Source of the DNA: Verrucomicrobiales bacterium
Lineage (GTDB): Bacteria > Verrucomicrobiota > Verrucomicrobiia > Limisphaerales > CANJXF01
Reading direction: 5' to 3'
Assembly: GCA_947478865.1 (NCBI GenBank)
Contig: CANJXF010000040.1
Span: forward strand, 1 to 41,595
Length of the DNA stretch: 41,595 nucleotides
Shown here: one piece after another, positions 1 through 41,595 of the stretch
Position numbering within the stretch: the stretch's first letter is position 1
Layout: every line of letters begins with the position of its first letter
Program-made: the position numbers and the translations under genes
The notes under the pieces: generated by a model
The model's input: only the letters and a program-made list of their open reading frames with translations
Told to the model about the DNA's origin: nothing
The model's database searches: none

Positions 1-1
1 C

Positions 2-103
2 ACCCAAATCTTTGATTACATCGAGAGCTTTTACAACCGTCAGCGCACCCATAGCGCCCTGGATTTTCAATCGCCAGTTGACTTCGAACTCCTAAACAAC
101 TAA
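2..103 (+). CDS. IS3-family transposase (orfB), C-terminal fragment cut by the window edge
   Basis: The last 33 codons of an open frame that enters from the left edge and stops at TAA. The peptide contains [20 protein letters not shown], the typical end of the DDE integrase domain of IS3-family transposases (YNxxRxHSALxxxSP). The catalytic residues lie outside the window, so activity cannot be judged. The element lies just beyond the 3' end of gspK, in the opposite orientation, and does not interrupt it. The family is clear; the subgroup is not. Confidence 0.85.
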
Positions 104-170
104 CCAAATGACCCAACTTTTTTGTCCGCCGTTTCAGAGCAAGCCCAGTCCCTTTTGCAAAACGATAAAC
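104..170 (+). mobile_element. Probable right end of the IS3-family element
   Basis: The bases between the transposase stop and the gspK stop should contain the right terminal inverted repeat. The stretch around 117-148, with TTTTTTGTCCGCCGTTTC and AGCAAGCCCAG, resembles terminal sequences of IS3 elements. The left end is outside the window, so neither the inverted repeat nor a target duplication can be confirmed. The exact boundary is unknown. Confidence 0.4.
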
Positions 171-1268
171 TTATTTCCAATAGAATTTAAGAATCCCGAA
201 ATCTCCTGCCCTTGTTCCCTTGCGGATCACTGAGAAATATTGCCGCTTCACACCATTGAAATCCACATCCACTTGCACTTCAAAAGTGCTACTCCTTACG
301 TCGCAATACCTAGAAATTTGCGCGACGGTATCGGGTCGTATTCCGGGAATTCTACCGAGTTCGTTCACATTTCTCATAGGGACATCATCTTCGGTTCCAT
401 CGGCATCATCCAATCCCGACCGAAATTTTATTATGGCGGCAGCGATGTTTTCATCCATTCCTGGGATCGTTTGCAACGTGGTTGCAGGCGCCGTATTGAT
501 GTTGATTCTCCCGGAGGACAGAGTTGTGAAAATATCAACCAAGCCGACTGGATACCACGGTTGCTGTCGATCGGGGAAAGCTGGGTTACCTCGCGATTGA
601 AACGCTGAGATGGAATGGTTGGTTGAGGCAGAACCCCAATATATCTCCGGATTATCGAGAATTCCTTTGATCAAAAGCAGTTCCGAGATGTCATCCAGCG
701 GGCCGTTTTTGGCGACGTAGGGTGGATTCAATCCCATATAATAATCACTCTCAACGCCGCTTAAATGATTATCTTCATCCTTGTCGATCCAATCGAGAAT
801 CGAGTCGCTGATGGTTGAAACCAAACTTGCATCTACTCCCATCAAAACGACTAACGCCTGCTGAAGCACAAGCCTGTCTGCCACGTTGATGTTAAACTTC
901 CTCTCCATATCAGTGATTTTTACGGAGATGGTGCCGTTACCCAGCTGATTGTTTTCCATGGAAATCTGGGCCAATGGTGAATTGCTTCCAGCAATTCCAC
1001 CGGGACCACCGGCCCATTTTTGATTAAGCGATTCATAATTGCCCTCGCCAGCAATTTTCGCCTGTTCTGCAATAGCAAACTTGGCCAACTCAACTCCGGA
1101 TCGGCCAAGCCACTCCAGTTCGGATTCGTAGTTGGAATTGCGCGCCAGAGTAATTTCAACCTTCATCGACAAAGCGAAAGCACCGGCAAGCGTCGCAAGA
1201 ACCAAAATGACGAGCATCACGATCACCAGAGCGATGCCGCTGGACGAGGACTGTAAGCGAATTCTCAT
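171..1268 (-). CDS. gspK: Type II secretion minor pseudopilin GspK
   Basis: GspK is the large minor pseudopilin thought to sit at the tip of the periplasmic pseudopilus of type II secretion systems, with GspI and GspJ. The 365-residue product begins with a short basic leader, a Gly before the cleavage point (residues 10-11) and a hydrophobic helix, IALVIVMLVILVLATLAGAF. A GspK-like body follows with DRKFNINVADRL-like and INTAPATTLQTIPGMD helix-hairpin segments typical of the family's SAM-like domains. The start overlaps the gspJ stop by 4 bases (ATGA). It is the last gene of the operon and its stop lies about 68 bases from an IS-element transposase. The C-terminus looks complete. The family call is firm; the exported substrate is unknown. 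Confidence 0.88.
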   Translation of the reverse strand: MRIRLQSSSSGIALVIVMLVILVLATLAGAFALSMKVEITLARNSNYESELEWLGRSGVELAKFAIAEQAKIAGEGNYESLNQKWAGGPGGIAGSNSPLAQISMENNQLGNGTISVKITDMERKFNINVADRLVLQQALVVLMGVDASLVSTISDSILDWIDKDEDNHLSGVESDYYMGLNPPYVAKNGPLDDISELLLIKGILDNPEIYWGSASTNHSISAFQSRGNPAFPDRQQPWYPVGLVDIFTTLSSGRININTAPATTLQTIPGMDENIAAAIIKFRSGLDDADGTEDDVPMRNVNELGRIPGIRPDTVAQISRYCDVRSSTFEVQVDVDFNGVKRQYFSVIRKGTRAGDFGILKFYWK

Positions 1269-2194
1269 TGGCGCGGCAGCCTTCTGTTGCCGCCTGGAGG
1301 TGTCGGTGGGACATTAAGACCGCCTGGGAAGCCGCGAGGATTTCCGCCGTTGTTAAAACCTCCACCGTTATTGAGTCCGCCTGGTCCATTACGTCCACCA
1401 GGTCCTTGTCCGTTGCCACGCCCGTCTTGGCCACCACGCCCGCCTTGCCCATCGCCTCGCCCACCGCGTCCACCCTGGGCTCCCGGACCGCCTACACCTA
1501 CCCCTCCAGCGCCTGCTGCCTGACGCGGCTGTTGGATATCGGCGCCAACCGCAATTGATGGCATAGCGATGATTCTCGAAACCAATTCCGTAGGCTGTGA
1601 AGAATTCTGTGCGTGCCCCACACCCAGCGAAACCCGAATCATTTTTGGAATCACGTTTGTAGTGAGTAATTCATCGGTCCAGTCATTGAGTGTGGGATCC
1701 CAGAATTCGAGCACGAACAAGCTGATATCTTTGGCAAGCGTGATTGGATAGGCTGAAACATCCGCGTTGGTCACCAGCAATAAAGGTATTTGCGTCATCA
1801 AAAGCTGTGCCGTCCCATCGACACCCGGTTCGACGAAAAACGTCACCCGGCGCACCACTTGATCCCCAAACAATCCTGAACCTGGAAATGTCTCCGGCAA
1901 ACGCGCCGATAAGCTCAGCCATGCAAATTTCGCATCGCTTGTATCAGCCACAAAGCTGTAATGCCGCGCGTTTTCCGTATAAAGCTGCGTGGTCAACAGC
2001 GCGTCTTCGATTGTTCGTATCGCAATTCGTGAACGTTGCGCCGCTGCAGCTGCCTCCAGCCCTGATTTGGAGCCTCGCACTATCGCCGCCCAAGAGGAAT
2101 AAACGGCCACAATGATCACGGTGAAAATGGACATCGCGATCATGATTTCCAGCAATGTAAAACCCCGTCTTGAATGTGATCGTGGCGTTTTCAT
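1265..2194 (-). CDS. gspJ: Type II secretion minor pseudopilin GspJ with a Gly-rich C-terminal tail
   Basis: The start at 2194 is chosen because it overlaps the gspI stop as ATGA and places the prepilin signal RRG|FTLLEIMIAMSIF near residue 10. The longer open frame would add 53 non-prepilin residues. The product is about 309 residues: leader, hydrophobic helix, then a GspJ-like beta-rich body to about residue 227. The last roughly 82 residues are almost only Gly, Asn, Arg, Gln and Pro, with repeats such as GGRGGRGDGQGGRGG. This tail is not part of the usual GspJ fold. GspJ forms the pseudopilus tip complex with GspI and GspK. The G-rich tail would lie in the periplasm. Its role is unknown, and a low-complexity expansion is as likely as a functional extension. 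Confidence 0.82.
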   Translation of the reverse strand: MKTPRSHSRRGFTLLEIMIAMSIFTVIIVAVYSSWAAIVRGSKSGLEAAAAAQRSRIAIRTIEDALLTTQLYTENARHYSFVADTSDAKFAWLSLSARLPETFPGSGLFGDQVVRRVTFFVEPGVDGTAQLLMTQIPLLLVTNADVSAYPITLAKDISLFVLEFWDPTLNDWTDELLTTNVIPKMIRVSLGVGHAQNSSQPTELVSRIIAMPSIAVGADIQQPRQAAGAGGVGVGGPGAQGGRGGRGDGQGGRGGQDGRGNGQGPGGRNGPGGLNNGGGFNNGGNPRGFPGGLNVPPTPPGGNRRLPRQ

Positions 2195-2673
2195 CGTCTT
2201 CCAGAAAATGCGCTTCGAGTGCTCAAGCCGGTAGCTGATTCCGGGCGATAGAGCAGACAGCTCATCGTAGAATCTACGTCGCGACCGTGATAAACGGTGC
2301 AATCCACCTGGAACATCCCATTGGTCACCCAAAGCATCGTCTCGGTTTCCCATGTGTAATTCGGATACAAATCGCCGAAATCGCCCGACTGAAATCCTTC
2401 TTCCAGCTTGTTGGTCAGGGAGAAATTTTCAGCAATAACCATCCCGGGAGTCGGAGTATTTTGCGTGAGCGATCTCGCTGCGCGCAAACTTTGGCTCACT
2501 AGAGCGAGAATGGTGAACATCGCGGTGAAAAAGATAGCGATCGCAATCATCACTTCGATCAATGTGAATGCTCGGAGAGGGCGCGCAAGAGGGGGTAAAA
2601 TAAGAGGATGGTCGCCGAGTCGTTCCAGCTTTCGCCCTGGGTCGCTCATGCCTCGAACGAAATTCATTTTCAT
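2191..2673 (-). CDS. gspI: Type II secretion minor pseudopilin GspI
   Basis: A 160-residue pseudopilin with an unusually long leader of about 35 residues before RAFTLIEVMIAIAIFF, the prepilin peptidase recognition site (here Ala rather than Gly at -1) and hydrophobic helix. The short body, with N-methylated Phe expected at +1 and Glu at +5, suits GspI, the minor pseudopilin that nucleates the tip complex. The start overlaps the gspH stop and the stop overlaps the gspJ start, both by ATGA. An ATG at residue 9 would shorten the leader but lose the overlap. The call rests on the prepilin motif and on gene order; sequence outside the helix is poorly conserved in this family. Confidence 0.78.
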   Translation of the reverse strand: MKMNFVRGMSDPGRKLERLGDHPLILPPLARPLRAFTLIEVMIAIAIFFTAMFTILALVSQSLRAARSLTQNTPTPGMVIAENFSLTNKLEEGFQSGDFGDLYPNYTWETETMLWVTNGMFQVDCTVYHGRDVDSTMSCLLYRPESATGLSTRSAFSGRR

Positions 2674-3125
2674 CGAATCACCTCCACGTCGGACAAACCA
2701 GTAACTACTTCCAGCGTGATCTTACGCACTTCCATTTCCGTAGATTGCAAAATAATGGTGAATTCGTCGCTCGTCCCATTTGGATAAAAGTGCACGCGCG
2801 CTTCATCGGCATCCTGCAATTCGATGAAATTTACACCGAGAATTTGAATCGACACTTCCTCCGGAAAACCTCCCGAGAATGACCCGCCCGTGACCGTCCG
2901 ATCTTTAGGTCGAATAACCATGTCGCTCGTCTTCGATGAAATAATTGCTGCGGCCCGAGCCGCGTTACAAGCCTCTGTCAGGTCGCTCACTGCCTTTCTC
3001 ATTCCCTCTTTACGCAACGAGCGGACAATCGATGGCACGCTCATGGTCATGATCACCCCGATAATCGCGACCACGATCATGATCTCGATCAACGTGAAGG
3101 CTCGGCGTCGCAGGCTCCTCTTCAT
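2670..3125 (-). CDS. gspH: Type II secretion pseudopilin GspH
   Basis: A 151-residue protein that begins with a basic leader, the prepilin site RRRAFTLIEIMIVVAIIGVI, and a helix ending near residue 35. The following region (SLRKEGMRKAVSDLTEACNAARAAAI) matches the GspH/FimT pattern of a long N-terminal helix leading into a beta-sandwich with conserved Asn/Ala/Arg. GspH is a minor pseudopilin of the type II secretion pseudopilus; FimT-like proteins serve type IV pili. It lies between gspF and gspI with ATGA overlaps on both sides, which argues for GspH. As in the neighbouring gspI, the residue before the cleavage site is Ala rather than the usual Gly. Confidence 0.8.
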   Translation of the reverse strand: MKRSLRRRAFTLIEIMIVVAIIGVIMTMSVPSIVRSLRKEGMRKAVSDLTEACNAARAAAIISSKTSDMVIRPKDRTVTGGSFSGGFPEEVSIQILGVNFIELQDADEARVHFYPNGTSDEFTIILQSTEMEVRKITLEVVTGLSDVEVIR

Positions 3126-4399
3126 TTCGCACTGCTGATATTGGAAATCAAATTAAACATCGGCAGGAGAATGCTGATCAGCAGGAATCCTACGCCCATG
3201 GCCATCACGATAATCAGCACTGGCTCGATCAAACTCGTCATCACGCGAAGCGCAATGCTCAACTCCCCTTCGTAGGTGTCGGCCAAATTTCCCAGCGCGC
3301 CAGGAACATCACCTGTGTCTTCGCCGATTTTCAGCAAGTCCACCATCAATGCGGGGAAAATTTTGCTGCGCGCAATCGGCTGGGCGATCGTTTTGCCGTC
3401 CGTCACCTCTTCGCGCGTCTTGGCGATGGCTTCCTTCACAATCCGGTTGGACATGACATCCTCCGTAATTTTCAACGCGACCAGCACCGGCACGCCGTTC
3501 TCCAGCAATGTCTGCAACGTGCGGCAGAATTGCCCGAAAATATTCAGTTTCACCACCCTGCCAACCACCGGGGCGTTCATTTTCCACCCGTCGATCTTAC
3601 GTTTGCCCGCTTCGGTCGATTGGAAGCGCTTAAAGAGAACCGTAAACAAAATCGCCACCAGAGGGAAAACCCACCAGTAGGAGGTCACCATGTTGCTAAA
3701 GCCCATCAGCATCCTCGTTGGCAGCGGAAGCGCCATGTTGAAACCGGTGAAAATCGTCATGAAGCGCGGCAACATGAAGAAAATGAAAAACGCCACGATG
3801 CCTGCGCCGACGCAACAAACCAGCGCAGGATAAATCATCGCCGACTTGAACTTTGCCTGCACTTCCGCGAACTGCTGCAAATGTGTCGCCAACCGCTTCA
3901 ACACCTGCACCAAGGCACCGCTCGATTCCCCGGCCTTGATCATGTTGACGTAAAGATCGGAAAAAATGTGCGGCTGCTTGGACATCGCCGCCGATAATCC
4001 CTTGCCCTCCATCACATCCTGCTTGAGGCCCTTGCTCACCTCAGCCGGAATGCCCTTTGATTCCAAATGCGTCATGCTGTTGAGCGCAACCGTGAGCGGC
4101 ATTCCCGATTTTAATAGATTCGCCAACTGCGTCGTGAACGTCGCGATTTCCTGGGTATTCGGCTTGCGCTTGCGATTCAACATTTGGCTCAGCGCACGCG
4201 GCATCAAATTCGATTGTACCTGCGGAACACCGGCACGATCCACCGCAATCACCGCCCCACCCTTCGGCGCATCCACCGACACGGGAAAAAGACCGAGCCG
4301 TTCGATTTGCACCAACGCCGCAGCGCGATCCGCAACGTCTAAAACGCCTTGCACGACCTCGCCGGATCGGCGTCGCGCTTTGTAAGAAAATTGGGTCAT
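3122..4399 (-). CDS. gspF: Type II secretion inner-membrane platform protein GspF (PilC family)
   Basis: A 425-residue polytopic protein, normal length for GspF/PilC. An N-terminal cytosolic segment (MTQFSYKARRRSGEVVQG) is followed by two T2SSF repeats, roughly residues 70-195 and 280-400. The family signatures FTTQLANLLKSGMPL and FCRTLQTLLENGVPVLVAL are both present. Hydrophobic segments lie near residues 190-215, 240-260 and 395-420. GspF links the secretion ATPase GspE to the pseudopilus in the inner membrane. It heads this operon; no GspE, GspG or GspD gene is present here, so those parts must be encoded elsewhere. Its start has no strong ribosome-binding site. Confidence 0.9.
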   Translation of the reverse strand: MTQFSYKARRRSGEVVQGVLDVADRAAALVQIERLGLFPVSVDAPKGGAVIAVDRAGVPQVQSNLMPRALSQMLNRKRKPNTQEIATFTTQLANLLKSGMPLTVALNSMTHLESKGIPAEVSKGLKQDVMEGKGLSAAMSKQPHIFSDLYVNMIKAGESSGALVQVLKRLATHLQQFAEVQAKFKSAMIYPALVCCVGAGIVAFFIFFMLPRFMTIFTGFNMALPLPTRMLMGFSNMVTSYWWVFPLVAILFTVLFKRFQSTEAGKRKIDGWKMNAPVVGRVVKLNIFGQFCRTLQTLLENGVPVLVALKITEDVMSNRIVKEAIAKTREEVTDGKTIAQPIARSKIFPALMVDLLKIGEDTGDVPGALGNLADTYEGELSIALRVMTSLIEPVLIIVMAMGVGFLLISILLPMFNLISNISSAK

Positions 4400-4789
4400 A
4401 TTGTTTCGCTATCAGCTTTCGTTTAAGGCGTTCAGCTTACACGCCAAGAGCCAATCGGCAAACGCTGATTGCCATTCAACCCTGCGTTACGACTGCCGAG
4501 TTCCGCGTTTGATTTAACCCCAGCCGCGCGCAAAAGTTGTGAAAATCGATGCGCTCAGTCCAGAATATCTCCGCCTCTATCTCCTCTGCTCTGGCCAGAA
4601 ACGGCCAGGTTTCGCCCCAAACCGATCCATTCGACAAATAGCATCGAGTTTCCGTTAAAAGCGACCCTCCTGCTCCGCCATTGCCACCAACGTCCCGACC
4701 GAATAAAAGCCGGCGTGGAACGGAGGAGCCCGTCTTGAATCGCGAGCAAAAGACTTTTCTGTTGTCGCGTCGCAGATAACCTCGTCCGC
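4400..4789. other. 390-base intergenic region between divergent gspF and glycosyltransferase genes
   Basis: This stretch must contain the promoters for both flanking genes, but no convincing -35/-10 pair was found. It has a small perfect hairpin (CTGGCC, six-base loop, GGCCAG at 4591-4608). Open frames on both strands (about 90-107 codons) begin at weak or TTG starts and look composition-driven; they are not called as genes. No RNA gene was recognised. Confidence 0.5.
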
Positions 4790-5938
4790 GTGTTGGCAAA
4801 TTGGATTTTAGGTTCGTTGGCGATTTTGAGCTGTGGCCTTGCGCTCTGGCAATGGCTCGCTGCGCTGCGTTTCCCGCTCCACCGCAGGGTGACGGATAAA
4901 AAATTTCAACCCGCCATCACGCTGCTCAAGCCCCTCAAGGGCGCCGACAGCGAGACAAAACGCTGCCTGCAAAGTTGGTTCAGCCAAGATTACGAAGCGC
5001 CATTGCAAATTCTTTTTGGCGTGGCCGACGACGACGATTCGGTCTGCGAGCTGGTGCGCCAACTTTGTTCGGAAAATCCAAAAATCGATGCGAAGTTGAT
5101 CATTTGCCCGGAATCGTTTGGCCCGAATGCGAAGGTTTCGACCTTGATCCAGCTCGAACGAGAGGTAAAGCACGAGATCGTGGTCATCAGCGATGCCGAC
5201 GTTTTTGTGCCGAAGGATTTCTTGGAAAACGCCGTTCATCCGCTGGCCGATGGGGAAATCGGGCTAGTGAATTGCTTTTATCGCCTCGCCAATCCCACCA
5301 CGCTGGCGATGCACTGGGAGGCTGTCGCCATCAACGCCGATTTCTGGAGCCAGGTTTTGCAATCGCAGACCTTGAAGCGGCTTGATTTCGCCCTCGGGGC
5401 CGTGATGGTCACGCGCCGAGATTGCCTGAAACAAATCGGCGGATTCGAGTCGCTCGTCGATTTTCTCGCCGACGATTACCAACTCGGGAATAAAATCGCA
5501 CACACTGGAAAACAAATCGTCATCTCCTCCATCGTGGTGGAATGCTGGGAGGCGCCAATGACTTGGGCACGCGTTTGGGCTCATCAACTTCGCTGGGCGC
5601 GCACGATTCGCGTCTGCCAACCCGCGCCTTTTTTCTTCAGCATCCTGAGCAACGCCACGCTTTGGCCGGCGTTCTGGACGGTCGCGCTTTTGGCCAACCA
5701 TAATTCATACTGGTTTGTGCCGATCTCCATCTTGCTGCCGGTGCGAATCCAGGCCGCACTGAAAATGCAGGAAGCGCTCACCCGTGATTCGGGGCATTAC
5801 CTTTATTTCTGGCTGGTCCCAATCAAGGATTTGTTGAATGCCGCGATTTGGGCGCTGGCGTTTGTGGGAAACAAAATTGACTGGCGCGGAGAAACGTTTC
5901 GAGTCCTGCCCGGTGGCAAATTGAGCAAGAACCTGTAG
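4790..5938 (+). CDS. Membrane glycosyltransferase, GT21/HpnI-like (ceramide glucosyltransferase family)
   Basis: A 382-residue processive-type glycosyltransferase with a GTG start. It has an N-terminal membrane helix (residues 2-22), a GT-A domain, and C-terminal hydrophobic segments near 285-330 and 345-362. The GT21 motifs are in order: DDDD at about 80-83, DAD at 135-137, DDYQLG at 228-233, and QLRWAR at 266-271 (the Q/RxxRW acceptor motif). The family moves a sugar from a nucleotide donor to a lipid. The closest named match is HpnI, which adds N-acetylglucosamine to bacteriohopanetetrol, but ceramide-type acceptors are possible. No hopanoid genes are visible nearby, so the substrate stays open. 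It stands alone, divergent from gspF and convergent with the ABC permease. Confidence 0.8.
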   Translation: MLANWILGSLAILSCGLALWQWLAALRFPLHRRVTDKKFQPAITLLKPLKGADSETKRCLQSWFSQDYEAPLQILFGVADDDDSVCELVRQLCSENPKIDAKLIICPESFGPNAKVSTLIQLEREVKHEIVVISDADVFVPKDFLENAVHPLADGEIGLVNCFYRLANPTTLAMHWEAVAINADFWSQVLQSQTLKRLDFALGAVMVTRRDCLKQIGGFESLVDFLADDYQLGNKIAHTGKQIVISSIVVECWEAPMTWARVWAHQLRWARTIRVCQPAPFFFSILSNATLWPAFWTVALLANHNSYWFVPISILLPVRIQAALKMQEALTRDSGHYLYFWLVPIKDLLNAAIWALAFVGNKIDWRGETFRVLPGGKLSKNL

Positions 5939-5961
5939 CACATGCCTCCGTCGGGTGCGTT

Positions 5962-5994
5962 GGGTTTGAAAGCGAATCGCCGAATTTTCAACCC
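5962..5994. terminator. Possible hairpin between convergent genes
   Basis: GGGTTTGAAA at 5962-5971 can pair with TTTCAACCC at 5986-5994, leaving one bulged T and a 14-base loop. It lies between the 3' ends of the glycosyltransferase and the ABC permease. There is no clear T-run, so a terminator role is only a guess. Confidence 0.3.
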
Positions 5995-6015
5995 TCAAAG
6001 CCGGCAATACCCCAG

Positions 6016-7764
6016 CTAATTCGTCATTTCCGCAGATAAATCGAAGCGTGCGAAAGCTTTGCCCAGCAAAAACAATCCCGCACTTCCTTCCGCTGCCAGG
6101 ACAATCGACGCGACCACGGATGCAATTGGAATGGCGCTCATTGGATTCATGAAAAAATTGCAAAGAAAAATCACCAGCGCGAAGAATCCCGCCGCCGGCA
6201 ACATCGCCAAAGCTAAAATCAAAACCTGACCGATCATGAAAATCAGCCGCTGCCCGGTCGCTTCGATCCCTTGCGGTGCATCCTTGCCCGTTTGAAACCA
6301 CGAGGGAAACAGCAGCACGGCCGCATTGGGAATTAGGAGGAGAATGAAATTCAACATAGGCAACAGAACAGCGATGCCGAACGCCATCCCCACACGAATG
6401 AATCCATCAACTTCTTTTCCGCTGGGTATTCCTGCCCCAAAACCGAGCGCAAGGATGAGCAGCAGCCATTGCGTGGCGGTGAGCATGACGATGGGCGCAA
6501 GAATTTCACCCAGCACGATTTTCCATCCGCTCATTGGATAAAGCTTAAGCAATTCGATCGAGGCCAAGTCCTGGCGAAAATCCTGACGCAGCAATTGCGG
6601 ACCAATGATCACCGACATGAATAGCAGAATCAGTGCGAAGAAACCGAGCGCGACCACGATCCCGGAATTCTTTTGTGTATTTCCGAAAATAAATGCACCA
6701 AAAATCGCGGGCCAGATCATGATAATCCAGAAGCGCAGCGTAAACATTTGCCCGGCACTGATGAGATTCTTCCAAAGCAATGCGATTGGTCTTGGGCCAA
6801 GCGGTTGCAGTCGAAATGGAGCGCGGCTTTTTTTCTTCGGCTTGGTTGCGTTTTGCCAGCTGCCGGATCGCACGGTCGCGACCCGCTCCGCTAACTTCTG
6901 CGACGCTTCAACAGACGCTTCCTCGAATGCGACATTTGAGCGAATCACCCAAACGTAATGCAACGCCAGCACGAGCATCGCGGGACCAAGCGCGAAGAAA
7001 AACGCCTTCAGGTCAGAAGCGAGAAATGGTTTTAAAATCAATTGAAACAGGAACAGCAGATACGGAAACGGCCCGGATTGAAAAAGCTTCTCGGCATAGC
7101 GCGCGAGGTCCGGAAGGTCGGATATTTCTGCGAGGTTGAATGGCGGCAAACTGTTTTTTCCCCATACGATGACCAGCGTCACAATTACGGCGATCAAAAT
7201 CAGCACCACTGCTCTGCGAAGCCAATTGGAAATGCCGCGGTCCAGCAGAAGTGTTCGAGCAAACGACGATCCGATGAAATGGAGGTTCAACGTCGATAAA
7301 ATAATCCACCAACCGGCTGCGTGAGTTGCAGCATGACCGCCGCTGCCGAACCGGCGCGTAATGAGCGTTAAGAACAGGACGGTGAAAAAGATGCCCGTTT
7401 GCGTCTTCAAAAGTTTGAAATGAATCAGCATCTTCCGGCTGATCGGCGCTGGAAACAGAAAGGCGACTTCTGCTTCGGTAAAGGTCAGCGCGGCTCGTCT
7501 GTGCGGAAATATCCATGCTGAAATCACAATCACAAACAGCGCAAACGCGGCCAGCATTTCAAAAGGAAACTGCTCTGGAACAAGTCCGATGCCGGAGTCA
7601 ATGGCAGGCCTGCCTCCGAAGAAATGCCGCCCGAAATAAAAGTAAAAATAGGCGCCTCCGACGATTGCTCCAAAAAGGTATTTCGGCTGGCGCAACCGGC
7701 GAACGCGCATTAGCAATCGATTCTTGATCGACTGAAACTGGAGAAAAAAAAGTGCCGAGATCAT
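6016..7764 (-). CDS. ABC transporter permease (putative ABC exporter family)
   Basis: A large membrane protein of about 582 residues from the ATG at 7764 (MISALFFLQFQSIKNRLL). The open frame extends 40 codons further, into the ATPase gene, but that part is basic and non-hydrophobic, so the internal ATG is preferred; it leaves a 16-base gap after the ATPase stop. There are around ten or more hydrophobic segments, an early amphipathic stretch ending RQPKYLFGAIVGGAYFYFYF, and a soluble Lys/Arg-rich loop in the middle. This is the pattern of the putative ABC exporter permease family that pairs with a single-domain ATPase. Substrate unknown; such pairs export lipids, peptides or drugs. Confidence 0.78.
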   Translation of the reverse strand: MISALFFLQFQSIKNRLLMRVRRLRQPKYLFGAIVGGAYFYFYFGRHFFGGRPAIDSGIGLVPEQFPFEMLAAFALFVIVISAWIFPHRRAALTFTEAEVAFLFPAPISRKMLIHFKLLKTQTGIFFTVLFLTLITRRFGSGGHAATHAAGWWIILSTLNLHFIGSSFARTLLLDRGISNWLRRAVVLILIAVIVTLVIVWGKNSLPPFNLAEISDLPDLARYAEKLFQSGPFPYLLFLFQLILKPFLASDLKAFFFALGPAMLVLALHYVWVIRSNVAFEEASVEASQKLAERVATVRSGSWQNATKPKKKSRAPFRLQPLGPRPIALLWKNLISAGQMFTLRFWIIMIWPAIFGAFIFGNTQKNSGIVVALGFFALILLFMSVIIGPQLLRQDFRQDLASIELLKLYPMSGWKIVLGEILAPIVMLTATQWLLLILALGFGAGIPSGKEVDGFIRVGMAFGIAVLLPMLNFILLLIPNAAVLLFPSWFQTGKDAPQGIEATGQRLIFMIGQVLILALAMLPAAGFFALVIFLCNFFMNPMSAIPIASVVASIVLAAEGSAGLFLLGKAFARFDLSAEMTN

Positions 7765-7780
7765 TTCGTGGATGACTCGA

Positions 7781-8554
7781 TTATGCCTTGGTTTCTTCCG
7801 TGGCTCGCAGGAACACTTCTTCCAGACTCGCGTCGGCGGATTGCTGCGAGAATTTCTGGCGAACTTCGTTGAGCGTGCCGTCAAAAATTTTCTGGCCGGT
7901 TTTCAAAATCAAAACGTGGGAGCAGACTTCTTCAAGCAGATGCAGCAGATGCGAACTGAGAATAATCGCCGCGCCGTCGCGCGCCCGTTTCAAAATGGAA
8001 TTTTTCATGCGCCGAATGCCAATTGGGTCGAGGCCGGTCAGTGGTTCGTCGAGGAAAATCACTTTTGGCGAATGCAGAAATCCGCAGGCGATGGCGAGTT
8101 TTTGTTTCATGCCACGCGAAAGTTCGCCGGGCAATTTGTCGGCTTTATCCGCAATTTCCAGTTCTTCGAGAAGTTGCTGGCCGATTTCGTGCGCGTTGGC
8201 GACTTGATAAATCCTCGCGGTGAATTCCAGATGTTGTTGGACGGTGAGATAATCAAACAAACGCGGTTCGTCAGAGAAAAATGCGATCTGTTGTTTGGCT
8301 TCAACTGGATTTTTGGCGAGGTCGTTTCCGCAAATTTTCACCGAACCGCGCGTTGGCGGAATGATTCCAGAGATGCAACGCAAGGTCGTCGTTTTGCCTG
8401 CGCCGTTCGGTCCGACGAGTCCCATGACTTCGCCGGGACGCACGGCAAAGGAAAGTTCGCTGACAGCGGTGAACGAATCGTAAAGTTTGGTCAGTCCTTC
8501 CACTTCAATTGCAGCGAGTGAAGTTGGGGCGAGAACCGGTGGCAAAATTTCCAT
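7781..8554 (-). CDS. ABC transporter ATP-binding protein (ABC-2 type)
   Basis: A 257-residue cytosolic ATPase that powers the adjacent permease. All nucleotide-binding motifs are intact: Walker A GPNGAGKTT, a Q-loop region (KQQIAFFSDEPRLFDYLT), signature LSRGMKQKLAIA, Walker B VIFLDEPLTGLDP and the switch His in ILSSHLL. The profile is that of the CcmA/NatA-like single-domain subunits of ABC-2 exporters. It lies 16 bases upstream of the permease start, on the same strand, so the two are very likely co-transcribed. The function is certain at the level of the ATPase; the exported substrate cannot be told. Confidence 0.92.
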   Translation of the reverse strand: MEILPPVLAPTSLAAIEVEGLTKLYDSFTAVSELSFAVRPGEVMGLVGPNGAGKTTTLRCISGIIPPTRGSVKICGNDLAKNPVEAKQQIAFFSDEPRLFDYLTVQQHLEFTARIYQVANAHEIGQQLLEELEIADKADKLPGELSRGMKQKLAIACGFLHSPKVIFLDEPLTGLDPIGIRRMKNSILKRARDGAAIILSSHLLHLLEEVCSHVLILKTGQKIFDGTLNEVRQKFSQQSADASLEEVFLRATEETKA

Positions 8555-8664
8555 GCGCGAAAGGCTAACAATTGAGCGCGAAGTGCAAAGGGGAAAATGG
8601 TGTTGAATTATTTTGGCAAATTTTTATTGGCAAAAAAAATTCTGCGATTAAAGCTTCCCGCGCT

Positions 8665-8842
8665 CTTTGAAACTCAAAGGATGGTTCGCCATCCATCACG
8701 GCCAAAATTTGGGAACCCGGTGAAAATCCGGGACGGTTGCGCCACTGTTACGGGATACAAACTTCCAATGCCACTGATCGCAAGATTGGGAAGGCGGGAG
8801 AGAGGTTCGAAGCCCGAAGTCAGGATACTAATTTGGCTGTGC
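8665..8842 (+). promoter_or_regulatory. Cobalamin (B12) riboswitch aptamer
   Basis: The RNA elements of the cobalamin riboswitch appear in the right order: a hairpin GGATGG-TTCG-CCATCC (8679-8694), then GGGAACCCGGTGAAAATCCG (8711-8730) with GCGCCACTGTTACGGG, then GCCACTGATC, GGGAAGGCGGGAG, and the B12-box-like AGCCCGAAGTCAGGATAC (8811-8828). GCCAAA (about 8702) can pair with TTTGGC (about 8832) to close the core. A short CTTTGA-AAC-TCAAAG hairpin precedes it at 8665-8679. It binds a cobalamin and normally represses the gene downstream when B12 is plentiful. The 5' and 3' limits are approximate. The gene it leads into, at 9099, is not a recognised B12 gene. Confidence 0.92.
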
Positions 8843-8851
8843 TCGTCAGGA

Positions 8852-8919
8852 CTGTTGAGTCAGCGGCGGTCATAGACACGCCGCTACAATTCAACAGCCA
8901 CTTCTCCGACAAAGAGAAG
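8852..8919 (+). other. Two strong hairpins between the riboswitch aptamer and its terminator
   Basis: CTGTTGA (8852-8858) pairs with TCAACAG (8891-8897), and inside it AGCGGCG (8862-8868) pairs with CGCCGCT (8879-8885), giving a two-part stem with a 10-base loop. Immediately after, CTTCTC (8901-8906) pairs with GAGAAG (8914-8919). All four pairings are perfect. They are not part of the standard aptamer and no coding function fits. They could be an expression platform or a separate structured RNA module. Confidence 0.55.
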
Positions 8920-8966
8920 GATGAGGCCAGACCTGCTGAACTGTTTTCAGCGGGATTCGTAGAATG

Positions 8967-9003
8967 CCTTCATTCCCGTTTTGCCGGAATCGAAGGTTTT
9001 TTT
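8967..9003 (+). terminator. Intrinsic terminator in the riboswitch leader
   Basis: CCTTCATTCC (8967-8976) pairs with GGAAT-C-GAAGG (8986-8996), with one bulged C, and seven T residues follow (8997-9003). This is a textbook factor-independent terminator about 95 bases before the start codon at 9099, so it is the likely switch point. An alternative pairing, CGGGA (8951-8955) with TCCCG (8974-8978), would break the left arm and could act as the antiterminator. Confidence 0.65.
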
Positions 9004-9098
9004 ATTTAAAAAACAGACCCTCAGTTCCGCACTGGTCTCTCAATCACAAAAACCGTTTCGCGAAAAATTTTCGCGCAGCAAAATTGAAAGATCAGTTC

Positions 9099-10121
9099 AT
9101 GTTAAAAAAAATCCCGTTCGCGCTGGCTTTGGCCGGCTTGGTTCTCGTGCAAACTTCTGCCAATGCGGTTACGTTTTCACAAAATTTTTCCGCAAATCCA
9201 ACCAACACCGGCTGGAAAATTTTCGGCGACACCAATTTATTTCAGTGGAATTCCATTGATCAAAATCTCGCCGTCACCTGGGATTCCACCAAATCAAATA
9301 GTTTTTTTTATCTCCCGCTCGGCACGACGCTCACGCGCAACGACGATTTCATCATGGAGTTTGATTTGAACCTGCATGACATTGCCAGCGGAGTGGAGCC
9401 GGGCAAAACCGCGCCGTTGCAATTGGGATTCGGTTTTCTGAATTCCACGAATGCCATGAGTATAAATTTTAAGCGCGGCTCTTTTGGCGACGCACCGAAT
9501 GTGGCTGAATTCGATTACTATCCTTACGGCTATTACGACTTTGGCGTTATTTATCCTTCGCCTGCGGCAACCACGCCTTCCTTTATTTCTGAAGTCAACA
9601 GCATCCATTATGCGCCAGCCAGTATATCGGTTTACGATAACGAACTGCCGACGAACCAAACCGTGCATATCAAATTCAGCTACACCGCCAGCAACCAAAC
9701 TGCGGTCGTCGCCGTCACAACCAATGGCATCTCGATGGGATCGTTTCCAAGTCTCGTGTTGGATACCAACAACAATTTCGCTGGCTCCGATGAATTCCAT
9801 GTCGATATGTTTTCAATCAGCAGTTACAGCAGCGCGGGCGACGATTATGATTCGGTCCTCGCGCATGGAATCGTGGACAACCTTGTCGTCACCCTTCCGC
9901 CACCGGTGCAAAATCTGACAGGCACATTCAGCAATGGCGTCTGGCAGGCGCGATTCAACGATCATTTCAACTGGCTTTTTACGCTGGAACGCTCGACGAA
10001 TTTAATTTCCTGGACAGACGCTTCGCTGCCAGCCAGTGGCAACCGAACCAATTTATTTCTCCAGGATACAAATGCAGTTTCGGAGAAAGCGTTCTATCGG
10101 GTTCGAGCCGCGAGACCATGA
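9099..10121 (+). CDS. Secreted lectin-like protein under cobalamin riboswitch control, function unknown
   Basis: The frame is open from 8964 but that part overlaps the leader terminator; the ATG at 9099 begins a clean signal peptide ([14 protein letters not shown]...SANA, cleavage near residue 23). The mature protein of about 317 residues is rich in Asn, Thr, Ser and aromatic residues and looks all-beta. Its first 240 residues resemble a concanavalin-type (LamG-like) sandwich, with the repeated theme of a described surface and a [12 protein letters not shown] strand. The last 50 residues ([13 protein letters not shown]...AFYRVRAA) match a short C-terminal module common in secreted verrucomicrobial proteins. 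There is no TonB, lipobox or PEP-CTERM motif. The riboswitch suggests a role in capturing B12 or in replacing a B12-dependent activity, but this is inference. It overlaps the next gene by ATGA. Confidence 0.65.
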
Positions 10122-10993
10122 GCCAGTGGAAAAAAACTGTGTGGGTAGCACCTGCCTCTGGCGGGTGCGAATCCCTCTCTCCATTGATCAGAGGAAAAAG
10201 AATCTGTTCGCTTCGCTCAAAATATTTTCACACACCCGCGAGCCGCAGGTGCTACCCGGCGTTTACGCTCATCGAACTGCTCGTCGTTATCGCCATCATT
10301 GCCATTCTCGCGGCGATGCTTCTGCCGACATTAGGCAAAAGCAAATTGTCCGCGCAACGCGCCGCGTGCCAAAGCAATTTGCGCCAACTTGGACTCGCGA
10401 CGCAGATGTATTGGGACGACAACGGCGGGAAATCTTTCAAGGTGTCAGACGGCGCGACGAACGGCGGGATGACGTGGTGGTTCGGCTGGCTCGACGGCAG
10501 CCAGCAGGAAGGCCATCGTCCGTTTGATTTATCCGCTGGAAAATTATTTCCCTATCTCAAAGGCAGCAACGTGCGGCTTTGCCCTTCGTTCGATTCCACG
10601 AAAACGCATTTCAAATTGAAAGCGACCAACGTTGTTTTCAGTTACGGCTACAACGGTTTGCTCGCGCCTTCCGCCCAGCCAATAAATATTTCAAAACTCC
10701 GAAGCACTGCGCAAACCGTGCTGATGGCTGACGCCGCGCAAATCAATGATTTTCAAGCGCCCGCCTCACGCAGCAATCCGATGCTGGAAGAATGGTATTA
10801 CCTCGACAACCCCACCAACACATCATCGTCCAGTTATTATCCGCACGGCCATTTTCGGCATCAGAAAAAAGCGAACGTCGTTTTCTGCGACGGCCATGTT
10901 GATTTGGAAAAACCGATGACCAACTCTATTGATACAAAAATGCCGGTTGAACTTGTCGGGCGGTTACGACCAGAAATTTTAATCGCGCAATAG
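10118..10993 (+). CDS. Pseudopilin-like protein with prepilin cleavage site and H-X9-DG motif (DUF1559-like)
   Basis: A 291-residue protein of a type abundant in Planctomycetes and Verrucomicrobia. The prepilin site [20 protein letters not shown] starts at residue 47, followed by a LPTLGKSK and [15 protein letters not shown] region typical of the family. The H-X9-DG motif (His248, Asp258-Gly259) is present near the C-terminus. Such proteins are processed by prepilin peptidase; their role is not known. The start ATG overlaps the preceding stop (ATGA), so it is likely co-transcribed with the riboswitch-controlled gene. The leader is far too long for a prepilin (47 residues), and most of it is encoded by a palindromic repeat (10143-10257). 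A TTG at codon 23 is an alternative start. Confidence 0.8.
10143..10257. repeat. REP/MITE-like inverted repeat inside the pseudopilin leader
   Basis: Arms at 10143-10167 and 10233-10257 (25 bases each) pair at 22 of 25 positions. The outer 13 bases of each arm (GGGTAGCACCTGC and its complement) and the inner 7 (GCGGGTG/CACCCGC) match perfectly, with a 65-base centre. The element lies in frame and encodes residues 9-47 of the pseudopilin. Similar G-rich palindromes are typical of repeat families in large bacterial genomes; only one copy is in this window, so its family cannot be proven here. Confidence 0.7.
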
Positions 10994-11398
10994 CAATAAA
11001 AATTTACAAAAAAAGTTTTGCGAAAATCTGCTTTCGACTTGAGAAAAAAACGTTTTTGAGCGATACATCTTTACAGTTAAGCGTGGAAAAATTCGGAGCC
11101 GCGCATTGTTCTTTCAAAAAATTTCTGGTTTTAACCCTGCCATGTTCGTGATCAGAAACAAATCCTTGGACCGTAATTAAACAAATAACGGAACCTTGCC
11201 TTCGCTGTGCGGCCGACAGGCCTTGATTGGAAGTCGAAAGCCGCCGATTGGGTTCCACTGTTTCACTTAAGTTCAAAGGAACTGTGAACACGGCATTACG
11301 GTGGGGTTATTTTTTCAAACGCTCTTAATCCTAATCGTCTTCATAATCTTACCCGGAAGAATGCGATTAGGATTAAGAGGAAGATTAGGAACCAGAAC
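10994..11398. other. 405-base intergenic region between convergent genes
   Basis: The region separates the 3' ends of the pseudopilin (plus) and a DUF1501 gene (minus). Its only clear structure is the inverted repeat at 11322-11379. A 95-codon open frame on the minus strand (11004-11291) has no signal peptide, domain or family-like composition and is not called. Nothing else was recognised. Confidence 0.55.
11322..11379. repeat. Inverted repeat, possible bidirectional terminator
   Basis: CTCTTAATCCTAATC (11322-11336) is perfectly complementary to GATTAGGATTAAGAG (11365-11379), with a 28-base loop. It lies 20 bases past the stop of the minus-strand DUF1501 gene and well after the plus-strand pseudopilin. 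The 15-base stem is AT-rich and has no T-run, so it may be a dispersed repeat rather than a terminator. The related GATTAGGA at 11384-11391 is a partial direct copy. Confidence 0.55.
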
Positions 11399-12832
11399 TC
11401 ACGTCAGTATCTCGCGAATTACTTCCCCATGCACATCCGTCAGGCGCCGGTTCGCACCATTGTTGCGGAACGTCAGTTTTTCGTGATCGATTCCAAGTAG
11501 ATGCAAAATCGTCGCGTGCAGATCGTAGCAATACGCTTTATCCTTCGTAGACTTCCATGACCATTCATCGCTTTCGCCGTAAGCCGCGCCCCCTTTGATC
11601 CCCGCGCCAGCCATCCAACTGACGAATGTGCCACCGTTATGATCCCGACCAACGCTGCTTTGGCTGAAGGGCATGCGGCCAAATTCCGTCGTCCAAATCA
11701 CCAGTGTATCTTCGAGCATCCCACGCGCTTTCAAATCTTTGATCAGTGCAGCGGTTGGTTTGTCCGTCGCGCTCGTGATCGACCCAAGCTCTTTAGAAAT
11801 GTCAGCGTGATTATCCCAATTTCCTGCCGCGCCAGCAGTGCCGCTCCATACTTGTACAAAGCGCACGCCGCGCTCCAACAAGCGGCGCGCCGTCAAACAA
11901 TTGCGGCCAAAATCTTCGGTTGTTTTTTCATCAAGCCCGTACATTTTCTTGGTCGCTTCCGTTTCACCGCCAAGGTTGAGAACATCGGGAGCGCTCAACT
12001 GCATTTTTGCTGCGAGTTCGTAGGATGCGATTCGAGCATCGAGTCGTGAGTCGCCTTGCGCATGAGCGAGATGTTCGCGATTCAACTTGTTCAATAAAGC
12101 CAAGCCGTCGGCTTCACTTTTCTTCGTAATAAATTTCGCAGAGCCGGGCGGGAATAAATCTTCGATCGGATTTTGCGCCGCGGCTTTGATGATCGTGCCT
12201 TGGTGCGCGACGGGCAAAAAGCCAGATGAAAAACTTCCCTTGGAATTGTAAGGCAAACCGCGCGAATCCGGCAGCACCACGAACGTGGGCAAATTATCCG
12301 TCAGGTTTCCGAGACCGTAGGAGATCCACGCGCCCATGCATGGAAAACCGGGCGTGAGAAAACCAGTGTTCTGCAAATAAACGCCCGGACCATGGACATT
12401 CGTCTTCGAAGTCATCGCCATGAGAAACGCGAGGTCATCAACGCATTTCGCGATGTGCGGAACCGCACTGCTCACCCAACGTCCGCTAGCGCCGTGCTGT
12501 TTCCATTCGTACGGGCTTTTCATCAAATTTCCGGGGGAACTGGTGGTCGCCTCCACGCGTTCGCCCGGGTCAAACTTTTGCCCGCTGCGCTTGATGAGTT
12601 CCGGTTTGTAATCGAAAAGATCACACTGACTCGCCCCGCCGTTCATGAAGAGTTGAATCACGCGTTTTACCTTCGCGCGATGATGCAAGCCGCCGTTGAA
12701 TTCAGGATTCGGTTTTGCGAGGGAATCGGCGAGCAAGCCTTGCGTGCCGAACAAATGCGCCATTGCCACGCCGCCCAATCCACCGCCGAAGCGCCAGAGA
12801 AATTCACGGCGATTGAAAAAAGTAAGGCTCAT
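11399..12832 (-). CDS. DUF1501 family protein with twin-arginine-like signal (first copy)
   Basis: A 477-residue protein of the DUF1501 family, which is related to the alkaline phosphatase/sulfatase fold and is abundant in Planctomycetes and Verrucomicrobia. The N-terminus has NRREFLWRFGGGLGGVAMAHL, a twin-arginine-like signal, so export as a folded protein is likely. Family features include FMNGGASQCDLFDYKP, a DNHADI segment, VIWTTEFGRMPFSQ, GRDHN and the C-terminal HATILHLLGIDHEKLTFRNNG. The gene starts 9 bases after the stop of the DUF1549/DUF1553 gene upstream, so the two form an operon. The true substrate is not established; the pairing suggests an oxidative or hydrolytic role on complex polysaccharides. 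A second pair lies at 36517-41125. Confidence 0.88.
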   Translation of the reverse strand: MSLTFFNRREFLWRFGGGLGGVAMAHLFGTQGLLADSLAKPNPEFNGGLHHRAKVKRVIQLFMNGGASQCDLFDYKPELIKRSGQKFDPGERVEATTSSPGNLMKSPYEWKQHGASGRWVSSAVPHIAKCVDDLAFLMAMTSKTNVHGPGVYLQNTGFLTPGFPCMGAWISYGLGNLTDNLPTFVVLPDSRGLPYNSKGSFSSGFLPVAHQGTIIKAAAQNPIEDLFPPGSAKFITKKSEADGLALLNKLNREHLAHAQGDSRLDARIASYELAAKMQLSAPDVLNLGGETEATKKMYGLDEKTTEDFGRNCLTARRLLERGVRFVQVWSGTAGAAGNWDNHADISKELGSITSATDKPTAALIKDLKARGMLEDTLVIWTTEFGRMPFSQSSVGRDHNGGTFVSWMAGAGIKGGAAYGESDEWSWKSTKDKAYCYDLHATILHLLGIDHEKLTFRNNGANRRLTDVHGEVIREILT

Positions 12833-12841
12833 ATTGTCTGA

Positions 12842-15838
12842 CTAATTCACGAAGATAAATTCGTTGCTGTTCAGGATAATCCGGCAGGTGTTCGCCATAC
12901 CGTGTTCAATCGCGTAAGACTTCAGTGCCTTAAGCTCGCTCCGATTCGGGTCGCGTCCCAGCGTCAGGTTGTAAGCGGTCCGAATCTGTATTTCCACATT
13001 GCCGCTGCCGCGCGCGACGCGTGCCGCCAAATGTTCGCTTTGGCGGATGACAAAACGGTCGTTCAACATCGCGAGCGCTTGCAATGCCGTGACGGAAATA
13101 TTTCGCACTGCCGTCATTTGCGATGGATCGGCGCAATCGAGCGTATCCATAAACGGATCGGGCAATGTGCGATAAATATATCGATAAATGCTGCGACGAA
13201 AATTTACCGGCGCATCGACATCAAAACGTCCGTAATCCACCGTTGGCGTCCGGTCGGGAGTCGGATCTTCTAAATAAAATTGCATGACGGACGGACCGCC
13301 CATCGTGAGGTCAAGCTTCCCGGTGATTTGAAGAATCGCGTCACGCAAACATTCCGCATCGAGTCGCGTGCGGTTCATCCTCCAGAGGAAAAGATTCCCG
13401 GAATCCAGCTTGGCAAATCGAACATTGTTCCCGGAGGATTGCTGATAAACCGCGCTAGTCAGAATCAATTTGTGCAATCCCTTGATCGAACCGCCGCTCT
13501 CAATAAAGGTGGACGCGAGCCAACCCAGCAATTCCGGGTGTGTCGGCCGCGAGCCCATTTCACCAAAGTCATTCGGCGTATCGACAAGGCCACGACCGAA
13601 ATGATAATGCCAAACGCGATTCACAATGGAGCGCCACGTCAGAACGTTGCGAGGATCAGCAATCCATTTCGCGAGAGCAGCGCGGCGCGCTGCCTCATCG
13701 CTTGGATCGGCAAGGCTGAATTGAGAACTCAGATCAGAGACAAAAGCGAGCGCACCGGGCACAGCGGGTTCCTCGGGTTTGGTAATGTCGCCCCGTTTGA
13801 GCAGATAAACCGGACGTGGAATTTTTGCAGGGGTGAAATTTTTTTGCGGTGGAAAATCGCTGGTTCCAGCGTAGACCATTCTGGGCGCAGGCAAAACCGC
13901 AAGCTGCCGCTCCAATCGCGCTTTCAAAACGTATCCGGCAAGTTCGATTTTCTGATCGGCGGATCGGGCCGCAACCTTGATCGCAATAATTTTTGAAATA
14001 TTTTCCGGCAGTGAATTAACCCGCACTGGGAGCGGCGCACTCGTCACCGACAGGCGCGCCCTGCCGATCGTATGCGAGCTTCCATGCTGTTGCTCCAAAA
14101 CAAAAGTCAACGCGGTGCCGTTTTCGAAACCGATGCTTTCCTTCAATTCGAAAAACGCGAAATGCGATTTGCCTTCCTCAGGATGAATTCCCCAACCCGT
14201 TTTCCCGTCGCCATCGATCGCCTTGCCGACTTCCCAATCCTTTTGGTTGAAATCCGCCGACGCATTTTGCAACGCGATCGTTTTTGCAGAGTTGGTTTCG
14301 CCCTTTGGCGCGGCTTTCAGACGAAATTCCGTGAGGGTAATATTCCCGTTGTCCTGTCGACCCGGCCCGTCGTGCGGCAAGCTTTTGTCGGCCAGAACCT
14401 CAAGACGAACCGCAGTGACTCCCTTCATATCCATCGGCGCCATGATTGTGTAGGTGTCAGACTCCGGCCGCGTTCCGGTCGCGAGAACTGAGCCATCGAC
14501 CTGCTTCGTCAGGGTTGCGCCGCCATCACTTTTGAAGCTGGTGGGATCGAGAATTGTCCATGCAATTGCCGGAGGACCAATCTGTTTTTCCCATTCAGCA
14601 ACTTCCGATTGCACGGACGCGTCCAGCAGCGACTTATCTTTGGGATTCACGTCCAAAGCAGTTTTCTTTTTCAACAAAGCCTGGCGCGTGGCGTGAATTT
14701 TTGGATCAAGATCATAAGGCCGGTCTACGCGATCTACTCCAGCAAAGACGGATTGCAAATTGTAATATTCCCTCTGCGAGATGGGATCGAACTTGTGATT
14801 GTGACACCGCGCGCAATGAACCGTGCTGCTGACAAACGTGGACATCGTCACGGCAACCATGTCGTCGCGATCCAGATTCTGCGCCATCTTCTTATCCACC
14901 GTGTCGGCCACGATGTGCATTTGCGAACTTTCATCCCACGGACCGGTCGCAATAAAACCGAGCGCCACCACTCCCGCAGGATCGTCAGGAAAAAGGGTGT
15001 CGCCGGCGATTTGTTCCTCGACGAACCGGGCGTAGGGTTTGTCGTCATTGAATGAGCGAATTAAATAATCGCGATATGGCCACGCATTCGGGCGGGGACG
15101 ATCCTGATCGTGCCCATGAGAATCGGCGAAATGAACCACATCGAGCCAATGGCGCGCCCAACGTTCACCGTATCGCGGCGACGCGAGCAACCGATCAACG
15201 ACCTTGGAATATGCACCGGGAGATTTGTCGGTGAGGAAATCGCGCATCTCTTCCGGAGTGGGTGGCAATCCGGTCAAATCAAACGTGACGCGCCGCAACA
15301 AAGTTCGCTTATCCGCCAGCGGTGAAGGTTTCATCCCCTTCTCTTCCAGCTTGGCAAGAATGAATTGGTCAATCGGAGTTTTCGCCCACGATTTATTTTT
15401 CGTTTTCGGCGGCGCAGATTTTTTGATCGGTTGCAGCGACCATATCTTTTCGACCTTCGCGGTCAACGGCTGCTCGTAAACCGCGCCGGTGTTGATCCAT
15501 TTGGCAAGCTGCGCGATTTCATTCTCGGACAATTCTTCCCGCTTATACGGCATGCCTGGCTCATCGGCATGCGTGATTTTCTTGTAGAGCAAACTCGCTT
15601 TTGCATCGCCTGCCACAATGGCTGACCCGCTTTCGCCGCCGCGCAAAAGAGATTCGTGCGTGGAAAGATTCAGTCTGGCGCGCTCGAATTTCCCGCCATG
15701 ACACTCGATGCATTTGGATTCGAGAATCGCACGGGCTCCGGCGAAGGGCGAAATCTCCCCCTGTGCGACACCGCAAAGCAATCCGGCCAGGACAACCAAC
15801 AAACTGAGCAACCATTTAGTTTTATTTTGGGCGATCAC
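12842..15838 (-). CDS. PSD1-type cytochrome c protein with DUF1549 and DUF1553 domains (first copy)
   Basis: A 998-residue secreted protein, starting at GTG, with a signal peptide of about 27 residues (MIAQNKTKWLLSLLVVLAGL...). Domains in order: a PSC1-like cytochrome c segment with CIECH at 43-47; DUF1549 (PSD1) from about 154 to 360, with a second CxxCH-like CARCH at 342-346 followed by NHKFDPISQ; a variable middle region with beta-rich sequence; and DUF1553 from about 710 to 970, including NRVWHYHFGRGLVDTPNDFG and SRPTHPELL. Such proteins are expanded in Planctomycetes and Verrucomicrobia and probably pass electrons during breakdown of polymers. It is divergent from rarA by a 108-base gap and precedes its DUF1501 partner. 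Confidence 0.9.
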   Translation of the reverse strand: MIAQNKTKWLLSLLVVLAGLLCGVAQGEISPFAGARAILESKCIECHGGKFERARLNLSTHESLLRGGESGSAIVAGDAKASLLYKKITHADEPGMPYKREELSENEIAQLAKWINTGAVYEQPLTAKVEKIWSLQPIKKSAPPKTKNKSWAKTPIDQFILAKLEEKGMKPSPLADKRTLLRRVTFDLTGLPPTPEEMRDFLTDKSPGAYSKVVDRLLASPRYGERWARHWLDVVHFADSHGHDQDRPRPNAWPYRDYLIRSFNDDKPYARFVEEQIAGDTLFPDDPAGVVALGFIATGPWDESSQMHIVADTVDKKMAQNLDRDDMVAVTMSTFVSSTVHCARCHNHKFDPISQREYYNLQSVFAGVDRVDRPYDLDPKIHATRQALLKKKTALDVNPKDKSLLDASVQSEVAEWEKQIGPPAIAWTILDPTSFKSDGGATLTKQVDGSVLATGTRPESDTYTIMAPMDMKGVTAVRLEVLADKSLPHDGPGRQDNGNITLTEFRLKAAPKGETNSAKTIALQNASADFNQKDWEVGKAIDGDGKTGWGIHPEEGKSHFAFFELKESIGFENGTALTFVLEQQHGSSHTIGRARLSVTSAPLPVRVNSLPENISKIIAIKVAARSADQKIELAGYVLKARLERQLAVLPAPRMVYAGTSDFPPQKNFTPAKIPRPVYLLKRGDITKPEEPAVPGALAFVSDLSSQFSLADPSDEAARRAALAKWIADPRNVLTWRSIVNRVWHYHFGRGLVDTPNDFGEMGSRPTHPELLGWLASTFIESGGSIKGLHKLILTSAVYQQSSGNNVRFAKLDSGNLFLWRMNRTRLDAECLRDAILQITGKLDLTMGGPSVMQFYLEDPTPDRTPTVDYGRFDVDAPVNFRRSIYRYIYRTLPDPFMDTLDCADPSQMTAVRNISVTALQALAMLNDRFVIRQSEHLAARVARGSGNVEIQIRTAYNLTLGRDPNRSELKALKSYAIEHGMANTCRIILNSNEFIFVN

Positions 15839-15946
15839 TTTGCGTGGAGATTTTGCAAAAGGCTACCGTGCCCCGGGTAGGTTGTAAATCGGCGCAAATG
15901 CATTCTTTTTCGGGCATTTATTTGCATCGTCTGCTAGTTTTTCCGC

Positions 15947-17347
15947 ATGGCAGAGAGTGATTTGTTTGCGACTTCGGCGGAGCCGGACGTTTCCAAAACG
16001 TCTGAAGGTGAGACGCGAGTTTTTCGCAATCGCCCGCTCGCCGCGCGGATGCGCCCGCAAACTTTGGATGAATATTTTGGCCAAAAACATATTCTGGCTC
16101 CCGGCCAGCTTCTCCGGCGAGCCATCGAGTCGGATCGCATTCAATCGCTCATTTTTTACGGGCCGCCCGGCACTGGCAAAACTTCGCTCGCCCAAATCAT
16201 TGCCAACCAGACAAAAAATAAATTCGAACGGCTCAGCGGCGTGGAATCGAATGTGGCCGACATGCGTCGCGTGCTGGCCGCAGCGGGGAATCGTTTGGAA
16301 AACACCGGTCAATCCACAATTTTGTTCATCGACGAGATTCATCGGTTCAACAAGGCGCAGCAGGACATTCTTTTGCCGGACGTGGAAAGCGGCGTGGTGC
16401 GGCTAATTGGCGCGACGACACACAATCCATTTTTCTTTGTCAATTCTCCGCTCGTTTCGCGCTCGCAGATTTTTGAGCTGCGACCGCTCACGGAGGAGGA
16501 TCTTTACGAATTGTTGCAACGAGCGCTGCGCGAGGAAGTGCGGGGGTTGGGCCACATCAAAATTCGCGCGGACGAAGCGGCGTTGCGGCATCTCGCAAGA
16601 ATTTCCGACGGCGACGCGCGCAAAGCGTTGAATTCTTTGGAAATTGCGGCGTTGACCACTTCGCCGGCGAGCGACGGACTCATTCACATCAATTTGTCGG
16701 TGGCCGAGCAATGCATTCAGAAAAAAGCGATTGTCTATGACGGCGATGGCGACGCGCATTACGACACGATTTCCGCGTTCATCAAATCGATGCGCGGCAG
16801 TGATCCCGATGCGGCGCTTTATTGGCTGGCGAAAATGATTCACGCCGGCGAAGACCCGCGCTTCATCACAAGGCGGATCGTTATTTGCGCGGCGGAAGAC
16901 GTCGGACTGGCCGATCCGATGGCGTTGATTCTCGCGCAAGCAGCGCACCATGCGGCGGAGTTCGTTGGTTGGCCGGAAGCGCGGATTCCGATTGCGGAAG
17001 CGGCGATTTACATTGCGACGGCGCATAAGAGCAACAGCGCTTATCTGGCGATTGATGCGGCGCTGGAGGATGTTCGAGCCGGCCGCACCTTGCCCGTTCC
17101 AGAACATTTGCGGGATAAACATTACGCGGGCGCGAAACAACTCGGTCACGGCGAGGGTTACAAATACGCCCACGACGCCCCAGAACATTTCGTGGCGCAG
17201 GATTATCTCGGTGCGACGAAACATTATTACGAACCAACGGATCAAGGCGTGGAAAAGAAAATCAAAGATCGCGTGGAAAGATGGCGGGTGCAGTTGGATG
17301 AGCTAAGAACTGAGATCGCTGCAAAAAATGCCAAACACGCAGATTAG
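15947..17347 (+). CDS. rarA: Replication-associated recombination protein A (RarA/MgsA), AAA+ ATPase
   Basis: A 466-residue cytosolic AAA+ ATPase, the normal RarA length. RarA acts at stalled replication forks and is related to clamp-loader subunits and to eukaryotic WRNIP1. Visible motifs are Walker A GPPGTGKTS (72-80), Walker B ILFIDEIHRF (125-134), sensor 1 in IGATTHNPFF, and sensor 2 in SDGDARKALNSLE. The C-terminal half has the family motif RGSDPDAALYWLAKMIHAGEDPRFI and the closing YAHDAPEHFVAQDYLG segment. It begins an apparent operon with the cyclo-ligase (11 bases downstream) and RNase Y. Confidence 0.96.
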   Translation: MAESDLFATSAEPDVSKTSEGETRVFRNRPLAARMRPQTLDEYFGQKHILAPGQLLRRAIESDRIQSLIFYGPPGTGKTSLAQIIANQTKNKFERLSGVESNVADMRRVLAAAGNRLENTGQSTILFIDEIHRFNKAQQDILLPDVESGVVRLIGATTHNPFFFVNSPLVSRSQIFELRPLTEEDLYELLQRALREEVRGLGHIKIRADEAALRHLARISDGDARKALNSLEIAALTTSPASDGLIHINLSVAEQCIQKKAIVYDGDGDAHYDTISAFIKSMRGSDPDAALYWLAKMIHAGEDPRFITRRIVICAAEDVGLADPMALILAQAAHHAAEFVGWPEARIPIAEAAIYIATAHKSNSAYLAIDAALEDVRAGRTLPVPEHLRDKHYAGAKQLGHGEGYKYAHDAPEHFVAQDYLGATKHYYEPTDQGVEKKIKDRVERWRVQLDELRTEIAAKNAKHAD

Positions 17348-17358
17348 AAACTGGTGAC

Positions 17359-17946
17359 ATGATTTTTGAAAAAAAGAAGGTGCGCCAGGAAGTTCGCGGG
17401 CGCCTGCAAAAAATTTCGACGATTGAACGCCAGCAATTATCCGCTAGCGCGTGCGCGCTCCTGGAAAAACAAATCGTCTGGCAACAGTCCAAAACGGTTT
17501 TGTTTTATGCTCCCCTGCCCAGCGAACTCGACGTCTGGCCTTTGCTGGCAGCGGCGCTCGCTTCTGGGAAACTGGTTGCACTGCCAAAATTCGACGAAAC
17601 CGCGAACCATTACTCAGCGTGCGCGATTAAAAATATTGAAACCGGTTTTTCTCTCGGGCAATTTGGAGTCCGCGAACCGAACCCAGGTTGCACCAAGATT
17701 CCCCTGAACCAAGTGGACTTGGCGCTGGTGCCTGGAGTAGGATTCGATCTCTTGGGGCGGCGAATTGGTCGGGGTAGAGGGTTTTATGACCGATTGCTCG
17801 CGCAAATTTCCGGAACGAAATGCGGAGTTGGTTTCGACGAACAAATTGTTGAAGCGATTCCGACCGAACCGCACGACGTTCCTTTAAACTGTATTTTGAC
17901 ACCGACGCGATGGCATGCAGTAAATGCGGACGCGAGGTTTGAATGA
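17359..17946 (+). CDS. 5-formyltetrahydrofolate cyclo-ligase
   Basis: A 195-residue enzyme that converts 5-formyl-THF to 5,10-methenyl-THF using ATP, restoring the folate pool. The basic N-terminal segment (KKKVRQEVRGRL) fits the ATP-binding start of the family, and the signature PGVGFDLLGRRIGRGRGFYD spans residues 125-144. The length is typical. It follows rarA after 11 bases and its stop overlaps the RNase Y start by ATGA, so its translation is coupled to rny. In enterobacteria this gene (ygfA) lies next to 6S RNA, but no such RNA was recognised here. Confidence 0.93.
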   Translation: MIFEKKKVRQEVRGRLQKISTIERQQLSASACALLEKQIVWQQSKTVLFYAPLPSELDVWPLLAAALASGKLVALPKFDETANHYSACAIKNIETGFSLGQFGVREPNPGCTKIPLNQVDLALVPGVGFDLLGRRIGRGRGFYDRLLAQISGTKCGVGFDEQIVEAIPTEPHDVPLNCILTPTRWHAVNADARFE

Positions 17947-19508
17947 CATTTTCCGTTAATACTTTTATCGCTGGAGCAGCCATTTTTCTCATCGGCGCTG
18001 CTTTCGGCTACTGGCTCCTCCGCTGGAAGGAACGCAACCTCCGTGCAGCGCATTCCATTCAGGAAAGGAGCGTGCTTGATGCGGCGCGCGTTAGCGCCGA
18101 TGCCCTCATTCGCGAAGCCCGCCTGACCGCCAATGAAGATGCGCTAAAACTTCGCGAGCAGACCGAACAACTCTTTGCCGCCCGGCGCAAGGAACTGGAC
18201 ACTTCTGAGCAGCGCTTGAACGAACGCGAATCGCTGGTAAATCGCCAACTGGAAAAAGTCCTTCAGGAAGAAAAACTCGTTCGTGGGATGGAGCAGGAAT
18301 GTCGATGCAAGGAGCAATCCATCGAAGTGCTTCGCAAGGAACTTTTAGAATTAAACCTACAGCGCCGCCACGAACTCGAAAAAATTTCTCAGATCAGCCT
18401 GGCCGAAGCGCGTACCAGCCTCTTGAAAGAGGTCGAACTGGATGCATTGCGCGATGCAGGGATTATTACCCGGCATATTCTCGACGAAGCCAAACTCAAG
18501 GCGGAAGAAAAGGCCCGCAAAATCGTCAGCGTGGCGATCCAACGCTACGCCGGAGATCATACTTTTGAAATTTCCACGGCGACAGTTGCCTTGACTGGCG
18601 ACGACATGAAAGGCCGAATCATCGGGCGTGAAGGCCGGAATATTCGCGCCTTTGAAGCAGCCACCGGGATTACAGTATTGATCGATGACACCCCGAATGC
18701 GGTGGTGCTTTCCGGCTTTGATCCGGTGCGACGTGAGATCGCTCGTGAAGCGATGGAGCGATTGATCCTGGACGGCCGAATTCATCCGACGCGAATCGAG
18801 GAAGTCGTTGCTAAAGTCAGCGAGGAAATGGAAGAAACGATTTTGCGCGCCGGCGAGGATGCAGTTTTGAGAGCGGGTCTGCCTCCGATTCATGTCGAGA
18901 TTGTGAAAACGCTCGGACGCCTGCGTTTTCGCCACAGCTTTTCGCAGAACATTTTGGAGCATTCGATCGAGGTGGCTCATCTTATGGGCTTGATGGCGGC
19001 GGAACTTGGCATCGATGTAACGTCGGCCAAACGTGCCGGTCTCCTGCACGATATCGGCAAAGCTGTGAGCCATGAAATTGAAGGCCCGCATGCGATCGTT
19101 GGCGCAGATTTCATTAAGCGCCTTGGGGAATCCGAGGAAATCGTCAACGGAGTAGCTTCACATCACGACGAGGTGCCGCATACTGGTTTGCTTGGAATTC
19201 TAGTCAGCGCCGCTGATGCGATCAGCGCCTCCCGACCAGGCGCCCGTTCAGAAACGATGACGACTTACATCAAACGCGTGGACGCTCTCGAAAATATCGG
19301 GCTTTCGTTCCCTGGTGTGGAGAAATGTTTTGCAGTGCAAGCGGGCCGCGAACTGCGTGTCGTGGTTCAGCCGGACAAGATAGATGACGAAGAATCGTTT
19401 GCTTTGGCCCGGAATATTGCGCGCAAGATCGAAGATGAATTGCAATACCCAGGACAGATTCGCGTAACCGTGATGAGGGAGACGCGATGTGTGGAGTTTG
19501 CTAAGTAA
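17943..19508 (+). CDS. rny: Ribonuclease Y
   Basis: A 521-residue membrane-anchored endoribonuclease that starts mRNA decay. An N-terminal membrane helix (about 7-25) is followed by a long charged coiled coil (30-195), a KH domain with GRIIGREGRNIRAFE at 224-238, and an HD phosphohydrolase domain. The metal-binding residues include His340 (EHSIEVAHL), the pair His369-Asp370 (LLHDIGK) and Asp425 (SAADAIS). Length and domain order match Rny of Firmicutes and many Verrucomicrobia. It is the last gene of the rarA group and is followed by a hairpin. Confidence 0.96.
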   Translation: MTFSVNTFIAGAAIFLIGAAFGYWLLRWKERNLRAAHSIQERSVLDAARVSADALIREARLTANEDALKLREQTEQLFAARRKELDTSEQRLNERESLVNRQLEKVLQEEKLVRGMEQECRCKEQSIEVLRKELLELNLQRRHELEKISQISLAEARTSLLKEVELDALRDAGIITRHILDEAKLKAEEKARKIVSVAIQRYAGDHTFEISTATVALTGDDMKGRIIGREGRNIRAFEAATGITVLIDDTPNAVVLSGFDPVRREIAREAMERLILDGRIHPTRIEEVVAKVSEEMEETILRAGEDAVLRAGLPPIHVEIVKTLGRLRFRHSFSQNILEHSIEVAHLMGLMAAELGIDVTSAKRAGLLHDIGKAVSHEIEGPHAIVGADFIKRLGESEEIVNGVASHHDEVPHTGLLGILVSAADAISASRPGARSETMTTYIKRVDALENIGLSFPGVEKCFAVQAGRELRVVVQPDKIDDEESFALARNIARKIEDELQYPGQIRVTVMRETRCVEFAK

Positions 19509-19515
19509 GTTTAAT

Positions 19516-19543
19516 CCGTTACGAAGAAAACCTTCGTTAACGG
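19516..19543. terminator. Hairpin between the convergent rny and lipoprotein genes
   Basis: CCGTTACGAAG (19516-19526) pairs with CTTCGTTAACGG (19532-19543), with one bulged T and a 5-base loop. It begins 8 bases after the rny stop and overlaps the stop codon of the minus-strand lipoprotein gene. A second copy of CCTTCGTTAA lies at 19544-19553. It lacks a strong T-run, so it is a plausible but unproven bidirectional terminator. Confidence 0.5.
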
Positions 19544-19707
19544 CCTTCGTTAATCCCAGAGGGCATCCCAGTCCAGCCGCGTGGCGTATTCCAAGGGCGG
19601 GAAGAAACGTTTTCCGGTTCTGTGCTGGAGCAACCAGCGAAAACTAAAACAGCTGCGGAGAACGCAAGAATCAACAAACTCAAGGACGAAAATGAACCCG
19701 ACTTCAT
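19537..19707 (-). CDS. Small lipoprotein, 56 residues, function unknown
   Basis: The ATG at 19707 gives a signal peptide (MKSGSFSSLSLLILAFSAAV) ending in the lipobox VFAGC, with the lipidated Cys at residue 26. The mature part is only 31 residues: CSSTEPENVSSRPWNTPRG, then a tail ending INEGR. The open frame continues upstream into the coiled-coil gene, but that extension lacks a signal and is rejected. It starts 1 base after the upstream stop (TAAGATG), which suggests coupled translation. The Trp- and Pro-rich tail looks conserved rather than random. It could be a partner of the membrane-anchored coiled-coil protein. Confidence 0.7.
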   Translation of the reverse strand: MKSGSFSSLSLLILAFSAAVLVFAGCSSTEPENVSSRPWNTPRGWTGMPSGINEGR

Positions 19708-19708
19708 C

Positions 19709-20467
19709 TTAGTAGAGGACTTGATCGCCTTCCATGACTTCAACTTCTTTACCTTTCCAGTCAGGCAAGATGTTGGCCACGCTGCGTTCTGCAGCGACAC
19801 TGGTGATACGAACTTTTGCGACCAGCACTCCACGGCGATTCACGAGCATCTCACCTTTTTCAAGGACGCCTTGTTTTTCGCCAATGTCGAGAACCACGAA
19901 ATCGTACTTAGGATCTACCGCAACGACATTGCCTTTCAAGCCAGCCGGAAGCGGAACCGGACGGTCGGTTCCAATCAAATCATCAATCTTGGCATTCAGC
20001 TTTTTGTTGTCCATCAACAGTATCTTGTTTTCGGCCACGAAAGCGTCCTTTTGCTGGCGGGTGGTTTTCAAATCAGCCACAGTCGCGCGCATTTGATCCG
20101 GAGACAATCCGAGCGCGTCCCAAATAACTAATTTCTGTTGGGCAGAATCACGCTCGCCCTTGGCGGACGTCAACTGACCCGTCAAATCTGTCTTCTGCTT
20201 TTCGAGATCGTCAGCCTTTGCGGTTGCAGTTTGCAAAGCCGTCTTGGTAGTGGCCAACGTGGTTTTGGTTGTCGCGAGATCATCTGCCGTTGATTTAAGA
20301 GTCTTCTTGGTGGACGCCAAATCCTTCTGGGCGACTTCCTTGTCCTTTTTCTCGGCGTCGCGTTCCGTCATGGTGGCCTGCAATTTCTCTTGCACTTTCA
20401 CAAAGCCAATCCCTGCGGCGGCCAATCCAGCGACGATTGCGATAATTAAGCTAATTCGAATCAACAT
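19709..20467 (-). CDS. Membrane-anchored coiled-coil protein with FlgT/MreC-like C-terminal beta domain, function unknown
   Basis: A 252-residue protein. A membrane helix (residues 4-22) precedes a long coiled coil to about residue 165, rich in Lys, Thr, Ala and Asp with heptad-like repeats such as LATTKTTLATTKTALQTATA. The last 85 residues form a compact beta-rich module (GNVVAVDPKYDFVVLDIGEK, then GEMLVNRRGVLVAKVRI). This recalls the C-terminal domain of FlgT and MreC-like scaffolds. It is probably anchored in the inner membrane with the coiled coil outside. It is transcribed ahead of the small lipoprotein. Confidence 0.72.
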   Translation of the reverse strand: MLIRISLIIAIVAGLAAAGIGFVKVQEKLQATMTERDAEKKDKEVAQKDLASTKKTLKSTADDLATTKTTLATTKTALQTATAKADDLEKQKTDLTGQLTSAKGERDSAQQKLVIWDALGLSPDQMRATVADLKTTRQQKDAFVAENKILLMDNKKLNAKIDDLIGTDRPVPLPAGLKGNVVAVDPKYDFVVLDIGEKQGVLEKGEMLVNRRGVLVAKVRITSVAAERSVANILPDWKGKEVEVMEGDQVLY

Positions 20468-20723
20468 GTTGTTTTGAGTGTTAGAATGTAGGTTGAGATT
20501 AATCAGGGACAGACACCTGTGTCAACGCCCTCTTCGCAAACTTCGCTGCGAATTTTTCCAAACCCGAAAATCGGAATTTTCAACCGTCGTTTCAGCCATA
20601 CCGAAGCTTAAAAAACCCAACAAAAAGGCCGATTCCAAAAAATCCATCTCCCTTTCCGCCGTGCGCTTGACTTTCCGCCGGCCCGCGGGACACATTGATT
20701 CTCAACCATGGCGCGCATCGTTA

Positions 20724-20753
20724 TTGATCGGCTTCTCAATATTTTTTTATTAA
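20724..20753 (+). promoter_or_regulatory. Candidate promoter of the amino-sugar operon
   Basis: TTGATC (20724-20729) and TATTAA (20748-20753) are separated by 18 bases and lie in an AT-rich stretch about 90 bases before the EIIC start. Agreement with the sigma-70 consensus is partial. No experimental support exists. Confidence 0.3.
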
Positions 20754-20829
20754 AAAGGCTCATCCACCCCGAGTCCGCATTGATCTTCTGTTGCAGCGCA
20801 TTTCATCAATCTAAAATTTCAACCCAAGC

Positions 20830-20835
20830 AAGGAG
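20830..20835 (+). promoter_or_regulatory. Ribosome-binding site that fixes the GTG start of the EIIC gene
   Basis: AAGGAG lies 5 bases before GTG at 20841, an ideal spacing. The overlapping ATG at 20839 is in another frame that does not encode the permease, so GTG is the start. Confidence 0.7.
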
Positions 20836-20840
20836 TTAAT

Positions 20841-22106
20841 GTGGAAAGAGCGACTGGTTTCCTGAACAAATATCTCGTGCCAGCTCTCACCAAGCTGAGC
20901 GAAAACACCTACTTGTCGGCCATTCGAGCCGGAATGGTATCAATCGTTCCGCTGACCATCATCGGCGGGCTGTTTCTCGTCGTTTCGTATTTGCCGATTC
21001 CTGGTTGGGAAGCGAGAGTAGCACCTTATCTCCAACTTCTGCAAATCCCAGTGACGGCCACCTTTGGTTTGCTCGCGGTGTTCGCCTGCTTTTTCGTCGC
21101 CTACGATCTGGGCAAACAACTCAAGCAGGAAGCCATTGTCAGCGCGACCATGGCGACGGCGGTTTTTTTAATGACGCAGATCAACCTCAAAGACCTGACG
21201 TTTAACATGGATGGCCTCAGTTCAAAGGGGTTATTCACCGCCATTCTCATCGCGCTCATCACGGTGCGTGTTCAGAAATTCTTCACCGATAAAAATTTCG
21301 TCATCAAAATGCCCGACAGCGTGCCCGCCGTTGTCTATGAGTCGTTCGTGTCGCTCACACCGCTATTTTTTCTCGTGGTGGTTTTCTGGCTGATCCGTTT
21401 CGTTTTAGGCGTCGATATTGATCACCTTGTGCAAACCGCTTTCAAGCCTTTGGTTTTCGCGCTGAATACGTTGCCCGGAATTCTCGTTTACGCGTTCCTC
21501 GTGACGATGCTTTGGTCGGTCGGCATCAACGGAGACAATGCCATGGACGCCCTGGTCGCTCCAATTTTCCTGCAATATCTCGCGCTGAACGTCGAAGCGA
21601 TGACACAGCACCAGCCGTTGCCATACATCACGGCCTACGGATTTTTCACGGCCTTTGTCAACGTCGGTGGCACGGGAGCCACGCTCGCTTTGGCGTTGGT
21701 CATGCTCAATTCAAAAGATCCCGGTTATCGCAAAGTCAGCCGCATTTCTCTGCCAACCCAGGTTTTTCAAATCAACGAACCTATTTTCTTCGGTTTCCCG
21801 ATCGTGCTAAACCCGATTTTCATGATTCCCTACATTCTCAATGCACTGATTTTGACGACCGGCAGCTATCTCTTGATGAATTGGGGGTTGATTAACAAAC
21901 CATTTATCAACGTGCCTTGGACCACACCGCCGATCATCGGGCATTATCTCGTGTCCGGGGGTGACTGGAGAGCAGCAGTCTGGGGTCTCGTTTCCATTCT
22001 GATTGCCATGGCGGTTTATTATCCGTTTGCCAAAGCGGCCGAACGACATCGCTTAAAAGCAAACAGCCATGCGCACGCCGAGGCACATACAGCCGTGGTC
22101 AAATAA
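20841..22106 (+). CDS. PTS EIIC-like sugar permease (lactose/cellobiose family) without EIIA or EIIB
   Basis: A 421-residue membrane protein with about ten hydrophobic segments. It resembles EIIC proteins of the CelB/ChbC group (disaccharides such as chitobiose). The conserved FQINEPIFFGFPIVLNP segment, including its Glu, is present near residue 310. Where characterised relatives carry a GIHG-type motif with a conserved His close to the sugar, this protein has WSVGINGDNAM near residue 230, so His appears to be replaced by Asn. No EIIA, EIIB, HPr or EI gene is in the window. Its neighbours are a GH84 enzyme and an ATP-dependent kinase. The protein may therefore move an unphosphorylated beta-GlcNAc sugar; this is inference. 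Its stop overlaps the next start by 1 base (TAATG). Confidence 0.85.
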   Translation: MERATGFLNKYLVPALTKLSENTYLSAIRAGMVSIVPLTIIGGLFLVVSYLPIPGWEARVAPYLQLLQIPVTATFGLLAVFACFFVAYDLGKQLKQEAIVSATMATAVFLMTQINLKDLTFNMDGLSSKGLFTAILIALITVRVQKFFTDKNFVIKMPDSVPAVVYESFVSLTPLFFLVVVFWLIRFVLGVDIDHLVQTAFKPLVFALNTLPGILVYAFLVTMLWSVGINGDNAMDALVAPIFLQYLALNVEAMTQHQPLPYITAYGFFTAFVNVGGTGATLALALVMLNSKDPGYRKVSRISLPTQVFQINEPIFFGFPIVLNPIFMIPYILNALILTTGSYLLMNWGLINKPFINVPWTTPPIIGHYLVSGGDWRAAVWGLVSILIAMAVYYPFAKAAERHRLKANSHAHAEAHTAVVK

Positions 22107-23476
22107 TGAATGCCGATCCATTCATCTGCGGCGTGGCGGAGGGTTTTTACGGCAAACCATGGTCACTTGCCCAGCGCCGCCGGCTCTTGGGATGGATGCA
22201 AAAATGGGGACTCAACACCTATCTTTATGCACCAAAAGATGACCTCAAACACCGGATGCGCTGGCGCGAACTCTACGACGCAACGGAATCCGCCGATCTC
22301 AAATCTCTGATTAACGATTGTCGGGAGCGCGGCATCAAATTCCTTTACGCGCTCGCCCCAGGCTTGGATTTCAGCAAGGCAAATCCGCAGGATGCGCCCG
22401 CGTTGTTTGCGAAGGCGGAGCAGCTTTTGCATTTAGGCTGCGAACATTTTGCCATTCTCTACGACGACCTCGATGTCACTTTGGCTTCTCGCATGGTCGA
22501 AGACCCGGCTTCGGTCGCGCAAGAGCAGGCCGAAACTTCCAACGCATTGCTTGAGGTTTTGGAGAATTCCAGGAAATCGATCAGCCTGATTTTTTGTCCC
22601 ACGCAATATTGCGGGCGCAAAGCGGAACCGTCCGTCGCGGAGTCGCCTTACCTGCGCAAGCTGGGCGAGGCGTTGGACCCGAGAATTGGCTTTTTCTGGA
22701 CGGGTCCGGAAATTGTTTCTGAAACAATCAGCGTGGAATCCATTCGCGAATTGCGCGCCGCCATCCAGCGCAAGCCAACGCTCTGGGACAACATCCATGC
22801 AAACGACTACGATCTACGCCGCATTTACCTCGGGCCTTATTCCGGACGGTCGCTGGACCTGCGCAACGAACTCGCCGGCATCCTGACCAATCCGAACTGC
22901 GAATTCGAAGCCAACTTCATCCCGATCCGCACGCTTGCCACTTACGCCACCGCAAAAGCTAATTACAATCCGCGTGACGCCTTCGAATCCGCTTTGCCAG
23001 AATGGCATCGCGAATGGACAACTGCCGGAACGCCCATCACGCTCAATGAAGTTCGGATGCTGGCCGATTGCTTGTATCTTCCGGATCAATTTGGCGACGG
23101 CGGCAATGCGTCCCTCGCAGCGTTGAAAAAATCGTTCTCTTCCTCGGCGACGTCGGACACCAGCGCCGCCGGGACTTTCCGGGAATTTATTGCTGATTAC
23201 GACGCGTTCTTCCAAAAGATGCCGACGCTGCTCAATCGTGACCTCTTCTACGGTTTGCTCCGGCATGCCTGGGAACTTAACGAGGAACTCCAGTTGCTTC
23301 GGCTGTATCTCGCCTGGCTGGAAAGTAATTCGGCGGACAGCCACAAGTATTTCACACCCCATTTTCGCAAAGGAATTTATCGCGGCGGTTTCGTTGCGAC
23401 ACTGCAAAGATTATTGCCGATGGATGCCGACGGCGGATTCAATCATCGCCTTTCATTAACAGAAAAAAACCTATGA
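22106..23476 (+). CDS. GH84 beta-N-acetylglucosaminidase, O-GlcNAcase catalytic and stalk domains
   Basis: A 456-residue enzyme with no signal peptide, hence cytosolic. Family GH84 removes terminal beta-linked GlcNAc through substrate-assisted catalysis. Motifs in order: CGVAEGFYGKPW (8-19), LNTYLYAPKDDLKHRM (36-51), and the catalytic Asp pair D120-D121 in FAILYDDLD. WDNIHANDYDLRR and NPNCEFEANFIP follow, both strikingly close to animal OGA. After residue 300 comes a helical region (NEVRMLADCLYLP...) matching the OGA stalk, ending RGGFVATLQRLLPMD as in human OGA just before its HAT-like domain. It lacks the extracellular modules of pathogen GH84 enzymes. It overlaps the GNAT gene by ATGA. Substrate is inferred to be an imported GlcNAc conjugate; peptide O-GlcNAc is possible. 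Confidence 0.93.
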   Translation: MNADPFICGVAEGFYGKPWSLAQRRRLLGWMQKWGLNTYLYAPKDDLKHRMRWRELYDATESADLKSLINDCRERGIKFLYALAPGLDFSKANPQDAPALFAKAEQLLHLGCEHFAILYDDLDVTLASRMVEDPASVAQEQAETSNALLEVLENSRKSISLIFCPTQYCGRKAEPSVAESPYLRKLGEALDPRIGFFWTGPEIVSETISVESIRELRAAIQRKPTLWDNIHANDYDLRRIYLGPYSGRSLDLRNELAGILTNPNCEFEANFIPIRTLATYATAKANYNPRDAFESALPEWHREWTTAGTPITLNEVRMLADCLYLPDQFGDGGNASLAALKKSFSSSATSDTSAAGTFREFIADYDAFFQKMPTLLNRDLFYGLLRHAWELNEELQLLRLYLAWLESNSADSHKYFTPHFRKGIYRGGFVATLQRLLPMDADGGFNHRLSLTEKNL

Positions 23477-24096
23477 TTTCCCCACCCTTCAAGCTCCGCC
23501 GCGCTGAACCGCGCGATGAGCCCGCAGCCTACGATATCTGCGTGCAAACCGGCGACAGCGGCCGCGGCGCAGCGCACATCTACAAGGACGACCCTCGCGC
23601 CTTGGGACGAATTTTTGTCGGCCCCTATCTCGCGATGGAACCCGACTTGGCTTACGTGCTGGAAGATGATCAAGGCGTCTGCGGTTACCTGCTCGGCGCA
23701 CTTGATTCGCATCGTTTTCTGGCTGACTACATTTCGAAATGGATGCCGCCAATTCACGCACAATTTCCAGAGCCAACCGGCGATCCCAACACGTGGACTC
23801 CCACGCAAAAACTTTACTACGAATATTATCATCCCGACATGTTCCTCCCCGAACCGATCGATCAATATCCGTCACACGCGCACATCGACATGCTGCCGCG
23901 CGCGCAGGGTCGCGGCATGGGTATCGACATGATGCACACGCTGCTCGAGTCGCTCGCCGCGAAAGGATCGCCGGGCTGCCATCTGGGATTGGGCGAAGAC
24001 AATGCCCGCGCGGAAAAATTTTATCGCAAACTCGGCTTCACCGAACTCGCCCGAAACAAAGGGGTGCTTTATTTAGGTTACCGCTTAAATAAGTGA
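23473..24096 (+). CDS. GNAT-family acetyltransferase homologous to the C-terminal HAT-like domain of O-GlcNAcase
   Basis: A 207-residue cytosolic GNAT protein. Its sequence follows the C-terminal domain of animal OGA: FKLRRAEPRDEPAAYDICVQ, YVLEDDQGVCGYLLGALD, a KWMPPI segment, PSHAHIDMLPR, and AEKFYRKLGFTEL near the end. The acetyl-CoA pyrophosphate loop, RAQGRGMGIDMM at about 137-148 (Q/RxxGxG/A), is intact; in human OGA this loop is degenerate, which is why that domain is called pseudo-HAT. Bacterial stand-alone homologues are known to bind acetyl-CoA. The acceptor is unknown; an amino sugar, peptide or antibiotic is possible. It overlaps the GH84 gene by 4 bases, so translation is coupled. 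Confidence 0.9.
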   Translation: MISPPFKLRRAEPRDEPAAYDICVQTGDSGRGAAHIYKDDPRALGRIFVGPYLAMEPDLAYVLEDDQGVCGYLLGALDSHRFLADYISKWMPPIHAQFPEPTGDPNTWTPTQKLYYEYYHPDMFLPEPIDQYPSHAHIDMLPRAQGRGMGIDMMHTLLESLAAKGSPGCHLGLGEDNARAEKFYRKLGFTELARNKGVLYLGYRLNK

Positions 24097-24159
24097 ACAC
24101 GTTTCATTTTGATTTCGCGCCTTTCCGTTTTGGCGATGCGACACTAGTAATATTCTTTC

Positions 24160-25170
24160 ATGAATCATCAGAGCCTGTTCGTCGGTATTGACGGCGGCGG
24201 CACCCATAGTTATGGCGTCGCCGTGAATGAGGCTGGCCAGGTCCTAGCGACGGCAAAATCTGGCTCGCTAAATTTTCATGGTGGTGGATTGGCTCGTGCC
24301 CGTCGCAGTTTAATAGAACTCGTTCAAGCATTGCGCTCCCAACTTCCCGCTGGCTGCAACTTTGAAAACTTTGTAATCGGCAGCGCGGCGCTGTTTATTG
24401 ATTCGACGGAGGCCGAAAAAGAGGAATTTTGCAGCGGCATCACGCCACTTCCAATCACACGATTGATCGGCGATTGCCTGACGGCTTATCACGGCGCGTG
24501 CCTCAGCCAACCGGGGATTCTGGTGATTGCTGGAACGGGATCGATCATTCTCGTGCGCAACGAAGCGGGCGTTTTTTCGCAGGGCGGAGGTTGGGGCCAC
24601 ATCTTCGGCGACGCCGGTAGCGCATGGTGGATTGCGCTCGAATCCACCAAAGCCGCGATTGCCGACATCGAGGGCTTGGGACCGAAGACCTGCCTCGGCG
24701 CAACCATCTGCCTTTTTTACGGGGTCAAAGAATTAAGCGAAATTATCCCTGTTGTTTACGACGCGAGCTACTCAAAGGATAAATTTGCGGCGCTCGCCAG
24801 ATTCCTGTCCCTGCACGCCTCGAACGACGAGGTGTTTCAGGATGTTTGCCGTCGCGGCGGACGCGACCTGGCCGCGCAAGCGTTAGCCACGGTGAAACGC
24901 GCAAACCTGCAACTCGATCCCTTGCCGCTTTTCCTCGCCGGCAGCGTTTTGGATAAAAATCAATTTGTTCGCGACAGCCTTGTCACTGAGATGAATCGCG
25001 AACGCAGGGTAAAAGTCCTCCATGCGTTGTTGCCTCCGTTGCTCGGCGCCGCACTCCTTGCTCTCGAAGAGGGTGGCGTCACGGCGAAGCCAGAATTAAT
25101 CGAAACCTTGCGTGCCTCGCATCACGAACTCGTCGCAAAAAATCATTCCACACCCAATGAACGCTTTTGA
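24160..25170 (+). CDS. N-acetylglucosamine kinase-like protein (BadF/BadG/BcrA/BcrD ATPase family)
   Basis: A 336-residue cytosolic sugar kinase of the ASKHA fold, similar to NAGK. The phosphate-1 motif GIDGGGTHSYGVAV (9-22), the adenosine/phosphate-2 region VIAGTGSIILV, and GGGWGHIFGDAGSAWW with conserved Gly-Asp are present. It would make GlcNAc-6-phosphate with ATP, the step after GH84 cleavage. It starts 63 bases after the acetyltransferase gene and overlaps the SIS gene start by 14 bases, so it belongs to the same operon. Related members act on glucosamine or MurNAc, so the exact sugar is not certain. Confidence 0.85.
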   Translation: MNHQSLFVGIDGGGTHSYGVAVNEAGQVLATAKSGSLNFHGGGLARARRSLIELVQALRSQLPAGCNFENFVIGSAALFIDSTEAEKEEFCSGITPLPITRLIGDCLTAYHGACLSQPGILVIAGTGSIILVRNEAGVFSQGGGWGHIFGDAGSAWWIALESTKAAIADIEGLGPKTCLGATICLFYGVKELSEIIPVVYDASYSKDKFAALARFLSLHASNDEVFQDVCRRGGRDLAAQALATVKRANLQLDPLPLFLAGSVLDKNQFVRDSLVTEMNRERRVKVLHALLPPLLGAALLALEEGGVTAKPELIETLRASHHELVAKNHSTPNERF

Positions 25171-25891
25171 CCAATACACCCGCATCGTGCGGGAACAGAT
25201 CGACGCGATCCGCACGACGCAACGCGCTGCCATCGAGCAAGCCGCCACCTGGCTTGCCCTAGCTTTGGCCAATGACCGCGGACTCTACGCTTTTGGAACC
25301 GGCCATTCTCACATGCTCGCCGAAGAGATTTTTTATCGAGCGGGCGGCCTGGCTCATGCCGTGCCGATGTTGGACACCAAGCTGATGCTCCACGAGAACG
25401 CCAGCAAATCGACCGAGGTTGAGCGAATTGAAGGTTATGCCAAGAAGCTGTTGGAAAAATATCCGATTGCCGCGGGGGACGTGTTAATTGTCGCTTCGAA
25501 TTCCGGTCGCAATCCAGTTCCCATCGAACTCGCCCTGGCCGCGCGCGCGCGTGGATTGAAAGTTGTCGCCATCACCAATCACGCCCACGCCCGCGATTGG
25601 CCATCGCGCCACTCGTCGGGGAAAAATCTCGCCGAAGTTTCTGATCTGGCGATCGATAATTGCGGCGTCTCCGGCGATGCTTGCCTGGAGATTAATGGGC
25701 TACCCACGCGCGTTGGCCCAACCTCGACTATCACTGGAGCGCTCATCGTCAACTTGATTGTCGCGCAAGGAATCGAAAACGCGATCGCGCTCGGAACGAT
25801 CCCCGAAGTTTACGTCAGCAGCAACAGCAATGGCGACAATCACAACGAACGCCTGCTGGAAAAATATCGTGGCCGCATCCAACATTTGTGA
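25157..25891 (+). CDS. SIS-domain protein of the UPF0309 type (phosphosugar binding)
   Basis: A 244-residue protein from the ATG at 25157; an upstream in-frame start would add 15 residues that overlap the kinase. The SIS (sugar isomerase) fold is shown by YAFGTGHSHMLAEEIFYRAG, VLIVASNSGRNPVPIELALAAR and GLKVVAITNHAH. This is the UPF0309 type, whose founding members lie beside nagA, which fits its position in a GlcNAc operon. SIS proteins isomerise or bind phosphosugars; MurQ (MurNAc-6-P etherase) also has this fold. A role in handling GlcNAc-6-phosphate or MurNAc-6-phosphate is plausible but unproven. It is the last gene, 9 bases from a convergent regulator-like gene. Confidence 0.85.
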   Translation: MNAFDQYTRIVREQIDAIRTTQRAAIEQAATWLALALANDRGLYAFGTGHSHMLAEEIFYRAGGLAHAVPMLDTKLMLHENASKSTEVERIEGYAKKLLEKYPIAAGDVLIVASNSGRNPVPIELALAARARGLKVVAITNHAHARDWPSRHSSGKNLAEVSDLAIDNCGVSGDACLEINGLPTRVGPTSTITGALIVNLIVAQGIENAIALGTIPEVYVSSNSNGDNHNERLLEKYRGRIQHL

Positions 25892-25900
25892 TCTGGCAGC

Positions 25901-26365
25901 TCACTCTTTTTCATCGGCAACCTTCTTTTCGGCTGAGTTCATTTTTTCAAGCAGGGTCCCGAGTTTTTTCGTGTCGCCAAAATGGGAAATGGCACCGCAG
26001 CGATTGCACATGAACGCTTGCGTCTCAATGTTGCTGGCTTGCAGGGTCCAGAATTTTGTTTTCTTCGGCAGAAAATAATTCAATCCAGTGCTCCGAAAAA
26101 CCCCTTCCACCAGTTCGCCGACGTGGCACATTGGACAAAGTTTTTTCACGTTCTCCAGATCTTTCTCACTGTGATAAACATCCATCACCGCATCCAGATC
26201 CTGCCGCCAGAAACGGGTGGAATCACCCACTTTTCGATAGGTGATTTTGCCCTCGCGCATCCAACGAAATAAAGTCGGCTCGCCCACATCCAAAAACTCC
26301 GCGGCTTCCTTGATCGAATACCATCGTGGTTTGTTTTCTTCGGAAATCGGTTCTCCACTCATCAT
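25901..26365 (-). CDS. Helix-turn-helix (excisionase-like) protein with a zinc ribbon
   Basis: A 154-residue protein. Residues 14-57 are a MerR/excisionase-like HTH_17 motif (YSIKEAAEFLDVGEPTLFRWMREGK, then Arg-rich wing RFWRQDLDAVM). CPMC at 77-80 and CNRC at 120-123 look like the two halves of a zinc ribbon, separated by a beta-rich stretch. Such small HTH proteins bind DNA as regulators. It is divergent from the MoxR operon, over an AT-rich promoter region, and convergent with the SIS gene. Control of either neighbour is possible; nothing in the sequence decides it. Confidence 0.78.
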   Translation of the reverse strand: MMSGEPISEENKPRWYSIKEAAEFLDVGEPTLFRWMREGKITYRKVGDSTRFWRQDLDAVMDVYHSEKDLENVKKLCPMCHVGELVEGVFRSTGLNYFLPKKTKFWTLQASNIETQAFMCNRCGAISHFGDTKKLGTLLEKMNSAEKKVADEKE

Positions 26366-26525
26366 TCTAAGCCAATAAATTATTTTGGAATATATTGCAA
26401 GTTTATGATTGCATAAATATTTTAATGATAGTAAAAGATATCAAATGAGAGCTGAAAGCAAGTCAGCAAGGGTAAATCTCACTGGGGATTCTCAACCGTC
26501 CACCCTCGAACCAAAGGCAAACATC
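26366..26525. promoter_or_regulatory. AT-rich divergent promoter region
   Basis: The 60 bases upstream of about 26450 are very AT-rich compared with the GC-rich surroundings. A candidate plus-strand promoter is TTGCAT, 17 bases, TAAAAG near 26409-26437. Minus-strand transcription of the HTH gene should also begin here. An open frame running in from 26409 gives an alternative N-terminus for the membrane protein. Confidence 0.35.
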
Positions 26526-28235
26526 ATGAACGCACCGACCGATCCCAAACCCCTTCCATTGCAACCCACCGATTCCACGCCGCCGCAGAAAGAAAGCATC
26601 CTGTGGCTCCGTCATCTGCTGGCGCGAAATCCATTCTATATCCTTAGTGCCGCCTTGCTGCTTTACAGCATGCGACGACTCTCCTTTGATTCGCGGATTT
26701 TTCCAGATGAGATTTCGCAGCTCTTGTTCAACTTCTCATCGTTCCATCTCTATGAAGCATTACTGGTCGCCACCGCGATTTTCCTCGCACGCCGAAAAAT
26801 CTGGTATGATTCAGGACTGCTCATCGGATTGGAGAACCTCTTCCTTTTCGTCCCATTCATTCTCGTGAGTCAGGCGCTGATGGTCGAAGGGCCCATCGCC
26901 ACCGTCTTTTGCGCGTGCGGTTGTGCTTTGGTTATCTCGCGAATAAGTTCCCTGAATCACTTCGTCCCATCAATTAACCTGCCCAAGAAACTTCTCTCGT
27001 TCGGAGCAATCCTGCTCGCGCTGAACCTCGTGCTTCCCATCGCAACTCGTCTCCTGCACAAAAACTCCAACCTGGACATCTGGGATTCTCGGCGCGGAAT
27101 GCTCGACCAATTTGAATGGTTTGCCGTCGCGCCGCTCGCTGTTCTACTCGCCTATTTTTTGCCGCTGACCGCTAGCGCCTCATCCGACACGGGTGGCGAA
27201 ACTGCTTTTTTCACGAGCCGCCTTTTCCCCCTGATGACGTTCGCCTCCTGGATCGCCGGAACCATGGCCCATCTTTACTGCATCGGCTTCGTTTACGGTT
27301 CCTCGTGGCAAATCTCGCTTCTGCTCCCATCGCTCTGGGTTGCCGCATGGATCCTGTGGAAACGCCGGTTCGCTTTCGCATTTCCGCGCGAGGAATTCCG
27401 CGCATTCGCTGAAAAATGTTTCCTATCTTTGCCGGTCGCCCTTCTCGCGATCGCCATCTTCGAGCGTAATTGGAATATCTGTTTTTTACTCTCGGCCTTG
27501 AACTTGATCGCCTACGCCGCACTCGCAATCAAAAATCGATCTGACCAATGGTCCTCGCGTTTGCTGCTCGTTTCCGCGGCACTCGTCGTTGCATCGCTCC
27601 CTCAAACTTTGATTCAGCCATTGGCAACGGGCATCCTGCGTTCACAGCTCGTCGGCATCAGCTTCTTTGGCTGTCTACTCATCACCGCCATGCTTTCTCG
27701 CAACCCAAAGGCAGGCATTTTTGGGGCTCTGCTCGCTCCACTTTTTTTCCACGTCCTTCTTCCGAGCATGATTTACGGCCAATTATCCGCGCTCATCCAA
27801 ATCGGCATCGTGTTTCTCCTTTTGCACAGCTTGCGCTGGAACGATGCCGAACACGTTGGAGCAAATGTTGCACGCAACCTGGCCGTGGCGCTCTGGATGA
27901 TTCAATCGCTCTGGTGGTTCAGCGACGATCCTGCGACTGCTGGGTCGAGCACTTTCATTTCGGCGCTCTTTCTCATTGCGGCCTATTCTGTGGCGAGGCT
28001 CCTCTCGGGCTCGTGGGGACCTCGGGTATTGCCGTATTCTGCAATCGTTGTGGCGACTTTGACGCCGATCTACAAAGGCGCGCTGGTTGTTCGGCAGGCG
28101 CCGACCGGAATCCTTTTGCTCATAATCAGCTTTGGGCTATTTGCCATCGGAACCATGGCGGCTTTGAGAAAATCGCGCCAGATTCACGAGAAACAATTTC
28201 CCGCAACCGCTGTTGAACCCACTACAACTGTATGA
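26526..28235 (+). CDS. Polytopic membrane protein at the head of the MoxR operon, function unknown
   Basis: A 569-residue protein from the ATG at 26526 (MNAPTDPKPLPLQ). Starts at 26409 or 26445 would add a basic, non-hydrophobic stretch. It has a Pro-rich N-terminus of about 30 residues and then around 14 to 16 hydrophobic segments with few charged loops, for example PFYILSAALLLYSM and VLLAYFLPLTASA. No ligand-binding or enzyme motif was recognised. Its stop overlaps the MoxR start by ATGA. In other bacteria a membrane protein of unknown function often accompanies MoxR-DUF58-transglutaminase genes. Confidence 0.7.
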   Translation: MNAPTDPKPLPLQPTDSTPPQKESILWLRHLLARNPFYILSAALLLYSMRRLSFDSRIFPDEISQLLFNFSSFHLYEALLVATAIFLARRKIWYDSGLLIGLENLFLFVPFILVSQALMVEGPIATVFCACGCALVISRISSLNHFVPSINLPKKLLSFGAILLALNLVLPIATRLLHKNSNLDIWDSRRGMLDQFEWFAVAPLAVLLAYFLPLTASASSDTGGETAFFTSRLFPLMTFASWIAGTMAHLYCIGFVYGSSWQISLLLPSLWVAAWILWKRRFAFAFPREEFRAFAEKCFLSLPVALLAIAIFERNWNICFLLSALNLIAYAALAIKNRSDQWSSRLLLVSAALVVASLPQTLIQPLATGILRSQLVGISFFGCLLITAMLSRNPKAGIFGALLAPLFFHVLLPSMIYGQLSALIQIGIVFLLLHSLRWNDAEHVGANVARNLAVALWMIQSLWWFSDDPATAGSSTFISALFLIAAYSVARLLSGSWGPRVLPYSAIVVATLTPIYKGALVVRQAPTGILLLIISFGLFAIGTMAALRKSRQIHEKQFPATAVEPTTTV

Positions 28236-29302
28236 TCACAACCGGATTGCCATCGGAACTCAACATTCTCGCGCCACCGTCGAGCGAAAGAGATTTGCTT
28301 GTGGCTACAAACGGTTCTCCGGCACACTCCCCTCGGCTGTCACCCAATCAAGAAATGCATTCCTCGACTTTATTGCCCCGGGAAGTTTATCAAAAAATCT
28401 CAACCAGCATCGAATCGGTGATGAAAGGGCAAACGCTATCCATTCGCCGCCTGCTCGCAGCGCTGGCCAGCGGGGGGCACGTGTTGCTGGAAGATTATCC
28501 CGGCACCGGAAAAACCACCTTGGCCAAGGTGTTGGCGCGGTCGATTCACGCCAATTTCAAACGCATTCAGTTCACGCCTGATCTGTTGCCCTCGGACATC
28601 TTGGGCGTCTCGGTTTTCAACCAGCGCGATCAGAACTTTAATTTCCACGAAGGGCCGGTGTTCACGAATATTTTGCTCGCCGACGAGATCAATCGCGCTT
28701 CGCCGCGAACGCAATCCGCATTGCTCGAAGCGATGGGCGAAAATCAGGTCAGCGTCGAAGGCGAACGTCGCCAGCTCGCCGATTTGTTTTTCGTGATCGC
28801 GACGCAAAATCCAATTGAGTTTCGCGGCACTTACCCATTGCCCGAGGCTCAAATGGATCGTTTCGCGCTTCAATTCGACCTCGGTTACGTCAGTCTCGAA
28901 CATGAAGTCGCCGTGCTCAGTTCGCATCAAACCAATCATCTGGTTGAGAATGTGGTGCCGTGTGTGACCCTGGAAGATGTCGTGCGACTCCGTGAAGGCG
29001 CGCAAGCCATTCGCATCAGCGAAGAGCTGAAGCATTACGTCGTAAAACTGGTCGCCGCCACGCGTGATGCGCCAGGAATCCAACTCGGCGCGAGTCCCCG
29101 CGCCTCAATCGCGCTGATGAAAGTGGCTCAAGCCCTCGCGCTTTTTGACGGTCAGGGATTCGTCAGCCCGGAACATATTCATGAAATCGCCGTCTCAGTC
29201 ATTGCGCATCGCGTTGTCCTCGAACCGCAGGCGAAATTCTCTGGAGCCACTTCGCGACATGCTGTCGAAGAAATCCTGAAACGCATTCCGGTTCCCGTTT
29301 AA
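28232..29302 (+). CDS. MoxR-family AAA+ ATPase
   Basis: A 356-residue ATPase of the MoxR group. Walker A is YPGTGKTT at 89-96 and Walker B NILLADEINRA at 146-155, with sensor 1 in IATQNPIEFRGTYPLPEAQMDRF. MoxR proteins act as chaperones that mature metal or secreted enzymes, often with DUF58 and von Willebrand factor A partners. The first 41 residues are extended and of low conservation; an internal ATG at codon 42 is an alternative start, but the ATGA overlap favours the longer one. A DUF58 gene follows after 18 bases. Confidence 0.92.
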   Translation: MITTGLPSELNILAPPSSERDLLVATNGSPAHSPRLSPNQEMHSSTLLPREVYQKISTSIESVMKGQTLSIRRLLAALASGGHVLLEDYPGTGKTTLAKVLARSIHANFKRIQFTPDLLPSDILGVSVFNQRDQNFNFHEGPVFTNILLADEINRASPRTQSALLEAMGENQVSVEGERRQLADLFFVIATQNPIEFRGTYPLPEAQMDRFALQFDLGYVSLEHEVAVLSSHQTNHLVENVVPCVTLEDVVRLREGAQAIRISEELKHYVVKLVAATRDAPGIQLGASPRASIALMKVAQALALFDGQGFVSPEHIHEIAVSVIAHRVVLEPQAKFSGATSRHAVEEILKRIPVPV

Positions 29303-29320
29303 CCCTCGACTCAGCGCCGT

Positions 29321-30670
29321 ATGTTCAAGCGCTATTTGTATCTCAATTACCGGGCCTTTTCTGCGCTCAAATTCTGGCTGCGGCGGCGCGTGACAGCGAC
29401 CGGGTGGATGATGCTGGGAGCAACCCTGGCCTCTGCCGCCCTCGGCGTGGACACCAATGCCACCCTGGCCTACCAGACGTTCACATTTCTTTTCCTGATC
29501 ATCCTCTCCAGCGCCATCCTCGCTCGCTGGAGCGGGTGCAAAACTATTTCTGCGGAGCGCATTCTTCCCAAGTTTGGTTCCGCCGAAGAATCTTTCACCT
29601 ACTCGATCCTCATTCGAAACCAATCAAGGCGCGTGCAAAGATCGTTGCACGTGATCGAGGAAATGAACGATCCACGCCCGTCGTTCCAACAATTCTCCAA
29701 CACCCCGGAACCGGGCGAAGAGAAGCGCAACTGGTTCGATCGGACTTATAATTATTACCGCTGGAACTGGCTCATCTCTCAAAACATCCACGCGCGCAGC
29801 GAAGAACAAGCTTTGCCTGATCTACCCATTGGCGCGGAACAAAACATTCGGGCTGAACTAATGCCGGTCCGGCGCGGCGTCCTCCGTTTCTCCAGCGTCG
29901 CCATTGCCGCACCCGATCCCTTTGGACTGTTCCGCTCACTCAATAAAATCTCCGCGCCGCAGTCGCTGTTGATTCTGCCCAGGCGCTATCCATTGCCTGC
30001 ATTTGAATTACCCGGCACCACAAAATATCAACAAGGAGGAGTTTCCATGGCGTCCTCCATTGGCGAATCGGAGGAATTTGTGTCGTTGCGTGAATATCGC
30101 CCGGGCGATCCGTTGCGCCGTATCCACTGGAAGAGTTTTGCGAAAATCGGAAAACCGATCGTCAAAGAATTCCAAGACGAATTCTTTGTTCGCCACGCCT
30201 TGATCCTGGACACCTTCAGCCCGCTCGCGTACAGCGAAACTTTCGAAGAAGCCGTCTCCGTCGCGGCCTCGCTCGCTTACACCATCCAGAATCAGGATTC
30301 GTTACTGGACCTGATGTTCGTTGGTCCGCAGGCATTTTGTTTTACAACGGGACGGGGCATCGCGCACACCGAACAAATGCTGGAAATTCTCGCGTCGGTT
30401 CAAATTTGCCGCGACAAAAAATTCGACTCGCTCGAACACATGGTCCTCCAACACGCCGCCCAGATCAGCGGTTGCGTTTGTGTTTTTCTCGATTGGGACG
30501 ATGCGAGGAAAAACTTTGTAAAATCGATCAAAGCGCAAGGGACACCCCTCATGGTTTTCGTCGTCACCCCCAACGGCGTCACGCTCGATCCGGGGCCGAT
30601 GGCAAATCAGCCGGAAACTTTTCATCACCTGCCGATTGGAAAAATTCGGGAGAAATTGGCGATGTTATGA
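29321..30670 (+). CDS. DUF58 domain protein
   Basis: A 449-residue protein with two membrane segments near residues 28-70, then a large soluble part. The DUF58 signature is clear: EEFVSLREYRPGDPLRRIHW followed by KSFAKIGKPIVKEF, in the region of residues 245-290. A vWA-like fold is likely beyond it. DUF58 proteins usually occur with MoxR and transglutaminase proteins as here, and are thought to take part in assembly at the membrane. The stop overlaps the next start by ATGA. Confidence 0.9.
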   Translation: MFKRYLYLNYRAFSALKFWLRRRVTATGWMMLGATLASAALGVDTNATLAYQTFTFLFLIILSSAILARWSGCKTISAERILPKFGSAEESFTYSILIRNQSRRVQRSLHVIEEMNDPRPSFQQFSNTPEPGEEKRNWFDRTYNYYRWNWLISQNIHARSEEQALPDLPIGAEQNIRAELMPVRRGVLRFSSVAIAAPDPFGLFRSLNKISAPQSLLILPRRYPLPAFELPGTTKYQQGGVSMASSIGESEEFVSLREYRPGDPLRRIHWKSFAKIGKPIVKEFQDEFFVRHALILDTFSPLAYSETFEEAVSVAASLAYTIQNQDSLLDLMFVGPQAFCFTTGRGIAHTEQMLEILASVQICRDKKFDSLEHMVLQHAAQISGCVCVFLDWDDARKNFVKSIKAQGTPLMVFVVTPNGVTLDPGPMANQPETFHHLPIGKIREKLAML

Positions 30671-32664
30671 CGACGCCTCCCCTCCTGCTTAGCGCGGCGC
30701 TCCTCTTCTGGGGCTGGCAAACTGGATTGTTGATTTGGTCAGTGCCGATGGCGTTGATGGTCGAAGCGTCACGGATGGTGCCCACCCGATGGGAGTTTTC
30801 CACGGCTGACCTGAAGCGCATTTGGAATCTGTGCGCGGTCCTTTTCTTCGGCGCGATTGTGATTCTTTACTCGTCCGAAGAACGAGGAGACGTGGCCCTG
30901 AAGTTCGTGCAGTGGCTGCCGTTTTATTTTTTCCCAATCATCCTCGCGCAGATCTACGGAACCTCGGACCAGATCCCGCTCGCCGTTTTCTCCTGGTTCG
31001 TGCGACGATCTCCCCACCATCCGATCGCAAAAAAGTCGCTCAACATTCGCTTTCTCTATTTCGGCATCGCGCTCCTGGCGGCCGGCGCAACGAACAACAA
31101 GAGTCAGTATTTTTATCCGGGCGTCGCACTGCTGATCGGCGTCGCTCTCATGGCGCATCGTCCGCGGCGCCTGCCCCAACCTGTCTGGCTACTCCTGATC
31201 GCCGGGGTTGCGCTGGCGGGCCACGTTGGCCACCAGCAATTGCACGCGTTGCACACGGAACTGGAAAGCGGTCTGGCCCGCTGGTTTGTCCGGTTTTTCA
31301 ACCGCCAACCGAACCTCAATGAAAGCCACACATCAATCGGAAAACTGGGCCATATTCACCTTTCTGGAGAAATCGTTTTGCGCGTCCGACCGGAATCAGG
31401 CGGAGCGCCGAGCCTTTTGCGCGACGCCAGTTTCGACGATTACAAAAATGGCGTGTGGCGCAGCAGTCAAACCGAATTTGAACGTGTCTTTGTTGAAACC
31501 AACGACGTGGCCATCCTTCAACCTCCGCACAAACTTAATTTCGCCGTGGAGATCGCCGGTTATTTGAGCAGTGGACGCGGCCAGCTGGCTCTCCCGCACG
31601 GCACCTACGAACTGGGCAATCTTCCCGTCGTCCTCTATACGAACCGACTCGGCCTGGCGAAAGTTGAGGAAGGTCCGGGTCTTTTGACCCTGCTCGCCAA
31701 ATATGGACGCGGGCCGTCGTGCGATTCACCCCCGAACGCTGTGGACCTGGCTGTCGGCCTCAAGGAAAAGGCGACCATTGCCGAGGTGGCACGCTCGCTC
31801 GATCTTGCAAACAAATCCGAGCGCGAAAAAATCGAGACCATCGCCCGTTTTTTTCAGAATGAATTTTCCTATTCACTCGATATCACTCGCCGCCATTTCG
31901 ATCCGTCCGGCCAGAAAACCCCACTCGGTCAATTCCTCACCGTCACGCGGTCGGGACATTGCGAATATTTCGCCAGCGCCACCGTGTTGTTGCTGCGCGA
32001 GGCGGGAATCCGCGCGCGCTATGCCACCGGATATGCGGTCGACGAGTCGCAGCGGAAAGGAAAAACCTATTTGGTTCGCGAACGGGACGCCCATGCCTGG
32101 GCGCTGGTTTACCGCGAAGATAAAAAAATGTGGGAGAACTTGGACACCACGCCTGGTTCCATTGAGCGCTCCGCAAACCCCGAAGCTTCGGCTTGGGAAC
32201 CGGTTACAGATTTTTTTTCCAATCTGAAATATCAATTCTCCAAATGGCGCTGGAGCAAAACCAGTTACTCCGGCTACCTCAAATGGCTTCTCATCCCGCT
32301 AATTGGATTTTTGGTGTGGAAAATTGTTTCCAACCGGCAACGGCGAACGAGAATTGCGCAAGAACTTCCGCGCAAACCAACCTGGCCGGGATTGGATTCC
32401 GAAGTTTATTTACTGGAGTTGAAATTGGCTGCAACGGAATTGGGTCGCGGCTCCAACGAACCTTTGCATGCATGGGAAAAGCGCCTTTCCGGGGCGGGTG
32501 GCCAAGGCCTGGAAAAAATCTTCAACCTCCACCGCAGGTTGCGATTTGATCCGCAAGGCGTGACTAATGAAGATCGACAGGTTCTCAAAACCGCCGTGAA
32601 GCAATGGCTCGAGGCGTTTGAAGCGAACCGGCAAAATCTCGCGGCTGTTTCAACCGGCGAGTAG
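30667..32664 (+). CDS. Membrane-bound transglutaminase-like protein (TgpA type)
   Basis: A 665-residue protein from the ATG at 30667; the open frame is longer but its first 110 codons overlap DUF58 in another frame. Membrane segments lie in residues 1-185, then a periplasmic domain, a transglutaminase core, a membrane helix at about 538-555, and a short cytosolic DUF4129-like tail. The catalytic triad looks complete: Cys432 in SGHCEYFA, His476 in RDAHAWAL, Asp493 in NLDTTPGS. TgpA-type proteins are predicted to be papain-like proteases or transglutaminases acting on the cell surface. Its place after MoxR and DUF58 is the usual one. Confidence 0.9.
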   Translation: MTTPPLLLSAALLFWGWQTGLLIWSVPMALMVEASRMVPTRWEFSTADLKRIWNLCAVLFFGAIVILYSSEERGDVALKFVQWLPFYFFPIILAQIYGTSDQIPLAVFSWFVRRSPHHPIAKKSLNIRFLYFGIALLAAGATNNKSQYFYPGVALLIGVALMAHRPRRLPQPVWLLLIAGVALAGHVGHQQLHALHTELESGLARWFVRFFNRQPNLNESHTSIGKLGHIHLSGEIVLRVRPESGGAPSLLRDASFDDYKNGVWRSSQTEFERVFVETNDVAILQPPHKLNFAVEIAGYLSSGRGQLALPHGTYELGNLPVVLYTNRLGLAKVEEGPGLLTLLAKYGRGPSCDSPPNAVDLAVGLKEKATIAEVARSLDLANKSEREKIETIARFFQNEFSYSLDITRRHFDPSGQKTPLGQFLTVTRSGHCEYFASATVLLLREAGIRARYATGYAVDESQRKGKTYLVRERDAHAWALVYREDKKMWENLDTTPGSIERSANPEASAWEPVTDFFSNLKYQFSKWRWSKTSYSGYLKWLLIPLIGFLVWKIVSNRQRRTRIAQELPRKPTWPGLDSEVYLLELKLAATELGRGSNEPLHAWEKRLSGAGGQGLEKIFNLHRRLRFDPQGVTNEDRQVLKTAVKQWLEAFEANRQNLAAVSTGE

Positions 32665-32690
32665 CCACTTCGCCAACCGATTCTCCCAAA

Positions 32691-35555
32691 TCACCGCAGG
32701 CTGGCGAGGAATGCGATCAGGTCCGCCGCTTCCTGTGCCGTCAAATTCTGCAGCAATCCTTCAGGCATCAGCGAAAGGTTTTGCGGCTGGTCTTTCAAGA
32801 TTGTTGCCGGATCGATTTTTACCACTGCGCCATCCGCGATTTTCAAATCCAGTTCGCTGGAATTTTTACTCACGATGAATCCGGTAAAATTCTCACCGCC
32901 CTTCGTTTCGATGGCATGGGACTGCCAAGGTTGCTCGACCACTTTGTTGGGCTGGAGGATTTGTTCCAGCAACGCCTCTCTCGTTTGATATTTCCCGGCA
33001 ACGCGACTCAGGTCCGGGCCGAAATCCTTTCCCTCTCCCACGACGCGATGGCAGCTGCTGCATTGCGCACCGCCCTGCGCCATAAATATCTTACGTCCGG
33101 AGTCCATATCGCCGGTGCGGGTGAGAATTATTTCCGGATTGGGATTTGCGCCCAAAGTTTTTCGACGCTGGCTCGCGGGCAGAAATCGTTCGAACAAGCC
33201 GCGCGTCGCGAGTTGCGCATGGTTGCCGCCCTGTGTGATAAGTTGCTCGCGTAATTTAGCAGGCCAGCTTTTATCCACCGCCGCAAAGTTGAGTGCCATC
33301 GCGCCGGCCGTGCTTTCCAGAAGTTTTCCAAGCTGCAGTTCATCCTGATTCTGCAAAGTGCGATGAATCGATTCTTCGCTCGCCGCAGATTTTTCCGGCG
33401 CAAGAGATTTGATCCAATCGCGCAGCAATTTCACCCCTTGTTCATCCACAATTGTCGAGCCCACAATCGGCATTCGACCCGAGCCTGTGGTCAGAGTTCG
33501 GTAGAGCAGCACCGAGCGAAAGGGTTCTCCCGCCGCGATAATTTCCGCGCCAGCGATCCCGAACGTGCCGCGCGTCGTGGGGTGATCGACCGTGAACGTT
33601 TTTGCCAGGGGCGTGCCGCCGTGCAAATACATTACGACCGCTCCGCCAGCTTCCGGGCGGTGACAATGTCCGCAATTGCTGTGCATCCATGAGCGCGCGC
33701 GCAATTCCAGCGGTGCTGATTCATCCTGCGGGTCGGCGAGCGGAAAACTTTTCGCATGCACTTTGCTTTTTTCCAGCAGACCGGCCCGAGCAAGAATATC
33801 GTATTGAGTTTCCCCTTTCGTGTCCGTGAGTTTGGCAAGCTGCTCGGGGATAAATGCATTGATAAAGCCGCGAGAATTCACATGGCACCGGGAACATTCG
33901 CTGCGACCGTAAAGACGCCAGGTCTGCTCGCGCTTGCCGCCGGGCGCATCTGCATCCTGAATGACCAAAGGCATTTCCGCACCGGCTTTTTCCACGAGGT
34001 CGCCATCGGTTTGCGCTTCGTTCCAGCGATAAGTGTAGCCGTTCCAGCCGTGCCCATCGAAGTGAAGCAATTGCGTTTCGAGACGGCGGTTTGACGCAGC
34101 ATCGCCACGCTTCATCTCCATGGAAAACGTGCGGAGGATCACGCTGTTCAACGGAAAAGTGTAATGTCCGCTGGTGCCGGCAATCTGCAATTCGCCCGGT
34201 ACCGCGACCGCAAAATCCTTGGTCGCAAAATCATTCCACGCTGGCGCGATGATGGAATACGGAACGACGCCAGACGAAAAACGATAGCCGCTGGTGGACG
34301 CGAATAGCCCGGTTTCGCTGAGCTTGCGCGGAAATTCTTGCGCGCGGTTGCCTCTCTCTGTCGGCGCAAGCTGGTAAATCCCGCCACCGGCGTAATCCAT
34401 GAAAAACAGTTCGTGCTGATTGTCTTCGGAGAAGCAGATGATACGAGACGTGCTGTGCGCGATTTCTTTGCGACCGGTAATTACGCCTTTCTCGCAGCGA
34501 AGTTCCCAAATCGTGCCGGTGTCCCAGTCGCCACAAACATACGAGTCGCGCAATCGCGGAAAACGATTTCCGTGATAAACCAATCCACCCGTGACCGAGG
34601 CGCCTTCGGTGTGCGGATAATAAGAAATCGGAGGCTCAATCGGCGTCGGTCCGCGCGGCCAGGAGGTATTCACCGGCATTGGGCCTTCCATTGCACTCCA
34701 CCCGCCGTTAAATCCGCCATGGTCGATGCGGAAAACCATCTCCCAGTTTTCCCAACCCACGTCGCCGACCCAGAGGGCTCCGTCGCGATAATCAAAGTTC
34801 ATCTTCCACGGATTTCGCATGCCATAAGCCCAAACCTCCGGGCGAGCGTTGGCCGTCTTCACGAACGGATTGCCCGGCGGAATACCGTAGTTTTTCCCGT
34901 TTCCAGGATGATCCACATCGACACGCAGAATCGACGAAAGCAAATCGCTGACGTCCTGGCCGGTTTTGTTCGGATCAGGAGGAGCCGGAGCGCCGCCGTC
35001 ACCCGTGGAGACATAAAGAAATCCATCGGGACCAAACTTTAGCGCGCCGCCGTTGTGACCTTTCGCCACCCAATCAACAATCGGATGGTGGCTCGCCAGA
35101 TCAATTTTCGGAAATTCCCCGGTGCTCATCGTAAAACGAGCGGCGCGCATCGCTTGGTTTGTCGGACAGAAAAGCGTGACGTAAACGAACCGGTTCGAAC
35201 TAAAATCGGGATGAAACGCGATGGAAAACGCGTGTGTTCCAGATCCCAGCAAATCTCGAAAATCAGCGACTAGAGAGGCAGTCAGGGCTTCGCGGTCGGT
35301 TGCGAAACTGTGAATTATCCCTTCGCGTTCGACGACCAAGGCCAGCGTGCTGCCCGGCACGAAGGCGAGGTCAGTAGGTTCCTTGAAAGTTAATTTTGGA
35401 AAAACGCGCACCGGCGAAAACGGCGCGGGCGGTTCAGGCGAACCGAATACTTTTGAGGTTGTCCACGGAACACGTTTTGTAACCGGTTCGGCAGCGTGCG
35501 CCGTGAAAAATTGAATCAGCGATAACGCTAAGATGACGAAAGGAATGGCGCGCAT
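32691..35555 (-). CDS. Sugar dehydrogenase (GSDH/PQQ type) fused to three cytochrome c motifs
   Basis: A 954-residue secreted protein from the ATG at 35555 (MRAIPFVILALSLIQF...); a TTG four codons earlier is possible. Residues about 45-400 form a beta-propeller of the glucose/sorbosone dehydrogenase family (FGPDGFLYVSTGDGGA, EVWAYGMRNPWKM, WVGDVGWENWE). The middle has CSRCH at 554-558 and CGHCH at 628-632, matching SO2930-type dihaem proteins. The end is a putative haem-binding domain with CSSCH at 832-836 and DFGPDLSRVAGKY. Three haems could carry electrons away from sugar oxidation at the cell surface. The 3' end is 26 bases from the convergent transglutaminase gene. Confidence 0.88.
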   Translation of the reverse strand: MRAIPFVILALSLIQFFTAHAAEPVTKRVPWTTSKVFGSPEPPAPFSPVRVFPKLTFKEPTDLAFVPGSTLALVVEREGIIHSFATDREALTASLVADFRDLLGSGTHAFSIAFHPDFSSNRFVYVTLFCPTNQAMRAARFTMSTGEFPKIDLASHHPIVDWVAKGHNGGALKFGPDGFLYVSTGDGGAPAPPDPNKTGQDVSDLLSSILRVDVDHPGNGKNYGIPPGNPFVKTANARPEVWAYGMRNPWKMNFDYRDGALWVGDVGWENWEMVFRIDHGGFNGGWSAMEGPMPVNTSWPRGPTPIEPPISYYPHTEGASVTGGLVYHGNRFPRLRDSYVCGDWDTGTIWELRCEKGVITGRKEIAHSTSRIICFSEDNQHELFFMDYAGGGIYQLAPTERGNRAQEFPRKLSETGLFASTSGYRFSSGVVPYSIIAPAWNDFATKDFAVAVPGELQIAGTSGHYTFPLNSVILRTFSMEMKRGDAASNRRLETQLLHFDGHGWNGYTYRWNEAQTDGDLVEKAGAEMPLVIQDADAPGGKREQTWRLYGRSECSRCHVNSRGFINAFIPEQLAKLTDTKGETQYDILARAGLLEKSKVHAKSFPLADPQDESAPLELRARSWMHSNCGHCHRPEAGGAVVMYLHGGTPLAKTFTVDHPTTRGTFGIAGAEIIAAGEPFRSVLLYRTLTTGSGRMPIVGSTIVDEQGVKLLRDWIKSLAPEKSAASEESIHRTLQNQDELQLGKLLESTAGAMALNFAAVDKSWPAKLREQLITQGGNHAQLATRGLFERFLPASQRRKTLGANPNPEIILTRTGDMDSGRKIFMAQGGAQCSSCHRVVGEGKDFGPDLSRVAGKYQTREALLEQILQPNKVVEQPWQSHAIETKGGENFTGFIVSKNSSELDLKIADGAVVKIDPATILKDQPQNLSLMPEGLLQNLTAQEAADLIAFLASLR

Positions 35556-35609
35556 TGAAGCATACAACTACGGGAAACTTCACGAAGAGAAAAGTTGTTT
35601 CGCGCGAAA

Positions 35610-35860
35610 CGGTGGTCACAAATATCCGCGTTGGTTCCGTTATTCAAGACCGCCAGATTCGTCAACCCGGCATAGATCGCGTTGCTTGCATTGCTGAATC
35701 GCGCTGCCGCATGAAAATATTCCCCTTTGCGGTTCGTTCGGAAGAATCCCACCGGTTCACCGGTCACAGCGGGCACCGCATTGGTGTTGTCCGTCCAAAT
35801 TGTGACTGTCGCATTGGTTTTCGCCGCGCCGATCACATCCGCCAGACCTGCGATTGTGCG
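35610..35860 (-). pseudogene. RHS-type repeat protein remnant (fragment)
   Basis: A short open segment, with no start codon, bounded by a TAG stop at 35861-35863. It reads RTIAGLADVIGAAKTNATV, then GEPVGFFRTNRKGEYFHAA, then NLAVLNNGTNADI. The end motif resembles the RHS/YD-repeat segments of verrucomicrobial proteins that continue with TNADIVTN and FTYDADGNL. After NADI the frame is lost. It is a decayed piece rather than a gene, and it lies between the dehydrogenase and a lipoprotein gene. Confidence 0.5.
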
Positions 35861-35893
35861 CTAAATCATTTTGCTGGCATGCCCGCTGACATC

Positions 35894-36298
35894 TCAGGGT
35901 AATGGCTCCAGCCTCTTCACTTTGATAAGCCATCGATCTTCGAAGGTTCTCGCCTGGTCATTTGTATGCATGACCAACGGCTTGCCCGTTTGCTGGCTCA
36001 GTGGAAAACCAGATGTCAAAAGCCCGTCGACACGCACCTTCCCTGCTTTTACCTCATTTGTCATGTAGCAACGGCCATCGGTATTCACCAAGATAGCCTG
36101 CTTAGGCTTGAAATCCTTGAATAAGGGACCAGTCTCAATCACAAGAATGACGCAATCCTGTCCCGAGCCTTCCCAAGTGTATAGGCGAGCGGACTCAATC
36201 GTCCCCGTCCACTGACCGACCTTCCTGGGGAATGTATAGCAACCGAGCAGGCACAACGATGCCAGAATCGAGGAAATAAGGATAATTCGTGTCTTCAT
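35894..36298 (-). CDS. Lipoprotein of unknown function beside RHS remnants
   Basis: A 134-residue protein with signal peptide MKTRIILISSILASLCLLGC; the lipobox LLGC puts the lipidated Cys at residue 20. The mature part is beta-rich, with a WTGTIESARLYTWEGSGQD segment and an ILVNTDGRCYMTNE segment. No family was recognised. The start overlaps the stop of a broken upstream frame (NLMR, then TGA) by ATGA. Sitting between two RHS remnants, it could be an immunity protein to a lost toxin domain; this is inference. Confidence 0.6.
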   Translation of the reverse strand: MKTRIILISSILASLCLLGCYTFPRKVGQWTGTIESARLYTWEGSGQDCVILVIETGPLFKDFKPKQAILVNTDGRCYMTNEVKAGKVRVDGLLTSGFPLSQQTGKPLVMHTNDQARTFEDRWLIKVKRLEPLP

Positions 36299-36425
36299 CG
36301 CATCAAATTGATGACCTTTTCTGCCAGAAAGAGCGGCATCACGTCATGATTGACATCGCTTCCATAGACCGTGAGTTGTCCGGCATCACGTTGGTCACAA
36401 TATCCGCGTTGGTTTCGTTATTCAA
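36299..36425 (-). pseudogene. Second RHS-like remnant and broken C-terminal frame
   Basis: One frame reads EQLNNETNADIVTN, the same motif as the fragment at 35610-35860. At nucleotide level AATAACGAAACCAACGCGGA closely repeats the copy near 35623-35642. A second frame reads GQLTVYGSDVNHDVMPLFLA and ends NLMR with a TGA that overlaps the lipoprotein start. Neither frame has a start codon. A frameshifted or recombined RHS C-terminus fits; the region up to 36516 holds nothing else recognised. Confidence 0.4.
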
Positions 36426-36516
36426 TTGTTCAGGTCTTTAACCATGTCGCGTTCCAATCTCGCACACCCAACCTAGTTAGTTTTTCTCCCCGCGCCATCA
36501 CAAGCCGTCTGACGAG

Positions 36517-37962
36517 CTAAGCCAAAATTCCTTTCACAACTTCACCATGCACGTCGGTCAACCGATAATCTCTCCCTTGAAATTTGTAAGTCAGTTTCTC
36601 GTGATTGATCCCCATCAAGTGCATAATGGTCGCCTGCAGGTCATGCACGTGAACCGAATTCTCCACGACGCTGTAACTGTAGTCATCCGTCGCACCGTAG
36701 GTCGTTCCCGGCTTCACTCCGCCGCCACACATCCACATTGTGAAACATCGAGGGTGATGATCTCGACCGTATTCTGTTGCGGTCAATTTCCCCTGCGAAT
36801 AACTGGTGCGCCCAAATTCGCCACCCCAAATGACCAGGGTGTCTTCGAGCAATCCGCGCCGCTTCAGATCGGTGACCAGCGCGTAACCGGCTTGATCGAC
36901 ATCCTTGGCTTGCTTGCGAATCCCGTTTGGCAAACCGCCATGATGATCCCAGCCAGGATGATAAAGCTGGATGAAACGCACATCGCGTTCCGCCATGCGG
37001 CGGGCCAATAGACAATTCGCGGCAAACGTTCCCGGCTCTCTGGCTTCCTTTCCGTAGAGTTCAAAAGTCTCGTCCGACTCCTTCGAGAGATCCATCGCGT
37101 CCGGAACACTAGTCTGCATGCGATAGGCCATTTCATATTGAGCAACGCGCGCGTTGATGTCCGGGTCGCCCAGGTCGTGATATTGCAGCGCGTGCAATTC
37201 AGCGAGGCGATCCAACATCTTGCGGCGACTCCCAGCGGAAATGCCGTCGGGATTCTTTAAAAACAAGACTGGATCCTTGCCGTTACGAAATTGCACGCCT
37301 TGATGGTTGCTCGGCAAAAATCCATTGCCCCAAAGCCGCGAATAAAGCGGTTGATCAATGCGATCCTTGGAAATCAAAACAACGAAGCCCGGCAGGTTTT
37401 CATTCGCGCTCCCCAGCCCGTAACTCAGCCACGCACCGATCGAAGGGCGACCGGGCAGTTGATGACCCGTTTGAAAAAATGTGATCGCCGGATCGTGGTT
37501 GATATGCTCGGTATTGATCGAGTGGATGAAACACAAGTCGTCGGCCATCCTGGCGGTGTTCGGAAGCAGCTCGCTAATCCATGCGCCGGATTTCCCATAC
37601 TGAGCGAAGTCGAAAATCGAGGCCGCGATGGGCAACGTCGCCTGGTTTGCCGACATTCCGGTGAGGCGTTGGCCCATGCGCACGCTGGCGGGCAGGTCGT
37701 GGCCGTTCAGCTTTTTCAGGAGCGGTTTGTGATCGAACAAATCGAGCTGCGAGGGACCGCCGCTCATGAAAAGGTAAATGATCCGCTTCGCTTTGGGTGC
37801 GAAGTGCGGCTGGCCGAGAATGCCCTTGATCGCATTCGACTTCGGCGCTCCCAGCAAATCACGATTCATCAGCCCGGAGAGAGCCATGCCGCCAAGGCCG
37901 AGCGCAAATCGGCCGAAAAAATCGCGCCGGTTCATCGCAAAATTTACGTGGGTGCAATTCAT
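36517..37962 (-). CDS. DUF1501 family protein with twin-arginine-like signal (second copy)
   Basis: A 481-residue DUF1501 protein. The twin-arginine motif [20 protein letters not shown] begins at residue 11, after [10 protein letters not shown]; the internal ATG at 37935 is an alternative start. Features shared with the first copy are [39 protein letters not shown] and the C-terminal [24 protein letters not shown]. It starts 1 base after the stop of the PSD1 gene, so it is translationally linked. Function as for the first copy. Confidence 0.88.
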
Positions 37963-37963
37963 A

Positions 37964-40900
37964 TCAACGCCTCATCACCGTTTCGTCATAATTAAAAAGC
38001 GCCTGCGCCAAAACCGTTCCAGCGGCCAGTTCCACCGGGTCGAGTTTCGCATCGTTTTTCGCTTCGCCCATTTTCAGCAGCTGTTCGACCGCGCTCGCGT
38101 CGCCTCGGAAATACTCATGCTGTTCAGCGAAAAGCTTTTTCAAAACCACCAGCTCTTTCGCCGACGGCTTGCGGCTGGTCATGACGCGGAACACCCAATT
38201 GATGCGTTCATCGGAGGTTGCGCCGCCTTCGCGCAGCATGCGCTGGCTGAGCAACCGCGCCGCCTCCACGATTTGTATATCATTGAGCAACGCCAGCGAT
38301 TGCAGGGGCGTGCTCGTATTCTGGCGTCGCGCGGTGCAATAGCTGCGGTCCACGGCGTCAAATGTCGCCATGGCCGGCGGCGGCACCGTGCGTTTCCAAA
38401 AGGTGTAAAGCGAGCGGCGATGCAAATCGTCGCCGTGACCCTGCTCATATTTTTGGCTCCCTGTGATCAACCACAAACCTTCCGGCTGATACGGCTTGAC
38501 GCTCGGACCTCCAATTTTTTCGACCAGCAAATCGCTCAGCGCGAGCGCCTGATCACGAATCATCTCCGCGGTCAAACGTCGAGAAGGACCACGCGCCAGC
38601 AATTCATTGTGCGGATCGCGCGCCAGCAATTCGGGCGAGGCGTGCGACGACTGGCGATAGGTCGCGGACAAAGCGATTTTGCGCAGAAACAATTTCACGT
38701 CCCAACCGGAGGCGATGAAATCCCGGGCCAGCCAATCGAGCAATTCGGGATGGGTCGGCTGCGATCCCTGGCTGCCAAAATTGTCGCTCGTCTCCACAAT
38801 TCCGCGACCGAACATCATTTGCCAAAAACGATTCACGGTGACGCGCGCGGTGAGCGGGTGCTCTGGCAGCAAAAGCCATTTCGCAAGGCCCAGTCGATTC
38901 GTCTCTTCGCCCGGAGGAAAATGGGGCAACGACGCCGGCGTGTTGGCCAAGACCGGTTCGCCGGGAGCGTCGTATGCGCCGCGCTTCAAAACGAACGCGG
39001 GCTTGGGCTTCGACATTTCCTGCATCGTCATGATCTCAGGAATCTGATTCACAAACTTCGTTTGCTCATCGCGCAGCGCGTGCAGTTCCGCCAAGGTTTT
39101 CTGCGCAGGCGCGAAGTGGTTGGCGAAAAAATAATCAAAAAGCGCCGCGCGTTGGGCGGCATCGAGTTTGTCGGAAGGGGCACTGAGCCAATTTGTTAAA
39201 CTGTTCCCGCCCGCAAGCTGGGCCATCTCGATCGGTGTCAGAGCGCGATCAAAAACTTGCAACTCATCAACCGCTCCCCCTTTGAAACCGGCATCGCGAA
39301 ACCGATAACCGATGGCCAGCTCCGGTTCGCCGTTTTCATACGTAATATCTCTCGATAACGCGTCACGAATGACTTCGGTTTCCGCAGGCGCGCCGTTGAT
39401 TGAAACCTTCACCCCTTGCGCGCGGCTCGACCCGTCGTAGCTCACGGCGACGTGCACCCATTCGTTCGTCGGCAAAACATTTTTGCCAGCCACTTTCAAA
39501 GAATTCCCCGGCCACATGTGATACAGGCCGAACGCGACCTTACCCTCTTCCAGCAATAATTCGTAGCCGCGGCTGGCCGCGTCCGCCGAGGCTTTGCTGT
39601 GGTGCAAAACGACAAAGCGCGGCGCATGCGACGGCGTGCGCACCCAAAGCGAAAATGTAAATGGATCCGCGCGGTTGAACGAACCGATCTTGCCAAACGT
39701 GAATCCGTTTTCGCCGCTCAATTGGGTGGCGCGCCCGAATTTTCCATCGATGAGCTGTGGATTTTCGACTGCCTTCGCGTGGTTGGTCGGCGCGACCAGA
39801 TTGACAACTTGATTGGAGACAATCTCGTCGAAAGCGTAACGCGCGATCAGGTTGGTGATGGCGGGAACGGCCTTATCGCGCTTGCCCAGCCATTCAGAAA
39901 ATTCTCCCTGCGCCTGCTCGCGCAATTTGAGCAATTGACCTTCTTTGTCGGCAATTCGCTGTTTCAGATCGGCAATTTTCTTGTCCTGGTCCGGCGTGCT
40001 CAATAGCAGCGCGGGAACCGGCGTCGCCTCGGTGAAATAGGAGCTCTGCCCCGACTCATCAATGTTTTGGAAAAAGGCAAACAACGAATAAAAATCACGC
40101 TGCGTGATCGGATCGAATTTATGATCGTGACAGCGGGCGCATTCCGTCGTCAGCCCGAGAAACGCCATGCTGAAGGTGTTCACGCGATCCACCACATACG
40201 CGACGCGAAACTCTTCCGGCACGATTCCACCCTCTTCATTTTGGTTGTGCAACCGGTTGAAGGTCGTCGCAAGCCGCTGTTCTCTCGTCGCGTTTGGCAA
40301 CAAATCTCCGGCGACTTGCCACGTCACGAATTTGTCATACGGGAGATTCTGGTTGAAAGCTTGAATGACCCAATCGCGATAGGCCCAGACCGGACGATAG
40401 CGATCGACCTGGTAGCCGTGCGTGTCGGCAAAGCGCGCCAGATCGAGCCAATCCACCGCCATGCGTTCGCCAAAGCGGGGCGAAGCGAGCAATCGATCTG
40501 TGACCTTTTCGTAAGCCTCTTTCGATTTGTCGGCGAGAAAATCATCGACCTCTTTTGGCGTGGGCGGGATCCCGGTTAAATCCAGGCTGACGCGACGCAA
40601 CCAGGTTTCTTTCGTCGCTTCGGGCGCGGGCTTGAGCTTCTCTTTTTGTAAACGGGCGAGGACAAATTTATCGAGCGGATCACGCGACCATTTCGTTGAT
40701 TTGGTGACAGGAGGCGCCTGATTTTTTGGAGCGACGAACGCCCAGTGCATTCCCCAGTTCGCGCCTTCGTCCACCCAGCGCGTGAGCAAACTGATTTCCT
40801 GTTTGGTGAGAGTCCGATTCGAATCCGGCGGGGGCATGAGGTCGTCGGGATTCGAGGTGCTGATGCGCCGGACCAGTTCGCTCTCTCGGCTTTTGCGCGG

Positions 40901-41125
40901 AACGATCACCGGCTCTTTCGTGCGAAGCGCGCCTTCTTTGGTGTCGAGCCGCAAATCGGCTTTGCGCTTCTTTGGGTCCGGCCCGTGGCATTTGTAGCAC
41001 TTATCCGAAAAGATCGGCAGCACTTCGCGGCTGAAATCAACGGGAGCCGCCGTTGCCTGAAGCAACAGAGCAAAAACAGCTATAATTGGAGTGGCAAATC
41101 TCATCGAGTGCTGATTCCGGATCAT
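37964..41125 (-). CDS. PSD1-type cytochrome c protein with DUF1549, LamG-like and DUF1553 domains (second copy)
   Basis: A protein of about 1053 residues from the ATG at 41125; an ATG seven codons later is equally possible. The open frame extends further upstream, but that part is coded by a repeat element and has no signal. After a signal peptide comes CYKCH at 43-47, then DUF1549 with [11 protein letters not shown] near 329-339, and a short charged coiled coil. Residues 428-640 are a concanavalin/LamG-like sandwich ([32 protein letters not shown]) absent from the first copy, and DUF1553 ends the protein ([20 protein letters not shown]). The insertion suggests binding to a glycan. It forms an operon with the DUF1501 gene. 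Confidence 0.9.
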
Positions 41126-41173
41126 ACCCGAACGACCCTCAACCAAGCAATGCTCGGCTTCCATCAGAAAGCA

Positions 41174-41328
41174 ATTACTACAAGTCATCTCATAAATACC
41201 GGAGCGCGGATGTGTCGTCCTCGACCAGCCGCAGCAGATGGCGCATTTCATTGGTATTCGAGTCCGCTGCGGCTGGTCCTTTGAACACAGCCGCGCTCCG
41301 TTCGCTATTTATGAGATGCGTTCTAGTA
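41174..41328. repeat. 155-base inverted-repeat element (MITE/REP-like) upstream of the second PSD1 gene
   Basis: Left arm 41185-41234 and right arm 41265-41317 are inverted copies with small indels. They share CATCTCATAAATA/TATTTATGAGATG at the ends, GGAGCGCGG, GTGT and GACCAGCCGCAGC. Weaker pairing, TTACTA (41174) with TAGTAA (41323), extends the element. The centre is about 30 bases. It lies in the promoter region of the PSD1 gene and overlaps an apparent upstream extension of its frame. Its size and ends suggest a non-autonomous mobile element. Confidence 0.72.
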
Positions 41329-41336
41329 AGGCCCTT

Positions 41337-41595
41337 TCATTTGCGCTTTCGCCAGCGGTGGAAGCCGAGCAGCACTGTGCCGAGGGTGGTCAAAGCGATT
41401 GTGCTCGGTTCGGGAATGCCGATGATGGTTTGCGTTCCGGCATAGATGGTAGTATCGGAAATTTTGTGTTTGGGTCGGGTTGTTAGTTTTTGTCCTTTTG
41501 CTCCGGGGCTAGCCCCGGAGCAAAAAATCTTTTTCCAAACATAATGGCAAATTGATTGGCCGCTTGCGCCCATTGCGGTGGTGCTTTTTGCCACG
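41337..41595 (-). CDS. PEP-CTERM protein, C-terminal part, cut by the window edge
   Basis: The open frame runs off the right edge of the window. It ends with IPEPSTIALTTLGTVLLGFH and a basic RWRKRK tail: the PEP motif, a hydrophobic helix and Arg/Lys cluster that exosortase recognises. Such proteins are sorted to the cell surface and are linked with extracellular polysaccharide. A 30-base perfect palindrome (41496-41525) lies within the frame, so the upstream part may be a disrupted gene. The sorting signal is certain; whether the gene is intact is not. Confidence 0.7.
   Translation of the reverse strand, partial: VAKSTTAMGASGQSICHYVWKKIFCSGASPGAKGQKLTTRPKHKISDTTIYAGTQTIIGIPEPSTIALTTLGTVLLGFHRWRKRK
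41496..41525. repeat. 30-base perfect palindrome inside the PEP-CTERM frame
   Basis: TTTTGCTCCGGGGCT at 41496-41510 is exactly complementary to the following 15 bases, with no loop other than the central CTAG. A-runs and T-runs flank it on both sides, so it could act as a terminator in both directions or be a mobile palindromic repeat. Confidence 0.7.

Follow-up and report, generated by a model that had tools for sequence, protein, structure and literature searches.

Gene organization of the locus

The window, which is the whole 41,595-nucleotide stretch analyzed here from a Verrucomicrobiales bacterium, carries five genes on the forward strand between positions 20841 and 25891. The first (20841..22106, +) encodes a PTS EIIC-like sugar permease of the lactose/cellobiose/chitobiose family (PTS_EIIC, 6e-44; lacE subfamily, above the cut-off), and shares 1 base (TAATG) with the second (22106..23476, +), which encodes a 456-residue stalk-type GH84 beta-N-acetylglucosaminidase, a homologue of O-GlcNAcase (OGA; Pfam NAGidase, 9e-83). 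The third gene (23473..24096, +) encodes a 207-residue GNAT acetyltransferase of the OGA HAT type, hereafter AT, and its start overlaps the GH84 stop within ATGA (23473..23476, +), as the first-pass annotation had reported. The last two genes, named on the basis of family models, encode a NagK-like sugar kinase of the BadF/BadG type (24160..25170, +; BcrAD_BadFG, 1.5e-24; NagK_SO3507, 1e-23, under the NagK cut-off) and a SIS-domain sugar isomerase-type protein of the PRK02947 subfamily (25154..25891, +; SIS_2, 1.8e-48; PRK02947, 1e-90, above the cut-off), the ATG start of which at 25154 results in a 17-base overlap with the kinase gene. The GH84 and AT open reading frames lie in different frames, with the GH84 frame stopping at the ATGA overlap, and this overlap is likely to couple the translation of the two proteins. 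Knowledge of these families suggests that all five genes are co-transcribed. The best explanation of positions 20841-25891, which we hold with slightly better than even confidence, is an amino-sugar salvage operon of five genes with a homologue of animal O-GlcNAcase, in two subunits, at its core.

The GH84 protein

A PDB search with the GH84 protein returned human OGA as the best match (3e-113 to 1e-106), followed by OgOGA (2xsa; 2e-86, aligned to residue 447), with far weaker matches to Thermobaculum terrenum OGA (5diy; 1e-53), BT_4395 (5e-41) and NagJ (1e-36). These last three share the GH84 barrel and catalytic aspartates with the window protein; T. terrenum OGA falls outside the stalk-type clade and has no HAT domain, and the stalk-type profile gives NagJ and BT_4395 much lower scores. 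In the GH84 tree the window protein forms one clade with human OGA and OgOGA, apart from the NagJ-type enzymes (support 100/98), and its predicted model (pLDDT 88) matches the folds of human OGA (Z 45.9) and OgOGA (Z 45.1). The protein is thus a member of the stalk-type (animal/OgOGA) subfamily of GH84, which bears out the earlier suggestion that it is nearer to animal OGA than to the usual bacterial GH84 enzymes; the motifs quoted in support of that suggestion (LNTYLYAPKDD, WDNIHANDYD, NPNCEFEAN and QRLLPMD) are all present. Identity to OgOGA, which comes from a different phylum (Oceanicola granulosus is an alphaproteobacterium), is ~43% over the barrel, and identity to human OGA is 42% over an alignment that spans the catalytic barrel and the stalk.

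The stalk, a helical bundle of residues about 307-443 (23023..23434, +), ends at the LLPMD motif. Residues 308-442 matched human stalk residues 550-698 up to QRLLP(I)D in a single-sequence search, and a family profile search matched the isolated human stalk chain (5uhk_B) at 4e-22. The open reading frame continues for ~14 residues beyond QRLLPMD to its stop, which places the GH84/AT gene boundary within the linker between stalk and HAT. The first-pass annotation had placed the gene boundary at the exact point of the animal fusion; it does coincide with the animal domain boundary, but not exactly at QRLLPMD.

All of the active-site residues of human OGA are kept, namely D120/D121 (human D174/D175), K44, Y168, W227, N229, D234, Y235 and N262, with equivalents present for human D174, D175, K98, Y219, W278, N280, D285 and N313. 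From these residues and knowledge of the family, the GH84 protein is predicted to be catalytically active, and it is probably cytoplasmic, since there is no room for a signal peptide. No full-length stalk-type relative was found in plasmid records.

The acetyltransferase

The only strong PDB relatives of AT were OgpAT (3zj0, 2e-46), SsAT (4bmh, 3e-39) and the HAT domains of Trichoplax and human OGA (3e-26 to 7e-25), with no other GNAT below 1e-3. A family profile search likewise separated the OGA HAT-type proteins (9e-35 or better) from all others (4e-6), and the predicted model (pLDDT 93.9) matched OgpAT (Z 30.7), SsAT (28.0) and the Trichoplax HAT (26.4) ahead of the next GNAT (18.1). AT is therefore a member of the OGA HAT-type acetyltransferase family, nearer to OgpAT, SsAT and the animal HAT than to other GNATs, and the earlier identification of this gene as an OGA HAT homologue holds. 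The resemblance of both proteins to their OGA counterparts is far beyond chance, and neither outcome named beforehand as refuting the first-pass reading was seen: the GH84 protein does not fall with NagJ-like enzymes, and no other acetyltransferase family fits the GNAT protein better.

The P-loop of AT is intact (RAQGRGMG, residues 143-150, with G146, G148 and G150), and the HID motif is present (H137-D139). Of the bacterial homologues, every one or almost every one of 48 close ones and all 9 divergent ones conserve H137, D139, G148 and G150, whereas the equivalents of H137, G148 and G150 are lost in the human and Trichoplax HAT. Our alignments thus newly indicate that the bacterial AT retains the acetyl-CoA loop and the catalytic histidine that animals lost, and AT is predicted to be active rather than a pseudo-enzyme. 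Both OgpAT (PMC3814719) and SsAT (4bmh) bind acetyl-CoA.

Pairing and fusion of GH84 and AT across bacteria

An AT gene directly after a stalk-type GH84 gene has already been described in O. granulosus (OgOGA and OgpAT; PDB 2xsa, 3zj0; Rao et al., 2013; PMC3814719), so the arrangement itself is not new. What is new is that, in four bacterial phyla, the pair is conserved as the core of an operon. AT lay directly downstream in 49 of the 57 testable stalk-type loci, which are not all independent of one another, was fused to GH84 in 3 and was not adjacent in 5; a 4-base overlap occurs in 30 of the 49 two-gene loci. In two genomes whose loci have no adjacent AT (L047 and L070), an AT is encoded elsewhere.

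The single-open-reading-frame fusions, also reported here for the first time, number three. They arose independently, since an AU test rejected all bacterial fusions as one clade (p 5e-7) and thereby ruled out a single origin. A further candidate, L068, was discarded; its two genes are in the same frame but are separated by two stop codons. Two separate genes are the usual state in bacteria and the fusions are secondary, and the reading of the window's pair as a eukaryotic-type gene that had been split, with its implication of a broken fusion, is not upheld.

AT homologues also occur on their own. Many in Actinomycetota and Pseudomonadota are encoded away from GH84, beside genes without a link to amino sugars, and the idea that the family is always linked to amino sugars was ruled out by lone ATs with mixed neighbors in Pseudomonadota, Deinococcota and Actinomycetota. 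SsAT of Streptomyces sviceus belongs to the same family as the window AT and groups with lone ATs, outside the GH84-coupled clade.

A probable catabolic setting

BadF kinase and SIS genes are each conserved beside the GH84-AT pair, which recurs either with both of them or, instead, with a DegT sugar aminotransferase in operons without the kinase-SIS pair. DegT proteins and GNATs are known to act together in making N-acetyl amino sugars (WecE/WecD, PseC/PseH). The recurring transporters are of the EIIC (near the pair in 26 loci), ABC or SSF type. No PTS_IIB partner for the EIIC protein was found in the bacterium's own genome, and only 1 of 58 genomes of the same order has one. That genome (97% complete) also gave no PF13844 match for a GT41 O-GlcNAc transferase. 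Because amino-sugar kinase and SIS genes or DegT, together with a sugar transporter, adjoin the pair, and because the genome is without an O-GlcNAc transferase, the role of GH84-AT is probably catabolic, a new assignment which places the surrounding biology in amino-sugar catabolism and not in protein O-GlcNAc cycling. Kinase-SIS-GH84 clusters also occur in some Actinobacteria and Firmicutes. A PIG-L/kinase neighbor pair at another locus (L141) was set aside as support, its kinase being a pyridoxal kinase.

Proposed role of the pair

The mechanism toward which we lean, as somewhat likelier to be right than wrong, is that AT prepares glucosamine-containing saccharides for cleavage by GH84 by N-acetylating them. 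A small beta-linked GlcN/GlcNAc saccharide would be imported by the EIIC-like permease, and AT would use acetyl-CoA to N-acetylate the free amino groups on its glucosamine residues; cytoplasmic GH84, the substrate-assisted catalysis of which requires a 2-acetamido group, would then free GlcNAc, which the BadF kinase and the SIS protein would feed into central metabolism. The AT acceptor and the exact substrate are hypothetical in this scheme. A works-like model is provided by the fungal proteins RmNag (PMC4680927) and Ngs1, a sensor (PMC5063960), in which a beta-N-acetylglucosaminidase-type domain is joined to a GNAT; RmNag acetylates glucosamine and its transferase is needed for cleavage of (GlcN)2 (PMC4680927). 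These proteins differ from the window pair in their glycosidase family (GH3) and in a GNAT without detected sequence relation to AT. Since no sequence kinship of AT to the RmNag GNAT was seen, the precedent is a functional analogy only; neither the PDB matches of the AT family profile nor the 50 top-ranked folds listed included an entry of that name. Nor was a glucosamine acetyltransferase structure among the AT fold matches listed, which excludes nothing. Weighing against the mechanism, no AT-family member has an established acceptor; the five stalk-type loci without an adjacent AT and the many lone ATs in non-amino-sugar settings are further observations on that side.

The near-constant adjacency, the frequent 4-base overlaps and the repeated fusions suggest a physical association, and an active AT might mainly bind and regulate GH84, by sensing acetyl-CoA or by acetylating GH84 itself, in a foreshadowing of the human pseudo-HAT (pHAT), which touches the stalk and affects the active-site environment (PMC12494797). 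We consider this regulatory role unlikely: the catalytic and acetyl-CoA residues of AT are near invariant in 57 bacterial sequences, a constraint not expected if AT regulated GH84 solely by binding it, and OgpAT was made and crystallized on its own (PMC3814719). An equally doubtful proposal is that AT acetylates another amine, such as an amino sugar from the DegT module, a sugar phosphate, a polyamine or a peptide, and shares the pathway of GH84 and not its substrate; this would suit the DegT-containing operons that lack the kinase-SIS pair and the unrelated contexts of lone AT homologues in other phyla, but it leaves unexplained why AT overlaps or fuses with the glycosidase specifically, in several phyla. 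Bacterial protein O-GlcNAc cycling, in which GH84, like the animal enzyme, would strip GlcNAc off the cell's own proteins, is very improbable given a genome without GT41 and a GH84 gene set among transporter, kinase and SIS genes, even though the barrel, stalk and active site are animal-like and eukaryotic O-GlcNAc proteins are substrates in vitro for several OGAs from bacteria.

Relation to animal O-GlcNAcase

Animal O-GlcNAcase (human 5m7r/9qen; Trichoplax 9qep) matches the window pair in the succession of barrel, stalk and HAT-type domain and in its catalytic residues. Unlike the single animal chain, the window pair consists of two proteins, is without the long disordered insertion and lies in a probably catabolic operon, and its AT keeps the acetyl-CoA loop and catalytic histidine that animal OGA has lost. 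The first-pass annotation had raised an origin of OGA or a transfer between kingdoms. In the best-sampled GH84 tree, animal OGA does lie inside bacteria, near the window's subclade; across the GH84 trees, it is nested there in two and unresolved in one, and a tree that keeps all bacteria in a single clade was not rejected by AU tests (p 0.53 and 0.26). A bacterial origin of animal OGA is thus favored by the best tree in a suggestive, non-significant way (AU p 0.26), and because placements differ among trees and the AU tests keep the all-bacteria clade, no transfer is claimed. The AT tree cannot place the animal HATs, whose end branches (2.5 and 3.4) were flagged as a long-branch join.

A tentative scenario, possible yet not the likelier outcome, is that animal O-GlcNAcase began as a pair of bacterial genes for amino-sugar salvage, like the pair in the window, which the animal lineage acquired and which then became fused. 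The pseudo-HAT would then be the decayed remnant of a glucosaminide N-acetyltransferase; it would have lost the ability to bind acetyl-CoA while keeping more of its acceptor-side half, and may still bind an amino-sugar-like ligand. A 2025 study (PMC12494797) calls the HAT-like domain of animal OGA a pseudo-HAT whose function is unknown; a conserved bacterial operon in which an apparently active HAT form almost always neighbors this glycosidase, in the company of amino-sugar genes, offers a concrete and testable ancestral function, and the pair and its repeated fusions suggest what the former job of the second half of animal OGA may have been. The three independent fusions indicate that joining GH84 and AT has been repeatedly favored, and they are natural single-chain proteins of which both halves should be active.

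The GH84-acetyltransferase operon

The contig belongs to a 4.4 Mb genome (97% complete) whose closest relatives are Verrucomicrobiota, and in it the genes for an EIIC-like permease (20841-22106), the GH84 protein (22106-23476), the acetyltransferase (AT; 23473-24096), a BadF-type kinase (24160-25170) and a SIS protein (25154-25891) are tightly packed, all on the same strand. The permease and GH84 genes overlap at TAATG, the GH84 and AT genes by ATGA, as the first-pass annotation had stated, and the kinase and SIS genes by 17 bases. A search of this genome for a GT41 O-GlcNAc transferase yielded none. Directly after the operon, a convergent gene (25901-26365, minus strand) encodes an excisionase-type helix-turn-helix protein (HTH_17) whose top NCBIfam match, under the cut-off, is the MAD1 defence HTH. 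Elsewhere, positions 11399-15838 (minus strand) hold a gene pair, DUF1501 with PSCyt1/PSCyt2/PSD1, known as a planctomycete/verrucomicrobial module.

Both proteins resemble parts of animal OGA

The top PDB relatives of the GH84 protein were human OGA (42% identity, 436 positions), then Trichoplax OGA and OgOGA of Oceanicola granulosus, with much weaker matches to T. terrenum OGA, BT_4395 and NagJ. A profile built from 19 bacterial relatives ranked them likewise (human ~505-530 bits, Trichoplax 457, OgOGA 456; T. terrenum 290, BT_4395 220, NagJ 208) and split the fetched loci into a stalk-type group of at least 450 bits and a remainder of at most 320. The predicted model (pLDDT 88) gave Z 45.9 against human OGA, matching 394 residues with the stalk among them, and 45.1 against OgOGA, versus ~36-38 for the NagJ, T. 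terrenum and Bt enzymes, all of which upholds the earlier view that this enzyme is closer to animal OGA than to the usual bacterial GH84. The active-site residues of human OGA are kept, including D120/D121, and Y235 (human Y286) occurs in 42 of 42 stalk-type rows of the alignment versus 1 of 6 others. As the GH84 domain starts near residue 6, leaving no space for a signal peptide, the enzyme should be cytoplasmic.

For the AT (ACETYLTRANSFERASE), the only strong PDB sequence relatives were OgpAT of O. granulosus, SsAT of Streptomyces sviceus and animal OGA HAT domains. Under its profile the next GNAT reached 4e-6, versus 9e-35 or better for the animal domains, and its model (pLDDT 93.9) matched OgpAT (Z 30.7), SsAT (28.0) and the Trichoplax HAT domain (26.4), the next GNAT following at 18.1, confirming its proposed identity as the OGA HAT-like domain. 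Of the positions at least 95% conserved among 48 operon ATs, 27 lie in the N-terminal part (residues 1-129) and 19 in the C-terminal part, where the P-loop and catalytic His are located. Human and Trichoplax retain 18 of the 27, and 7 and 5, respectively, of the 19; nine divergent bacterial homologues retain 16-19 of the 19. OgpAT and SsAT bind acetyl-CoA, unlike the animal pseudo-HAT domains (PMC3814719, PMC3919268, PMC12494797).

Distribution and fusion of the pair

A 2013 paper already described the two-gene arrangement in O. granulosus and noted how it resembles human OGA (PMC3814719); the open-licence papers searched yielded no earlier account of the operon as a conserved catabolic unit or of fusions between GH84 and AT in bacteria. 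We compared 57 stalk-type loci with sufficient sequence, which are not 57 independent events because some are close relatives, from Verrucomicrobiota, Acidobacteriota, Planctomycetota and Deinococcota. In 49 of them AT lies immediately downstream of GH84, the two genes overlapping by four bases (NTGA) in 30; it is fused to GH84 in three and non-adjacent in five, of which two carry an AT gene at another genomic site. GH84 matches, mostly stalk-type, occur in 36 of 97 genomes of the window's order. Outside it the stalk type is rare: under a strict cut-off with few candidates scored per genome, 7 of 111 Deinococcota and 3 of 343 Planctomycetota genomes were positive, and among 388 sampled from the window's phylum its own genome was the sole positive. 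Three open frames of stalk-type GH84 from Deinococcota and Planctomycetota (L162 2015-4264, L163 5372-7477, L164 6992-9097) carry a putative N-terminal extension of ~270-300 residues.

The fused genes come from Verrucomicrobiota (L037, 789 aa), Planctomycetota (L073, 819 aa as called) and Deinococcota (L150, 659 aa); each joins GH84, stalk and AT through a short linker in one unbroken frame, and a single alignment of L037 with human OGA spans stalk, linker and HAT domain. All come from draft assemblies, so any one may be an indel error; three such errors within the short junction are unlikely. Constraining the three to one clade cost 193 log-likelihood units, which rejects a single origin of the bacterial fusions (AU p 5e-7), and adding the animals cost 224; the bacterial fusions are therefore mutually independent, and bacterial and animal fusions do not share one single origin.

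In the GH84 trees, whose only eukaryotes were two animal sequences, animals and OgOGA share a stalk-type clade with the window and other bacteria (support 100/98). The best-sampled tree places the animals beside a Trueperaceae sequence (91/95), within a group containing the window's subclade (90/84). A tree with all bacteria as one clade was 12.8 log units worse, yet was not rejected (p 0.26), and the AT tree is silent on animal placement because the animal branches are very long. Of the earlier suggestion of an OGA origin or inter-kingdom transfer, a bacterial origin of animal OGA thus stands as plausible and best fitting, not as demonstrated.

Proposed function

Beside the pair recur either kinase and SIS genes or a DegT/DnrJ/EryC1 sugar aminotransferase, which replaces them after AT in many verrucomicrobial GH84-AT operons (L027 8087-9406, L036 4094-5359 and 13 more loci); both modules together were not seen among GH84-AT operons. 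Recurring transporters are ABC permeases, an SSF symporter or, frequently, the EIIC-like permease (the window, L027-L030, L034-L036, L039, L050, L053-L056, L058-L061, L065-L066). EIIB is absent from the genomes with these permeases, and of 58 genomes from the same order just one has PTS_IIB; the permease is probably a PTS-independent sugar carrier. The other GH84 type occurs in kinase-SIS-GH84 clusters of Actinobacteria and Firmicutes, and some actinobacteria have a divergent AT close by on the opposite strand, with a GntR/UTRA regulator and an ABC sugar-binding protein added in Salinibacterium. The operon setting is one of amino-sugar saccharide uptake and catabolism.

GH84 catalysis employs the 2-acetamido group of the substrate itself, so glucosamine residues would block it. 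We hypothesize that the neighbouring AT would acetylate such residues, lifting the block on cleavage of glucosaminides. The same acetylate-then-cleave logic has been shown for the fungal GH3-GNAT protein RmNag, whose GNAT region is required to cleave (GlcN)2 (PMC4680927). For the window pair this step stays a proposal, since lone AT homologues in other phyla have unrelated gene contexts and the acceptor is putative. In one tightly packed Deinococcales run (L141 4352-6581), an AT homologue follows genes for a BshB2-like PIG-L de-N-acetylase and a pyridoxal kinase.
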